NCBI RefSeq assembly: GCF_003226255.1
Contig: NZ_QJST01000006.1
Coordinates: forward strand, 62,001 to 126,000
Length of the DNA: 64,000 nucleotides
Source: Idiomarina fontislapidosi
GTDB lineage: Bacteria; Pseudomonadota; Gammaproteobacteria; Enterobacterales; Alteromonadaceae
Direction: 5' to 3'
Shown: positions 1 through 64,000 of the stretch, in pieces
Layout: every line of letters begins with the position of its first letter
Numbering within the stretch: the first letter of the stretch is position 1
Translations under genes and position numbers: made by a program
Notes under the pieces: generated by a model
What the model was told of the DNA's origin: nothing
Seen by the model: only the letters and a program-made list of their open reading frames with translations
Databases searched by the model: none

Positions 1-1
1 G

Positions 2-1489
<1,488 letters not shown>

Positions 1490-1490
1490 G

Positions 1491-2759
1491 TTAGTTCTTT
1501 GGACCTCTATGCTTGTTGTTATTGCGACTCCGATTACGGTTATTCGGATGAGGACCGCGGCGGCGTCTATGCTGATTTCGAGGGCGCTTTAAATCCGTCA
1601 AAATAGCGGTCTCATCATATTTTGTGACCGGAATCGTATGGCCAATATAATCTTCGATAGCCGGCAGATTATAAACGTACTCTTCGCAGGCCAAGCTAAT
1701 TGCTGCGCCGCTTGCCCCAGCACGGCCGGTACGACCAATGCGGTGAACATAATCTTCACAGTCATCAGGTAAGTCAAAGTTATAGACGTGCGTGACTTCT
1801 GGAATATGAAGACCGCGGGCGGCTACATCCGTCGCAACTAAGATATCGAGGTGACCTTCGGCAAAGTCATCGAGAATCTTCAAGCGCTTTTTCTGTGGCA
1901 CATCGCCAGTGAGCAAACCAACACGGTGACCATTGATCTCAAGCCATTGATGAACTTTGTCGCAGCCATGTTTAGTGTTCGCGAACACGATAGCGCGATC
2001 GGGCCAGTCTTCCTCAATGAGTGTGAGCAACAATGGCATTTTGTCGTACTTAGAAGGATAGAAAAGTTCCTCCGAAATACGCACGCCAGTTTTTTGTTTA
2101 GGCTCTACCTCAACTTTGGTCGGTGCGTTCATATGCTCGTATGCAAGCTCCTGCACACGATATGACAAGGTTGCAGAAAACAGCAAGTTGAGTCGCTCGC
2201 TTGGCTCAGGCATCGCTTTGAGCAAGTAACGAATATCGTTGATAAAGCCTAAGTCGAACATGCGGTCAGCTTCGTCAAGAACGACCACTTCGATATTACT
2301 GAGCGGGAACAAGCTCTGCTTGTAAAAGTCAATAATTCGCCCAGTGGTACCGATAATGATATCGGGCTTTTCGGCAAGCTGTTGCTGTTGCGCTTCGTAA
2401 CCCTCTCCACCATAGATAACGGCAGTTTTTAGATCGCAGCTCTGGGTTAGAATTTTTGCATCATTAGCAATTTGTATCGCAAGTTCGCGTGTTGGTGCCA
2501 TAATGATGGCGCGCGGGCCTTGCTCAGACGATTTTTGCGATTGCATTAATCGGTTGAAAGTTGCCAACAAAAATGCCAAGGTTTTGCCAGTGCCTGTTTG
2601 GGCTTGACCTGCAACATCTTGATTAGAGAGCGCTACCGGTAGGCTAAGTGCTTGAATAGGTGTACAATTTTCAAATCCTGCAGACGCAAGTGCCTGTTGG
2701 ATTTTGTCATGCAAACCCAGCGTTTCGAATCGAGTTTCAGTTAAATGTGTTTTATTCAT
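1491..2759 (-). CDS. rhlB: DEAD-box ATP-dependent RNA helicase RhlB
   Basis: RhlB is the RNA helicase of the RNA degradosome, unwinding structured RNA for RNase E and PNPase. The 422-residue protein has the ordered motifs AQTGTGKT (Walker A), PTRELA, TTGR, DEAD, SAT, the ARGLHIP region and [10 protein letters not shown], then an arginine- and asparagine-rich basic tail of about 25 residues. The N-terminus ([11 protein letters not shown]) matches E. coli RhlB (421 residues) closely and fixes the ATG start. It is divergent from trxA across a 93-base gap and is followed by gppA with a one-base gap, the standard enterobacterial arrangement. Confidence 0.95.
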
Positions 2760-2784
2760 AGGTTATAAGCATATCAGTTTGCGC

Positions 2785-2812
2785 TTGTAATCAAAAACAG
2801 AAATAATATCAT
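2785..2812 (+). promoter_or_regulatory. Candidate sigma-70 promoter of trxA
   Basis: A TTGTAA box (2785-2790) and a TATCAT box (2807-2812) are separated by 16 bases and point at trxA about 40 bases downstream. This is a pattern match only; the same gap must also hold the promoter for divergent rhlB, which I could not place with confidence. Confidence 0.4.
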
Positions 2813-2852
2813 CATACACACATTAGTCGCGAAAAGAGTAGCGGAGATTAAC

Positions 2853-3179
2853 ATGAGTGACGTAATTGTTCAGCTTAGCGATGACAGCTTTGAAGCGGAT
2901 GTCATCAATTCTGATAAACCTGTATTAGTAGACTTCTGGGCCGAGTGGTGTGGTCCATGTAAGATGATCGCGCCAATTTTGGACGATATCTCAAAAGACT
3001 ACGAAGGTCGTTTGACCATCGGCAAGCTGAACGTAGACCATAACGATCAGACGCCGCCTAAGTATGGTATCCGTGGTATTCCTACTTTGCTGTTATTTAA
3101 AAACGGTGAAGTGGTAGCCACTAAAGTAGGTGCATTGTCACGAGCTCAGCTTACTGAGTTTCTTGACCAACACATCTAA
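2853..3179 (+). CDS. trxA: Thioredoxin 1
   Basis: Thioredoxin reduces protein disulfides in the cytoplasm, using electrons from thioredoxin reductase. The protein is 108 residues, the usual length, with the active site [10 protein letters not shown] and the cis-proline in RGIPTLLLF. The ATG follows a GCGGAG ribosome binding site. It stands between divergent rhlB and rho, as in E. coli, and is closed by a strong intrinsic terminator, so rho probably has separate control. Confidence 0.98.
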
Positions 3180-3187
3180 TTTGTTCG

Positions 3188-3218
3188 TAAAAACGGCGTC
3201 TAAGACGCCGTTTTTTAA
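3188..3218 (+). terminator. Rho-independent terminator of trxA
   Basis: A perfect stem AAAACGGCGTC / GACGCCGTTTT with a TAA loop (3190-3214) is followed by further T residues. It lies 10 bases after the trxA stop codon and separates trxA from the rho leader. Confidence 0.92.
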
Positions 3219-3443
3219 TTTTTATGGCCTAAAAACTGGACGAATCCGAAGTTTGGTGTTAGGTTTTGCTCATTAACTGAGCATCGAGGCGATGAGCGCC
3301 ATTCATTGCGCGCAAAACAAGTCTTTCTTGACTCGATTTCCAACCGCTCGGAATCCAAATTTCAAATTTTAATGTAACCCTAACTTATAACCTTAGCGAG
3401 TCCTTACCGACTTTGTGATGAATCGATAATTCGAAACCCCCCT
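3219..3443 (+). promoter_or_regulatory. Long untranslated leader of rho (likely autoregulatory)
   Basis: About 225 bases separate the trxA terminator from the rho ATG and hold no convincing gene. Its first half carries small hairpins, for example TGCTCA/TGAGCA at 3267-3283. The second half, about 3335-3420, is rich in C and poor in G with no clear structure, which resembles a Rho-utilisation site. E. coli rho is known to be autoregulated by termination in its leader; applying this here is an inference. The bases just before the ATG are CCCCCCT, so no Shine-Dalgarno sequence is present in the normal place. Confidence 0.5.
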
Positions 3444-4712
3444 ATGAATCTGACTGAACTTAAAAACAAACCTGTAAATGAATTAGTAGAGCTAGCCGAT
3501 AGCATGGGCCTTGAAAACATGGCCCGTCTGCGTAAACAAGACATTATCTTCGCGATTTTAAAGGCGCACGCCAAAAGTGGTGAGGATATTTATGGCGGTG
3601 GCGTCCTAGAAATACTGCAAGATGGCTTTGGCTTTTTACGCTCAGCCGACTCTTCATATCTCGCAGGGCCCGATGACATTTATGTCTCGCCCAGTCAGAT
3701 AAGACGCTTTAACTTACGCACTGGCGACACCATTGGCGGTAAAATCCGCCCTCCGAAAGACAGCGAACGTTACTTTGCATTACTTAAGATTCGCGAAGTC
3801 AACTTTGATAAGCCTGAAAACTCACGCAACAAGATACTATTCGAAAACTTAACGCCTCTGCATGCTAATGAGCGTTTTCACCTTGAGCGTGGTAACGGCA
3901 GTACAGAAGATATTACGGCTCGCGTACTGGATTTATCGGCACCTATCGGTAAAGGTCAACGGGGTCTTATCGTTGCACCACCTAAAGCGGGTAAAACGAT
4001 GTTGTTGCAGAATATTGCAACGTCGTTGGCTGCCAATCACCCAGAAGCGGAACTCATCGTGTTGCTTATCGATGAACGTCCAGAGGAAGTGACCGAGATG
4101 CATCGTCTGGTGAAAGGTGAAGTTGTAGCTTCAACCTTTGATGAGCCGGCTAACCGTCACGTGCAAGTTGCTGAAATGGTGATTGAAAAGGCCAAGCGTC
4201 TGGTTGAACACAAGAAAGATGTGGTTATCTTATTGGATTCGATTACGCGTCTCGCGCGCGCATACAACACCGTTATACCGAGCTCAGGTAAAGTCCTGAC
4301 AGGTGGTGTCGACGCCAATGCCTTACATAAACCAAAACGCTTCTTCGGTGCGGCGCGTAATGTCGAGGAAGGTGGTAGCTTAACGATTATCGCTACGGCA
4401 CTGATTGATACCGGCTCTAAGATGGACGAAGTCATCTACGAAGAGTTTAAGGGTACAGGTAACATGGAGCTGCACTTAAACCGCAAGCTTGCAGAGCGCC
4501 GTGTATTCCCAGCGATTGACTTTAACCGCTCTGGTACTCGTCGTGAGGAACTACTCACATCTCAAGACGAACTGCAGAAGATGTGGATCCTTCGTAAGAT
4601 CATGAACCCAATGGGCGAAGTTGAAGCGATGGAATTTTTGATCGACCGTCTGCAAATGACTAAGACAAATGACGAGTTCTTTGAGTCAATGAAGCGTCAA
4701 CGCAATAGCTAG
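3444..4712 (+). CDS. rho: Transcription termination factor Rho
   Basis: Rho is the hexameric RNA-dependent ATPase that ends transcription at Rho-dependent sites. The 422-residue protein (E. coli 419) has the N-terminal Rho domain ([11 protein letters not shown]), the cold-shock-like RNA-binding domain (GFGFLRS), the Walker A motif APPKAGKT near residue 180, Walker [11 protein letters not shown], and the RNA-binding Q-loop/R-loop region about [15 protein letters not shown]. The start MNLTELK agrees with the family, although its upstream sequence has no recognisable ribosome binding site. The ubiD start lies three bases after its stop, so readthrough into ubiD-fre is likely. Confidence 0.98.
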
Positions 4713-4715
4713 CCT

Positions 4716-6188
4716 ATGAAATATCAAGATCTGCGTGATTTTATTCAGCAGCTTGAGGCGAAAGGTGAGCTCAAGCGTATCCAACACGAGATCGATCCAT
4801 ACTTAGAAATGACAGAAATTGCTGACCGCACGCTGAAAGCGGGCGGTCCAGCACTGTTATTCGAGAATGTGAAAGGTCACTCTATTCCTGTTCTTGCCAA
4901 CCTATTTGGCACCCCTGACCGAGTTGCAATGGGCATGGGGCAAACGTCCGTCACGGCATTACGTGATGTCGGTAAGTTGTTAGCGTTTTTAAAAGAACCT
5001 GAGCCTCCTAAAGGCTTCAAGGACGCGCTTAATCTGCTACCGACATACAAAAAAGTGCTCAGTATGGCGCCTAAGTCTATCAAGAAAGCCCCCTGCCAAG
5101 AGACGGTCATTGAAGGCGATGACGTTGATCTAACCCAATTGCCGATTCAACATTGTTGGCCCGGCGACGCGGCTCCTTTAATCACCTGGGGTTTAACCAT
5201 CACTCGCGGTCCGCACAAAGAACGTCAAAACTTGGGGATCTATCGACAGCAGGTGTTAGGCAAGAACAAGTTGATTATGCGTTGGTTGTCTCACCGGGGT
5301 GGCGCGTTGGACTTTCAGGAGTGGTGTCAGCAAAACCCAGGAAAACGTTTCCCTGTCTCGGTTGCGTTAGGTGCCGATCCAGCGACTATCTTAGGCGCGG
5401 TAACGCCGGTGCCAGATAGCTTGTCTGAGTACGCCTTTGCCGGGTTATTACGCGACAGCCGCACGCAAGTAACACAAAGTATCAGCAACGATTTGCAAGT
5501 GCCTGCTCACGCAGAAATGATATTGGAAGGTTACATTGAACCTGGTGAAATGGCGCCAGAGGGACCTTATGGTGACCACACGGGTTATTACAACGAAGTT
5601 GATGAGTTTCCTGTATTCACTGTAACCCACATTACGCACCGTAACGATCCGATTTATCACAGCACTTATACGGGACGTCCGCCGGATGAACCCGCGGTAC
5701 TTGGGGTCGCGTTGAACGAAGTCTTTATCCCACTGTTGCAAAAGCAGTTCCCTGAGATTGTCGATTTTTACTTACCCCCCGAGGGATGTTCATATCGCTT
5801 GGCGGTTGTCACCATGAAAAAGCAATACCCCGGGCATGCGAAGCGTGTGATGATGGGCGTTTGGTCTTTTTTACGGCAATTCATGTATACCAAGTTTGTC
5901 ATTGTGTGTGACGATGACGTTAATGCGCGAGATTGGAAAGACGTTATTTGGGCAATGACGACCCGAATGGATCCAGCGCGCGATACCACGATGGTGGAAC
6001 ATACGCCGATTGATTACCTAGATTTTGCCTCACCGGTGTCTGGTTTAGGCTCAAAGATGGGGCTCGACGCAACTAACAAGTGGCCAGGCGAAACAAACCG
6101 AGAGTGGGGTGAACCCATTGTGATGAGTGAAGCGGTTAAAAACCGGGTTGACTCGCTATGGGACGAATTAAATATTTTGGAGAAGTAA
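4716..6188 (+). CDS. ubiD: 4-hydroxy-3-polyprenylbenzoate decarboxylase UbiD
   Basis: UbiD removes the carboxyl group from 3-polyprenyl-4-hydroxybenzoate in ubiquinone synthesis, using the prenylated FMN cofactor made by UbiX. The 490 residues match the length of E. coli UbiD (about 497). The conserved stretch [16 protein letters not shown] carries the acidic residues of the active site, and [13 protein letters not shown] follows. The gene starts three bases after the rho stop and ends directly against the fre start codon (TAAATG), so rho-ubiD-fre looks like one transcript. ubiX is not in the window. Confidence 0.95.
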
Positions 6189-6890
6189 ATGACGCAAGTA
6201 ATGCACTGTAAAGCGCATGTGAGTCGCCAGCTAGCCAAGCACGTGTGGGAAGTGAGCGTGACTTTGCCAGCGGAAACTCAGTTTGCTGCGGGACAGTACC
6301 TGATGGTTGTCATGGGTGAGCGTGATAAGCGTCCATTTAGTATTGCTTCTGCGCCAACCGCGCATAAAGAGTGGTTACTCCATATTGGTGCACCACCGGA
6401 TAACAGTTACGCAACTGAAGTGCTTGATACCGTTAAAGCAACGGGCGAACTTACGATTGAAGCGCCGGCAGGCGATGCGTTTTTCAAGGCAGATCGTAAG
6501 GGTGATACCGTGCTGATTGCTGGTGGTACGGGCTTTTCATACACGTATTCGATTCTGCAGAAGTTGCTTACTGATGGACTTGATAAGCCCGTTTACTTTT
6601 ATTGGGGTGCTAAGTCGGCCGATGACCTTTATTTGCACAGTCAACTCGAGGCGCTAGCTGAGCAGCATCCGCTGTTCACATACCATCCTGTGGTCGAAGA
6701 CGCCTCGGCTGATTGGGCTTACGGTATTGGGCTGGTGCATCATGAAGTCATCGCTCAGCAAAAGAATTTATCGGAATGTCAGATCTATATGGCAGGTCGA
6801 TTTGAAATGGTGCGTGTCATTCGTGACGATTTCACGGCGCGCGATGTGCCGTTAGAAAATATGCACGGTGACGCACTGGCATTCATCTAG
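6189..6890 (+). CDS. fre: NAD(P)H-flavin reductase Fre
   Basis: Fre reduces free FMN and FAD with NAD(P)H in the cytoplasm; it has been linked to supplying reduced flavin for UbiD/UbiX chemistry and iron reduction. The protein has exactly the E. coli length of 233 residues. The flavin motif RPFSIAS, the nucleotide motif GGTGFSY, the AGRFEMVRV segment and the C-terminal GDALAFI ending are all conserved. The ATG is immediately after the ubiD stop, which suggests translational coupling. A new promoter and the TPP riboswitch begin right after its stop. Confidence 0.95.
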   Translation: MTQVMHCKAHVSRQLAKHVWEVSVTLPAETQFAAGQYLMVVMGERDKRPFSIASAPTAHKEWLLHIGAPPDNSYATEVLDTVKATGELTIEAPAGDAFFKADRKGDTVLIAGGTGFSYTYSILQKLLTDGLDKPVYFYWGAKSADDLYLHSQLEALAEQHPLFTYHPVVEDASADWAYGIGLVHHEVIAQQKNLSECQIYMAGRFEMVRVIRDDFTARDVPLENMHGDALAFI

Positions 6891-6892
6891 GT

Positions 6893-6920
6893 TTGCCAAT
6901 TTAAAACGAGGCGTTATACT
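6893..6920 (+). promoter_or_regulatory. Candidate promoter of the thiamine operon
   Basis: A TTGCCA box at 6893-6898 and a TATACT box at 6915-6920 are 16 bases apart. Transcription would start near 6927, just before the riboswitch aptamer, which is the expected arrangement. The -35 box begins only three bases after the fre stop codon. Confidence 0.6.
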
Positions 6921-6930
6921 AGCGCCCGAG

Positions 6931-7012
6931 TACCAAGGGGTGCCTTTTTAGGCTGAGATGCGAAAGCGAACCCTTTTTACCTGATCCGGTTAATACTGGC
7001 GTAGGGATGGTC
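6931..7012 (+). promoter_or_regulatory. TPP riboswitch (THI-box) aptamer
   Basis: The conserved THI-box elements appear in order: GGGGTGCC (6937-6944), GGCTGAGATG (6951-6960), a short variable hairpin, ACCC (6970-6973), ACCTGATCCGGTTAATAC and GGCGTAGGGA. The outer stem pairs ACCA (6932-6935) with TGGT (7008-7011). TPP riboswitches bind thiamine diphosphate and switch off thiamine synthesis or uptake genes; the downstream genes fit this role fully. Recognition is by eye but the match is very strong. Confidence 0.97.
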
Positions 7013-7049
7013 AAGTCTCGCATACAATGAGTGAATAACCTCCTTCAGT

Positions 7050-7109
7050 ATCAGTCGCTGACTGATCAAAACCGGATCGTTTCTTTGCAGTCAATAAGGG
7101 AAATGATCC
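7050..7109 (+). promoter_or_regulatory. Riboswitch expression platform with ribosome-site sequestering hairpin
   Basis: Bases 7074-7086 can pair along their whole length with 7097-7109 (13 consecutive pairs including three G-U wobbles, 10-base loop). This buries the AAGGGA ribosome binding site and ends directly against the ATG at 7110. The same left arm extended upstream (AACCGGATC, 7070-7078) is also perfectly complementary to GATCCGGTT at 6983-6991 inside the aptamer. The two pairings exclude each other, as expected for a translational switch. A separate 7-bp hairpin ATCAGTC/GACTGAT lies at 7050-7066. There is no T-tract, so termination is unlikely. Confidence 0.75.
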
Positions 7110-9221
7110 ATGCACAACAACAAATTCAAACTATCCGCACTATTGCTCGGTTTGCTGAGCAGCACTTCTGCTTGGGCACAAGCCGCCGCTGAAACGATCG
7201 ATGAATCCATCGAAGTCGTGGGTGACTTTCAAAAACAAACCATCACAGAAACGACACGCAGCATCGCGATTGTTGATGAAAATGCGATGCAACAACGCGC
7301 CTCGCGTCACTTACAAGATGTCTTGAACTCGGTGGCTAACGTAAACTTTTCGGGTGGTTCGAATACCGCGCGTTTTATTCAAATACGTGGTATCGGTGAA
7401 CGTTCGCAGTTTGTCGATGCGATTAATCCATCGGTAGGCTTGGTTATCGATGGTATCGACTATTCTGGGTTGGGCTCTGCGGCGACATTATTCGATGTCG
7501 GACAAGTGGAAGTCTATCGTGGCCCACAAAGTGGTCGATTTGGCGTTAACGGGCTAGCGGGTATGGTGTTGCTCGAGTCTAATCAGCCTACCGAGGCTAC
7601 GAGTGGTGAGTGGCTAATCGGTGTGGGTAACTACTCTGAAAGCACATTGGCCGGCGCTGTGGGCGGCTCCTTGGGCGTGTTGGGCAATGCACGCTTATCC
7701 CTCATGCAATTCGACCAAAATGGCTATACTGAGAATACTTTTCTAAACCGCGATGATACTGAGCAACGTGATGAGTTCACGGCACGCTTAAGTATCGATA
7801 CTCAGCTCGGGCAAGATTGGCTTTTAAAAACCCGTATCCACAAAGTGGATGTAGACAATGGCTACGATGCCTTTAGTTTAGAGAACGATCGTACCACTTT
7901 ATCTGATGAACCTGGGTTTGATCGTTTGGATTCAACGGCTGCTCGATTACAGCTCGATTACAGTGGCTTTGAAAACTTTACGATTGAAACCGCGGTTAAC
8001 GTACTCAGCGCTGACAAAGACTACGCGTTTGACGAAGACTGGACTTATGTCGGTATTGCCCCTGGCTGGGAATACTCTTCGTTTGATGCGTATTATCGTG
8101 AACGTGACGATTTTACTGCCGAGTTGCGTATGACCTCAGATAAGCCAACAGCACTATGGGGCTTACCGACCGATTGGACCGCAGGGGTCTACTATTACAG
8201 TAAAGATGTTCAGTTGACCCGCGACTATTTTAATTGGGACATTGGCTCGCCAAGTATCTTTGGTAGCCAGTATGAAACCCACAATCAAGCGATTTATGGC
8301 GAGCTTGTGCAGCAGTTAAATGAAGCTTGGAGTTGGATTGGTGGGTTGCGTATCGAGCGGTATGACAACGACTATATGGATAGTAACGATGTGGTCGCCG
8401 AGCCAAGTGATACGATGGTTGGTGGTAACCTTAGCCTGCGCTATCAGTATGCGCCACAAAGCTATGCCTACGCTACGCTAGCGCGTGGTTACAAAGCGGG
8501 TGGTGTGAACGGTGAAGCGCTAGGCCGTGCTAAAGATCAACAGCTCGACGAGCTTGAAGCGTACTTGTTAGAACGAGCGACGTTTGCGCCCGAAATTCTG
8601 TGGAACGCGGAAGTGGGCGTCAAGGCAAGCCAGAGTGATTGGAGCTATCGTGTCGCTGCGTTTTATAACTGGCGTGATGATGTGCAACTCAAGAGTTGGG
8701 TTAATCGTAACCAGTCCTTCGTGGGGTATATCGAGAACGCCGCACAAGGTAGCAACTATGGCGTAGAAGCAGAACTGCGTTACCGCTTAAACGAAGGTGT
8801 CAGTGCGTTTGCATCACTCGGTTGGCTAGATACCGAAATCGATGGCTTTGTCACAGAAGACGGTATGGATATGAGTGGGCGCGAGCAGGCACATGCTCCT
8901 AATTATCAGGCGAACATTGGCTTTGAAGGGCAACTGACTAATGCCTTGAGTTGGAGCCTGCAAACCGATCTGAAAGATGGCTTTTATTTCTCTAACTCGC
9001 ATAACCAGCAAGCCGATAGTATGGCGTTGGTGCACGCACAGTTGAATTATGATTGGCACCAGTGGCGGTTCACGCTGTGGGGACGTAATTTAACGGATGA
9101 AGATTATGAAATCAGAGGTTTCTACTTTGGCAACGACCCACGTGATGAGTACGTGACAGAAACCTATGTTCAATATGGTGAGCCACGTCGCTTTGGTTTA
9201 ACCGCACGTTATACATTTTAA
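7110..9221 (+). CDS. TonB-dependent outer membrane receptor, probably for thiamine
   Basis: A 703-residue outer membrane receptor that should bind a substrate outside the cell and import it with energy from TonB-ExbBD. It has a signal peptide cleaved after AWA (about residue 23), a possible TonB box near residues 33-40 (ESIEVVGD), a plug domain to about residue 150 (FIQIRGIGERSQ, VEVYRGPQS), a long beta barrel and a terminal aromatic residue (RYTF). Its substrate is assigned from context: it is the first gene after a TPP riboswitch and is followed by thiamine-binding, transport and kinase genes. Thiamine-regulated receptors of this kind are known from comparative genomics of Alteromonadales-type bacteria (called Omr1). 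Direct evidence for thiamine binding is absent. Confidence 0.85.
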   Translation: MHNNKFKLSALLLGLLSSTSAWAQAAAETIDESIEVVGDFQKQTITETTRSIAIVDENAMQQRASRHLQDVLNSVANVNFSGGSNTARFIQIRGIGERSQFVDAINPSVGLVIDGIDYSGLGSAATLFDVGQVEVYRGPQSGRFGVNGLAGMVLLESNQPTEATSGEWLIGVGNYSESTLAGAVGGSLGVLGNARLSLMQFDQNGYTENTFLNRDDTEQRDEFTARLSIDTQLGQDWLLKTRIHKVDVDNGYDAFSLENDRTTLSDEPGFDRLDSTAARLQLDYSGFENFTIETAVNVLSADKDYAFDEDWTYVGIAPGWEYSSFDAYYRERDDFTAELRMTSDKPTALWGLPTDWTAGVYYYSKDVQLTRDYFNWDIGSPSIFGSQYETHNQAIYGELVQQLNEAWSWIGGLRIERYDNDYMDSNDVVAEPSDTMVGGNLSLRYQYAPQSYAYATLARGYKAGGVNGEALGRAKDQQLDELEAYLLERATFAPEILWNAEVGVKASQSDWSYRVAAFYNWRDDVQLKSWVNRNQSFVGYIENAAQGSNYGVEAELRYRLNEGVSAFASLGWLDTEIDGFVTEDGMDMSGREQAHAPNYQANIGFEGQLTNALSWSLQTDLKDGFYFSNSHNQQADSMALVHAQLNYDWHQWRFTLWGRNLTDEDYEIRGFYFGNDPRDEYVTETYVQYGEPRRFGLTARYTF

Positions 9222-9230
9222 GGAGGTTGT

Positions 9231-9491
9231 ATGCCATTTTCTGCAGAACTCTCGTTGTATCCACTAGCGAATAACTACATTGAGGTGATTCAAGCGTTTA
9301 TTGATCGACTCAACCAACACGAGGATTTAACTGTGTTGACGAATACCATGAGCACGCAAGTGTTTGGTGAGCTTGAGGTTGTTATGAGTGCGCTGACTGA
9401 AGAACTAACTTGGTTGTATGACCGTGTGCCTTCGCAGGTCTTGGTGTGTAAGTTTATCAATAAAGATCTCACGCCTGATCATGCTAAGTGA
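9231..9491 (+). CDS. YkoF/MTH1187-like thiamine-binding domain protein
   Basis: An 86-residue cytoplasmic protein without signal peptide. The pattern FSAELSLYPLANNYIEVIQAFI, followed by a TNTMSTQVFGE strand and a C-terminal VCKFINK strand, resembles the ferredoxin-like fold of the YkoF/MTH1187 family. Family members bind thiamine or hydroxymethylpyrimidine; B. subtilis YkoF has two such domains and this protein has one. It starts 10 bases after the receptor behind a near-perfect AAGGAGGT ribosome binding site, which suggests high expression. A buffering or delivery role is an inference. The family call is by motif resemblance, strengthened by the thiamine context. Confidence 0.7.
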   Translation: MPFSAELSLYPLANNYIEVIQAFIDRLNQHEDLTVLTNTMSTQVFGELEVVMSALTEELTWLYDRVPSQVLVCKFINKDLTPDHAK

Positions 9492-9495
9492 GTTA

Positions 9496-10089
9496 ATGGA
9501 AAAACTTATGCTGAGCTCCGTTTGGGAGCTCGGCGCATTGATATTGGCGCTTGCCTACTTAGTGTTGGCGGCACACCAACGGCAATGGTGCTGGCTGGCA
9601 GCAGCCGTAAGCTGTTGCGTATATGCCAGTATTTTTTGGGATGCCAAGCTGTATATGGAATCTTTATTACAGGTGATTTACGTCTTGATGGCTGGCTACG
9701 GTTGGTGGCAGTGGCGGCATCAAGGCAGTGCCGTTGAAGAGAACCAACGAGGTCATCACTATTCACTTAAGTGGCATCTCACGCAATGGACATGGGTTTC
9801 TGTTGCAGCGGTTATCACGGCACTCCTGCTGCAACGCTATACTGACGCAGATGCAGTTTGGCTGGATACCTTTACCACGGCGTTTAGCTTACTGGCGACC
9901 TATTTGGTCACAAAAAAAGCGATGGAAACATGGTGGTATTGGCTCGTCATCGATTCGGTTTATGTTTATTTGTACCTAAGTAAAGGCTTTGTTGCCACAG
10001 CCATGTTGTTCGTTGTGTACCTTGCGCTGGTGGTTTACGCCATGTACCGATGGCGAGTGGATGATGAACCTGCGGCACAAGCCACATGA
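9496..10089 (+). CDS. pnuT: PnuC/PnuT-family membrane transporter, probably thiamine (PnuT)
   Basis: A 197-residue inner membrane protein with about seven hydrophobic segments. The ESLLQVIYVLMAGYGWWQW motif is typical of the PnuC vitamin-transporter family, where the tryptophans and polar residues line the substrate site. PnuC members found in TPP-controlled operons are called PnuT and carry thiamine by facilitated diffusion, trapped afterwards by phosphorylation. I chose ATG 9496, five bases after the preceding stop; the longer frame from 9418 would overlap the upstream gene by 74 bases and has a non-membrane start. ATG 9481 or 9508 are also possible. It overlaps the next gene by four bases (ATGA). 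Confidence 0.8.
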   Translation: MEKLMLSSVWELGALILALAYLVLAAHQRQWCWLAAAVSCCVYASIFWDAKLYMESLLQVIYVLMAGYGWWQWRHQGSAVEENQRGHHYSLKWHLTQWTWVSVAAVITALLLQRYTDADAVWLDTFTTAFSLLATYLVTKKAMETWWYWLVIDSVYVYLYLSKGFVATAMLFVVYLALVVYAMYRWRVDDEPAAQAT

Positions 10090-10802
10090 AATTACCACGA
10101 CCGCAATGCGTTGAGCGTATTTCAACTGGACAGGTAAACGACGTTTGGCGCATTGTCTGTGCCGATAATAGTTACCTGTTTAAATGGCTTAATTCACACG
10201 CCGGTCTATTACTTGATCGGCGTGATGAACTCCGCTTACAGACCGCGCTTGCGGCTCAAGGGCTAGCGCCGGGCATCATTGATACGGACTATCAGCGCTG
10301 GGTGCTGCAGCACTATGTTGAAGGGCCGACGTTAGCGCAAAGTGCGTTGTCGCGAGCGCAACGCCTTGATATCACCATGCAACTGATGGCAACGCTTCAC
10401 CAAACATCCGTGAGCTATCAGGGCCCCACCTTTTGGCAGCGTCTGGACGGTTATTTTAAATCGGCACCGAGTCACATAACCGAGCGAATTAAATCACTGC
10501 GATCACGCTTAGAAATTGACTCAACGCACGTGTGCCTTTGCCATTTCGATCTTTCTTTCGATAATATCGTACTAACAGAACGACCTGTCGCGTTGGATTG
10601 GGAGTACGCTAGTCTGGGTAACCCCGCCATTGATTTTGCCAGTACCATGTTAATTAATGCGTGTACTGTACATGAGCAACACACCTGCTTTGCAGAGTAT
10701 GCTCGGCTTCATCCGAACCGCTTGCAGTGGAACGATGTGGCGATAGCTTTGGAACTGATGCAATGGGTCAATGACATTTGGTATCAATTAGCTGACGATT
10801 AG
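10086..10802 (+). CDS. ThiK-like thiamine kinase (APH/choline kinase family)
   Basis: A 238-residue cytoplasmic phosphotransferase. The catalytic motif H153-x-D155-x4-N160 (CHFDLSFDNIVL) and the metal-binding D171-W-E173 (ALDWEYASLGNP) place it in the aminoglycoside phosphotransferase/choline kinase fold, to which thiamine kinase ThiK belongs. In this operon it would phosphorylate imported thiamine and so trap it; thiamine phosphate would then need ThiL, which is not in the window. The start ATG overlaps the pnuT stop by four bases, so the two are translationally coupled, consistent with uptake by group trapping. The substrate is assigned by context. Confidence 0.75.
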   Translation: MKLPRPQCVERISTGQVNDVWRIVCADNSYLFKWLNSHAGLLLDRRDELRLQTALAAQGLAPGIIDTDYQRWVLQHYVEGPTLAQSALSRAQRLDITMQLMATLHQTSVSYQGPTFWQRLDGYFKSAPSHITERIKSLRSRLEIDSTHVCLCHFDLSFDNIVLTERPVALDWEYASLGNPAIDFASTMLINACTVHEQHTCFAEYARLHPNRLQWNDVAIALELMQWVNDIWYQLADD

Positions 10803-10811
10803 GGAAAAATA

Positions 10812-12128
10812 ATGGCAGACAAGCAATTGATGAATCGTGTCTACGGTTACCTTGCCGAGGACGAAGACGCACGAGTATGTAAAGATATCCCAGACAATGC
10901 ATGTAATGAGCAGCCTCGCTCATTTGTGTTGATGCTTATTTCGTTAATGTTTACCAAGCTTGGCGATTCATTGGTCAGTGCACGGCTTGTCTTAGCATGG
11001 ATGCTCAGTGCTCTAGGCGCACCGCCAGTATTTATCAGTGCATTGGTGCCGATCCGAGAGTCGTTGGCACTGCTACCACAACTGTTTGTTGCGCAAAAGC
11101 TCCGCGAACAACCTGTCCGTAAGTGGTTTTGGGTGGCGGGTAGTGTTGGCCAAGCTGTTTCACTTGCCTTAATGCTGGTTGCCGTGGCGACGCTCGACGG
11201 CAGTGCGCTGGGTTGGACAGTCATTTTATTCTTAATTACTTTTTCACTGTCGCGCGGAATATGCTCGGTCGCCAACAAAGACGTGACGGGAAAAACTATC
11301 TCTAAAACACGGCGCGGAAGACTCTCAGGTGTTGCTGCCTCGGCAGCGGGTTTACTGACCCTGGTAACGGCAGTCGTGATTGTCATGTTCCCAGATGTTG
11401 AGGGTGAACGTAGCCTCTTTCTCGTTCTACTGGGTGGTGGCGTTGTGCTGTGGTCGCTTGCTGCTATTACCTACGCTGGTATCCCTGAAGTCGCTGGTGC
11501 CACTGAGGGAGGCGGTAACGCAATCAGCGAAGCGCTAAAATCCTTGTCTTTGCTGTGGCGCAATAGCCTATTTGGGCACTTTGTCATTACCCGCGCATCA
11601 CTCGTCGCAGCGGCATTTGCTATCCCATATATCGTTGTCTTGATTCAGCGTGAGGGCGGTGCCGGTTACACGAGCTTGGGTAGTTTACTGTTGGCCAGTG
11701 GACTCGCGGGTCTATTAGCCGGTCGATTCTGGGGACGTTGGTCTGATTCGGCGAGCCATCATGTGATGGCAGCGGCTTCGGTGATGTCCACCCTTGTCAT
11801 GCTGTTGGCTTTGGCATTGTTTTATTGGTTTCCTGAAGCGCTCAGTTCAATTTGGGCCGCAGGTGGGCTGATGTTTTTATCGGCAGTAGCACACCATGGC
11901 GCACGTGTCGGGCGCAAAACTTATCTTGTTGATATGGCAAACCAAGACAATCGAGCGCAGTTGACTGCCGTCTCGAACACCGTGATGGGTGTCATCTTAC
12001 TCGCCGGAATTCTACTGGGCTGGCTGGATGCCGCCTTTGGCGTGTCAGCTGTATTATGGTTGCTCGTGAGTATCGGTGTGCTGGCAACCGTTTCGTCATT
12101 GTCGCTGAAAAATGTGTCTGGCGCTTAG
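10812..12128 (+). CDS. Major facilitator-like membrane transporter, substrate unknown
   Basis: A 438-residue integral membrane protein with about 12 hydrophobic segments and a polar, cysteine-containing N-terminal stretch of about 38 residues. Loops such as KLREQPVRKW and GRFWGRWSD resemble the basic loop motifs of the major facilitator superfamily. It begins nine bases after the ThiK-like gene with an AGGGA ribosome site, so it is probably the last gene of the thiamine operon. It could import or export thiamine or a precursor, or be unrelated to thiamine; the sequence does not say. Its stop codon lies inside a hairpin that serves as terminator for the opposing gene. Confidence 0.65.
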   Translation: MADKQLMNRVYGYLAEDEDARVCKDIPDNACNEQPRSFVLMLISLMFTKLGDSLVSARLVLAWMLSALGAPPVFISALVPIRESLALLPQLFVAQKLREQPVRKWFWVAGSVGQAVSLALMLVAVATLDGSALGWTVILFLITFSLSRGICSVANKDVTGKTISKTRRGRLSGVAASAAGLLTLVTAVVIVMFPDVEGERSLFLVLLGGGVVLWSLAAITYAGIPEVAGATEGGGNAISEALKSLSLLWRNSLFGHFVITRASLVAAAFAIPYIVVLIQREGGAGYTSLGSLLLASGLAGLLAGRFWGRWSDSASHHVMAAASVMSTLVMLLALALFYWFPEALSSIWAAGGLMFLSAVAHHGARVGRKTYLVDMANQDNRAQLTAVSNTVMGVILLAGILLGWLDAAFGVSAVLWLLVSIGVLATVSSLSLKNVSGA

Positions 12129-12137
12129 CCAGACACA
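12108..12137 (-). terminator. Terminator of the DUF3185 gene, overlapping the MFS gene end
   Basis: A perfect 10-bp stem TGTGTCTGGC / GCCAGACACA (12113-12137) with a five-base loop is followed, read on the minus strand, by TTTTT (complement of 12108-12112). On the plus strand there is no T-tract, so it would act mainly for the minus-strand gene. The hairpin contains the MFS stop codon TAG at 12126-12128. Confidence 0.75.
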
Positions 12138-12158
12138 TCACGGGTACTAAAAACCCTG

Positions 12159-12356
12159 TTACTTACCCTTGAATACCGCGTATAGGCCGATAATCACGGC
12201 GACAACGCCGCCGATCAAATACCACATGGTGTTATCGGTGGGTTCGTTGGTGACCATTTGTGAAGCTTCTGAAGCCAGTGACTGAGATGCCTCGTACGAA
12301 AAATACAATAAAATTGCTCCGACCACTAAAAGAATAATACCTACGATTTTGTTCAT
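12159..12356 (-). CDS. DUF3185 family small membrane protein
   Basis: A 65-residue protein made of two transmembrane helices: one at the N-terminus (KIVGIILLVVGAILLYFSY) and one at the C-terminus (MWYLIGGVVAVIIGLYAVF) with a polar linker of about 20 residues. The layout and the GxxLLxVG-type first helix fit the DUF3185 family, which has no known function. The ATG follows a GGTGGAA ribosome site. It is transcribed away from the TonB receptor at 12532 and closed by the terminator at 12108-12137. Confidence 0.7.
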   Translation of the reverse strand: MNKIVGIILLVVGAILLYFSYEASQSLASEASQMVTNEPTDNTMWYLIGGVVAVIIGLYAVFKGK

Positions 12357-12430
12357 GTTGTTCCACCTAACTTGTTGTTTTGTAATTAAAATAACGAAAA
12401 CTCATTTATAACCATAGCAGTTATTTTTCA

Positions 12431-12455
12431 ATTTGACGTCACTATTACGTCAAAT
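12431..12455. promoter_or_regulatory. Perfect 9-bp inverted repeat in a divergent promoter region
   Basis: ATTTGACGT and ACGTCAAAT flank a seven-base centre. The left arm contains a TTGACG -35-like hexamer, and the right arm is followed by an AT-rich run (ATATATATT, 12461-12469) that could hold a -10 box. It lies between the DUF3185 gene and the TonB receptor gene, about 75 bases from each start. It looks like an operator for a dimeric regulator, identity unknown. Confidence 0.5.
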
Positions 12456-12531
12456 GTCATATATATATTCTTCCGTAATATAAGTAAACACTGTAAATGA
12501 ACAATTACAAAATGGTGAAGGAAGAGCGAGC

Positions 12532-14997
12532 ATGAAAGATAAAATAATTAAATTGAGTGTGGTCGCGCTTGCCGTCTCAGCAGTTTGCAGTGCCTCACCG
12601 GCTTTGGCACAACAACAACAAGCTGAAGAAGCGCCAGAAGATATTGAGCGTATTGTGACGTTAGGTTCGCGTGTTAATGGACGCACAGCCACCGAATCGG
12701 CGTCTCCTGTTGATATTATCTCAAGCGAGCAGCTTGCGGAAACAGGAGCGTCAGAACTCGGTAAGGCGATCCAAATGAGCGCACCCTCGTTTAACTTTTC
12801 TTCCACCACCATTTCAGATGGTTCGGATATCATTCGACCCGCAACATTACGCGGTCTAGGTCCGGATCAAGTACTTGTGCTCGTCAACGGTAAACGCCGT
12901 CATCAACAGGCATTGGTTAACGTGCAAGAGACCATTGGCAAGGGCTCCGCTGGTTACGATATTAATGCTATTCCTATTACCGCAGTGGAGCGTGTTGAGA
13001 TCTTGCGCGATGGCGCCGCTGCGCAGTATGGCTCTGATGCAATCGCGGGTGTTATTAATATCACGCTAAAGTCCAGCGACGGTGGCAGTGTTAATGCGGA
13101 AATCGGGCAAACCTATGAAGGCGATGGTGAAGTTAATCAAGTTGGCTTGAACCTAGGCACCACCAGTGACAAAGGTCACTTTAACGTTACGCTCGAGTAT
13201 CGAGACCGTGGCATGACCAATCGTGCCGCGCCAGCGACACTCGAAGCGACCGGCGGTCAACTCATTGGTGACTGGTGGGATCGCAATGGCGATCCGGTGG
13301 TGCGTCTGCATGTGGGTGATGCCGATTCAGAAAACTATTATGCGTGGTTTAACTCGGCTTACACTCTCTCTAGTACGACTGAGCTTTATGCGTTTGGCGG
13401 TATTTCATCGCGTGATGGCGGTTCAGCGGGCTTTTTCCGTGGGCGCGGTCACCCAAGAACAATCGAAACACTTTATCCCGATGGGTTTTTACCGCAACTT
13501 AAAACCGAGGCAGATGATCAATCGCTGGCGGTTGGCGTGCGAGGCGACTTACCCAATGCGTGGTTATGGGACGCCAGTATCGTTTATGGCAAGAATGAGT
13601 TTGGTTTTAACTCAGCCAATTCGGCTAACGTAAGTTGGTATTACGAGCCTGCTCCGGGCGGCGGAATTTACGCAGAAACGCCGACAGAGGCATTTGACGG
13701 TGAATTGGTGTTTGACCAAACCACATTTAATCTTGATTTTAACGGTACTGTTGATTTAAACAACGAACTGCTCTATCTCGCGTTAGGTGTTGAGTTTAGA
13801 ACGGACGGTTATGAGATCAATGCAGGTGACCCCGTGTCGTGGGCATACGGTCGCACCAATGATCCATCAGTCACTATTCTGACACCTTCGGGTGACCCAG
13901 CAGAGGCGGGTATTCAGGGCTTCCCTGGCTTCAGTCCAGGTCAAGAAGTGGATGCAACTCGAGATAGCTATGGCGCGTACGTGGATGCTGAGTACTACGT
14001 GACACCCGACTGGTTGTTAGCTGGTGCGTTGCGATATGAAGACTACGATATTGCTGGAGATAACATCTCGGGAAAAATCTCCACGCGCTATGATATTACC
14101 AGTGACTTTTCTGTGCGCGGTACCTTAGCGACCGGCTTTAGGGCGCCTGGTGTGCAACAGATTTATTACTCGCAAGTGCTCACTAATATTGTCAACGGTA
14201 CCCTGGTGCAGACGGGGACTGTATCCAATGACGACGATGTCGCGCGTCAGTTTGGTATCAATCGACTTGAAGAGGAAACCTCAGAGAGCGCGAGTATCGG
14301 TATCATTAAACGTTGGCGAAACGGCCTCGATCTGACGGTCGACTTGTATCAGATCAACATTGACGACCGCATTGTGATCTCTGAACCCTTGACCGCCGAT
14401 GTTGGTGCGGAGTTTGCCGCTATCCTCGAGAACAATAACCTCGGTGCGGCTCAGTTTTTCACGAACTCTGTGGATACCAAAACTCAAGGGTTGGATATCA
14501 TTGCCTCATATCCGACTGAAGTGCTCAGCGGTGATCTGGTATTAACCACCGCACTGAGCTTTGTTAATACGGACGTTGAACAGGTCAATTCGGTATCTTC
14601 GCTGATCTCGGCAGAGCAGATCTTCAATGATACGCAGGTGCTGCGTATTGAGGAGGGCCAGCCGAGCGAGAAGGCGTCAATTATGGCGGATTGGGAGCGA
14701 GACCGTTGGAGTGTGAATGTGGCATTTAACTACTTTGGTGCGGTCGAAGGTCAAGCGTTTACGGGTATAAAGCACAAGTGGGATGGTAAGTGGCTCACCG
14801 ATTTGTCGGTCGGCTATGATCTCACCGATGATTTCAAAGTGGTCGTGGGTGCGAATAACTTGTTCGATACCTATCCCGACGAGTGGGGGAGCGCGGGCGT
14901 GCCTTTCTCTCAAGCTGGCTTTAAGTATGGCTGGGAGACTTTACCCTTTGGGATCAATGGTGGTTATTACTACGTAAAAGCGAAGTACAGTTTCTAA
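12532..14997 (+). CDS. TonB-dependent outer membrane receptor, substrate unknown
   Basis: An 821-residue receptor of the outer membrane. It has a signal peptide cleaved after ALA (about residue 26), a TonB-box-like stretch near residues 38-45 (IERIVTLG), a plug domain (TLRGLGPDQVLVLVNGKRRHQ, VERVEILRDGAAAQYGSDAIAGVINI), a barrel and the terminal YSF signature. The plug motifs are of the large TonB receptor class common in marine bacteria, often annotated as siderophore or carbohydrate/peptide receptors. No transport partner is adjacent, so the substrate cannot be inferred. It starts after a GAAGGAAGAGCG ribosome site and ends at a bidirectional terminator. Confidence 0.9.
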   Translation: MKDKIIKLSVVALAVSAVCSASPALAQQQQAEEAPEDIERIVTLGSRVNGRTATESASPVDIISSEQLAETGASELGKAIQMSAPSFNFSSTTISDGSDIIRPATLRGLGPDQVLVLVNGKRRHQQALVNVQETIGKGSAGYDINAIPITAVERVEILRDGAAAQYGSDAIAGVINITLKSSDGGSVNAEIGQTYEGDGEVNQVGLNLGTTSDKGHFNVTLEYRDRGMTNRAAPATLEATGGQLIGDWWDRNGDPVVRLHVGDADSENYYAWFNSAYTLSSTTELYAFGGISSRDGGSAGFFRGRGHPRTIETLYPDGFLPQLKTEADDQSLAVGVRGDLPNAWLWDASIVYGKNEFGFNSANSANVSWYYEPAPGGGIYAETPTEAFDGELVFDQTTFNLDFNGTVDLNNELLYLALGVEFRTDGYEINAGDPVSWAYGRTNDPSVTILTPSGDPAEAGIQGFPGFSPGQEVDATRDSYGAYVDAEYYVTPDWLLAGALRYEDYDIAGDNISGKISTRYDITSDFSVRGTLATGFRAPGVQQIYYSQVLTNIVNGTLVQTGTVSNDDDVARQFGINRLEEETSESASIGIIKRWRNGLDLTVDLYQINIDDRIVISEPLTADVGAEFAAILENNNLGAAQFFTNSVDTKTQGLDIIASYPTEVLSGDLVLTTALSFVNTDVEQVNSVSSLISAEQIFNDTQVLRIEEGQPSEKASIMADWERDRWSVNVAFNYFGAVEGQAFTGIKHKWDGKWLTDLSVGYDLTDDFKVVVGANNLFDTYPDEWGSAGVPFSQAGFKYGWETLPFGINGGYYYVKAKYSF

Positions 14998-15004
14998 TCG
15001 TTTA

Positions 15005-15038
15005 TAAAAAAAGCCCACCGTATGGTGGGCTTTCAGTT
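15005..15038. terminator. Bidirectional terminator between the TonB receptor and dps
   Basis: The stem AAAGCCCACC / GGTGGGCTTT (15010-15033, GTAT loop) has a T-rich tail on the plus strand and a seven-base T-tract on the minus strand (complement of 15006-15012). It lies between the two convergent genes and can serve both. Confidence 0.88.
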
Positions 15039-15050
15039 TTATACTACGAA

Positions 15051-15527
15051 TTAGTCGTTTAAATATGAGGTTAGCATCCACGCTGTTTTCTCTTGCTCGC
15101 GGATATAATCACTCATTAACGCTGAGGTTCCCTCATCGCTTGCTTCATTGGCCAAATCTTGAATTTCGCGTTGTAAGCGAATTGTCGTTTGATAGCTATC
15201 AAGGATGTTGGCAACACACGCGCGACCATCATGAACATCTTTGACTTCTTCGATGTCACTGGTTCTGATGTAAGTCGAGTAAGCATGCATCGGACGTTGG
15301 CCCAAGGTTAAAATACGCTCTGCGATTTCATCAATTTTCAACAACAAATCGTCGTATGTCTCTTCAAATTTTGCGTGCAATTCAAAAAAGCGCTCACCTT
15401 TGATATTCCAGTGAAAACCGCGCACGTTCATGTAGAAAATTTGATAGTTTGACAACAACTCGTTGAGTTTATCGGCTAACTGTTCAGCTTTCTTCTCATC
15501 TAAACCAATGACTTTTAATTGCTTCAT
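15051..15527 (-). CDS. dps: Dps-family DNA-binding ferritin-like protein
   Basis: Dps forms dodecamers that oxidise and store iron and protect DNA from peroxide. The 158 residues are the usual length. The intersubunit ferroxidase residues H39 (GFHWNIKG), H51, D66 and E70 (KIDEIAERI) are all in place with the normal spacing. The N-terminal tail is short with few lysines, so DNA binding may be weak. The ATG follows a strong GGAGGT ribosome site. Upstream (15528-15585) I see no clear OxyR or Fur box. Confidence 0.92.
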   Translation of the reverse strand: MKQLKVIGLDEKKAEQLADKLNELLSNYQIFYMNVRGFHWNIKGERFFELHAKFEETYDDLLLKIDEIAERILTLGQRPMHAYSTYIRTSDIEEVKDVHDGRACVANILDSYQTTIRLQREIQDLANEASDEGTSALMSDYIREQEKTAWMLTSYLND

Positions 15528-15585
15528 GACTTACCTCCAGTAAATACGATGCTGTTGAACTGATACGAATCTAGCGCAATTACGA

Positions 15586-16515
15586 TCAGTTTTGTAGTGT
15601 GGCATCGCGTTTGCCATCGCGAATATGTTCTTCACCGCGTTGCTTGGCTAACTGGATTTGTCGTTCGCGTTCAGCATACCGCGCTTTCTGTTCGTCAGTG
15701 GTTTTGTTGTAGCAATGCGGACAACTGACACCCTTCACGTAATGTTCAGACTGCTTTTCTTGCTCTGTGATAGGCATTCGGCAGGCATAGCATTGGTCAT
15801 ACTCACCTTGCTCTAGACCATGCTTGACTGTGACGCGCTGGTCGAACACAAAGCATTCACCGTCCCATAAACTGGTCTCTTCGGGTACCATTTCTAAGTA
15901 TTTGAGGATGCCACCCTTTAAATGATAGACCTCATCGAACCCCTGTTCTTTTAAATACGCTGTCGACTTTTCGCAGCGAATACCACCGGTACAAAACATG
16001 GCTACTTTTTTGTGCTTACTAGGATCTAGGTGTTGCTTAACGTATTCAGGAAACTCGCGGAACGTTTCTGTTTTTGGATTTACCGAACCTTTGAAGGTGC
16101 CAACGGCGTACTCGTATTCGTTACGCGTATCAATCAGAAGCACTTCAGGGTCAGAAATAAGGTCGTTCCACTGTTCAGGTTCAACATAAGTGCCTACGGT
16201 GTTCTTTGGATCGACCCAGTCGACACCCATGGTGACAATTTCACTTTTTAGTTTCACCTTAGTGCGGTAGAAAGCTTGTTCATCGCTGGGTGACTCTTTA
16301 TGCTCAATACCAGCGAGGCGCTCATCAGCGTTGATATGAGCTAATACATTGTCGATGCCTTCGCGTGTGCCGCAGATAGTCCCATTAATGCCCTCACGAG
16401 CGAGCAAAAGGGTACCTTTGACATCGTTTTTTAACATGACTTGATAAAGTGGTTCGCGTAGGGCTTCATAATCGTTGAGTTCAACAAATTTATATAAAGC
16501 TGCACAAATATACAT
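15586..16515 (-). CDS. trhO: tRNA uridine(34) hydroxylase TrhO (rhodanese-like, YceA family)
   Basis: TrhO hydroxylates uridine 34 of certain tRNAs with oxygen, the first step to 5-(carboxy)methoxyuridine. The protein has the N-terminal UPF0176 domain ([13 protein letters not shown]), a rhodanese domain with the active loop [10 protein letters not shown], and a C-terminal cysteine-rich segment (CYACRMP...CPHCYNK). I chose the ATG at 16515 ([10 protein letters not shown]), which follows AAGGAAGT; an in-frame upstream start at 16548 lacks support. The resulting length is 309 residues. It stands alone, between dps and a divergent TauE gene. Confidence 0.9.
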
Positions 16516-16613
16516 AGTTACTTCCTTTTTCAGCAGGTCGGATCGCAAATCCGGAGCGTTAAAATCGGGCGGATTATAACCAAATTAGTGCGGTGTGTGT
16601 AGGGGAGAATGGA

Positions 16614-17339
16614 TTGGGCGTTGATAACATTTGGTTTGCTTTACTGATTGCTCTTTCGTTTTTGACTTCGTTGCTGAGTGCCGTTGCGGGTGCAGGTGGC
16701 GGGGCCGTGTTGATTGCCGTATTAGCATCGGTGCTGCCGTCCCATGCGATTATTCCGGTACACGGCTTTGTGCAAATGGGATCGAATGTCGGGCGATCGG
16801 TTCTGACATGGCGTCATATCGATTGGCCGACGGTGTTTTGGTTCGTCCCCTTTGGCTTAGCTGGCACATTAGTTGGCAGTTTGGTGCTGCTTCAGTTGCC
16901 CCAACACTGGTTGCAGTTGAGTATTGCGAGCTTCTTGCTTTTTCTAACCTGGGGACCGGCACTGCCTAAGCTGGTATTGGGGCGTATAGGTCTCGCTCTG
17001 GGTGCGGTGTTATGTGGCTTTATCTCGTTGTTTGTGGGGGCTTCAGGACCTGTTGTGGCAAGCTTTATTAAAGCACGCTTTGATCAGCGACATACCGTCG
17101 TGGCGACATTTGCTGCAGTCATGACCATGCAACATGCACCTAAAGCGATTGTGTTCAGTGCGCAAGGATTTGTGTTTGAGCAATGGTGGTTATTGATTAT
17201 TTGCATGATCATTGCTGGCTTGCTGGGGACTCTAATTGGTTTGCGCTGGTTGAAGACGATCTCCAACCAGCATTTTGACCGCTTATTTAAATGGGTGATT
17301 ACGTTACTCGCCCTGCGTTTGCTTTGGACTGCTTTTTAA
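16614..17339 (+). CDS. TauE/SafE family sulfite exporter-like membrane protein
   Basis: An inner membrane protein of about 241 residues with eight hydrophobic segments. The early SAVAGAGGGAVLIAVL motif and the mid-protein repeat GFISLFVGASGP mark the two halves of the TauE/SafE family, whose members move sulfonates, sulfite or other small anions. The frame is open upstream, but the ribosome site AGGGGAG at 16601-16607 best serves a TTG start at 16614 (six-base spacing). The substrate is unknown. Its 3' end overlaps the convergent CNNM gene by 36 bases. Confidence 0.8.
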   Translation: MGVDNIWFALLIALSFLTSLLSAVAGAGGGAVLIAVLASVLPSHAIIPVHGFVQMGSNVGRSVLTWRHIDWPTVFWFVPFGLAGTLVGSLVLLQLPQHWLQLSIASFLLFLTWGPALPKLVLGRIGLALGAVLCGFISLFVGASGPVVASFIKARFDQRHTVVATFAAVMTMQHAPKAIVFSAQGFVFEQWWLLIICMIIAGLLGTLIGLRWLKTISNQHFDRLFKWVITLLALRLLWTAF

Positions 17340-18338
17340 ACGTTTATCCCACCGTTGTCTGGCGTAACGACGTAGGCTCGCAATGTTGTCGGTTTCATCC
17401 ATGATGGGTGTACCTAGGATAGTTTCGATAATATCCTCTAAGGTAATCAGACCCAACCAACTGCCGTGCTCGTCGTACACTAAGCACATGTGCTGGCGCT
17501 CTTGTAGTAAGTGCGCCATTAATGCCTCGACACTGACCGTCTCGGTAACAATTTCAACAGGACGGGTGAGTTCGGCCAAGGTGGTATCTGGGTCTGCCTC
17601 GAGCGCATCGCTGCGGAATAAGATACCATGGGGCTCTTCTTCAGCATCAATGACTGGGAACCTAGAAAAAGGGAGTTGCTTAGTGTGCTTGTAGAACTCG
17701 CTAATGGTCATATCAGGACGCACTGTCTCGCATACGGTGCGTGGAGTCATGACCTGTTTTACACGAATATCGTGTAAATCTAATATATTCCAAATCACCC
17801 GACGCTCGTCTTCATCTAATGCTTGCTGTTCAAGGCCCATCGTCGCCATGGCTTTGATTTCTGAGCGAACATCAATATCTGCCTCATTCGCACCAATTCG
17901 TTTAGTAATTTGATCAGAGAGCCAAATAAACGGCTTGAGGCTGCCAATTAGGAAGTTCAGGATACCTGGTAAAAGTGGCGCTAATGAGCGCCAAAACTTG
18001 GCGCCAATGGTTTTTGGAATAATCTCCGACAACACCAAGATGAGCAGGGTCATCACTGCGCTGGCGGCGCCGAGGTAGCCATCACCAAATACAACACCTA
18101 CTTGCGCGCCGACCCCGGCTGCACCCGCGGTATGAGCGATTGTGTTAAGCGTAAGAATTGCTGCAAGAGGGCGATCAATCGTTTGTTTGAGTTTAGAAAG
18201 TTGCTTGTGCAACTTTGGGTGTTCTTCTTTTAGGCCAGCGATGTAGCTAGGCGTAATAGAGAGTAGGGACGCCTCTAGCATTGAGCATACAAAGGATATA
18301 CCAATAGCAACAAAAGCAAATACAATCAGCAAAAACAT
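17304..18338 (-). CDS. CNNM/CBS-domain membrane protein (CorB-like)
   Basis: A 344-residue protein with an N-terminal CNNM (DUF21) membrane domain of about 190 residues and two CBS domains (about 205-320; motifs VMTPRTVCETV, FPVIDAEEEPHGILF, VYDEHGSWLGLITLEDIIE). Relatives are linked to magnesium or cobalt efflux and bind adenine nucleotides at the CBS pair. The C-terminal CorC_HlyC domain of the longer relatives is missing; the protein ends soon after the second CBS domain. I chose ATG 18338 (MFLLIVFAFV), which begins directly with the first membrane helix, rather than the longer frame that would overlap the upstream gene. It follows the YqaA-like gene by 10 bases. Confidence 0.82.
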   Translation of the reverse strand: MFLLIVFAFVAIGISFVCSMLEASLLSITPSYIAGLKEEHPKLHKQLSKLKQTIDRPLAAILTLNTIAHTAGAAGVGAQVGVVFGDGYLGAASAVMTLLILVLSEIIPKTIGAKFWRSLAPLLPGILNFLIGSLKPFIWLSDQITKRIGANEADIDVRSEIKAMATMGLEQQALDEDERRVIWNILDLHDIRVKQVMTPRTVCETVRPDMTISEFYKHTKQLPFSRFPVIDAEEEPHGILFRSDALEADPDTTLAELTRPVEIVTETVSVEALMAHLLQERQHMCLVYDEHGSWLGLITLEDIIETILGTPIMDETDNIASLRRYARQRWDKRLKSSPKQTQGE

Positions 18339-18348
18339 GGATGAATAC

Positions 18349-18966
18349 CTATACGAGTTGAACGCCGATAATAACCATTGCGGCGATAAGTACAACCCCC
18401 CAGCCGAGCTTAACTGCATGTTTTTGCCACCACTCCTGCGCGTATGGGCCTAACCACAGCGCGAGAACTGCAAGGCCGTAGTAACGAATCCCCCGAGAAA
18501 GGCCTGAGGCAATCATAAACATGACAAACGAGTAATCGACTGCGCCTGCTGCGAGCATTGCAGTTTGGAACGGAACAGGTGTAACACCGACAAGAAAAAC
18601 AGCCCAGAACCCTTGGCTATCGAGTGTATTTTTAAACTGTTCAAACGAGCTTTCTAACCCCAAGTAACTAATCGCCCAAGCGCCGGCGGTATCCATAAAC
18701 ACCTGCCCAACAAAATAGCCGACTGTTGCGCCTGTCAAACATCCTGCCAACGCAACGGATGCGATCAACCAGATGCGCTTGCGCTCCATTAACATGTAAG
18801 GCACGAGTATCAGTTCAAGAGGGATCGGTATGATGGTGGCTTCTAGCGCCGAGAAAAAGAATAGCAGTATTAATGCATGAGGAGAGTCGACGAGCTTTTG
18901 AAACCATTTGTTCGCCTTTTTATCATTCGGTTTGACTTGCTGCTCAGGCATGTGTTCGTTGGCCAC
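18349..18966 (-). CDS. YqaA/DedA-like (VTT domain) membrane protein
   Basis: A 205-residue inner membrane protein of the YqaA branch of the DedA/VTT superfamily. A polar N-terminus is followed by FFFSALEATIIPIPLELILVP, a GCLTGATVGYFVGQ helix and the conserved GVTPVPFQTAMLAAGA re-entrant motif. DedA relatives are lipid scramblases or transporters that support membrane homeostasis; the precise role of the YqaA branch is not known. The GTG start at 18966 has a good AAGGGA site eight bases upstream; an ATG at 18951 has none. It is probably co-transcribed with the CNNM gene. Confidence 0.8.
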   Translation of the reverse strand: MANEHMPEQQVKPNDKKANKWFQKLVDSPHALILLFFFSALEATIIPIPLELILVPYMLMERKRIWLIASVALAGCLTGATVGYFVGQVFMDTAGAWAISYLGLESSFEQFKNTLDSQGFWAVFLVGVTPVPFQTAMLAAGAVDYSFVMFMIASGLSRGIRYYGLAVLALWLGPYAQEWWQKHAVKLGWGVVLIAAMVIIGVQLV

Positions 18967-19097
18967 TTAAGATATCCCTTTTTACTCGATTAGCTTAATC
19001 GTATCGTTATACTGCTTAAATTGGAATTTAGTGGATCGTAAAGTCGAAAAATTTCGTAAACTAAGCCTAGAATAAAGTTAATAAGGTGTTCCTCTTA

Positions 19098-20195
19098 ATG
19101 AATTATCGCGGTAATACAGCATTTTCGCATCAGCAAGCAGATAAAGTCGGTGTATTGTTGACCAACCTCGGTACGCCGGATGCGCCGACTAAGGCAGCTT
19201 TAAAGCCTTATCTAAAAGAGTTCTTATCGGATCCGCGCGTCGTTGAGTTCCCACGTTGGCTATGGAAAATTATTCTGAATGGCATCATTTTGAATGTCAG
19301 ACCTAAACGATCAGCCGAGGCTTATTCAACGGTATGGACTGATCGTGGCTCGCCTTTGCTCTATCATACCGAGGATCAAGCCGCTGCTGTGCAACAGGCG
19401 CTGACACAGGATTTCGGTGAGCATGTCGTGGTCGATTACGCGATGCGCTACGGTAAACCGTCAATACAGGCAGCGCTGGACAGAATGATGCGTGCGGGTG
19501 TACGCAAATTGCTCGTGCTTCCGCTTTATCCGCAGTATTCGGCTTCGACGGTAGGCTCAACCTTTGATGCAATTGCCAATGATTTCACGCAGCGCCGCTG
19601 GTTGCCTGAATTTCGATTCATTTCGCACTACCATGACTACGACCCTTTTATTACTGCGTTGGTTAATAAAATAGAGCGTCACTGGGCGTCACACGGTCGC
19701 GCCGACAAATTAATATTTTCTTATCACGGTGTGCCGTTGCGCTACCTCAAAAACGCTGACCCCTACCACTGTGAGTGCTACAAAACGACGCGCTTAGTTG
19801 CCGAGCGTTTAGGCTTATCCGAGAATGAATACATGACAACGTTTCAATCGCGTTTTGGTCGTGAAGAATGGTTAAAGCCATACACCGATGAGACGTTAAA
19901 AGCGTTGCCTAAGCAATCAGTGAAGTCGGTTCAGGTGGTATGTCCTGGTTTCTCATCCGATTGTTTAGAAACGATTGAAGAAATTGGTGAAGAGAATCGC
20001 GAGTACTTCATGGAAAGTGGTGGTGAGCGTTACGAGTATATCAGTGCACTGAATGCCGATGAGGAACATATCTCAGCGCTGGTTAGCCTCATTAAAGATA
20101 ACCTCAGCGGCTGGACGATACCTCAACAACAAGCTGAAGCGCTCGCGACACGACAGCGCGAAGCTGATAAGGTACAGCGAAACACGGCGAATTGA
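19098..20195 (+). CDS. hemH: Ferrochelatase
   Basis: HemH inserts ferrous iron into protoporphyrin IX, the last step of haem b synthesis. The N-terminal GVLLTNLGTPDAPT, the catalytic histidine region FSYHGVPLRYL and the C-terminal VCPGFSSDCLETIEEI motif with its acidic follow-up are present. With the ATG at 19098 it has 365 residues, longer than the 320 of E. coli because of a polar C-terminal tail of about 30 residues (WTIPQQQAEALATRQREA). A GTG at 19086 in the same frame is a less likely start. The retropepsin-like gene follows after seven bases. Confidence 0.95.
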   Translation: MNYRGNTAFSHQQADKVGVLLTNLGTPDAPTKAALKPYLKEFLSDPRVVEFPRWLWKIILNGIILNVRPKRSAEAYSTVWTDRGSPLLYHTEDQAAAVQQALTQDFGEHVVVDYAMRYGKPSIQAALDRMMRAGVRKLLVLPLYPQYSASTVGSTFDAIANDFTQRRWLPEFRFISHYHDYDPFITALVNKIERHWASHGRADKLIFSYHGVPLRYLKNADPYHCECYKTTRLVAERLGLSENEYMTTFQSRFGREEWLKPYTDETLKALPKQSVKSVQVVCPGFSSDCLETIEEIGEENREYFMESGGERYEYISALNADEEHISALVSLIKDNLSGWTIPQQQAEALATRQREADKVQRNTAN

Positions 20196-20202
20196 GTCAA
20201 GC

Positions 20203-20706
20203 ATGAGTAGCACTCAAGGTTTTGGTAAAACATTTAGCTTTATAGCGTGGGGCCTCGCACTCGCGCTCCTTGTTTGGTTTTTTCAAGATAAACTCGAACA
20301 GCAGTTCAATCCTAACCAAGAGGTCATGTCGCAGCGGGTTGGTGATCAGACGGTCGTCGAGCTCACGCAGAACCGAATGGGGCACTATGTCGTTGATGGC
20401 GAAATTAACGGGCAACGTGTCACGTTTCTTTTAGATACTGGCGCAACTCTGGTAGCGATTCCTCAACAAGTGGCCGATCGACTGGGTTTAGTGAGGGGGC
20501 GCCAGGGTATCTCAGCGACCGCCAATGGTCGAGTTATTACCTATCGGACACACCTGAATAGCTTAACCCTGGGTGGAATTACACTGAATAACGTGGATGC
20601 ATCAATTACGCCCGGTTTAGAGGAAGATGTGATCTTGCTCGGCATGAGTGCGTTAAAGCAAATGGAGCTGATACAAAAGGGTGACACCCTAACTATCAAA
20701 TATTGA
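20203..20706 (+). CDS. Retropepsin-like clan AA aspartic protease, membrane-anchored
   Basis: A 167-residue protein with one N-terminal membrane helix (FIAWGLALALLVWFF) and a retropepsin-like domain. The active motif is LLDTGATLVAIP (DTGA) and the flap side ends with VILLGMSALKQMEL. It matches the TIGR02281-type family of small bacterial aspartic proteases, which probably act as dimers on the periplasmic side. Targets are unknown. I use the ATG at 20203 (MSSTQGFGK), which follows the hemH stop by seven bases, instead of the long frame that reads into hemH. Confidence 0.82.
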   Translation: MSSTQGFGKTFSFIAWGLALALLVWFFQDKLEQQFNPNQEVMSQRVGDQTVVELTQNRMGHYVVDGEINGQRVTFLLDTGATLVAIPQQVADRLGLVRGRQGISATANGRVITYRTHLNSLTLGGITLNNVDASITPGLEEDVILLGMSALKQMELIQKGDTLTIKY

Positions 20707-20714
20707 GAGGATTT

Positions 20715-21182
20715 ATGAAACATGTAATCGCAATGGGTATGGTTGTACTGATGTCGACCCTAGCTTCTTCGTCGCTGATGGCACAGCAGTCCTATCGCGA
20801 CTGTGCGGTCATCAATGACGATCAAGAGCGACTGATGTGTTATGACCGATTGAATGAACAGGACAAGAAACCCGTTCCCGCAACGAAGATGAAAGAGAAA
20901 GTTGAGCGTGAGCGTAAGGGTAACTCGGATTTCGGTTTAGAACATAAGCAATTGAAAAAAGATGAGCGTATGTCGGTGACCATTACTGCGCGTGATGAGG
21001 ATGCATACGGTAAGTGGATACTCACTTTTGATAACGGCCAAGTGTGGAAACAAGAAGGTTCAGATAGCTACTTTCCGTGGCAAGAGGGTGCCAACTACTT
21101 TGTTGAGCGTGGCATGTTTAACTCGTTTTACTTGGCTCGCGAAGGTGTTAACAAACGCTTGAAAATAGAGCGTATTAAGTAG
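20715..21182 (+). CDS. Secreted protein of unknown function with a CYDRL motif
   Basis: A 155-residue protein with a signal peptide (cleavage after SLMA). The mature N-terminus carries DCAVINDDQERLMCYDRLNE, a paired-cysteine pattern seen in several unrelated short secreted bacterial proteins. A charged linker of about 40 residues leads to a beta-rich C-terminal part (TITARDEDAYGKWILTFDNGQVW) that looks like a small domain handling residues with turns of W and G. I do not recognise a function. The ATG at 20715 has a GAGAGGA ribosome site, and the gene begins eight bases after the protease stop. Its end overlaps the EAL gene by eight bases. Confidence 0.7.
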   Translation: MKHVIAMGMVVLMSTLASSSLMAQQSYRDCAVINDDQERLMCYDRLNEQDKKPVPATKMKEKVERERKGNSDFGLEHKQLKKDERMSVTITARDEDAYGKWILTFDNGQVWKQEGSDSYFPWQEGANYFVERGMFNSFYLAREGVNKRLKIERIK

Positions 21183-23835
21183 TTTCTTGCTCAATCACTT
21201 CAATTAACTGCTCAAGGGGCATGGGGCGATAATAGTAAAAGCCCTGCGCCGCTTGGCAGCTTCGTTTAGCAAAATACTCAGCTTCTTCTGCTCGCTCAAT
21301 ACCTTCAACAGTAATTGATTTATTCATTCCTAGCGCCATAGAAATTACCGCCTCGGTCACCGGGTGTGAGGCACTGTCAGTAAGGACACGGCGCGTAAAG
21401 CTACGATCAATTTTGATGATATCAGCGGGTAAGTCATTTAAATATGAAAGCGATGAGTAGCCTGTTCCAAAGTCATCTATTGCGATTTTGCAACCAAGCG
21501 TTCGCAGTTCGGCTAACTGTTTAAAGGCTGATTTTGCGTCGTCGACGATCATCGTTTCGGTCAGCTCAAACTGCAATTTGCCAAAGGGTATCTTGTATTG
21601 CTGGGCAAGCTCTGTTACTTGGTTGATAAGGTGACCGCTCTGAAGTTGTTTTGGCGATAGGTTAATCGACAAAACAAAGTTGGGATGAGCGATATATTGA
21701 GCTATTTCACTGATCGCCTTTTCTAATATGAGCGCCGACAACGGCATGATTTGACCGGTATGCTCAGCAAGTGGAATAAATACATCAGGAGGCACCCAGT
21801 TTCCTTCATTGTCTCGCCAACGAGCAAGCGCCTCGACGCCAATAATTTGTTCGCTTTTTAAATCCACGAAAGGTTGGTAAAAGACCTCTAATCGGCGGTT
21901 CTCAATTGCGACTTGAAGTTGGTTCCGTAAGGTTAAATCTGACTGATATTTTAATCCCATGGCTTGGGTAAAGAATGCATATGCGTTGCCGCCGAACTCT
22001 TTTGCTTTCGTCATCGCGACATCTGCATTTTGAATAAACGCCTCTGCCGAGGTGACATGTAGTTCCCGCGAAGCAATACCAATGCTGGCTGTTAAATAGA
22101 GATCGATGTTCTCAATCTCGAACTTCTTCTGTAGTGATTCGAGCAGCTCGTGGGCAACGCGACGTGATGTAGCCGCATCGGACTCTGGAAGAAATAGAAT
22201 AAACTCATCACTACTAAAACGTGATAATAACGCTGATGAAGGGATTGTGTTAGATAAACGGCTCGCGACGTGTTTAAGTAACTCATTACCAGTATGTAAC
22301 CCCAAACTGTCGTTGATCGGTTTAAAGCCATCTAAATCAATAAACAATATGTGGGCGTCGGACGAATGCGCTAACAACCATTGGTTGATATGTCGCTCTA
22401 ATACATCACGACGCATGAGTTGAGTAACTGAATCAAAGTTAGCCATTTGAATCAGTTGTCCTTGTTGCTCCGTGAGTTTGCGATTGCTTTCAATAGACTC
22501 CAACAACAAAAAGGCCAAAAGAATACCCGCGATTAAGATGGTCTGGTTTACACGTGCGGCTTGCCAAAATACCGTTGGATCGGAGATAACAGCGTGCAGT
22601 GTAATAGGTTGACCTAAAACCGATGAGGATGCTGACACCTTAAAGGCGTGCTGGCCGTTCAGCTCGCTTAATGAGATGACATCAAATGATTCACTGCTGA
22701 TCGGCAGTAGATAATCCTCTGATAATTCGACATAACTATCAAAAATATCTAAGTAAGGAATGCGCTCTACTCGCATTAAATCCTTTATGTCCAAAACCAC
22801 GATCAACTGATTAAAGTCGCCCATTGCGTTGGTAATTGGATAGCTCAAGATCAACCGCGGCACACCTTGTTTGAGTGAATAAGCCGAGATAACTCGACTC
22901 ACTTGTGTGACGTTATTAGCGCGCCATTGTTTGATGGATGGCTGGTTGATTATCTCTTCGTCAATGTTTGAGAGGTTGGTTGGGCTATGGACCAAGTTTT
23001 GATCATGACTATAAATCCCCATCCACTGAATCAGCGAAAAATCACGGGTGTAGTCTTCTGTGTCGATGCCGATAATTTGCGCTACGGAGCTGGGAGGTAA
23101 CTCGCTCCAACGCCGATAAAGCCGTGTAAGAGCTTCAAATTGCGATTTAAGACGTTGGCTAATCACATCAGCAGACTGTGTTAGGTTAACCTCACCGCGA
23201 CTACGAATTTCACTAATATCGGTATTGGACTGAGCAAACCAAATGCCGATCGTCGCACTCAAAGCAAAAATAAGGCATGCGACTGATAGCTTAGAGCGGT
23301 TTTGCGCTGCTTGATTAAAACAGTAAAAGACCATGCCTAAACCGGTTAATAGACCGACGATGGTGGCTGCCGAAAACGCAATGGGGTTTTGTATCAGGGG
23401 TGACGTCGGCAAACCGAGCCAAGTGATACCAAAGCTAACGATTGAAACGAGTATAAAAATACTGCCAACGGCTTTCCACACGATGCGATTTATATGGTTC
23501 TGGCCCGTCGCAAGAAACACTGCCGCAAGTAAAAAGCAGCATGATGGTAGAAACAGTGGTAATTGCAGGTCGGTTGCATTAAGGGCGAATAGGCCAGTGC
23601 ATAGCAATCCCAGTCCAGCTAGCCGAGTCAACCAAAAGCGATGTGTTTGTTGACCAATGAGTGCGGCACCGATACACAAAGCGGCGGCACTGAGTGAGAG
23701 ACTCGCCGAGTTGATGCGTGCTGATGGTTCTAAAAAGAGGTAGTTAAAAAAGCCAAATAAGCCGAACAGCAAGCATGAAAAAGCGGCCGTTTGTACGACT
23801 GAGGTTGACGCGTGTTTGAGTAATGCCTTTAGCAA
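21175..23835 (-). CDS. Membrane GGDEF/EAL protein, probable c-di-GMP phosphodiesterase
   Basis: An 886-residue signalling protein. The first 200 residues hold several transmembrane helices, followed by a CHASE-like periplasmic sensor (about 225-430), a last helix, a GGDEF domain (about 455-610) and an EAL domain (about 630-880). The diguanylate cyclase signature is changed to SSDEF, which should lower or abolish synthesis. The EAL site is complete: EALAR, NLSPKQL, ELTET, IDDFGTGYSSL, KID, VEGIE and a late QGFYYYRPM. It should therefore break down c-di-GMP, with the degenerate GGDEF as a possible GTP-sensing domain. The sensed signal is unknown. Confidence 0.88.
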   Translation of the reverse strand: MLKALLKHASTSVVQTAAFSCLLFGLFGFFNYLFLEPSARINSASLSLSAAALCIGAALIGQQTHRFWLTRLAGLGLLCTGLFALNATDLQLPLFLPSCCFLLAAVFLATGQNHINRIVWKAVGSIFILVSIVSFGITWLGLPTSPLIQNPIAFSAATIVGLLTGLGMVFYCFNQAAQNRSKLSVACLIFALSATIGIWFAQSNTDISEIRSRGEVNLTQSADVISQRLKSQFEALTRLYRRWSELPPSSVAQIIGIDTEDYTRDFSLIQWMGIYSHDQNLVHSPTNLSNIDEEIINQPSIKQWRANNVTQVSRVISAYSLKQGVPRLILSYPITNAMGDFNQLIVVLDIKDLMRVERIPYLDIFDSYVELSEDYLLPISSESFDVISLSELNGQHAFKVSASSSVLGQPITLHAVISDPTVFWQAARVNQTILIAGILLAFLLLESIESNRKLTEQQGQLIQMANFDSVTQLMRRDVLERHINQWLLAHSSDAHILFIDLDGFKPINDSLGLHTGNELLKHVASRLSNTIPSSALLSRFSSDEFILFLPESDAATSRRVAHELLESLQKKFEIENIDLYLTASIGIASRELHVTSAEAFIQNADVAMTKAKEFGGNAYAFFTQAMGLKYQSDLTLRNQLQVAIENRRLEVFYQPFVDLKSEQIIGVEALARWRDNEGNWVPPDVFIPLAEHTGQIMPLSALILEKAISEIAQYIAHPNFVLSINLSPKQLQSGHLINQVTELAQQYKIPFGKLQFELTETMIVDDAKSAFKQLAELRTLGCKIAIDDFGTGYSSLSYLNDLPADIIKIDRSFTRRVLTDSASHPVTEAVISMALGMNKSITVEGIERAEEAEYFAKRSCQAAQGFYYYRPMPLEQLIEVIEQETT

Positions 23836-24033
23836 AGCGAATCTCTCTTATCGTTCAGCTTTTTTACTTTTTAATCCAAAACAGCAAGTTAACAGATTAT
23901 CGCATGCAGAACAGAAATTTTTGATCTTTGCTATTTATTTTCTGTCAGTACCGTATTTTGAGCGACTAATGAACTATCTGTCCTCTACCATACAGGCTAA
24001 TGTATAGCTATTAAAACAATAAATAGGTCGATT

Positions 24034-25740
24034 ATGGTTACCAAATATTTCACAGCCGCGTGCTCGTTGGGATTACTCGGCGTGCTAACCCTTTCAGGTT
24101 GTTCGTCTTCTACTCAAGCGCCATCAACATTAGCCCAAACACTCGAAACGGGTGGCGCATTAAAGCCGTTGCAAAAGCACGTCGAGTTAGAACGCGCGGA
24201 CTTGTTTTTTGATATTCATCCAGACTCGAAATCAGTTACCGGTGAGACCACACTGACATTATCATTAAGTCAGCCGCAACAGCGCTTACTTCTTGATTTA
24301 GATAATAATTATGACATCACCTCGCTTGCTGTTGCAGGCACGAGGGTCAACAGTTTTGAGCACACAAAAGGCGAAATACGTATTCCGCTACCCGACGATA
24401 TAAAGGTAGAACAGTCATTCAACGTGACTATTGCTTACACGGGTCAACCTCATGTTGCCGAGCGAGCGCCTTGGGATGGCGGATATGTGTGGTCAGAAAC
24501 TGATTCCGGTGAACCTTGGATTGCGACTGCCGTGCAAGGGGAAGGCTGCGATTTAATTTGGCCTTGCCTTGATCACCCGCAATTTGAACCACAACAAACA
24601 GATATTCGCATTCGGGTACCAAAGGGTCTTGTGGCGGCGAGCAACGGGCGTTTAATTAACACCACCGAGGGAAGCACGTGGAGTGAGTATCATTGGCGCA
24701 GCGAGCAGTCGCAAAACAACTATGGTATCGCACTAAATATTGGACCCTACGACAAACTAGAAGCGACCTATGAGAGTCGCTATGGCCATGAATACCCTCT
24801 GGTGTTTTATTACTTACGAGGTCAGAAAGAGCAGGCTGAGCGTCTGTTTGCTGAGTTCCCGAAGCAGCTTGAGTTTTACGAACGTGTTATCGGTCCTTAC
24901 CCCTTCTATGCCGAAAAAATGGGTGTGGTACAAACCCCTCATTTAGGTATGGAGCATCAAACGATTAATGCGTATGGGCAAGACTACAAGCCGGGTAAAT
25001 ATGACTTTGACTGGTTATTACAACACGAGCTGGCGCACGAGTGGTTTGGTAATCAAATCACCAATACGGATTGGGATCATATGTGGCTTCACGAGGGTTT
25101 TGGCACTTACATGCAACCGCTCTATGGCCAATACCTCCATGGCGATGCACTGTATAACACGATGATGTACGACCAACGTATTGGTATTAGAAATGAGCAT
25201 CCGATTGTTTCGAATCAACCGATGGCCGAAGACGATGTTTACAAAGCTGACCGAGGGCCAGGCAGTGATATTTATCAAAAGGGTGCTTGGATTCTACATA
25301 CATTACGCCACCTTATAGGTGATGAGGCGTTCTTTGCCGCAACGCGAAAACTCGTTTACGGAACAACGAACCCAGAGCCTGGCAATTTCAAACCCCACTT
25401 TGCCGATACTCAATACTTTATCGACGCGGTCAATGCCGAAGTCGGTGAAGACATGACGTGGTTTTTTGAACACTATGTGTACCAGGCTGAATTACCGGAA
25501 CTTGTGTCGGAGCGTGATGGTGATCAACTTACGCTATACTTTAAGTCTGCGGCGAACGCGCCATTTAGTATGCCTGTTGAGGTGCGTGTAGGGGATGGGT
25601 TGAAAACCATTGAGGTGTCAAAGACGCCCAATACAGTGAAACTTGAATCCTCAGATGCTCACGTTGTGTTGGATCCCCATGCAAAAATCTTGCGACAGCG
25701 CGACTATGTGGATGAATATTCAGCGTTCGAGGATCAATAA
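24034..25740 (+). CDS. M1 family metallopeptidase, lipoprotein
   Basis: A 568-residue zinc aminopeptidase-like enzyme with a lipoprotein signal (LTLSGC, lipid cysteine near residue 23). The zinc site is H331-E-L-A-H335 with E354 eighteen residues on (HEGFGTY). The exopeptidase motif, GAMEN in the classic enzymes, reads GMEHQ here, as in a less-studied M1 branch. The catalytic tyrosine is probably in SDIYQKGAW. It is likely anchored at the cell envelope and trims peptides. The C-terminal helical domain of the large aminopeptidase N is absent. It stands alone, 198 bases from the divergent EAL gene. Confidence 0.88.
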   Translation: MVTKYFTAACSLGLLGVLTLSGCSSSTQAPSTLAQTLETGGALKPLQKHVELERADLFFDIHPDSKSVTGETTLTLSLSQPQQRLLLDLDNNYDITSLAVAGTRVNSFEHTKGEIRIPLPDDIKVEQSFNVTIAYTGQPHVAERAPWDGGYVWSETDSGEPWIATAVQGEGCDLIWPCLDHPQFEPQQTDIRIRVPKGLVAASNGRLINTTEGSTWSEYHWRSEQSQNNYGIALNIGPYDKLEATYESRYGHEYPLVFYYLRGQKEQAERLFAEFPKQLEFYERVIGPYPFYAEKMGVVQTPHLGMEHQTINAYGQDYKPGKYDFDWLLQHELAHEWFGNQITNTDWDHMWLHEGFGTYMQPLYGQYLHGDALYNTMMYDQRIGIRNEHPIVSNQPMAEDDVYKADRGPGSDIYQKGAWILHTLRHLIGDEAFFAATRKLVYGTTNPEPGNFKPHFADTQYFIDAVNAEVGEDMTWFFEHYVYQAELPELVSERDGDQLTLYFKSAANAPFSMPVEVRVGDGLKTIEVSKTPNTVKLESSDAHVVLDPHAKILRQRDYVDEYSAFEDQ

Positions 25741-25784
25741 GCGATCCAAAATACCATGGAAAGGTTACTTATTATGTATCTTAG

Positions 25785-27155
<1,371 letters not shown>

Positions 27156-27178
27156 TACGTGAGCAGTTGATAAGAATA

Positions 27179-27208
27179 AAAAGGGAGTGCATCGCACTCC
27201 CTTTTTTT
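27179..27208. terminator. Bidirectional terminator after gdhA
   Basis: The stem GGGAGTGC / GCACTCCC (27183-27201, ATC loop) has an A-run before it and seven T residues after it (27202-27208). It terminates gdhA on the plus strand and the small acidic gene on the minus strand. Confidence 0.93.
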
Positions 27209-27377
27209 ATTCCTGTTGATCGTCAACGCTGTCGGATTCCTTCTGTTCAATGAAGGGATCGATTGGGCGATGACGCTCCCAAAAACCCGTCTCATTATCT
27301 AAATCAGCTCCGGTACAAGCAGGCTGCGGTCCAATATCAGGATGTGAATCCCATTGTGAGTGATTGCTGTTAGCCAT
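27207..27377 (-). CDS. Small acidic protein of unknown function
   Basis: A 56-residue, strongly acidic and hydrophilic protein (MANSNHSQWDSH... SDSVDDQQE) without signal peptide or membrane helix. Two tryptophans and a central CTGADLDNETGFWERHRPID are its only distinctive features. I chose ATG 27377 because GAGGAC lies at the right distance; the longer open frame up to 27494 has no ribosome site. The shared terminator and clean start support a real gene. I do not recognise the family. Confidence 0.5.
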   Translation of the reverse strand: MANSNHSQWDSHPDIGPQPACTGADLDNETGFWERHRPIDPFIEQKESDSVDDQQE

Positions 27378-27638
27378 GTTTTCGTCCTCGTGATTAGGGC
27401 ACTCTACTATTAGACGAAAAAATAACCAATTCGGATGCTGTGTTCGAAAAATTTCATCATTGCTGTAATAAAGCGCAGGGTTTGATCCAATCATTTACAA
27501 ATCGACATCACTTTGACACCCAAATACACACATGACTGACTATAGTTAGTGCATAACAAAAATAATTTTACGGTGATGCAACCTTTGCTTTAGTGAGCAC
27601 GACTCATTAGGTAAGCCTCAAGATTAGGAGTCAAGATT
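27378..27638 (+). other. Intergenic region with candidate regulatory signals
   Basis: This 261-base gap separates two small divergent genes. A consensus TTGACA lies at 27513-27518, and a TATAGT box at 27541-27546 is too far (22 bases) for an ideal promoter. A 16-base near-palindrome ACTGACTATAGTTAGT (one mismatched pair) covers 27535-27550. No open frame here looks like a gene. Confidence 0.4.
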
Positions 27639-27968
27639 ATGAAACGGTTAATGTGGATGGTCGCTGGCTTAGTCGTATCAGCGAATGTCATGGCAAATAC
27701 AGAAATGAATACTGAACAAGCGGCAGTGCAGTCGAACGTGATGCAGCGTTATACCGTAACGCCGAGCCAAACAGGTTATCACGACACGATCCGAGGCAGT
27801 GTGCGATTAACACAACAACGCATGATGCATGACTTGGTATTAACCAACCAGGCGATGTTGGCACGTGATGCTCAAGGAGTCGTGTCACAAGTACGGGAGC
27901 AGTTTCGTGTCAGTGGGCTGGCAGCAACAGGCTTTCCAAGTGCGTTAAAGCTGCGAGCGAATAAGTAA
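27639..27968 (+). CDS. Small secreted protein of unknown function
   Basis: A 109-residue protein with a signal peptide (MKRLMWMVAGLVVSANVMA, cleaved after residue 19 or so). The mature part of about 90 residues is polar and mostly predicted helical, with many glutamine and methionine residues and no cysteine. I do not recognise it. It has its own upstream gap of 261 bases and a strong terminator, so it is probably a single-gene unit. A periplasmic location is the only inference I can support. Confidence 0.6.
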   Translation: MKRLMWMVAGLVVSANVMANTEMNTEQAAVQSNVMQRYTVTPSQTGYHDTIRGSVRLTQQRMMHDLVLTNQAMLARDAQGVVSQVREQFRVSGLAATGFPSALKLRANK

Positions 27969-28015
27969 CGAAGATACCGAGTTCCCAACCTCTGCCTATT
28001 GATTTAGGTGGTTGT

Positions 28016-28050
28016 AAAAAAGGCGCCTAACGGCGCCTTTTACTTTTTTA
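28016..28050. terminator. Bidirectional terminator between the small secreted protein and the M16 gene
   Basis: The 10-bp stem AAAAGGCGCC / GGCGCCTTTT (28018-28041, TAAC loop) is followed by ACTTTTTT on the plus strand and preceded by A residues that give a T-tract on the minus strand. It lies between two convergent genes. Confidence 0.9.
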
Positions 28051-28062
28051 ATCAACGTTTGA

Positions 28063-30954
28063 TTACTGCTTAGGCATCTCTTGGTGAAACTTCGCCAAAT
28101 CATCAATGACCAACTGATCCGGTAAGTCAGCAAAGTCGGCGTCTTGGAACTTTTCACCGCGCAGCTGTACCGAGATACGAGCGCTGTTATCATTAAGCAT
28201 TGTGTCTTGGTAGAACTGCTTTGCATCGTCCAACGTCACTTGCTCGACAGCGTCAATAAGTTGTTGCTTAGTGTCGAAGTTGTAGCGGTCTAAATACCAA
28301 TCGCTGATAACCGGCTGGAGCTCCTCTGTCAGATTTTTCGGCGGCTCATTCAAAGTGACTAATGTGCTCGCTTTTAACTGTTCGAAGGTTGCTGGCTCCA
28401 AGTTTTGCAGTGTCTCCCAATACTCCTGTTTAAAGGACTCAAAGCGTGCTTGCATGTCGGCAACGTTTTTAACCGGTGTTTGTATATAAAGTCCAAAGCC
28501 CGTGTAGCGATCCAGCTGCGGTGCAAACGTGCCCACGGCATAGGCAAGTTGTTCTTCGGTGCGCAGCGTATCAAATGCTTCGGTGCGGAAATGCCCCTGC
28601 AATACGGTTGCTGCCGCTTGCGTTGCAAAACTCGGTGTACCGTTGATATGCGCGTCTACAATACCTACATCAGCCACTGATAAGTCTTTCCGCAATACGA
28701 GCGATGTATTTGCTTGGGGTTTCCAAAAGCGCGCGGTGCGGAACTCAGTGATATTTCTGTTTGCCGGTAACACGCCTTTAATCTCATTAACGGCTAACTG
28801 CAAATCCGCCTTATCGTAGTTGCCGAAGGCAAACATTTTGATTGAGTTACTTGCTAATAACTCGTCCATGTAGCCAGCTAAATCAGCAGGCTTCACATTT
28901 TGTGCTGTTTCAATCAAGCGCTCATCGGCAAACTGACCTTCGCGAATGATCTGTCCATAAGCATCAAAGGATTGGTACAGTGGGAATTGTTGCCCTTTAT
29001 TCTTGATACCGCGTACCAGCCTATCAACAGCTTGAGCAAACGCCTGTGGCTCGACGTCGAAGGTGAGTTCGTTCAAGGCACGTTGCATGAGTTCGGGTTG
29101 CTTGTCGGTAAAGCCTGAAATATTAAAAGTTAAACCACGGCTATCGTTGAGGGATAAATTCATGCCCGCGATGCTCGCCTCGGTGGATAAGGCACTAACG
29201 CGCAGGTTATAGAGATCTTGCCACAAGCTTAATAATACGGACTTTTTAATGTCAGTGACTGGATCTGGATTATTAATAATGGTCGTTAGTACGCCGCGAG
29301 GTTGGTCTGAGAAGACTTGGCTCGGATACTGCCATACCTCGATACCTGGCTCCTCGATGACGATTTTAGGCTGCTCAAAATCAGCATTGCTTTTCAGGTC
29401 AAAGTTTTCAGGTAACAATGTGTTGACCTTAGGCAGGTTAATTGCGACCTGAGGCTCATTTGACCAAGTGGCTACTTCAGCATCTGTGATGCCTGCCACT
29501 TTATATTTTCCATCATAGAAACTCAGTGCTTGATCATGGGGTTCATCTTTTGAGATGTACCATACACGCAGGTGCTCCGGTGTTAACTGGTCTAGCACCT
29601 CGTTCACCGCCGCTGCATCAAACGCTTTGTATTCATAAGGTGCACTGATCACATACTGTGCTGGGTAGTTCTGCATGGCTTCAGCGAGCGAAGACACATA
29701 GCTAAATTCGTCACCCTTTTCTAAGAAACGGAAGCTATTAGCTAAGCTCGTTTGAATTTCCTTAAAGTACTTTTGATCAACGCCTTGCTCTTTAATCATG
29801 TTGATATACTGCATGATGAGGGCGGTGATATCTTCACGGTGCTGCATGCCGGCATCGGTTAGGTTGATATCAAGCGTGAGTGCGCCGTAATTACCATATT
29901 GAGTTGGCGAGGCAGACGCATTTAGGCTCGAAATAAGTCCCATACTCTTCAGGCGCTCTGTTGGCGTCCCAGGCATTTCAGAGCCCAGCAAATACGTCAC
30001 GAAACGATTCGGCTTTGCAGCAAATTGATCTTGGTTGTTGTTAATAATGAACTCAAGTCGCAGTTGCTTCACATCTTCGTTCGGTACGTAGTGAATACGC
30101 TTCTTGCCAGCTTCAGCAAAATCAATCTTATCCGTTGTCTCGGGCGGCTCAATATTATCGTTTTCAATACTTGCGAAGTGTTTCTTCGCTAAGGTTTCCA
30201 TTTGGTCGAGTGGCTCATTACTGATCATCGCCACTTTCATAATATTTGCTGAATAGTACTGATTATAAAACTTAACCAGCTCATCGTGTAAGGCGCTGTC
30301 TTCTTTATCGCCCAGAGTCTCGTTATTACCGATCAAAAAGCGGTTTGCAGGGTGTTCACCGAGTAATTGACGAGCAAGTTTGAATTGGCCAAAGAAGTCC
30401 ATTTCACGGCGCATCGACCACTCCGCATTGACAGCATTTTTCTCTTTATCAGCGTATTCTGCGTAAAGTTTGGGCGCTTTGAAAAAATCCGAGAAACGGT
30501 CAAGGGCTTCGTCGTAAGCGTTGTTGTTCACTTTGAACATGTAGTTGGTGATATCCAGCCACGTGTACGCATTTTGGCTCCCACCATTGTTACTCATAAA
30601 CTCGCTGTAACCATTGGTATCTGGATATTTATCGGTGCCGAGAAAGAGCATGTGCTCGAGATAATGTGCCATACCCTGCTGTGTCATCGGGTCTTTCAAC
30701 AAGCCGACACCAACGCTTAACGAGGCTGCTGACTTTTCGGTATTGGGGTCAGAGACTAATAATACTTCGAGCTGGTTGGGTAAGGTAACAACACGGTATT
30801 CGCGTTCGTCGTTGGGGCTTTTTATCACTTGTTCGGTCAACGCTTGCTGCGACTGAGCGGCTACCTGTGCATTATTTGATTGCGTTTCTGAACTGCTACA
30901 ACCAGCGAGTATAAGGGCTGATGTTAATGCAGACAGCATAAATAAATTTTTCAT
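28063..30954 (-). CDS. M16 family metallopeptidase (pitrilysin/insulinase-like), lipoprotein
   Basis: A 963-residue zinc peptidase of the inverzincin type. The inverted zinc motif H97-Y-L-E100-H101 is followed about 70 residues later by the third ligand in NAVNAEWSM. The length equals that of E. coli protease III (962), and the four-domain organisation should be the same. Unlike protease III it has a lipoprotein signal (LILAGC, cysteine at residue 19), so it is probably membrane-anchored in the periplasm. Family members degrade peptides of about 20-70 residues. It is a single-gene unit with its own terminator. Confidence 0.92.
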   Translation of the reverse strand: MKNLFMLSALTSALILAGCSSSETQSNNAQVAAQSQQALTEQVIKSPNDEREYRVVTLPNQLEVLLVSDPNTEKSAASLSVGVGLLKDPMTQQGMAHYLEHMLFLGTDKYPDTNGYSEFMSNNGGSQNAYTWLDITNYMFKVNNNAYDEALDRFSDFFKAPKLYAEYADKEKNAVNAEWSMRREMDFFGQFKLARQLLGEHPANRFLIGNNETLGDKEDSALHDELVKFYNQYYSANIMKVAMISNEPLDQMETLAKKHFASIENDNIEPPETTDKIDFAEAGKKRIHYVPNEDVKQLRLEFIINNNQDQFAAKPNRFVTYLLGSEMPGTPTERLKSMGLISSLNASASPTQYGNYGALTLDINLTDAGMQHREDITALIMQYINMIKEQGVDQKYFKEIQTSLANSFRFLEKGDEFSYVSSLAEAMQNYPAQYVISAPYEYKAFDAAAVNEVLDQLTPEHLRVWYISKDEPHDQALSFYDGKYKVAGITDAEVATWSNEPQVAINLPKVNTLLPENFDLKSNADFEQPKIVIEEPGIEVWQYPSQVFSDQPRGVLTTIINNPDPVTDIKKSVLLSLWQDLYNLRVSALSTEASIAGMNLSLNDSRGLTFNISGFTDKQPELMQRALNELTFDVEPQAFAQAVDRLVRGIKNKGQQFPLYQSFDAYGQIIREGQFADERLIETAQNVKPADLAGYMDELLASNSIKMFAFGNYDKADLQLAVNEIKGVLPANRNITEFRTARFWKPQANTSLVLRKDLSVADVGIVDAHINGTPSFATQAAATVLQGHFRTEAFDTLRTEEQLAYAVGTFAPQLDRYTGFGLYIQTPVKNVADMQARFESFKQEYWETLQNLEPATFEQLKASTLVTLNEPPKNLTEELQPVISDWYLDRYNFDTKQQLIDAVEQVTLDDAKQFYQDTMLNDNSARISVQLRGEKFQDADFADLPDQLVIDDLAKFHQEMPKQ

Positions 30955-31060
30955 GATTCTGGTATTCCTGTTTGAGGGGACATTTAATAATAAACAGAAA
31001 TACGGGTTTTCTGGCAGTAAAGAAGTGCGAATATACAGGGCAATTTGTAACAGAATTTAA

Positions 31061-31091
31061 CAACCGCTTACTGGTGTATAGCAAGCGGTTG
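31061..31091 (-). terminator. Possible weak terminator of gor
   Basis: A 9-bp stem CAACCGCTT / AAGCGGTTG with a 13-base loop lies 12 bases past the gor stop. The T-tract on the minus strand is poor (TTAAATT), so its termination strength is doubtful. Confidence 0.4.
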
Positions 31092-31102
31092 CTACGTCAG
31101 TG

Positions 31103-32455
31103 CTAGCGCATGGTTACGAATTCTTCTGCGCTGGTTGGGTGCAATGCTACGGTTGAATCGAGATCAGCTTTGGTTGCGCCCATCTTCATCGCGGTGGCAA
31201 ACCCTTGCAGGATCTCATCCATACCCTCGCCGATGCCGTGAATACCGACTACGCGCTCTTCTTTGCCAAAGCACACCAGCTTAAAGTAACTTAATGCGCG
31301 GTGTGGCGTGACGGCGTTGTACATCGCAGCAAAAGAAGAAGTATACACTTTGATATTGCTCTTACCGTATTTAACGATGGCATCTTCTTCGCTTAAGCCT
31401 ACAGTACCGATGGTGGGGTGGCTGAATACGACGGTCGGGATATTTTCATAATCCATATGGGCGTTCGGCATATCGTTAAATAAGCGTTCGGCCAATTGAC
31501 GACCGGCTTTAATCGCAACAGGCGTTAACGCAGCTGCGCCCGTGTTGTCGCCTACCGCGTAAATGCCTTGTACACTGGTATTTTGAAACTTGTCGACTTT
31601 AATAAAGCCCTGCGCGTCAAGTTCAACACCCGTTGCTTCTAGGTTGATCTTATCGGTTGCGGGGACACGACCAATCGCCCAGACCAGGCAGTCGACATCA
31701 CGCATTGTTTCGCCGCTTTCGAAATGCAACGTCAGCGTGCCGTTTTGTTCTTTAACGACTTCTTTCACGACTGTTTCGGTATGCAGCGTCGGACCGTCTT
31801 GCTCCATACGTTCTAGCAGACCATCGGTGATGTAGCGGTCGAACGAACGCAGTGGACGATCGCGTCGAACAAGTAAGTGTGTATCAGTACCTAGCGCATG
31901 AAAAACGCCGGCAATTTCAACGGCAATGTAGCCTGCTCCTACGACAGCGGCTTTTTTAGGTTGCTCGGTGAGGGCAAAAAAGCCGTCTGAATCAATACCA
32001 TGCTCCGCACCCGGCACATCAGGAATCATTGGGCGACCACCGGTGGCGATGGTTATATGGTCGGCGGTAATTTTCTCACCGTTCACCTCGACGGTGCGAT
32101 GGTCAACAAACTTGGCAAACCCTTCGATAAACTCAACACCGTTACCCTGAAAGCCACGGTGGTAACCACCATGAATGCGTTCGATGTAAGCCTCACGATT
32201 CTTTACCATTGTCGCCCAATCAAAGCCCTTTTGATCGAGTTCAAAGCCATAGGCAGACGAGTACTTCACTGCCTCAGCAATATGAGCGCCATACCACATG
32301 ACTTTTTTCGGTACACAACCGACGTTGACACAGGTTCCACCGACCGCGTTGGCTTCGATAACGGCTGATTTTGCGCCGCGAATGGCTGCACGGTTAGCAG
32401 AAGCGATACCGCCGCTTCCTGCACCGATAGCTAAATAGTCATAATGTCTGCTCAT
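31103..32455 (-). CDS. gor: Glutathione reductase (NADPH)
   Basis: This flavoenzyme regenerates reduced glutathione with NADPH. The 450 residues match E. coli Gor. The FAD motif GAGSGG (residues 11-16), the redox-active pair C42/C47 in [13 protein letters not shown], the NADPH-binding [13 protein letters not shown] and the C-terminal catalytic [12 protein letters not shown] are all seen. The arginines after the second glycine motif ([11 protein letters not shown]) support NADPH use. The start follows a GAGGAG ribosome site, just downstream of the terminator of the S9 peptidase gene. Confidence 0.96.
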
Positions 32456-32496
32456 GAAAATAGACTCCTCAAATCAATGATGCGCATATGATGAGT

Positions 32497-32534
32497 AAAA
32501 ACCCCGTATCATGCAATGAAGATACGGGGTTTTT
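32497..32534 (-). terminator. Rho-independent terminator of the S9 peptidase gene
   Basis: A perfect 14-bp stem AAAAACCCCGTATC / GATACGGGGTTTTT with a 10-base loop. It lies between the stop of the S9 gene (32572) and the gor start (32455), both on the minus strand, so it isolates gor from upstream transcription. Confidence 0.9.
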
Positions 32535-32571
32535 AAGTGGTTAATACCGATTAACTTAATCGGAAGATCAG

Positions 32572-34896
32572 TTAGCGAGCGCCTGCGGGCAGGTTCTCCT
32601 TGAGAAACTCAGTCATCATGGTGCGCAGGTGTAAGGTCGTGCCTTCGCCTTCGTAAATACCATGAGAACGGTTTGGATAGGCAAAGAACTCGAACTGCTT
32701 GTTGTACTTAATCAGCTCGTTGACTAAGCGTTCACTGCCTTGGAAGTGAACGTTGTCGTCGCCTGTTCCGTGTACCAACAACAAATCGCCTTCGAGGTTT
32801 TCAGCATGCGTGATGGCTGAAGTTTCTTTGTAACGTTCTGCTGATTCTGGCAAAAGCCCTGAGTAACGCTCCTGATAAATGGTGTCGTAGAGCGTGAGAT
32901 CAGGTACTGGCGCGAGTGCCATACCCATATCGTAGGCTTCAGGATAACGGAATAACGCGTTAAGCGTTTGCGAACCGCCGCCACTGTGGCCCCAAATACC
33001 AACACGGTCGGTATCAATGTAATCCCAACGTTTTGCCATTTCTTGTAGCGCGTCGTACTGATCACGCACGGTGACAACACCTAGGTTCTTGTAAATCGAG
33101 CGGCGCCAGTCGAAGCCTCGCGGTGATTTAGTTCCGCGATTATCGATTGAGGCAACGATATAACCTTGTTGGGTCAACATGGTGTTCCACAGCGACAACC
33201 AGCCGCCCCAACGGTTAGCAACCGTTTGACCCCAAGGTTCACCGTAAACATAGAACAAGATAGGGTACTTTTTGTTAGGGTCAAAGTCTGTTGGACGCAT
33301 GATGTAACCGTCAAGTTCTAATCCGTCACGTGCTGTAACGCGGAAGAATTCAAGCGGCTTGTGATTCAACGCATCAACGGCTTGCTGGGCTTTTTCATTA
33401 GCTACCACCGTACGAATCACTTTGTGGTCAGGTAGGCTAACCATTTCAGTTACTGGAACGTGATTAACGTCACTGTAGGTGTGCTCAGCATACTTGGCAT
33501 CTTGTGAGACGCTGTAACTGTGCGTGCCAGGCTGTGCCGGCGTTAAGCGCTCAAGTACATTGCTACCGTCGAGTTTAGCGCGGAACAAGTAACGCTCTAA
33601 TGGTGTTTCAGGCGAGGCGATAAAGTAAACCCAGCCATCGCTTTCATTAATGCGTAATACCTCAACTACATCCCAGTTACCCCTTGTGATGGTTGTCATC
33701 TTACCGGTATCACGTTCTACGCGATAAATGTGACGATAACCTGAACGCTCACTTAACCAAGTAAATGATTGGCCGTTATCTAAAAACTTCACGTCATCAA
33801 CGTATTCTGCCCACGAGTCGGTCGTTTCGCTCAACAGTTTTTGGCTACGACCATTGTTGATGTCGCTCAGATAAACGCGATTAACATCCTGTTTGCGAGT
33901 CAGTTGTTGAATTAGCAATTGGCTTGAGTTGCCTGCCCAGTCCATCCGCACGAGATAATGCATGCGCGGATCACCCGGCAACTGCATCCAGGTAGTATTA
34001 CCGCCGTCTACTGGCATCACACCGATACGCATCGCTGCGTTGGTTTCACCGACTTTAGGGTACGGGAATTGCTTTAACGTTGGGTACAGCGAGTCGGTGT
34101 TATTGATCATGGTGAAGGTGGGTGTACCTTCGGTGTCCAGTTGCCAGTACGCAATGTGTTCACCGTCTGGGCTCCAGCGAAAACCATCGCGTAAGAAGAA
34201 TTCTTCTTCGTTCACCCAGTCAAAAGTACCGTTAACGATGGTGTCGTTACCATCATTCGTTAATGCTTGAATCGTAAATGTCCCTAAGTCTTGCACATAA
34301 ATGTTGTTCTGCATGACATAAGCGACTTTCGTGCCTTGTGGATTAAACTTAGCAAACTGTAACGTTGACTCAGGTGCATCACCACCTAATTGACGTAGTT
34401 CACCTGTTGTACGATTCAGCACCCAATAGTCGCCAAGCGTGTGGGTACGCCAGCTACGTTTTGTGTTAGTAAAAATTAATACTTTATTGCCGTCGTTAGA
34501 CCACTGGTAATCTGCGATTTCAAGCGCGTGATCCCAACCTTCTGGGGTGAGTGCCTGCGCTGAAACCATGATGTCTCGTGCGTTGGTCTCTGGGTGGTAA
34601 CGGACGATGTCCCGCCCTTTAACCTGTTCTGAAGACTCGAGGGTCGTGTAACCTGAGCCGTCCTCTAACCAACGGGTTGGTGCTGGACGATCAATACTAA
34701 ATTTATCGCTGGCAAAGATGTCCTGCAGCGTGAGTTGACCTTCGGCTTGTTGTGACGATTCAGCCTGATTCTGTGCTGCCTTATCAGAGGTTAACGTCGA
34801 GCAACCTGAAAGCGTCAGTAATGTTGCGAAACTCGCAACAGTAAATCCGCGAGCTAAGGGCTTAAGAGCGCTCAGCCTTGAAGCATTGCGATTCAT
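32572..34896 (-). CDS. S9 family dipeptidyl peptidase IV-like serine peptidase, lipoprotein
   Basis: A 774-residue serine peptidase with an N-terminal eight-bladed-propeller region typical of dipeptidyl peptidase IV (about 60-500) and a C-terminal alpha/beta hydrolase domain. The nucleophile motif is GIWGHSGGG, the aspartate lies in HGTGDDNVHF, and the histidine in YPNRSHGIY. A lipoprotein signal LTLSGC is seen near residue 35. I chose ATG 34896 (MNRNASRLS), which has a GGAAGA ribosome site, over the longer frame. Enzymes of this group release dipeptides from peptide N-termini, often after proline. It adds to the extracytoplasmic peptide degradation of this region. Confidence 0.9.
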   Translation of the reverse strand: MNRNASRLSALKPLARGFTVASFATLLTLSGCSTLTSDKAAQNQAESSQQAEGQLTLQDIFASDKFSIDRPAPTRWLEDGSGYTTLESSEQVKGRDIVRYHPETNARDIMVSAQALTPEGWDHALEIADYQWSNDGNKVLIFTNTKRSWRTHTLGDYWVLNRTTGELRQLGGDAPESTLQFAKFNPQGTKVAYVMQNNIYVQDLGTFTIQALTNDGNDTIVNGTFDWVNEEEFFLRDGFRWSPDGEHIAYWQLDTEGTPTFTMINNTDSLYPTLKQFPYPKVGETNAAMRIGVMPVDGGNTTWMQLPGDPRMHYLVRMDWAGNSSQLLIQQLTRKQDVNRVYLSDINNGRSQKLLSETTDSWAEYVDDVKFLDNGQSFTWLSERSGYRHIYRVERDTGKMTTITRGNWDVVEVLRINESDGWVYFIASPETPLERYLFRAKLDGSNVLERLTPAQPGTHSYSVSQDAKYAEHTYSDVNHVPVTEMVSLPDHKVIRTVVANEKAQQAVDALNHKPLEFFRVTARDGLELDGYIMRPTDFDPNKKYPILFYVYGEPWGQTVANRWGGWLSLWNTMLTQQGYIVASIDNRGTKSPRGFDWRRSIYKNLGVVTVRDQYDALQEMAKRWDYIDTDRVGIWGHSGGGSQTLNALFRYPEAYDMGMALAPVPDLTLYDTIYQERYSGLLPESAERYKETSAITHAENLEGDLLLVHGTGDDNVHFQGSERLVNELIKYNKQFEFFAYPNRSHGIYEGEGTTLHLRTMMTEFLKENLPAGAR

Positions 34897-35034
34897 AAAT
34901 GTCTTCCATCTTGTTTTTTTAGTCTTAAAAAGCATACCTCAAGCGTGTAAGAAAATCAGTGTTTATGGTTGAAGATTGGACAAACTGCCCAATATAAGAG
35001 TTAAATCAAAATGTTTTTATAGGGATGAGTCGTA

Positions 35035-37083
35035 ATGTCAAACCCGCTACTTGAAGTGGCTGATAGCCACAATGCACTGCCAAAATTTTCAGCGATTCAG
35101 CCCGCTCATATTGAGCTGGCTGTTGAACAAGTAATTAGCGATGCGAAAAATGCCATTGAAGAGGTGTTAGCCGCTAATCAATTGACTTGGACCACATTGG
35201 TTGAACCGCTCCAGAAAGCGGATGAGCGCATCCAGAAAGTCTGGGCGCCGGTGTCACATTTAAATTCCGTTATGAGTGAACCCGAATTGCGCACTGCACA
35301 TGATGCATGCTTGGGTAAGTTATCTGAATACGCGACCTATGTTGGCCAACATCAAGGCTTATTTGCAGCCTATCGCACGTTTGCAGACAGTGAGGAATTT
35401 ACAGCGCTCTCAGTAGCGCAGCGTAAGTTAATCAACGACACCTTGCGCGACTTCAAATTATCAGGCGTTGACTTACCTGACAGTAAAAAGAAACGTTACG
35501 CAGAAATCACCAGTCGTCTCTCTGAGTTATCGTCTACCTTTAGCAACAACTTACTCGATGCGACCCATGCATGGCATTATCAGGTCACCGACGAAGCTCA
35601 GTTAAAAGGCTTGCCTGATAGCGCGATTGAGGCTGCCAAAGAGGCGGCCGACGAGGCTGAAAAAACCGGTTGGTTATTCACCTTAGATATCCCGAGTTAC
35701 TTACCTGTGATGCTTTATGCGGATGATGCGGAGTTTCGCAAGGCAATGTATCAGGCTTTCGTAACACGTGCGTCGGACGTCGGTCCAAACGCAGGCGAGT
35801 ATGATAATTCTGAAGTAATGAACGAAACCTTGGCGCTTCGCCATGAACTTGCGAACTTACTTGGGTTTGATGATTACGCGCAGATGTCGTTAGCAACAAA
35901 AATGGCCGAGTCACCTCAGCACGTGATGTCGTTCTTGAACGACCTCGCCGAACGCTCAATTGACCAAGCTAAACGTGACTATCAAGCGATCGAAGACTTT
36001 GCCAAAGCGAAGTCGGTTGAATCTCTCGATGCGTGGGACGTGCCTTATTACAGCGAACAGTTAAAGCAGTCACAGTACGCAATTTCAGATGAACAACTGA
36101 AGCCCTACTTCCCCGAGCATAAGGTTGTCGATGGTCTGTTTAGTGTCGTGCAGCGACTGTTCGGGATGCATATCAGCGAGCGAACCGATGTAGAAACGTA
36201 TCACCCAACGGTACGTTTTTATGAAATTAAGGATGCCGACGATGAAACCCGTGGCTTTTTCTACATGGATTTGTATGCGCGAGCGGGTAAACGAGGCGGC
36301 GCTTGGATGGCTGACTTTGTAGGAAGAAATCGCACTGTCGAGGGTGAAACCCAATACCCTGTTGCCTTCCTAACCTGTAACTTTAGTAAGCCGGTGGGCA
36401 ATAAGCCTGCGCTATTTACACATGATGAAGTGTTAACGTTGTTCCATGAATTTGGTCATGGGCTGCATCACATGCTTACCCAAGTCGATACAGCGGGTGT
36501 GTCCGGTATCGATGGTGTGGAATGGGATGCGGTCGAGTTGCCGAGTCAGTTTTTGGAAAACTGGTGCTGGGAGCCTGAAGCACTCGGTATTATCTCTGGT
36601 CACTACGAAACCGGTGAACCCCTGCCTCAGTCGTTGCTTGATAATATGTTAGCTGCTCGCAATTTCCAGTCAGCCATGCAAATGGTTAGGCAGCTCGAGT
36701 TTTCGCTGTTTGATATGCAACTTCATAGCGAGTTTGACAGCGAGAAAGGTGCGGATATTGCGGGCGTGCTGCATCAAGTGCGCGAGCGCGTGTCGGTTCG
36801 TATGCCGCCGGACTATAATCGCTTCCAGCATAGCTTTGGACATATTTTCGCTGGCGGCTATGCCGCAGGGTACTACAGCTACAAGTGGGCAGAGGTGCTT
36901 TCGGCTGATGCGTTTGCTAAGTTCGAGGAAAACGGCATCTTTGATGAAGCTACGGGACGTGAATTCTTACATGCAATTCTTGAACGTGGTGGAAGCCAGC
37001 CCGCTGCGGAGTTATTTAAAGAATTTAGAGGGCGTGAGCCAGAAATTAGCGCATTACTGCGTCACAGTGGTATTGCCGAATAA
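35035..37083 (+). CDS. prlC: Oligopeptidase A (M3 family)
   Basis: PrlC is a cytoplasmic zinc endopeptidase that degrades short peptides, including cleaved signal peptides. The 682 residues match E. coli PrlC (680). The zinc site is LFHEFGHGLHH near residue 470, with the downstream glutamate in EWDAVELPSQFLENW. The C-terminal GGYAAGYYSYKWAEV is the family tyrosine motif. Its start follows AGGGATG. It ends eight bases before the convergent DUF2970 gene. Confidence 0.96.
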   Translation: MSNPLLEVADSHNALPKFSAIQPAHIELAVEQVISDAKNAIEEVLAANQLTWTTLVEPLQKADERIQKVWAPVSHLNSVMSEPELRTAHDACLGKLSEYATYVGQHQGLFAAYRTFADSEEFTALSVAQRKLINDTLRDFKLSGVDLPDSKKKRYAEITSRLSELSSTFSNNLLDATHAWHYQVTDEAQLKGLPDSAIEAAKEAADEAEKTGWLFTLDIPSYLPVMLYADDAEFRKAMYQAFVTRASDVGPNAGEYDNSEVMNETLALRHELANLLGFDDYAQMSLATKMAESPQHVMSFLNDLAERSIDQAKRDYQAIEDFAKAKSVESLDAWDVPYYSEQLKQSQYAISDEQLKPYFPEHKVVDGLFSVVQRLFGMHISERTDVETYHPTVRFYEIKDADDETRGFFYMDLYARAGKRGGAWMADFVGRNRTVEGETQYPVAFLTCNFSKPVGNKPALFTHDEVLTLFHEFGHGLHHMLTQVDTAGVSGIDGVEWDAVELPSQFLENWCWEPEALGIISGHYETGEPLPQSLLDNMLAARNFQSAMQMVRQLEFSLFDMQLHSEFDSEKGADIAGVLHQVRERVSVRMPPDYNRFQHSFGHIFAGGYAAGYYSYKWAEVLSADAFAKFEENGIFDEATGREFLHAILERGGSQPAAELFKEFRGREPEISALLRHSGIAE

Positions 37084-37091
37084 ATGGGTCG

Positions 37092-37289
37092 TTAAGCGTG
37101 GGTGGCTAACACCCACTTCACTATCAGCATAACGCCGATGACTAACAAAGCCGCCAATACAATGCCGACTACAATGAAAGGAACAGGACTCCTTTTGTTA
37201 AAGTCGCGTTGGCGGTTTTTGTCGGTTTGAACACCAAAAAATGCGGCAACAACGCTCAATAGCGTTTGTAATATTGAACTTTGGCTCAT
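37092..37289 (-). CDS. DUF2970 family small membrane protein
   Basis: A 65-residue protein with a short amphipathic N-terminus (LQTLLSVVAAFFGVQTDKNRQRDF) and one C-terminal transmembrane helix (FIVVGIVLAALLVIGVML). The FFGVQ-x-KNRxRDF motif is typical of DUF2970, which has no known function. I chose ATG 37289 (MSQSSILQ); the longer frame from 37307 adds six residues. No strong ribosome site decides between them. Confidence 0.78.
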   Translation of the reverse strand: MSQSSILQTLLSVVAAFFGVQTDKNRQRDFNKRSPVPFIVVGIVLAALLVIGVMLIVKWVLATHA

Positions 37290-37317
37290 TAATGAAGGGA
37301 ATCGCATCGTCTAATGA

Positions 37318-37650
37318 TTAGAGCGATGTTTGACCGTTGTAACTGGAGCTTTGCTGCGACGCGCGCTCTTCAGATGAACTGAACAGCAACTCGAGTAAAT
37401 CGAAGAAGTGAAATTGTGTTGAACGACTCTCGCCTCTGAGCCAGTTGGCCCAAGTGACTTGCGTGCTTGGCGCTTGGCATTGCTCACTCGATTTCTCTAG
37501 CTCTGACGCATTGAGTATTACTTCGCAACGTTGAGTTGAGTTGGCTGCTTGATTACTGACAAAAGCAGGACCTTGGCTCAGCGCAATTGCGGCTGATGCC
37601 GTGAGTATCACGCCGGCAGCAGCGGCTGCATATTTAGCGGATGTTTTCAT
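37318..37650 (-). CDS. Small secreted protein of unknown function
   Basis: A 110-residue protein with an alanine-rich signal or anchor segment (YAAAAAGVILTASAAIALS). The mature part has two cysteines (TQRCEVIL and SEQCQAP) that could form a disulfide, and a serine/glutamine-rich tail. I do not recognise a family. It lies 28 bases upstream of the DUF2970 gene on the same strand, so the two may be co-transcribed. An envelope location is inferred from the signal alone. Confidence 0.55.
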   Translation of the reverse strand: MKTSAKYAAAAAGVILTASAAIALSQGPAFVSNQAANSTQRCEVILNASELEKSSEQCQAPSTQVTWANWLRGESRSTQFHFFDLLELLFSSSEERASQQSSSYNGQTSL

Positions 37651-37745
37651 GGTCTATACCTTTATCATTAACAATTCTGATTAATTTATCAGCGAAATGC
37701 TAAAAATGCTAGTCGTGATTACGAATTTTTTTGTCTTCTTTTCGG

Positions 37746-37754
37746 TGCTATAAT
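37746..37754 (+). promoter_or_regulatory. Extended -10 promoter of rpe
   Basis: TGCTATAAT is a consensus extended -10 element (TG-n-TATAAT) 29 bases before the rpe ATG. An AT-rich stretch takes the place of a clear -35 box, as is usual for extended -10 promoters. Confidence 0.6.
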
Positions 37755-37783
37755 GCGCGCACTTTTATAAACGGAGATGACCC

Positions 37784-38458
37784 ATGCAGCCGTTAATTGC
37801 ACCATCTATCTTATCAGCTGATTTTGCCCGCCTCGGTGAAGAGGTGAATAATGTGTTAGCTGCTGGCGCAGATGTTATTCACTTTGATGTGATGGACAAC
37901 CACTATGTGCCCAACCTGACCATCGGTCCGATGGTCTGTAAAGCGTTACGCGATTACGGTGTGACCGCTCCGATCGATGTGCATTTAATGGTTAAGCCAG
38001 TGGATCGTATTGTTCCCGATTTTGCGGCTGCGGGTGCTTCAATTATTTCATTTCATCCAGAAGCGTCTGAGCATGTAGACCGCACTCTACAAGCAATCAA
38101 AGAGCATGGTTGCCAAGCCGGGCTCGTATTTAATCCGGCGACTCCTTTGCATTATCTGGATTACGTCATGGATAAAGTCGATTTAATATTGTTGATGTCG
38201 GTGAATCCTGGCTTTGGTGGACAGAAATTTATTCCTGCTACGTTGGATAAGCTGCGCGAAGTGCGCAAGCGCATCGATGCCAGTGGCCGTGATATTCGAC
38301 TTGAAGTTGATGGTGGCGTTAATTGCGATAACATTGGTGAGATTGCTAAGGCAGGCGCCGATATGTTCGTTGCGGGATCTGCGATTTTTAATGCCGATGA
38401 CTATGCTGAGGTCATTCGCACCATGAAACAAAATATTAAAGCGAATCAAATTACCTAG
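37784..38458 (+). CDS. rpe: Ribulose-phosphate 3-epimerase
   Basis: Rpe interconverts ribulose 5-phosphate and xylulose 5-phosphate in the pentose phosphate pathway. The 224 residues form one TIM barrel. Metal and catalytic residues are seen in [40 protein letters not shown] and LEVDGGVN, with the phosphate-binding FVAGSAIF. It lies 17 bases upstream of trpS. In E. coli gph lies between rpe and trpS; here it is absent. Confidence 0.97.
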
Positions 38459-38475
38459 TTAGGAAGCAAATTAAG

Positions 38476-39486
38476 ATGTCGAAACCTATCGTATTAAGTG
38501 GCTGTCAGCCGTCAGGTCAACTGTCAATTGGTAACTATATTGGTGCATTGCGTCAGTGGGTTAATATGCAAGCGACGCACGACTGCAAATTTATGTTAGT
38601 TGACCTGCACGCTATCACTGTGCGTCAAGAGCCTGAAAAACTCCAAGAAGCCACGCTTGATGGTTTGGCGTTGTATTTGGCCTGCGGTCTTGATCCTGAA
38701 CAAAGCACTGTGTTCATTCAGTCGCATGTTCCTGAGCACGCGCAGCTGGCGTGGATCTTAAATTGCTATACACAAATGGGTGAACTTAACCGCATGACGC
38801 AGTTTAAGGATAAGTCCCAACGCCATGCGAATAACATCAATGCCGGTTTATTTACCTACCCAGCGTTGATGGCAGCAGATATTTTACTTTACCAAGCGAA
38901 TGAAGTGCCGGTGGGTGATGATCAGAAGCAACACCTTGAATTGGCGCGAAATGTCGCGGAGCGCTTCAACAACTTGTACGGTGATGTCTTTAAGATTCCC
39001 GAACCAATGATTCCCAAAGTGGGTGCGCGTGTGATGTCGTTGCAAGATCCGACAAAGAAAATGTCAAAATCAGACGACAACCCGAATAATTATGTTGGCT
39101 TATTGGAAGATCCGAAGAAAATTCTTAAGAAGATTAAGAAAGCGGTTACCGATTCTGACGAGCAAGCGCGTATCTATTTTGATCAGCAAGAAAAGCCTGG
39201 CGTTTCGAATCTACTCAGTATTATGTCGGCGGCAACGGGTCGTAGCATTGATGAGTTGGTGCCAGAATACGAAGACAAAATGTATGGTCACTTGAAGAAA
39301 GACGTTGCTGAAGCTGTTGTGACAATGCTTGAGCCGATTCAACAGCGCTATCATGAGATGCGTAACGACCGTGAATTTTTGAACCAGGTGATGAAAAAGG
39401 GCGCAGACAAAGCCCGCGAGGCAGCTCACCAAACGCTTGCCGATGTTTACAAAGCCGTTGGCTTTGTCCAGTACCCTGGTCAGTGA
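38476..39486 (+). CDS. trpS: Tryptophanyl-tRNA synthetase
   Basis: TrpS charges tRNA-Trp with tryptophan. The 336 residues match E. coli (334). Class I signatures are present: a HIGH-like [13 protein letters not shown] near residue 12 (with SIGN) and KMSKSDDN near residue 195. The substrate helix [15 protein letters not shown] is conserved. It follows rpe by 17 bases and precedes pabA by 11, so the three probably share one transcript. Confidence 0.97.
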
Positions 39487-39497
39487 GGTGATGGCGC

Positions 39498-40082
39498 GTG
39501 ATCGCGTTAATCGATAACTATGACTCGTTTACCCATAACTTAGCGCGCTATTTTGAAGAGCTGGGTGAATCGGTTTGGGTTGTCCGGAATGATGCTATTT
39601 CACTAACGGATTTGCTGGCACGCCAACCGCGTGCCTTGGTCATTTCACCAGGGCCGTGCAGCCCAAATGAGTCTGGGATCTCGTTAGCGGCGATAGACGC
39701 GTGTGCGCACAATATCCCAATTTTGGGCGTATGCCTTGGACACCAAGCAATTGCGCAAGTGTGGGGGGCGCAAGTAGTCAGAGCACCGCGTGTTATGCAT
39801 GGTAAAGTATCGACGATAAACCATGACGGCGAAGGACTATATAGAGGCGTGGCGTCTCCTCTGGAAGTCACGCGTTATCACTCGTTAATTGTTGACCAAC
39901 AGAGTCTCTCGACCGACTTCCTGGTAGATGCTTGGGTTGAGACCGATGAGTTTGGTGTTGAAGTGATGGGAATGAGACACAAGCAGTTGCCCATATTTGG
40001 TGTTCAATTTCATCCAGAGTCGGTGTTAACCCAGTCTGGGCATCACATCATTAATAACTTTTTAACTATCGTTAACCGGTAA
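39498..40082 (+). CDS. pabA: Anthranilate/aminodeoxychorismate synthase glutamine amidotransferase component
   Basis: This class I glutamine amidotransferase subunit (194 residues) supplies ammonia to PabB for folate synthesis and/or to TrpE for tryptophan. The nucleophile motif GVCLGHQAIAQVWG and the C-terminal FGVQFHPESV with catalytic His-x-Glu are present. The GTG start at 39498 gives the normal MIALIDNYDSF N-terminus and has a GAGGTGAT ribosome site. I choose pabA because the gene precedes an argD/astC-type gene, as in E. coli; no trp genes other than trpS are near. It may serve both pathways. Confidence 0.88.
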   Translation: MIALIDNYDSFTHNLARYFEELGESVWVVRNDAISLTDLLARQPRALVISPGPCSPNESGISLAAIDACAHNIPILGVCLGHQAIAQVWGAQVVRAPRVMHGKVSTINHDGEGLYRGVASPLEVTRYHSLIVDQQSLSTDFLVDAWVETDEFGVEVMGMRHKQLPIFGVQFHPESVLTQSGHHIINNFLTIVNR

Positions 40083-40152
40083 CATGGTATATTCATCAAC
40101 GAGTGCGTGTCTTTTCAAATTCAGTATCTTTTAAACAAGGGTATACCGCTAA

Positions 40153-41331
40153 ATGTTTGATTTTTTTGCTGTATCGACCGAAGGAGGGAGCAAAGACCCC
40201 GCATTTCGTCTCGAAAAGCGTTTTATCAATTACTTAATTAGTTTCCCATTCGCGCGCAAAAGTCGTGATAAAGCTAATGGTGTTGAAAACGAAACTCAGG
40301 AACAGAAGCGCAGACTGTTGCAAGTTGAGCAAATAAATTACGATGAACGAGAGCGTCTTGCAAAAGCACGTCAACGTTATCAGGACAGGGTCTCTGATGA
40401 GCTACACGAAAACATCTATCGCCGCATCTTAAACCAGCTTGATGATCGAGATTTTATCCGTGAAAAGCTAATTCCTCTCCCAGACAAGTTGCCTGATTTA
40501 CTTGATATCTTGAGTACTAAGGCGGCCTCAATGCGTCGAATTGAGGATATTGCTCAAGGTATGGACTGGTTTCACAATGGTGTGCTCAAAACCGTGAATC
40601 AACCTCCATTTATTGACCAGCGGCGACAAAGCAAAAAAGTAAAATTAGAGAATCTACGTACCGCAATGAGCTTTATGGGGAGCGAAAACCTTCGCTTACT
40701 CACGCCTGCTTATATCATGCAATATTGGCTTCCACCATCAACACAGCCATTCACCTTGTTTCGTCGCAAGGTATGGGAACACTCGTTGGGTACAGCGATT
40801 ATCGCCCAAGCGATTGCCGAAACACGAAAGTTGAAGGATCCCGTGCTTGCCTACACGCTGGGGATGTTTCACGAGCTTGGAAAAATCGCGCTTACTAAGC
40901 TTTATTTACGGGTGTTTGATGATGTGCAGCGTGAAATGGCAATGGAGTCGATTAGCGACAGCAGCCCGGATCGCCACAGCGCGCTGGTTAACATTACGCC
41001 TGATGAACGCTTTTTACGAAATCTTATGTTAGAGCAGGATAAACGCGTGAGCTACATCGTGTCTGAGGGCTGGGGGTTGCAGCGCGTGCCGATTAGTCAG
41101 CATTTGCAGAACTTTCATCAAGCTAAAAATGTCAGGGATTTTGACTCGGACTACGCCAAAGTGCTGGCACAAGCCAATGCCTTTTGTGAGTTTCGTATGT
41201 TGCGCGAGGTTGAGTTGGCGTCTGTAGAAGAGGGTTCACACTTGCTGAAGCGCTACGATGTTGACGCAACATTGATTGCTGAGTTGAATACACTAAATCT
41301 CAAGCGCCCACGTTTTAATGTACCCGACTAG
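40153..41331 (+). CDS. HDOD domain protein
   Basis: A 392-residue protein with a charged, coiled N-terminal region (about 60-100, rich in E, R and Q) and an HDOD domain over about residues 105-310. Motifs include LRTAMSFMGSENLR, VWEHSLGTAIIAQAI and GMFHELGKIAL, where the HD pair is replaced by HE. HDOD proteins are non-catalytic relatives of HD hydrolases and act as scaffolds in bacterial signalling, often tied to motility or c-di-GMP. No sensor or GGDEF gene adjoins it. It lies between pabA and astC, with 70 and 282 bases of flanking gap. Confidence 0.82.
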   Translation: MFDFFAVSTEGGSKDPAFRLEKRFINYLISFPFARKSRDKANGVENETQEQKRRLLQVEQINYDERERLAKARQRYQDRVSDELHENIYRRILNQLDDRDFIREKLIPLPDKLPDLLDILSTKAASMRRIEDIAQGMDWFHNGVLKTVNQPPFIDQRRQSKKVKLENLRTAMSFMGSENLRLLTPAYIMQYWLPPSTQPFTLFRRKVWEHSLGTAIIAQAIAETRKLKDPVLAYTLGMFHELGKIALTKLYLRVFDDVQREMAMESISDSSPDRHSALVNITPDERFLRNLMLEQDKRVSYIVSEGWGLQRVPISQHLQNFHQAKNVRDFDSDYAKVLAQANAFCEFRMLREVELASVEEGSHLLKRYDVDATLIAELNTLNLKRPRFNVPD

Positions 41332-42837
<1,506 letters not shown>

Positions 42838-42850
42838 TTGAGGGCCCGCT

Positions 42851-43876
42851 ATGTTGGTTATTCGACCGATAGAGGCAGCAGATTACGAAGCACTCTATAG
42901 TTGTGCGGTAGAGTCTGGGCACGGGTTTACATCATTGCCAATTGATAAAGGTCTGCTCGAGCGTCGTATCGCTCGAGCACAGGCTGCTTTTGCTAAACAA
43001 GATGTAGCGACGCCCGGAGATGAAAGTTACCTGTTCGTCATGGAAGATACTGAAACGGGCGAGATTGCCGGTGTGAGTGGTATTGAAGCCGCAGTAGGAT
43101 TGACGGAAGCATTCTGGCATTACCGCCTAGGTAAGGTGGTTCACCACTCTGAAAAGCTGAATATTCACAACACATTGGAAACACTGTCGCTGTGCAACGA
43201 TTACACAGGTGTGTCTGAGTTATGCACACTGTTTTTGCGTGAACCCTATCGCCATAACTTAAACGGTCGCACGTTGTCACGTTTTCGCATGCTGTTCTTA
43301 GCACAGTTTAAACAGCGTTTTAGTGATTGGGTGATCGCCGAAATGCGCGGCGTGTGTGATGATGATGGCGCATCACCGTTTTGGGATTGGTTGGAAGAGC
43401 ACTTCTTCTCAATGGATTTTCCAAAAGCGGATTATTTAAGTGGTATTGGTGATAAAACCTTTATCGCTGAGTTAATGCCTCGCTACCCTATCTACACCTC
43501 ACTGTTGCCCGAAAAGGCGCGTGCGGTGATAGGTAAAGTGCACGACAATACCCGACCTGCGCTTAAGTTGTTGGAGTCAGAAGGGTTTAGATTCCGTGGC
43601 TTTGTCGATATTTTTGATGCTGGACCGACAGTTGAAGCTGAAGTTCAGAACTTGCGTAGCGTACGTAACAGTGTGATTAAACAGGTGACATTGGTTGAAA
43701 AACCAGTCGATGCAGAGAATGCGACACCGCATATCATCTGCAACACCCAAATCGAATCATTTAGAGCGGCTCAGGTGCGTCATGTGGACGGGTCTGACCA
43801 AGTGCAATTAAGCACTGAGCAAGCGGATAAATTGAATCTATCTGAGGGCGATACAGTGCGTATCGTGGCTCTGTAA
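42851..43876 (+). CDS. astA: Arginine N-succinyltransferase
   Basis: AstA transfers succinyl from succinyl-CoA to arginine, the first step of the arginine succinyltransferase pathway. The 341 residues match E. coli AstA (344), with the N-terminal [19 protein letters not shown], the central [26 protein letters not shown] and the [19 protein letters not shown] segment typical of the family. It is a single-subunit form. It sits between astC and astD. AstB and AstE are not in the window and must be encoded elsewhere for a working pathway. Confidence 0.95.
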
Positions 43877-43886
43877 CAGGAGAACA

Positions 43887-45359
43887 ATGATGAGTTCTAA
43901 TGTACAGTTTATTAATGATCAATGGCTCGCCGGCGAAGGGAAAACCTTCAAGTCAATTGATCCTGCCCGGAACGAGGTGGTTTGGAGCGGCGAAAGCGCC
44001 TCTGAACAACAAGTAGAGGCGGCAGTGATGGCCGCTCGAGCGGCATTTCCAGAATGGTCACATAAGTCATTCGATGACCGTCTCGCGATTTGCAAAAAGT
44101 TCTCGGAACTGCTTGAACAAAATAAAGAGCGTTTGGCACGTGTGATGGCGGCAGAAACCGGTAAACCCGTATGGGAAACCCGTACTGAAGTCGGCGCTAT
44201 GATTGGTAAAGTCGGTATTTCTGAACGTGCATATAAAGAGCGCACCGGGACTGTCGAAAACGAAATGCCGGGCGCAAAGGCGTTTATTCGTCATAAGCCG
44301 CATGGTGTGGTCGCTGTTTACGGACCCTATAATTTCCCTGGTCATTTGCCTAACGGACACATCGTTCCAGCACTTCTTGCCGGTAACACCGTGGTATTTA
44401 AACCGTCAGAACTGACACCACACGTCGCACAAGTGACGGTCGAACTTTGGCAAGAAGCTGGCCTTCCAGCAGGTGTGCTCAACCTTGTTCAAGGCGAAGT
44501 CGAGACGGGTAAAGCATTGTCTGTTCATCCGCAAATTGACGGGTTGTACTTCACTGGCTCTTCGAACACGGGGCACTTATTGCATAAGCAGTTTGGTGGA
44601 CGTCCAGATAAGATTTTGGCGTTGGAAATGGGCGGTAATAACCCTCTGATTGTGACCAATGTCAGTGATGTCGACGCGGCTGTACACAATATTGTTCAGT
44701 CGGCGTTTATTACTTCAGGTCAACGCTGCACTTGTGCTCGTAAACTGTTTATCGAGAATACTGAGTTAGGTGGAAAGGTACTCGACCGTCTTGTTGAGGT
44801 TACCGAAAACATTTTGGTTGACGATTATGATGCCGATCCGCAACCGTTTATGGGCGCTATGATTTCGGCAAAAGCGGCCTCTCAAATGGTTGATGCTCAG
44901 AATGAACTCATGCAGCTCGGTGGAAAGCCACTGGTGAAGTTGAAGCAAAAGGACAGCAACCTTGGCTTTGTGACGCCGGGTATTATTGATATGTCTGGCG
45001 TCGATGACGCACCTGATGAAGAGTATTTCGGTCCGTTGCTTAAAGTCTATCGGTTTGACGATCTGGATGACGCGATCGCTAAAGCTAACGATACTCGCTA
45101 TGGTTTATCGGCAGGTATCTTATGTGATGATGAAGCAACCTACCGTCACTTCTTCAAGCATATCCGTGCTGGTATTGTTAATTGGAATAAACCGATTACT
45201 GGAGCAAGCAGCGCCGCGCCATTTGGCGGTATCGGAGCCAGTGGTAATCACCGTGCAAGCGCATATTATGCGGCGGATTACTGCTCCTATCCTGTTGCAT
45301 CTGTTGAAGCAGACACACAAAGTTTGCCAGAAACACTAGCGCCAGGACTAAAATTTTAA
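43887..45359 (+). CDS. astD: N-succinylglutamate 5-semialdehyde dehydrogenase
   Basis: AstD oxidises succinylglutamate semialdehyde to succinylglutamate with NAD. The 490-residue aldehyde dehydrogenase has the nucleotide motif [15 protein letters not shown], the general-base glutamate in [13 protein letters not shown], and the catalytic cysteine in [11 protein letters not shown] (about residue 280). The AGGAG site at 43879-43883 serves the ATG at 43887; a second ATG follows directly. Its C-terminus keeps the [10 protein letters not shown] ending of the family. The DUF3802 gene follows after 12 bases. Confidence 0.95.
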
Positions 45360-45371
45360 TAAGTTATCTCA

Positions 45372-45719
45372 ATGATTACTGAGACAGACGGTTACGTCGA
45401 ACTTATTCACTATCTGACTGAGCAACTTCCGCTGTTCGAAAAGCGTAAGTTGCCAGCAGGTAGTGCTAATTATACCTTGCGTGATGTGCTTGAGGAGAAA
45501 CTCTCACAGCACATGATGGCGCTGTTTGAGCAAAACGATATCGACCAAGATACGCGGCTCGACATTGTGCGAGAAGCTGACGCCATTATGTATGATTTAG
45601 AAGAAATCCTCTCATCTGTACTCGACAATCATCCCTCCGAACAACAAGAGACGTTTATTATTGAATTCGTAGGTTTGGTGAAGAACCTCTTTGATCAGCG
45701 TCTGAATACCAAAGGCTAA
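45372..45719 (+). CDS. DUF3802 family protein
   Basis: A 115-residue cytoplasmic protein, acidic and mostly helical, without cysteines or signal. The N-terminal TDGYVELIHYLTEQLPLFE and the C-terminal FIIEFVGLVKNLFDQRL patterns resemble DUF3802, a family of unknown function that I recall next to astD in Shewanella. It lies 12 bases after astD and eight bases before the OsmC-like gene, so it is part of the same transcript. A link to arginine breakdown is suggested by position only. Confidence 0.6.
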   Translation: MITETDGYVELIHYLTEQLPLFEKRKLPAGSANYTLRDVLEEKLSQHMMALFEQNDIDQDTRLDIVREADAIMYDLEEILSSVLDNHPSEQQETFIIEFVGLVKNLFDQRLNTKG

Positions 45720-45727
45720 TCTCATTT

Positions 45728-46144
45728 ATGTCTGATAATACCTTGAACGCGACGGTTAAGTGGCTTGATGATCTGACTTTTGTAGCTGAGTCGGGCAGTG
45801 GTCATCAAATGGTCTTAGATGGTCATGCCAAAACGGCAGCAAGCCCCATGGAAGCCATTTTAGTGGCGGCGGGCAGTTGTGCGTCTGTCGATGTTGTAAG
45901 CATTTTACAAAAAGCACGGCAAGCAGTTCATCATTGCGAATGTCGAGTGGTTGGTGAGCGGGTGAGTGATACACCCAAAGTGTTCAAGAAAGTGCACTTA
46001 GAGTTTATCGTAACGGGTGAAGCGATTGTCGAAAGTCATGTTGATAGAGCCGTTAAGTTGTCTGCCGATAAATATTGTTCAGTGGCGAAAATGCTCGAAG
46101 CCAGTGTTGAGATGAGCCACAGTTATAAGATTATTGAAGCGTGA
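45728..46144 (+). CDS. yhfA: OsmC family protein, YhfA type
   Basis: A 138-residue member of the OsmC/Ohr superfamily, close to E. coli YhfA (134). The pattern SPMEAILVAAGSCASVDVVSILQKAR and the late LSADKYCSVAKMLEASVEMSHSY align well with YhfA. OsmC relatives reduce organic peroxides with two cysteines; here the first is in GSCAS and the second in KYCSV, so the reactive pair is probably present. The physiological role of YhfA is not established. Its stop overlaps the rlmJ start by three to four bases (GTGA). Confidence 0.88.
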   Translation: MSDNTLNATVKWLDDLTFVAESGSGHQMVLDGHAKTAASPMEAILVAAGSCASVDVVSILQKARQAVHHCECRVVGERVSDTPKVFKKVHLEFIVTGEAIVESHVDRAVKLSADKYCSVAKMLEASVEMSHSYKIIEA

Positions 46145-46995
46145 ACTATCGACATATTTATCACGCCGGTAACTTTGCCGACGTATTTAAACATCTTCTG
46201 CTGGTTATCGCGATTGACTACTACAAGCAGAAAAATAAGCCGATTTGCGTGCTAGATACCCATGGCGGTATTGGTCTGTATGATCTGACCTCTGAGCAAG
46301 CCGGCAAGACCAACGAGTACCCAGAGGGTATTGGACGGCTTTGGAATGATGCCGATGCACCTGCTTTCGTTGAACCCTACCTGAATATAGTGAAAGAGCT
46401 GAATGAGCATGGCGAGCTGACAGCATATCCAGGTTCACCTTGGGTTGTTCAGCAACTGCTACGAGCCCACGATAGACACATAGTCAGCGAATTACATACT
46501 GATGATGCCGTGGCGTTAAAAGAGAATTTACGCGGGCAGCGACACAGTCAGTTAGAGGTGTTAGCACCATTTGATGGTTACGAGGCTTTAAAGGCTAAGT
46601 TGCCACCCGCTGAAAAGCGTGGCTTGGTGCTGATTGATCCGCCGTTTGAGTCGGTCCATGAGTTCGATGATATTGTCACGGCTATTGAACATGGCATTAA
46701 GCGTTGGGCAGCGGGTAGTTTTGCTGTTTGGTTTCCGCTTAAAGACGACGAGAAGGTCGGTGATTTTTATCGCCAACTGCGTGATATAGCAGGATTGCCG
46801 AAAACCTTAGCGATTGAGCTAATGGTGAAAGAACCCAACCCTACTACAGGCTTATATGGCTGTGGGTATGTTTGGGTTAATCCACCGTATGGTGTTCAGC
46901 AACAATTGCCTGACGTGATGAATTACTTGCAACGTATCTTGGCACAAGACAGTTCGGCTCATGCGCGCACGTTTTGGTTAGTGGAAGAATCGTAA
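46141..46995 (+). CDS. rlmJ: 23S rRNA (adenine-2030-N6)-methyltransferase RlmJ
   Basis: RlmJ methylates A2030 of 23S rRNA with S-adenosylmethionine. The 284 residues match E. coli RlmJ (280). The start MNYRHIYHAGNFADVFKH carries the typical N-terminal substrate-binding motif and includes the GTG start at 46141 (overlapping the upstream stop). The SAM/catalytic motif LIDPPFE is seen near residue 165, and YGCGYVWVNPPYG near the C-terminus. It ends one base before the convergent prkB. Confidence 0.95.
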   Translation: MNYRHIYHAGNFADVFKHLLLVIAIDYYKQKNKPICVLDTHGGIGLYDLTSEQAGKTNEYPEGIGRLWNDADAPAFVEPYLNIVKELNEHGELTAYPGSPWVVQQLLRAHDRHIVSELHTDDAVALKENLRGQRHSQLEVLAPFDGYEALKAKLPPAEKRGLVLIDPPFESVHEFDDIVTAIEHGIKRWAAGSFAVWFPLKDDEKVGDFYRQLRDIAGLPKTLAIELMVKEPNPTTGLYGCGYVWVNPPYGVQQQLPDVMNYLQRILAQDSSAHARTFWLVEES

Positions 46996-46996
46996 T

Positions 46997-47893
46997 CTAG
47001 TTATCGAGCCAGTCAACTTGGGTACGTAGTTGAGTTTTGCGCTCGATAATTTGTTCGATCAACGGCGTGAGAATTAGCTCCATCGCCAACGCCTGCTTTC
47101 CTCCAGGCACCACTAAGGTGTTGGTACGTGACATAAAGGAGCCGTCGATCATCTGTAGGTAATACGGGAAATCGACATTTTTCATGCCGCGAAAGCGAAT
47201 AACGACAAAGCTCTCGTCGTGGGAGGGAATCTCTTTAGCGCTAAATGGGTTCGATGTATCGACAGTAGGCACACGTTGGAAATTGATATGTGTCCGCGAA
47301 AATTGCGGCACGATATGATAGATGTAATCTTCCATGCTGCGAATAATACTGGTGGTCACTGCTTCACGTGAATGGCCGCGTTCTTGCGTGTCGCGTACCA
47401 GTTTTTGAATCCACTCTAGGTTGACGATAGGCACCATGCCGATTAATAAATCAACGTGCTGGCTTACGTCGTAACCTTCACCGCAAACGCCGCCATGTAA
47501 GCCTTCGTAAAATAGCGCATCGGTGTGCTCGGGCATATCCTCCCACGGGGTGAAGGTGCCAGGCATTTGATTGTAAGGTACAGCGTCGTCAAAGGTATGA
47601 AGATAACGACGAATCTGGCCACTGCCTGTGCGTCCGTACTCCTCAAAAAGTGATTCAAGGCGTTCAAAGTCATTGGCTTCGGGACCAAAGTAGCTGATAT
47701 GCCGACCCTGCTCTTGTGCCTTACGAATAGCGACATCCATTTCTGGTCGAGAGTAGCGGTGAAAGCTATCGCCTTCAACAAACGCAGCGGATACATCAAG
47801 CGAGCGAAAGATATGACGAAGTGCTTGGCCTGTCGTAGTCGTGCCAGAACCCGACGAACCTGTGACCGCAATGATCGGATGCTTCGAAGACAT
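46997..47893 (-). CDS. prkB: Phosphoribulokinase-like protein PrkB
   Basis: A 298-residue P-loop kinase of the phosphoribulokinase/uridine kinase family. The P-loop reads VTGSSGSGTTTTGQ, where the usual lysine of the Walker motif is replaced by threonine, as in E. coli PrkB. The GDSFHRYSR and GLHGGVCGEGYDVSQHVD segments are typical of this branch. There is no RuBisCO or other Calvin-cycle gene nearby, so carbon fixation is not indicated. Its function in heterotrophic gammaproteobacteria is not established. It is transcribed toward rlmJ and starts 54 bases from slyX. Confidence 0.88.
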   Translation of the reverse strand: MSSKHPIIAVTGSSGSGTTTTGQALRHIFRSLDVSAAFVEGDSFHRYSRPEMDVAIRKAQEQGRHISYFGPEANDFERLESLFEEYGRTGSGQIRRYLHTFDDAVPYNQMPGTFTPWEDMPEHTDALFYEGLHGGVCGEGYDVSQHVDLLIGMVPIVNLEWIQKLVRDTQERGHSREAVTTSIIRSMEDYIYHIVPQFSRTHINFQRVPTVDTSNPFSAKEIPSHDESFVVIRFRGMKNVDFPYYLQMIDGSFMSRTNTLVVPGGKQALAMELILTPLIEQIIERKTQLRTQVDWLDN

Positions 47894-47947
47894 AAAAACC
47901 TATTAACAATGAGTGAACATCTGTTATAGCGGATAACCGCTTCAGGA

Positions 47948-48178
47948 TCAATAATGTGGTGGCGGTGGCTCAGCGCTTGGATCCGCATCAGGAGAGGACT
48001 GATTGTCCTGAATTTGACGTAAGCGCTCGCCGAGATACTTCATTCGTCGGGCGACTTCAGCGAGTTCTTTATTATGTTCGGTTACACGCTGATTGAGAGA
48101 GTCGATAATATCTTCTTGAAATGCAAGCTGTGACTCGAGGTTATCAATTCTGTTTTGTAATTGTTCTACATCTTTCAT
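47948..48178 (-). CDS. slyX: SlyX family protein
   Basis: A 76-residue coiled-coil protein with heptad-like spacing (LQNRIDNLESQLAFQEDIIDSLNQRV) and the typical C-terminal PPPHY ending. SlyX homologues occur next to fkpA in E. coli; their function is unknown. The ATG at 48178 is one base after the WD40 stop; a longer frame to 48220 would overlap the WD40 gene and adds 14 unconserved residues. Close packing suggests co-transcription with the WD40 gene. Confidence 0.85.
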   Translation of the reverse strand: MKDVEQLQNRIDNLESQLAFQEDIIDSLNQRVTEHNKELAEVARRMKYLGERLRQIQDNQSSPDADPSAEPPPPHY

Positions 48179-48179
48179 A

Positions 48180-49181
48180 TTACTGCTGCCAATTAGGTTC
48201 AAGTTGCCACCATTCGCCAAAACCTGCTGAGCTCTCGCTCATGATGACGCCCGTGTTTTCATCAAGCCAGGTCGATAAAACGACGGCATTATTGGGGCGG
48301 TGGTCGTCCCGTAATTCTACGTTCCACGCTCTCAGCTCTTCACCGGTTTCGCTGCGCCAAAGGGTGACTTGCCGTGAGGGTGAGCCAGTAATTAGGAAAT
48401 CGCCTGACTGACTAAAACGTGCGCTGCTAAATATTCTAACACGCTCAATGATATCAAGTTGCGTAATTTGCTCGCCTGAATTGACATCCCAAATATAGGC
48501 TTGGTCTAAACTGCCCGCGGTGAGTGCAAAGCGACCGCCGGCGTGCAACGCAACTTTAGTGAGACGAGTTTCATGCTGCCACTGATGTATTGGCTGGCCT
48601 GACTCTGTTGACCATAAAATAGCGGTTTGGTCAGTGCTACCGCTTAAGACATAGCGACCATTTGGTGCAATGGCTAAGTCAGTTATTGCATCTTGATGGC
48701 CGTAAAACTCTAACCGCCGTCCTGAATCAGGATTGAAAGCGATTTGAGTACCGTTATTAAGACCTAATATAATGGTGCTACCACTGTTTGATACCGCAAC
48801 ATTAGCTATATCGGCTCCGCCCGATTGCCAATACCCTAAATTTGTACCATCCTTAGCGCTCCAAAGGCTAAACGCCTTGCGGCTAGCAGCGACCACTGTG
48901 CGACCATCTGCACCGATATCCACGGCAATAATTTGTGACACATCAGCGTCATCTTGCCGCCATTGGTACTTGGCATTGTTCGCGTAGCGCGGCCATAATA
49001 GTACGCCATTACCGTCAGTTGCGACGACACTGAATGTGCCGTCATCAGCTATATCTGCAACATAAGTGCCTGCTTCGGCATGTGCTTTTTTATGGATCTG
49101 CTCCGGTGCAGGTGTGCAGCCAAACAGCATCGCGCAGCTTGTGATAATAAGAGCGAATATGGCGTTTTGCTTAATATTCAT
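48180..49181 (-). CDS. WD40-repeat lipoprotein
   Basis: A 333-residue protein with a lipoprotein signal (CAMLFGC, cysteine near residue 22) and about seven WD40-type repeats, recognisable by GRYVLSGSTDQTAILWSTESG, GRFALTAGSLDQAYIWDVNSG and SGDFLITGSPSRQVTLW. WD40 propellers are binding platforms, so an envelope scaffold or assembly role is plausible but unproved. I chose ATG 49181, which has an AAGG site; a TTG at 49187 is in frame. It lies between slyX and the divergent FkpA-like gene. Confidence 0.8.
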   Translation of the reverse strand: MNIKQNAIFALIITSCAMLFGCTPAPEQIHKKAHAEAGTYVADIADDGTFSVVATDGNGVLLWPRYANNAKYQWRQDDADVSQIIAVDIGADGRTVVAASRKAFSLWSAKDGTNLGYWQSGGADIANVAVSNSGSTIILGLNNGTQIAFNPDSGRRLEFYGHQDAITDLAIAPNGRYVLSGSTDQTAILWSTESGQPIHQWQHETRLTKVALHAGGRFALTAGSLDQAYIWDVNSGEQITQLDIIERVRIFSSARFSQSGDFLITGSPSRQVTLWRSETGEELRAWNVELRDDHRPNNAVVLSTWLDENTGVIMSESSAGFGEWWQLEPNWQQ

Positions 49182-49276
49182 GGGCAAGCCTTATGGTGTT
49201 GTGTAGTATGGGGCTGACCGAACATTTTGATTATGGCATAGTCAATTACTTTACGGGATGTTAATTGGAGAAAAAG

Positions 49277-50032
49277 ATGAACCGAATGATGAAACCATTA
49301 GCGCTATCTGCTATTGCGCTGGCTATTACTGCGTGCTCGCAGCAAGAACCTTATCCTGTCAGCCAGAAAAAACTCGAATCAGAACAAGAAAAGCAGGCCT
49401 ATGCGCTGGGTTCGTCAGTGGGTAGTTTTGTCGCTCGAAACCTTGATGATCAAGAAAAAGCAGAAGTGATGCTCGACCGTCAACTGGTTATCGCTGGCTT
49501 TGTTGATGCGGTGAAAGGTGAGAATAAATTATCTGACGAAGAAGCGGATAAACTGCTTAATGACCTCCGTTCTAAAGTAATGGAGCAGCGCAAGAATGTC
49601 TTAGGAAGCAAAGCGGCGAAAGAAGGCGAGGCTTTCCAAGAGGAAAACGCGAAAAAAGAAGGCGTACAAGTGACTGAATCTGGGCTTCAATATGAAGTAA
49701 TTGAAGCGGGTGACGGCGACAGTCCTAGCGAAGAGGATATTGTCGAAGTGCACTATGAAGGTACTTTAGTCAATGGTGAAGTCTTTGATAGTTCATATGA
49801 GCGCGGCGAACCGACTGTCTTTCCTCTGAATCGAGTGATTCCTGGTTGGACTGAAGGTCTTCAATTGATGAAGGAAGGTGCAAAGTATCGTTTTGTCATT
49901 CCATCAGAACTCGCTTACGGTGATCGCGAAGTCGGTGGCCAGATTCCACCTAACTCAACGCTTATCTTTACCGTTGAATTGTTAGACGTAAAAGACAACG
50001 CAGAGTCTGAGTCGACTCAACCTCAACAGTAA
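49277..50032 (+). CDS. fkpA: FkpA-like peptidyl-prolyl isomerase (FKBP type), lipoprotein
   Basis: A 251-residue envelope protein with an N-terminal helical dimerisation domain (about 25-120, FKBP_N type) and a C-terminal FKBP domain (about 140-235; VEVHYEGTLVNGEVFDSS, FPLNRVIPGWTEGLQLM, YGDREVGGQIPPNSTLIFTVELL). FkpA folds periplasmic proteins as chaperone and prolyl isomerase. The signal ends ALAITAC, a lipobox, so it is probably lipid-anchored, unlike soluble E. coli FkpA. The ATG at 49277 has a GGAG site; the TTG at 49265 is too close to it. Confidence 0.88.
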   Translation: MNRMMKPLALSAIALAITACSQQEPYPVSQKKLESEQEKQAYALGSSVGSFVARNLDDQEKAEVMLDRQLVIAGFVDAVKGENKLSDEEADKLLNDLRSKVMEQRKNVLGSKAAKEGEAFQEENAKKEGVQVTESGLQYEVIEAGDGDSPSEEDIVEVHYEGTLVNGEVFDSSYERGEPTVFPLNRVIPGWTEGLQLMKEGAKYRFVIPSELAYGDREVGGQIPPNSTLIFTVELLDVKDNAESESTQPQQ

Positions 50033-50044
50033 GTCATTACTAAC

Positions 50045-50075
50045 AAAAAACGGCCGCAATCGCGGCCGTTTTTAT
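50045..50075 (+). terminator. Rho-independent terminator of fkpA
   Basis: A 7-bp GC stem CGGCCGC / GCGGCCG (50051-50068, AATC loop) extended by A-T pairs and followed by TTTTT. The run of A before the stem makes it potentially bidirectional, and the convergent rsd gene ends at 50093. Confidence 0.92.
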
Positions 50076-50092
50076 AATCTGGTTTGTTAGAA

Positions 50093-50563
50093 CTAGAGTG
50101 CTTCGTGTTTTTCGAGGTGATGAAGCAGCTGGTCCTCAAATTCCATGCGTAATTCGATAGCTTCACCGAGCGCAGATAGATCGCGGTCAAATTGATTCAG
50201 ATGATTATTTGATTCAATGTCACCGTAATTGTCATTAAAATCCAAGGCAATTTCAGTCGTATCACTGATTAATGGAAATACTTGTTCGAGCAATGCCTCA
50301 AGGGGTTGCTTATTTTCTCTTGCCTGCTTCATTAGCTGCTCATAAATTTCAAAATGGCCGCTAGAAACATAGTCAACGAGTTGACCACAAAAATCTCGAA
50401 TGTCAGTGACATCAGGTAAGCCGTTGCGTACACCCTCGTATGGAGGAAGGGCGGCTAGCTTAAAGTAGTTAACCAACAGATCCTGTCGTTCAATTAACCA
50501 CTGGTCAATGCTTTCATGAGCTCCGCCCCAACGCTGGCGTGCTTCCTCACTTTTCTTTAACAT
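50093..50563 (-). CDS. rsd: Anti-sigma-70 factor Rsd
   Basis: Rsd binds sigma-70 in stationary phase and helps shift RNA polymerase to other sigma factors; it also stimulates SpoT in E. coli. The 156 residues match E. coli Rsd (158). Conserved segments include the early QWLIERQDLLVNYFKLA, the FCGQLVDYVSSGHFEIYE helix and LGEAIELRMEFEDQLL. It is divergent from nudC-hemE, the same order as in E. coli, which supports the call. A GGAG ribosome site precedes the ATG. Confidence 0.9.
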   Translation of the reverse strand: MLKKSEEARQRWGGAHESIDQWLIERQDLLVNYFKLAALPPYEGVRNGLPDVTDIRDFCGQLVDYVSSGHFEIYEQLMKQARENKQPLEALLEQVFPLISDTTEIALDFNDNYGDIESNNHLNQFDRDLSALGEAIELRMEFEDQLLHHLEKHEAL

Positions 50564-50656
50564 GGGGTTCTCCGATATGAGATCTTCGACATACTGTAAA
50601 GGTGTCGAATGCTTTTCTCAATCAAAATTGGCGATCTTTACTCTAAGGAGTGTAAC

Positions 50657-51466
50657 GTGGTTAAGCCTTATGTAAAACCATCGAAAGACGAACCCGCACG
50701 TTGGTTTATTTGCTCGGCGGGTGATGTTTTTGTAACCGAGAATGGTAACGTTCCCTCGGGACCGATGGCATCACTTAACTTTCCTGATCTGTCTCAATAT
50801 ACAGTGGTCTATTTAGGCGAGTTGCGTGAGCGCCCATGTTACCTTGTGATCGCTGATTTGAACGACCCCGCTTTTAGCGATGGCGAGTTTGTTCCTCTGC
50901 GAAGCTTGCTGTCTGTTCATGACGAAGAGCAGTTTGCTATGGCAGGACGAGCGCGCCAAATAATGGACTTTATCAATCAGCATCGATTTTGTGGACGGTG
51001 TGGTGCGCGCATGCAAGCCGTCGACTGGGAACTAGCGATGCATTGTCAGCAATGCAACCATCGCTGTTATCCGCGCGTATCGCCTTGCATTATTGTAGCC
51101 ATAACGAAGGGTCCATCGTTGCTACTGGCTCGAGGGAAACGGCACAAAGCAGGTCTTTATTCAGTGCTGGCAGGCTTTGTAGAGCCCGGTGAATCGCTGG
51201 AGCAGGCTCTGGCTCGCGAGGTTCATGAAGAAGCGGGTATTGAGGTGTGTAACCTTGAATATCAATTGAGCCAACCTTGGCCGTTTCCACATTCTTTGAT
51301 GATGGGTTTCACCGCTGAATGGAAAGCAGGTGACTTGCATATTGATCCAGTGGAACTTGAGACGGGTGACTGGTTCGCTATCGATGATTTACCCGAAACA
51401 CCGCCTGAAGGAACCATTGCCCATCGGTTGATCGAAATCGCTATCGGCAAGGCTCGGCAAGAGTGA
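50657..51466 (+). CDS. nudC: NAD+/NAD-capped RNA pyrophosphohydrolase NudC
   Basis: NudC hydrolyses NAD(H) and removes NAD caps from RNA 5' ends. The 269-residue protein has a zinc ribbon (CGRCGARM...CQQCNHRCYPRV), a Nudix box GFVEPGESLEQALAREVHEE (GX5EX7REUXEE) and the NudC signature SQPWPFPHS. I chose the GTG start at 50657, six bases after a perfect AAGGAG site; the ATG at 50609 in the same frame has none. It precedes hemE by 35 bases, as in E. coli. Confidence 0.95.
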   Translation: MVKPYVKPSKDEPARWFICSAGDVFVTENGNVPSGPMASLNFPDLSQYTVVYLGELRERPCYLVIADLNDPAFSDGEFVPLRSLLSVHDEEQFAMAGRARQIMDFINQHRFCGRCGARMQAVDWELAMHCQQCNHRCYPRVSPCIIVAITKGPSLLLARGKRHKAGLYSVLAGFVEPGESLEQALAREVHEEAGIEVCNLEYQLSQPWPFPHSLMMGFTAEWKAGDLHIDPVELETGDWFAIDDLPETPPEGTIAHRLIEIAIGKARQE

Positions 51467-51501
51467 TAAAATAGTTCGTAAATTGGATGTTGGAAGACGT
51501 T

Positions 51502-52572
51502 ATGAGAAAGCCCGAGTTAAAAAATGATCGTTATTTAAAGGCATTACAAAAACAACCGGTAGATAGAACACCGATTTGGATGATGCGCCAAGCAGGTCGA
51601 TACTTGCCAGAATACAAGGCGACTCGGGCACAGGCGGGTGACTTTATGTCATTGTGCAAAAACACAGAATTGGCGTGCGAAGTTACACTACAACCACTGC
51701 GTCGATTTGATTTAGATGCCGCGATTTTATTCAGTGACATCTTGACCATTCCTGATGCGATGGGGCTCGGCTTATACTTTGAACAAGGCGAAGGTCCAAA
51801 GTTTTCGCGACCACTTCGTTCAGAAGCCGACGTGAAAGCGCTTGCTGTACCTGATATGAGTGATGAGCTGCGTTATGTGACCGATGCGGTAAGTCTGATT
51901 CGTCAAGAGTTGGACGGTAAAGTGCCTTTGATAGGGTTCTCGGGGAGTCCTTGGACATTGGCAACCTACATGGTCGAGGGCGGCAGCACCAAAAATTTCT
52001 CAAAAGTAAAAAAGATGCTGTTTGCTCAGCCTGAATTAATGCATCACGTACTCAACGTGCTTGCTGACTCAGTGATTGATTATCTGAATGCACAGATTAA
52101 AGCGGGCGCACAGGCGGTGATGATTTTTGATACCTGGGGTGGTGTGTTATCGCCGCGCGATTATCAGCAGTTTTCACTCGCTTACATGGAAAAAATCGTC
52201 GCTGGTTTAATTCGTGAGCAAGATGGTAACCACGTGCCTGTTACGTTGTTCACTAAAAATGGTGGGCAGTGGTTGGAAGCTATGGCACAAAGCGGCGCGG
52301 ATGGTCTCGGTGTGGATTGGACAACAGATCTGTCTGATGCTCGTGCGCGTGTTGGTGACCAAGTTGCCCTGCAGGGTAATATGGACCCATCGGTATTGTA
52401 TGCCTCGCCGCAGCGTATTGAAGAAGAAGTTCAGTTAATTTTAGAAAGTTACGGGCAAGGCAGCGGCCATGTGTTTAATCTTGGACATGGTATTCATCCC
52501 GAGGTTAATCCCGATCACGCGGCAGCATTTATTGAGGCTGTTCATAAGCACAGCCCACAATATCATCGTTAA
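51502..52572 (+). CDS. hemE: Uroporphyrinogen decarboxylase
   Basis: HemE decarboxylates the four acetate side chains of uroporphyrinogen III to give coproporphyrinogen III in the cytoplasm. The 356 residues match E. coli (354). The [10 protein letters not shown] motif, [14 protein letters not shown] with the key aspartate, [13 protein letters not shown] and the C-terminal FNLGHGI with the catalytic histidine are present. I chose ATG 51502 ([10 protein letters not shown]), served by GGAAG; an ATG at 51487 is a weaker option. It is the third haem gene in the window. Confidence 0.96.
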
Positions 52573-52626
52573 ATGCGACATAATTTGAAACATTTGCGAT
52601 TAACTCACGTTCATACTCGTTAGATG

Positions 52627-52650
52627 CACCGCCCAATGGGCGGTGTTTTT
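52627..52650 (+). terminator. Rho-independent terminator of hemE
   Basis: A perfect 8-bp stem CACCGCCC / GGGCGGTG with an AAT loop, followed by TTTTT at 52646-52650. Confidence 0.93.
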
Positions 52651-52653
52651 CAT

Positions 52654-52669
52654 ACAATAGACCTATTGT
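52654..52669. promoter_or_regulatory. Palindromic operator candidate upstream of the RND efflux genes
   Basis: ACAATAG-AC-CTATTGT is a perfect 7-bp dyad with a two-base centre. It lies just past the hemE terminator and 26 bases before the ATG of the efflux adaptor gene, where a TetR-type repressor commonly binds. No regulator gene is adjacent. Confidence 0.45.
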
Positions 52670-52695
52670 GATGATGTTGATCTCGAGGTTATTGT

Positions 52696-53751
52696 ATGGC
52701 GCGCCGCAATTGGATTAATCCAATTACCTTTGTTGTAATCGCTCTTATTGCACTAGCGATTTATTTCTTTGCTTTCCCTCCAGCCAAAAAGGTCGAGGAG
52801 CAGTCTCAACCCAGTGTTCCTGTGCGAACTCAAATCGTGGCGATGAGTGAATATCGCGATGTGATTGAAGCGCTCGGTACGGCGCAGGCCAATGAGACAG
52901 TCGAGATTACTTCTCAGACGCAAGATATTGTTGATGCTATCTACTTTGATAGCGGTGATCGGGTCGAGCAAGGCCAACTGCTTGCTGAGCTCAACGCACG
53001 CAAAGAGGTCGCCCGCGTACAACAACTTCAATTCAGTCTCAACGAAGCGGAACGCCAGCTTGAGCGTTTAACTTCGTTAAGACGTCAAAATGCTGCCTCT
53101 CAACAGCAAGTAGAAGAACAGGATGTTGAAGTTAACCGTCTTCAAGCGGAGCTTGAAGTCGCCGACGCGACCCTCGCTGAGATGAAAATTTATGCGCCTT
53201 TTACGGGTCGAGTGGGTATTCGTGAAGTCAGTCCTGGTGCACTGGTTGCACCTGGCGATATTTTTACAACACTTGATGATATTTCACCTATCAAAGTCGA
53301 CTTTAGTGTTCCCGAACGTTACTTCGCCAGTCTTGCGGTTGATCAAGAGGTCATCGCTCGTAATCGTGCCTATCCAGCTGAGCAGTTTCGTGGGCGAATT
53401 ACCAGTATCGATTCGCGCATCGATCCGGTGACTCGATCGGTTCGGGTTCGGGCTAAACTAGGCAATGATGACGAACGTTTGCGCCCAGGTATGTTGTTGC
53501 AAATTACATTGCTGCGCAGTATTGACGAAGCTTTAATTCTCCCCGAGAAGGCATTATTACCAATTCAAAACCGCCAGTACGTCTTTATACTTACGCCTGA
53601 CAACAGAGCTAAGCAGGTCGAAGTCACCATAGGCCGCCGTAAGCCGGGTGTGGTTGAAATTGTTGATGGCATAAAACCGGGTGATGAAGTGATTGTCGAG
53701 GGTCTTGTACGACTGCGCGACGGTATTCCAGTCGACGTGAGGGAGGACTAG
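52696..53751 (+). CDS. RND efflux periplasmic adaptor subunit
   Basis: A 351-residue membrane fusion protein with an N-terminal signal-anchor helix (ITFVVIALIALAIYFFAF), a biotinyl/lipoyl-like hairpin domain (IYFDSGDRVEQGQLLAELNA), a coiled coil (QQQVEEQDVEVNRLQAELE) and a beta-barrel region with the MFP motif KIYAPFTGRVGIREVSPGAL. Adaptors link an RND pump in the inner membrane to an outer membrane channel. The RND permease gene follows after three bases. The type is close to MexH/VexC-like multidrug pairs. No TolC-type gene is adjacent, so the pump probably shares a channel encoded elsewhere. Confidence 0.9.
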   Translation: MARRNWINPITFVVIALIALAIYFFAFPPAKKVEEQSQPSVPVRTQIVAMSEYRDVIEALGTAQANETVEITSQTQDIVDAIYFDSGDRVEQGQLLAELNARKEVARVQQLQFSLNEAERQLERLTSLRRQNAASQQQVEEQDVEVNRLQAELEVADATLAEMKIYAPFTGRVGIREVSPGALVAPGDIFTTLDDISPIKVDFSVPERYFASLAVDQEVIARNRAYPAEQFRGRITSIDSRIDPVTRSVRVRAKLGNDDERLRPGMLLQITLLRSIDEALILPEKALLPIQNRQYVFILTPDNRAKQVEVTIGRRKPGVVEIVDGIKPGDEVIVEGLVRLRDGIPVDVRED

Positions 53752-53754
53752 GGC

Positions 53755-56700
53755 ATGTTACTATCTGATGTATCGGTAAAACGCCCAGTCTTTGCCACCG
53801 TCGTCAATGTGCTACTCATCATCTTCGGTATTGTTGCATTTACAATGCTGCCGCTACGAGAGTTCCCAGACATTGATGCGCCTGTCGTCACGATTAGTAC
53901 GGATTATCCAGGGGCAAGTGCTGAGGTTGTTGAGACACAGGTTACCCAACTGATTGAAGAACGGATAAGCGGTATCGAGGGGATTAAAAACATCTCCTCG
54001 CGCAGTGCGCCCGGAAACTCGTCGATCAGTATTGAGTTTACCCTTGCACGTGATATCGACGCGGCATCTAATGACGTTCGTGAGCGCGTATCGCGAGCGC
54101 TCGATAACTTACCCGAGGAATCGGACCCACCGGAAGTATCCAAAGCGTCTTCAGATGAGACAACCGTCGTTTGGTACAACTTGCGCAGTGAGAGTATGTC
54201 GATACTCGAACTGACCGACTACGCGGAACGTTACATTGTTGATCGGCTTGCGGTGGTTGATGGTGTTGCGCGTGTGCGTATTGGCGGTGACCGCCGTTAT
54301 GCTATGCGTGTTTGGCTCGATCGTGATGCGATGGCGGCGCGTCAGATAACGGTGACTGATATTGTGAACCGTTTACGCGAGGAGAATATCGAACTGCCCG
54401 CCGGTGAAGTGGAGTCAACTGAACGTGAGTTTTCAGTTCGAATGGCTCGGGCTTACCTCTCTGAGGAGGACTTCAGAAACTTAGTGATTCGGCAAGGTGA
54501 GGATGGTTATTTAGTCCGGCTTGGCGAAGTCGCACGTGTTGAACTCGGTGCCGAAGATGATAAAACCGATTTCCGAGGAAACGGTGTCAACATGGTCGGT
54601 ATTGGTATTATTAAGCAGTCAAAAGCCAATACGCTCAGTGTGGTTGAGAATGTCCGCAAAGAAATGGACGCGTTGGAAAAAACACTGCCCGAAACCATGT
54701 ATTTGGCGACGAGTTATGACTCATCCATTTTTATCAAAGGCTCGATTGATGAGGTTTACAATACGTTGCTGATCGCCATGGCGTTGGTGGTTGTGGTGAT
54801 CTACCTATTTCTTGGTAATATTCGCGCAACGATTATTCCCGCGTTAACAGTGCCGGTAGCGATTATCGCATCGTATATTGTGCTGTTCTCACTTGGCTTC
54901 TCGATCAACTTACTCACACTCTTGGCTTTGGTGTTGGCGATAGGCTTGGTCGTTGATGACTCGATTGTTGTGCTAGAAAACATCTATCGACGTGTTGAAG
55001 AGGGAGAGCCGCCCTTGTTAGCAGCATACCGCGGTGCCCGAGAAGTAGGTTTTGCGGTTATTGCGACGACGCTGGTACTGATTTCTGTGTTTGTGCCGCT
55101 GGCGTTTCTTGAGGGTAACATTGGTAAGTTGTTTACTGAGTTTGCGCTTGCCATCGCGGCTGCAGTGGCATTCTCGAGTATCGCTGCGCTAACACTCACA
55201 CCGATGCTGGGCTCAAAAATACTCCATAAAAAAGAGCGTTCTAGTAAATTTGGTATCGCTTTTGATCGGTTTTTTAAATGGCTTGAGGCTAGATATACAA
55301 CGTTGTTAGAAGGCAGTATTAAACGCCCTGTGTTGGCGTTGGTACTGGTGATTATGAGTGGTGTGGTGAGCTATGGTGCAATGCAATTTGTGCCGCAAGA
55401 ATTTGCGCCACCCGAAGACCGTGGAACTTTCTATATCAGTATAAAGGGCGCAGAAGGCGCGAGTTTTGAGTCGAACTCACAGCATATGGATGAGATAGAG
55501 CAAATCATTCTGCCCTATATCGACCAAAACAAGATTGACCGAGTCATTGTTCGCGCGCCAGGTTGGGGTAATTCAGCGGGTATCGCGATTGTCGGTGCGG
55601 TACCGTTTGATGAACGCGATTGGTCTACTTTCGAGTTAATGGAAGAGATGCGTAAAAAGCTTAACCAAGTTGTGGGTGTCCAAGCTTTCGCGTTCATGCG
55701 CAGCGGTATCAGCGGTGGCGGTGGTCGTCCTGTACAATTTGTATTGCAAGGCAACACCTACGAGAAACTAGCTGAGTACCGCGATATCGTTATTGAGGAA
55801 GCCGCTAAGAACCCAGGGCTGGTGGAAGTCGACAGTGATTATAAAGAAACCTTGCCGCAATTGTTAATCGAAGTCGATGAGGTGCGAGCCGCCGATCTGG
55901 GTGTTTCGGTTGAAGATATCGGTATCACTCTGCAATCCATATTGGGACAGCGCCGAGTGACCACCTATCTTGACCGCGGTGAAGAGTACTACGTGATGCT
56001 TGAAGGTGAGAAAGCCGATTACCGCAGTCCGAGCGCCATAGATAACATTTACGTGCGATCGGGTAAGAGCGGAGAGCTGATTCCATTGTCCAATGTGGTT
56101 AAAGTCAGCGAACGTGCAACATCATCGCAGTTGAACCGCTACAACCGTATGCGAAGTGTTACGATCGAAGCGAATCTCGCGGAAGGTTACTCATTGGGTG
56201 ACGCGCTTAGCTATCTTGAAAATGTGGTGGATGAACAATTGCCAGACAATGTGTCTGTTGATTACAAGGGCGAATCTCAGCTGTATAAAGAAAGTGGCAG
56301 CTCAATTGTGTTTGTCTTTGGTCTGGCATTAATTATCACGTTCCTTGTGCTTGCGGCTCAGTTTGAGAGCTTTATTCATCCTTTAGTGATCATGCTGGCA
56401 GTCCCGATTGCTATTGTAGGTGCTTTTATCGGTCTGTATTTAACCGGCAACAGCATTAATATCTATAGCCAAATCGGTATTGTCATGTTGATTGGTTTGG
56501 CGGCGAAGAACGGTATTTTGATTGTCGAGTTTGCCAACCAGTTACGTGATGCAGGACTTTCTTTCCGCGACGCGGTGATTACCGCATCACGTCAACGTTT
56601 GCGTCCGATTGTGATGACCGCCTTTACGACGTTGATGAGTTCTGTACCGCTTATCGTTGGCACGGGACCTGGTTCTGAAAGCCGCATGGTCATCGGTACG

Positions 56701-56853
56701 GTCATTTTTGCTGGGGTCGCGCTGTCGGCGTTCTTAACGCTGTTCGTGATACCCGCACTTTACATGCTGATGGCTCAGAAGACCCAATCACCGATGGCAA
56801 TCACGCGGCGTTTAGAGTCGTTACAAGAAGAGTATCCGGACCACCGTCATTAA
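53755..56853 (+). CDS. RND efflux permease (AcrB/MexI-type, HAE-1-like)
   Basis: A 1032-residue inner membrane pump of the AcrB class with 12 transmembrane helices and two large periplasmic loops. The proton-relay aspartates lie in the TM4 motif GLVVDDSIVVLENI, and other typical stretches are RPVFATVVNVLLIIFG at the N-terminus and GIVMLIGLAAKNGILIVEFA. It exports drugs or other amphiphilic compounds by proton antiport. The start codon is three bases after the adaptor stop. Substrate range cannot be told from sequence. A hairpin with no T-tract covers its stop codon (56840-56861). Confidence 0.93.
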   Translation: MLLSDVSVKRPVFATVVNVLLIIFGIVAFTMLPLREFPDIDAPVVTISTDYPGASAEVVETQVTQLIEERISGIEGIKNISSRSAPGNSSISIEFTLARDIDAASNDVRERVSRALDNLPEESDPPEVSKASSDETTVVWYNLRSESMSILELTDYAERYIVDRLAVVDGVARVRIGGDRRYAMRVWLDRDAMAARQITVTDIVNRLREENIELPAGEVESTEREFSVRMARAYLSEEDFRNLVIRQGEDGYLVRLGEVARVELGAEDDKTDFRGNGVNMVGIGIIKQSKANTLSVVENVRKEMDALEKTLPETMYLATSYDSSIFIKGSIDEVYNTLLIAMALVVVVIYLFLGNIRATIIPALTVPVAIIASYIVLFSLGFSINLLTLLALVLAIGLVVDDSIVVLENIYRRVEEGEPPLLAAYRGAREVGFAVIATTLVLISVFVPLAFLEGNIGKLFTEFALAIAAAVAFSSIAALTLTPMLGSKILHKKERSSKFGIAFDRFFKWLEARYTTLLEGSIKRPVLALVLVIMSGVVSYGAMQFVPQEFAPPEDRGTFYISIKGAEGASFESNSQHMDEIEQIILPYIDQNKIDRVIVRAPGWGNSAGIAIVGAVPFDERDWSTFELMEEMRKKLNQVVGVQAFAFMRSGISGGGGRPVQFVLQGNTYEKLAEYRDIVIEEAAKNPGLVEVDSDYKETLPQLLIEVDEVRAADLGVSVEDIGITLQSILGQRRVTTYLDRGEEYYVMLEGEKADYRSPSAIDNIYVRSGKSGELIPLSNVVKVSERATSSQLNRYNRMRSVTIEANLAEGYSLGDALSYLENVVDEQLPDNVSVDYKGESQLYKESGSSIVFVFGLALIITFLVLAAQFESFIHPLVIMLAVPIAIVGAFIGLYLTGNSINIYSQIGIVMLIGLAAKNGILIVEFANQLRDAGLSFRDAVITASRQRLRPIVMTAFTTLMSSVPLIVGTGPGSESRMVIGTVIFAGVALSAFLTLFVIPALYMLMAQKTQSPMAITRRLESLQEEYPDHRH

Positions 56854-56861
56854 ACGGTGGT

Positions 56862-57590
56862 TCAGTAATGCCAGAGGGGCGAACGGTTGATTCCCGGGAG
56901 CCCCTCTATTATTTTTTGAGCGTAACTTGGGTGGTTAGTAAAAATGCCATCCACACCCATCTCATGTAATTCCTCAATGTCATGCCCTTCATCCACAGTA
57001 AATACATAGACTTCAAGCGCACGGCGGTGCGCGTCATCAACTAACTCTTGTGTGACAAAATCAACGTCCACATGCACTGAAAAAGCATTGAGTCGAGAGG
57101 CAAAGTCACAGTAATCCAGTGGACAACAGGTAGTCAATGCGCCGACATTGATATTGGGTCGGCGATGCTTCAGTCGCTGTAGCCAATGGTGATTAAATGA
57201 GGATACTAAGAGTTGTTCTGGCTGGAATAGCGCTTTTTCAAGGACGTAGTCGATATCGAGCAGCAATGACTGACTCGGGATATCGCCCTTAAGCTCTATG
57301 TTCACGTGACAGCGTCCCGCGATATGTTCAAGTGCTTCACGTAGGGTTGGAATGGGCTGTTGCCCAAATACTTTGAGCCCTTTCACTTGTGCTTGCGTTA
57401 GGTCGAGCAAGCGGCCTGGTGATGCGGTTAAACGCTCAAGGTAACGATCGTGAAATACAAAACGCTCGCCGTCGACAGCATATACATCGAGTTCGATACC
57501 AAAGGCATGGCTATCAATAGCCCGACTAAATGCCGCCAACGTATTTTCGGGCGCTTCGAAGCTCGCACCCCGATGCGCCCAAATCTTCAT
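56862..57590 (-). CDS. ugpQ: Glycerophosphodiester phosphodiesterase (cytoplasmic, UgpQ-like)
   Basis: This enzyme splits glycerophosphodiesters, the deacylated phospholipid products, to glycerol 3-phosphate and an alcohol. The 242-residue GDPD domain shows [33 protein letters not shown] and HVNIELKG, with H6, R7, E14-type and later acidic residues in place. No signal peptide is present, so it is cytoplasmic, like E. coli UgpQ. Its start overlaps the psd stop by four bases, which ties it to phospholipid metabolism. Confidence 0.9.
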
Positions 57591-58456
57591 GGCCGAACCT
57601 TCGCCATCGGTGCTCCCATGCGTGTCACTGAGCCTGGCTCGAGCGCGGTATCAAAATCGATAGCGCCTTTAGCAAACGTCATTACCACTGTTGAGCCGAG
57701 CTTAAAGTGCCCCATTTCCTCGCCTTTTTTCAGACGGATTGCTTCAGGTCCGGATGTTGGGTATGACCAATGCTGAATCCGCGCACCCGTAGGCGGCGTC
57801 ACGGTTCCAGACCAGACGGTGCCGATGCTCGCCACGATAGTCGCACCGACGAGTACCATCGACATGGGACCCACTTCGGTATCAAATAGCGCGACAACAC
57901 GTTCGTTACGTGCAAATAAATTCGGCACATTTTGCGCTGTGAGCGGGTTCACGGAGAATAGGTCGCCTGGAATATACACCATCTTGCGTAAGACCCCATC
58001 AATTGGCATATGAATGCGATGGTAATCCTTGGGTGCTAAATAAATCGTGGCAAATGAGCCTTCACGGAAGGGCGCTGCATCCTCATCTTTACCACCTAAC
58101 AATTCTAGGAGCGAGTAGTCGTGACCTTTAGCCTGAAAAATTCGGCCTTCTTCAATGTCACCCAATTGACTAACAGCACCATCGACTGGATGTGAAAGGC
58201 TATCTGAATCCTCAACAATAGGACGAAGCTCTGGTTTTAGACGTCGGGTAAAAAAGCTATTAAACGTCGCATAGTCACGCGGATCCTCGTGGATAGCCTC
58301 CGACATATCAATTTTATACTGCTTAATAAACCAACGAATAAATGCCTGCGTAAATAAGCCGGCTTTCGCAGCGGCAAATCGACCTACTAAACGTGATAGT
58401 AGATGCTTTGGAAGTACATATTGAAGACCAATTTTGAATCGTTCGCTGCTGCTCAC
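57587..58456 (-). CDS. psd: Phosphatidylserine decarboxylase proenzyme
   Basis: Psd converts phosphatidylserine to phosphatidylethanolamine on the inner face of the inner membrane. The 289-residue proenzyme has the self-cleavage site L253-G254-S255-T256, which yields the pyruvoyl group, and the conserved HPVDG and [10 protein letters not shown] segments. The start is a GTG at 58456 right after the rsgA stop; a GAGG site lies 12 bases upstream. The order rsgA-psd is common in gammaproteobacteria and both are on one transcript with ugpQ. Confidence 0.96.
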
Positions 58457-59503
58457 TTACAGTTTTCCTCTTGCTGAAACTCGAGACGGTTTATTTGCCA
58501 TCATAGACTCGATGATCCGATGATAATTCTCTAGCCGCCATGGGAGTATTTCACCCTGTTCGACAGCTTCTTGCAATGCACAGCCCGGATCATTTTTATG
58601 CTTACAATCTTTGAACTTACATGCCCCAAGATAGGGCTGAAAATCAATATAACCCGATGCGACTTGTTCAGGCTCGAGGTGCCATAAGGCAAATTCCCGT
58701 ATCCCCGGCGAGTCGATTAAGGCACCACCACTTTTAAGTGGATACCATGTCGCGACTGTGGTCGTATGCTGACCTAAGCCCGAGTTTGTTGAGACCTCTT
58801 TCGTCTCGGTCGCCACTTCGGGCAACAGCTGGTTTACGATGGACGACTTGCCGACACCACTTTGACCAACCACGATCGAAATATGTTCACTTAACATACT
58901 ATTGAGTTCTGCCATGCCATCGGCTGTTTTGCTGCTGACCCATAATACCTGATATCCAATCGCACGATAGTCAGCCAAACGTTGTTCAATTAGCGCACGC
59001 TCGTCGGCATCGATGTCAGTCAATAAGTCTGCTTTATTTAGAACGATAATAGGCTCGATATCGATCGCTTCACAGGCGACGATGTAACGATCAATAATTT
59101 GTGTGGTGAAGCTCGGTAGCACACTTGAAATGACAAATATCTGGTCGATGTTTGCGGCAACAGGTTTGAGTCCGTCGTAATAGTCAGGACGTGATAGTAG
59201 AGATTCTCGCTCGTGCACGGCTTCGATAATACCGCGCATGCCGTCTTGTGATTGCAGCATAGGACGCCATTGAACTTTGTCCCCGGTCACTAGCGAATCG
59301 ACGGTGCGACGAATGTGGCAGCGAACAATCTCATTCTCGCCGGTCAGCAAATCGGCATGTTGACCATAACGACTGACAATAATGCCCGTTTCGCTGGCGC
59401 CTAGCTGGTCGCTCGGCACATCGATTTCTTGCGCGAGACGCTTCTCGCGGTTTTGTTGAATTCGACGTTTTTGTCCTTTATTCAGGCGTTTTTGCTTGGC
59501 CAA
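58457..59503 (-). CDS. rsgA: Ribosome small-subunit GTPase RsgA
   Basis: RsgA is a circularly permuted GTPase that checks late 30S subunit assembly. The 348 residues show the G4 motif LNKADLL before the G1 motif GQSGVGKSS and G3 DSPGIREF, in that permuted order. An N-terminal OB fold follows the basic leader (KQKRLNKGQKRRIQQNR), and a C-terminal zinc finger (CKFKDCKH...C) is present. It is divergent from orn with a 72-base gap. The next gene, psd, starts directly at its stop. Confidence 0.97.
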   Translation of the reverse strand: MAKQKRLNKGQKRRIQQNREKRLAQEIDVPSDQLGASETGIIVSRYGQHADLLTGENEIVRCHIRRTVDSLVTGDKVQWRPMLQSQDGMRGIIEAVHERESLLSRPDYYDGLKPVAANIDQIFVISSVLPSFTTQIIDRYIVACEAIDIEPIIVLNKADLLTDIDADERALIEQRLADYRAIGYQVLWVSSKTADGMAELNSMLSEHISIVVGQSGVGKSSIVNQLLPEVATETKEVSTNSGLGQHTTTVATWYPLKSGGALIDSPGIREFALWHLEPEQVASGYIDFQPYLGACKFKDCKHKNDPGCALQEAVEQGEILPWRLENYHRIIESMMANKPSRVSARGKL

Positions 59504-59516
59504 TCGCTTTACCTTG

Positions 59517-59545
59517 TTGCCACTTACGGTTTAACGCTATCATAA
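59517..59545 (+). promoter_or_regulatory. Candidate promoter of orn
   Basis: A TTGCCA box (59517-59522) and a TCATAA box (59540-59545) are 17 bases apart in the rsgA-orn gap. This is a modest match and unconfirmed. It would start transcription near 59552, upstream of the chosen orn start at 59576. Confidence 0.35.
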
Positions 59546-59575
59546 CCTAAAATGAGTCGAGTTAAGAGAGTTCGA

Positions 59576-60127
59576 ATGAGTGAAGAACAAAAAAGTCAGC
59601 GTTTAATTTGGATCGATTTAGAGATGACGGGATTAAACCCTGATTATGACCATGTTATTGAAGTGGCAACTATCGTTACCGACGCACAATTGAATATTCT
59701 GGCCGAAGGACCGACGATCGCAATACATCAACCGCAGGCCAACCTCGATAAAATGGACGACTGGAACGTCAAAACGCATACTGGTTCCGGGTTAGTTGAA
59801 CGCGTGAAAAGCAGTCAACACAGCGAGCAAGATGCCGTACGCGAGACGATTGCTTTTTTATCTGAGTACGTGGACCCCAATACATCTCCGATGTGCGGTA
59901 ACTCGATTTGTCAGGATCGCCGATTTTTAGCACGTCATATGCCAGAACTAGAAGCCTTTTTCCATTATCGTAATCTTGATGTCAGCACGGTAAAGGAACT
60001 GGCAAGACGCTGGAAGCCCGAGGCTATGAATGGTTTTAAAAAGAAAGGTGCGCATGAAGCCCTTGCGGATATTCGTGAGTCTATCGAAGAACTCAAATAT
60101 TACAGAGAACATTTTTTCGCCATTTAA
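59576..60127 (+). CDS. orn: Oligoribonuclease
   Basis: Orn degrades very short RNAs, including pGpG from c-di-GMP breakdown, and is essential in many gammaproteobacteria. The 183-residue DEDDh exonuclease shows [17 protein letters not shown] and [12 protein letters not shown], with the four acidic residues and the catalytic histidine. I chose the ATG at 59576, served by AAGAGAG, instead of an ATG at 59552 that gives eight extra unconserved residues. Orn may complete the c-di-GMP breakdown begun by the EAL protein in this window. Confidence 0.96.
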
Positions 60128-60149
60128 ACGGGTTGCTGCGAAAAAGCGG

Positions 60150-60177
60150 TTGACGTGGGCGGCGGTTTCAGTAGAAT
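60150..60177 (+). promoter_or_regulatory. Promoter of the tRNA-Gly genes
   Basis: A consensus-like TTGACG (60150-60155) and TAGAAT (60172-60177) with a 16-base spacer lie just before the first tRNA. The region after the -10 box is GC-rich (CGCCGC), the form typical of stringently controlled stable-RNA promoters. Confidence 0.65.
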
Positions 60178-60195
60178 ACACGCCGCACTGACGAT

Positions 60196-60271
<76 letters not shown>

Positions 60272-60300
60272 AGTCAGACTCTCCTAATACTTATTTATTT

Positions 60301-60312
60301 GCACCTAGGTGC
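60301..60312. repeat. Perfect 12-bp palindrome between the tRNA genes
   Basis: GCACCTAGGTGC is its own reverse complement and sits within the 63-base spacer between the two tRNA-Gly copies. It may be a processing signal or chance. Confidence 0.35.
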
Positions 60313-60334
60313 GGATAATAAAAAGTACCGAAAT

Positions 60335-60410
<76 letters not shown>

Positions 60411-60417
60411 AATTTTT

Positions 60418-61347
60418 TCAGTATTCGCTCCCTAACATGCCTTTTAAGTGCGCCACTACGCTACGTCCCAGTGCACTATGATCATACCCACCCTCGAGTG
60501 TCGAAACGATACGACCTGAACAATGTTGGTCTGCAATTCGTTTTAGCTTTTGTGTTATCCAAAAGTAGTCATCTTCTTTGAGCAAGAATTGCGACATTTC
60601 ATCTTCAATATGACCATCGAACCCTGCTGAGATTAAGATTAACTCGGGCGCAAAGGCTTCAACCTTTGGTAAAATCTGGTAGTAAACCACTTCGCGCCAG
60701 TCCAAGCTTTTACTGCCTGCAGGCAGACCGATCGAGACAATGTGCTCGTCACTGACGTTCTCGTCAACATAAGGGTAAAGCTGTGATTGAAAGGTCGAAC
60801 AGAACAACACATTGGGATGAGCTCGAATGATATCTTCTGTACCGTTGCCGTGGTGAACGTCAAAATCCACAATAGCAACCCGTGATAAGCCATAGGCCTG
60901 TTGCGCGTAGAGCGCCGCGATAGCTACATTGTTGAAAACACAAAAACCCATTGCTTGATCACGCGTTGCATGATGTCCAGGCGGGCGTACAAGGCAGAAT
61001 GCTTGCTTATTCTCTTCTGATAGTACTTTATCGACCGCGGCAATGTTGGCACCGACCGCATGAAGTGCCGAATCGAGGGTGTCAGGCGTCATCGGTGTAT
61101 CTGGATCGAGCCACACGTGACCTTGCTTAGGTTGTTTGTGATAAAGCTCGCTGATGTAGGCATCGGTATGTGCCAATTTGATATGCTCTAACGTGGCGGC
61201 TCCTGCTTGTTCGCGTGTTAGGACAAAATCGAGTCCGGAGCGGATAAGTTGGTCATTCACGGCATCGATCCGCGCTGGACATTCGGGATGTTCACTGTCC
61301 GGATTGTGCAGGAGGCAATGTGGGTGCGAATAAAGATAAATGCTCAT
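60418..61347 (-). CDS. Histone deacetylase family protein (AcuC/acetylpolyamine amidohydrolase type)
   Basis: A 309-residue zinc-dependent deacetylase. The RPPGHHAT motif with the catalytic histidines, VDFDVHHGNGTEDI with the zinc aspartate and histidine, and SAGFDGHIEDEM with the second zinc aspartate are all present. Bacterial relatives remove acetyl groups from proteins (AcuC) or polyamines. The ATG overlaps the upstream acetyl-CoA hydrolase/GNAT stop by four bases (ATGA), so the two are translationally coupled. Its substrate is not established, but a pairing with an acetyltransferase domain suggests protein deacetylation. Confidence 0.88.
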   Translation of the reverse strand: MSIYLYSHPHCLLHNPDSEHPECPARIDAVNDQLIRSGLDFVLTREQAGAATLEHIKLAHTDAYISELYHKQPKQGHVWLDPDTPMTPDTLDSALHAVGANIAAVDKVLSEENKQAFCLVRPPGHHATRDQAMGFCVFNNVAIAALYAQQAYGLSRVAIVDFDVHHGNGTEDIIRAHPNVLFCSTFQSQLYPYVDENVSDEHIVSIGLPAGSKSLDWREVVYYQILPKVEAFAPELILISAGFDGHIEDEMSQFLLKEDDYFWITQKLKRIADQHCSGRIVSTLEGGYDHSALGRSVVAHLKGMLGSEY

Positions 61348-63203
61348 GAGGATGACTCTTGTTGTTCTTGCTCTTGTTCTTGATTTAGCTCGAGTTTTAG
61401 CATGACTTCGCCTGGCTCATCACTTGCCTGACGTACGAATCCCGATTTTTCAAATACGTTGAGCATAGGCTTGTTATTGACCAGAACCACAGCCTGCATC
61501 GAGTCAAGACCTCGCGACTTGGCGATACGTATCATTTCTTGTAATAACACACTTGCCATGCCTTGACCTTGATAGTGCTCACGCGTCACAAAGGCCACCT
61601 CACAGCTATTATGCGACTCAATAAAGTAATAGCGTCCAACAGCCATGATTTTAGCCGCCGATCCTTTTTGTCGAACAATACACAGCGCTAAATCGACGGA
61701 CTGATCAATACTCACGAGGGTACAGGATTTCTCGCGACTCATCTGTGTCGGCACCGCGTTGTATCTTAACTGTAAGGTTTCTTTTGTATGTGAATAAAAG
61801 AACTCTTGTAGACGCCGTTCATCTGATGGGTACAACGGCCTTAAATCAAACTCCTCGCCTGCAAAGCTGATCTTCTTAAAGCCGATTTCGCCAAGTTCCG
61901 GTACATCACTCGGTGTGAGTTGTTGGTAATGGGGGACCCAATAATGTTGACGCACCTGCTGCAAGAGTTGTTGGCGAAACTTCGGGTGTGCAACGCGAAT
62001 AAGCTCAAGTGCTCGTTCACGAATACTTTTGCCACGTAAAGATGCAACACCGAACTCGGTTACTACGTAATGGACATGACCCCGTGAGGTGACTACACCA
62101 GCCCCTTCTTGTATGTGCGGGACGATGCGCGATATTTTTCCGTCTTCGGTTGTTGATGGCAGCGCTATCACGGGTTTTCCGCCCTGGCTGAGTGAGGCTC
62201 CGCGGCTGAAGTCAACTTGCCCACCAATACCCGAATAGAATTGGTGCCCGATTGAGTCAGATACCACTTGCCCAGTCAGATCGACTTCAATCGCGCTATT
62301 GATGGCAATAAGGTTGTCGTTCCGTGCAATGTTGGTGGGCGAGTTGACATACTCACTTGGATAAAAGCCAACATGCGGGTTTCTATCAACGAAATCGTAA
62401 AGTGCTTGGCTACCCATACAAAAGCTGGTGACAATTTTGTTTGGATGAAAGGTTTTTTTGCGATTGTTGATAACACCTTTAAGCATCAGGTTCATGATGT
62501 CGTCGGTAATCAGTTCGCTATGTACGCCGAGATCTTTATGGTTACCTAAATAGTGTAACGCTGCAGCACAGATACGTCCTAACCCAATTTGTAGCGTACA
62601 GCCGTCGCGTACAAGTAGCGCAATATACTGGCCGATACGCTCGATAATTTTGTTGTCTACAGTATCGGGGGGAGGTAACTGCGGTAGCGGTTCGTCGTGA
62701 TACCAGAAATGATCAATTTGGTTTTTATGCAGGAACGATTGACCAAAGGTCACGGGCATATGCTCGTTGACTTGAGCGATGACCGTATTGGCCGATTTCG
62801 CAGCTGCGGCGACCACATCGACTGAAACCCCCATGGAGTGGTAACCGTACTGGTCGGCTGGGCTGACCATAATCAGTGCGGCATCTAAGGGTAGGATACC
62901 GTTATTAAATAAATTGGGGATATCGGAAATGAAACAGGGGGTATAGTCTGCGCGCCCTTCATTCACCGCACTTCGGACATTATCTCCGCCAATAAAGAAT
63001 GTGTTTACTTTGAATAGTTGCTGGTGTTCAGGTAACGCCCACTTATTGTCTGAAAGCGTCATCAATTGAACCACTTCAATATCGTGCAAGTGTTTCGCGT
63101 TATTGATGAGATCGTCGATCAATGCAGTAGGAACCGCTGCGTGGGATCCAATAAAAATGCGCTGTCCAGATTTTAGGATCTTAGACCAATCAAGTTTGCT
63201 CAT
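61344..63203 (-). CDS. Acetyl-CoA hydrolase/transferase fused to a GNAT acetyltransferase domain
   Basis: A 619-residue two-part protein. Residues about 1-430 form an acetyl-CoA hydrolase/CoA-transferase domain: LQIGLGRICAAAL and HSELITDDIMNLMLKG correspond to the catalytic region with its glutamate, and GGQVDFSRGASLSQGGKPVIALPST is typical. Residues about 450-600 form a GNAT domain (RPLYPSDERRLQEFFYSHT, AFVTREHYQGQGMASVLLQEMI, NKPMLNVFEKSGF) with the Q/G-x-G-x-A acetyl-CoA site. A Gln/Glu-rich tail ends the protein. I chose ATG 63203 with an AAGGCGG site; a GTG at 63209 is less likely. It may couple acetyl-CoA metabolism to protein acetylation. Confidence 0.88.
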   Translation of the reverse strand: MSKLDWSKILKSGQRIFIGSHAAVPTALIDDLINNAKHLHDIEVVQLMTLSDNKWALPEHQQLFKVNTFFIGGDNVRSAVNEGRADYTPCFISDIPNLFNNGILPLDAALIMVSPADQYGYHSMGVSVDVVAAAAKSANTVIAQVNEHMPVTFGQSFLHKNQIDHFWYHDEPLPQLPPPDTVDNKIIERIGQYIALLVRDGCTLQIGLGRICAAALHYLGNHKDLGVHSELITDDIMNLMLKGVINNRKKTFHPNKIVTSFCMGSQALYDFVDRNPHVGFYPSEYVNSPTNIARNDNLIAINSAIEVDLTGQVVSDSIGHQFYSGIGGQVDFSRGASLSQGGKPVIALPSTTEDGKISRIVPHIQEGAGVVTSRGHVHYVVTEFGVASLRGKSIRERALELIRVAHPKFRQQLLQQVRQHYWVPHYQQLTPSDVPELGEIGFKKISFAGEEFDLRPLYPSDERRLQEFFYSHTKETLQLRYNAVPTQMSREKSCTLVSIDQSVDLALCIVRQKGSAAKIMAVGRYYFIESHNSCEVAFVTREHYQGQGMASVLLQEMIRIAKSRGLDSMQAVVLVNNKPMLNVFEKSGFVRQASDEPGEVMLKLELNQEQEQEQQESSS

Positions 63204-63337
63204 AGTCACCGCCTTGAAGGGGATTTTCTTTATTTAGATTGAGCGCTAAATAAGCTAAACTGTTACAGGATGTTGCAAAGTCGTATACAATGTCGCCGCT
63301 TACACAAAAAATATAACAAAAAGTTGGACGCATATCC

Positions 63338-64000
63338 GTGAAATTTGCCAAAACTCATGAGTCATTCAGACAAATACTTTTCCTATTGTTGCTGAGCCTT
63401 GCGGTAATTGGCTATGCGTCTTTAGTCGAAGCAAGTGGAATTCAGGATGAATCTGCTCAGTCGATAGAGTCGCAGCTCGATGATTACCTTAATCAGTCGG
63501 CGGCTGATGACTTTGATGGCAAAGCCTTTTTGCAGCCGGTGATTAATCGCTTAACTTCTTCGACACCGCTTGCGACGCGTGTTAGGGCATGGACTTATTG
63601 GGCCTCAGAGTTTGCCTACGATGAGCAATTCGACAAAGCGAATGGCGTTTTAGAGCAAATTGGGAAGGAGGTTCAGCGTAGTGATGATGCGAACCTGAAA
63701 GCCGAGTTACTTGCCAATAAAATCGACCTTCTGGTTATGGATGGCAAGCTCGATAAGGCATTTATTAAAGTGCCAGACCTTGAAGCGATGATGCCTCAAG
63801 TACAAAGTCCTCGTATTAATTATTACGCCTACAATCTGCTGTCGCAGCTCTACACCGAGTGGAGTCGCTATGAAATAGCGTTAGGTTATTTGATTAAGGC
63901 GCAGTCCGCACTTGACCACATGCAAGGGATTAATCAGCTGCGGCGCCGCCTGTTTTTGAAATCTTCGATCGCGGATATTCAATTAAGACTCGAACAGTGG
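63338..64000 (+). CDS. Start of a secreted or anchored protein, probably with TPR-like helical repeats (incomplete)
   Basis: The frame is open from GTG 63338 to the window end (221 codons), so the gene continues beyond. The N-terminus has a hydrophobic signal or anchor (ILFLLLLSLAVIGYASLVEA), and the rest is helical with an alternating pattern of bulky residues and A/L positions (ARVRAWTYWASEFAYDEQFDKAN, YYAYNLLSQLYTEWSRYEIALGYLIKAQ), like tetratricopeptide repeats. In marine gammaproteobacteria such a region often precedes a membrane helix and GGDEF domain, but that part is not visible. I do not assign a function. A TGTTAC/TATACA pair (63261-63289) may be its promoter. Confidence 0.6.
   Translation, partial: MKFAKTHESFRQILFLLLLSLAVIGYASLVEASGIQDESAQSIESQLDDYLNQSAADDFDGKAFLQPVINRLTSSTPLATRVRAWTYWASEFAYDEQFDKANGVLEQIGKEVQRSDDANLKAELLANKIDLLVMDGKLDKAFIKVPDLEAMMPQVQSPRINYYAYNLLSQLYTEWSRYEIALGYLIKAQSALDHMQGINQLRRRLFLKSSIADIQLRLEQW

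Follow-up and report, generated by a model that had tools for sequence, protein, structure and literature searches.

The forward strand of the 64,000-nucleotide stretch of Idiomarina fontislapidosi DNA analysed here (the window) carries a TPP riboswitch aptamer ahead of a TonB-dependent receptor gene, which is followed by genes coding for a small YkoF-like protein, a PnuC-family transporter and a ThiK-like kinase (Table 1). The initial annotation had called a TPP riboswitch at this place, and an Rfam search bears it out: the aptamer matches RF00059 over the full model (1-105 of 105) with 71 bits, the gathering score being 54.3 bits. Judged by its sequence, this match is a genuine TPP riboswitch, for which TPP binding is predicted, and according to a genome-wide search it is the sole TPP riboswitch of the genome. 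Mapping of the Rfam structure places P1 at 6932-6935/7008-7011, P4 at 6980-6983/7002-7005 and P5 at 6986-6989/6996-6999. The aptamer ends 85 bases ahead of the ATG of the receptor gene. The score of the candidate promoter is weak by itself, as shuffles yield 0.6 per region; in almost every sister leader its -10 box is found equally far from the aptamer.

Table 1. Features of the TPP riboswitch leader and its downstream operon (window coordinates).
Feature	Position	Strand	Basis
Candidate sigma-70 promoter TTGCCA-16-TATACT, directly 5' of aptamer	6893..6920	+	10/12 consensus matches
TPP riboswitch aptamer	6926..7024	+	RF00059 match
Aptamer strand captured by anti-aptamer (last P4 base, J4/5, P5 5' strand, L5 start)	6983..6991	+	Sequence, structure mapping, fold
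P5, P4 and P1 3' strands taken by second anti-aptamer block (6993-6999, 7004-7011)	6993..7011	+	Constrained fold
Second anti-aptamer block, partner of 6993-7011; clade-specific sequence	7038..7051	+	Constrained fold
7-bp spacer hairpin ATCAGTC-GCT-GACTGAT	7050..7066	+	Sequence; P 0.80 in free fold
Anti-aptamer strand AACCGGATC	7070..7078	+	Sequence, fold, shuffles; ACCGG invariant in 18 leaders
SD-sequestering hairpin, left arm; 7074-7078 also in anti-aptamer	7074..7086	+	Sequence, fold, conservation
SD-sequestering hairpin, right arm, carries AGGG of SD	7097..7109	+	Sequence, fold, conservation, shuffles
TonB-dependent receptor, first gene of operon	7110..9221	+	Pfam PF00593, PF07715; conserved with riboswitch
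Small YkoF-like protein	9231..9491	+	PF07615, E 0.00058, 20.7 bits, just below cut-off of 21
PnuC-family transporter, probably PnuT (thiamine)	9481..10089	+	PF04973, 152 bits; start codon 9481 chosen by the analyst
ThiK-like kinase (APH/choline-kinase fold family)	10086..10802	+	PF01636; TIGR02721 82 bits, below cut-off of 299

The downstream operon and thiamine metabolism

The named sequences closest to the receptor gene, at 93% protein identity, belong to Idiomarina baltica OS145 and to two further Idiomarinaceae records. In Idiomarina the PnuC-family transporter is 68-92% identical and adjoins the receptor gene, and the gene order of the operon is maintained in close relatives and largely so in distant ones. 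With a TonB receptor and a PnuC-family transporter behind a TPP riboswitch, it has the make-up of a TPP-regulated thiamine salvage operon. Whole-genome family searches detected thiL and found neither thiC nor thiG, so that external thiamine should be needed, and the host is predicted from this gene content to be a thiamine auxotroph. Within the genus, 11 of 19 genomes possess thiC and thiG, and it is precisely these 11 that carry a second TPP riboswitch. TPP-regulated transporters correlate with predicted thiamine auxotrophy in other lineages as well (PMC3766115). We infer that both receptor and transporter take thiamine as substrate, given that a riboswitch precedes them, a ThiK-like gene adjoins them and thiC and thiG are missing.

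A similar arrangement is known from the OMthi-pnuT-tnr3 operons of Bacteroidetes, in which a TonB-dependent outer-membrane thiamine transporter and PnuT are under TPP riboswitches; the transport roles of OMthi and PnuT are backed genetically in Bacteroides, biosynthesis-minus mutants of B. thetaiotaomicron that also lack one or the other transporter needing more thiamine (PMC5613172). Both systems place a TonB receptor and PnuC/PnuT behind a TPP riboswitch, but the present operon belongs to a gammaproteobacterium and encodes the YkoF-like protein and the ThiK-like kinase instead of tnr3.

Further genes of the window deserve mention. An MFS-like transporter gene (10812-12128) begins 9 bases past the ThiK-like gene; it is 81-95% identical and adjacent in other Idiomarina, and may be co-transcribed with the operon. 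A second large TonB-dependent-receptor-like ORF (12532-14997) lies 3' of the thiamine operon, with no TPP aptamer ahead of it. Two tRNA genes (60196-60268 and 60335-60407), 66 bases apart, have equal scores and identical sequences in the Rfam alignment.

Two mutually exclusive pairings and their conservation

Two pairings had been read from the leader, and both are exact. The left arm of the SD hairpin (7074-7086, GGATCGTTTCTTT) pairs with the right arm (7097-7109, AGGGAAATGATCC) in 13 consecutive pairs, 10 of them Watson-Crick and 3 G-U, burying the AGGG of the SD and ending flush against the ATG at 7110. The nine bases 7070-7078 (AACCGGATC) are the exact reverse complement of 6983-6991 (GATCCGGTT), and no stretch of the platform has a longer Watson-Crick match in the aptamer. 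The Rfam alignment justifies the label of P4/P5 region given to this target, as it comprises the last P4 base, the AU of J4/5, the P5 5' strand and two L5 bases. Both helices need 7074-7078 and consequently exclude each other, as had been claimed. The anti-aptamer is longer than first described: G7079 could extend it by a G-U pair with U6982, and in constrained folding the whole helix joins 6983-7011 with 7038-7078, a second block being formed by 6993-6999/7045-7051 together with 7004-7011/7038-7044. This second block does not occur in the same form in other Idiomarina. It overlaps by two bases the spacer hairpin (arms 7050-7056/7060-7066), which is confined to the I. baltica clade.

To gauge chance expectation, 7013-7109 was put through 3000 dinucleotide shuffles. 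None of them gave a 13-pair helix ending at most 6 bases before the ATG, nor a looser joint form with a shared arm (0/3000), while in 53 some part of the aptamer found a nine-base Watson-Crick complement. Both pairings together exceed chance.

The shared-arm design, where the anti-aptamer strand doubles as the left arm of the SD hairpin, is found in 32 of the 46 distinct TonB-receptor-type TPP leaders of the family, which are related by descent and hence not independent, and in 133 of 4600 shuffles. A set of 18 distinct leaders from Idiomarina and neighbouring genera shows no variation in the anti-aptamer ACCGG or in much of the sequestor. The sequestor helix is 90% paired across relatives; pair 7078-7105 changes from C-G to U-A in three sequences and to U-G in two, the other pairs are mostly invariant or changed on one side, and covariation support for this helix is thin. 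The anti-aptamer helix is 94% paired across relatives; its aptamer strand is the same in all Idiomarina, which leaves the helix without two-sided covariation there, and a comparison between wider leader classes was used instead. The target of receptor-type leaders is P4/P5 (median z -2.7) rather than P1 (+0.5), while that of thiC-type leaders is the P1/P2 5' strand (median z -2.0), in a comparison that omitted four thiC-type leaders without a start codon in range and took wrong automatic start codons for L005 and L071; the shared-arm and transient-fold counts use replaced start codons for these two. The P4/P5 z-scores of thiC-type leaders are rough, since the search pattern chose the wrong CCTG in some of them, as it did in L061. 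The thiC-type leaders of other Idiomarina resemble the present one in aptamer class, SD hairpin and competing anti-aptamer strand but differ in the strand they hit, and this type is missing from the genome under study.

The shared-arm design appears again in two leaders of distant gammaproteobacteria, L062 and L064 (duplexes of -15.5 and -14.1 kcal/mol), with CCGGGTCTC as the arm and GGAGACT on the SD side; it is absent from the Chromatocurvus leader L065. The receptor-type leaders L022, L075, L079, L080 and L065 have no ACCGGATC arm, the platforms of the first four being only about 41 bases long, and the P4-P5 design was probably lost or replaced in these lineages. Three other receptor-type leaders (L081, L082 and L090) carry GGATCAT or GGGTCAT at P5/L5 and TGATCC in the platform, so that their anti-aptamer contact seems to be register-shifted with both sides matching. 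At a further locus (L085, G074:C621:6050-7350), a thiC-type and a receptor-type TPP aptamer stand back to back in divergent orientation, 117 bases apart.

These comparisons bear on an alternative, namely that the SD hairpin keeps expression low constitutively and that the complementarity to P4-P5 is accidental. The 53 shuffles with a nine-base match to some part of the aptamer and the dominance of the hairpin in the full-length RNA (see below) would be in keeping with it, but the 32 leaders retain both the anti-aptamer strand and the overlap of this strand with the arm, the design recurs in distant lineages and the joint feature never arose by shuffling; we regard such an accident as highly improbable. 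The switch type itself is well known; what is conserved in related bacteria, as far as their leader sequences tell, is a toggle on P4-P5 instead of the base stem.

Folding order and mode of control

Translational OFF riboswitches have been described as working through an antisequestor (PMC2258182). Here, the 7070-7078/6983-6991 pairing shares the sequestor arm and breaks the aptamer, and the SD is buried in a hairpin adjoining the start codon, whereas the intrinsic terminator before the start codon that marks the transcription-attenuating class was not found in the platform (7013-7109). The earlier proposal of translational control by an RBS-hiding hairpin agrees with the conserved pairings, with this lack of an intrinsic terminator and with the uptake-like operon. 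Based on aptamer identity, pairings, conservation and operon content, a translational OFF-with-TPP switch is most likely. The leader could also set the mRNA level via Rho or RNase, directly or through blocked translation, as both layers exist in E. coli thiM, thiC and tbpA (PMC11487190); in a platform without an intrinsic terminator, Rho would be the route for such control. We hold this additional layer to be possible, at somewhat under even odds.

The folding-energy check suggested with the initial annotation showed that the two pairings compete, and that the outcome depends on transcript length. Only for transcripts ending at about 7078-7106 does the anti-aptamer prevail, with a probability of about 0.98 for 3' ends 7078-7103; with the 3' end at 7078, the native aptamer, when forced, is about 12 kcal/mol less stable. 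From 3' end 7109, when its right arm is complete, the SD hairpin takes over even without TPP. The probability of the anti-aptamer drops to 0.22 at 7109 and to 0.02 at 7130, where that of the SD hairpin is about 0.97 in the nearest-neighbour ensemble with the aptamer not forced, energies that leave out tertiary contacts, Mg and ligand. At lower temperatures (15-30 C) the SD hairpin is favoured still more. The annotated direction of switching therefore stands in part: the OFF-with-TPP logic agrees with the conserved pairings and the operon, but removal of TPP alone is not predicted to free a site that is hidden at about 0.97.

With the SD hairpin dominant at full length, either the ON state must be caught co-transcriptionally or the energy model is wrong by about 3 kcal/mol. 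The ensemble gap between SD hairpin and anti-aptamer at 7130, about 2.7 kcal/mol, is inside model error, and the full-length probability of the anti-aptamer ranges from 0.00 to 0.97 in sister Idiomarina leaders; the OFF balance of the full-length RNA is consequently a prediction and not a result. A thermodynamic two-state switch, in which the ligand-free full-length RNA would rest in the anti-aptamer form with the SD open, could draw on this small gap, on the competition itself and on several sister leaders in which the full-length anti-aptamer is favoured (L039 0.96, L049 0.97, L051 0.95), as well as on E. coli thiM, tbpA and thiC, whose full-length RNAs have the SD about half open when calculated in the same way. 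It is at odds with the probabilities computed at 7130 for the present leader, which lower temperature does not improve, and we consider it rather unlikely. A transient anti-aptamer exceeds a probability of 0.5 in 37 of 49 receptor-type leaders, including all those of Idiomarina. The competition between the pairings is real, and it is predicted by the fold calculations to be kinetic and not purely thermodynamic.

Our preferred reading, to which we assign a probability of roughly 0.85, is that the TPP riboswitch shuts translation of the thiamine-uptake operon at high TPP, the order of folds pointing to kinetic control. The aptamer would be transcribed first and be able to bind TPP. With TPP bound, the P4-P5 arm would be held, leaving 7074-7086 free to pair with 7097-7109 and to hide the SD. 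Without TPP, 7070-7078 would invade the P4-P5 arm on emerging, with 7038-7051 as a second block, so that the left arm would already be occupied when the SD is transcribed and the ribosome could load. Folding would thus proceed from aptamer to anti-aptamer to sequestor, the full-length RNA drifting to OFF, and it is this computed order that suggests kinetic, co-transcriptional control in this genome.

The closest known systems are those of E. coli. In tbpA (thiB) and thiC, TPP turns translation OFF, an anti-P1 stem forms without ligand and sensing takes place in a co-transcriptional window (PMC11487190). They share with the present leader the TPP aptamer, the OFF logic, an SD hidden with ligand and a competing anti-aptamer stem. 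Unlike their anti-P1 stem, however, the platform described here captures the P4-P5 arm, and while the full-length E. coli leaders retain anti-aptamer pairing in the same fold calculation, with the SD about half unpaired, the present leader flips to a hidden SD. For thiM, also a translational TPP OFF switch, sensing, downhill and functional windows were computed and the switch was classed as kinetic (PMC3280964); the order of windows is the same here. In the fold calculation, the main partner of the thiM platform is the 3' half of the aptamer, from the P5 3' to the P1 3' strand, in contrast to the nine-base perfect contact with the P4/P5 5' strand found here.

A search of the accessible literature returned no paper naming both Idiomarina and the TPP riboswitch, and the work describing anti-P1 stems in E. 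coli does not deal with receptor operons of this type. The leader offers a clean example of a two-state translational riboswitch, the genome's only TPP switch guarding vitamin uptake in a predicted auxotroph. More tentatively, and with less than even confidence, we suggest that a conserved class of TPP riboswitches at gammaproteobacterial thiamine-receptor operons toggles by dismantling the pyrophosphate-sensing P4-P5 arm and not P1, and that the ON state of the I. baltica clade is purely transient. If the latter is true, the switch would be open for only about 30 nt of transcription and translation must start on the nascent RNA; the kinetic prediction, if true, would likewise show to what extent a translational switch depends on the timing of transcription. 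The contrast between P4-P5 and P1, together with the predicted kinetic dependence, may be useful to specialists. Two platform designs exist within one genus, receptor-type leaders acting on P4-P5 and thiC-type leaders on P1, and their occurrence side by side is relevant to the evolution of expression platforms as separate from that of the aptamer.
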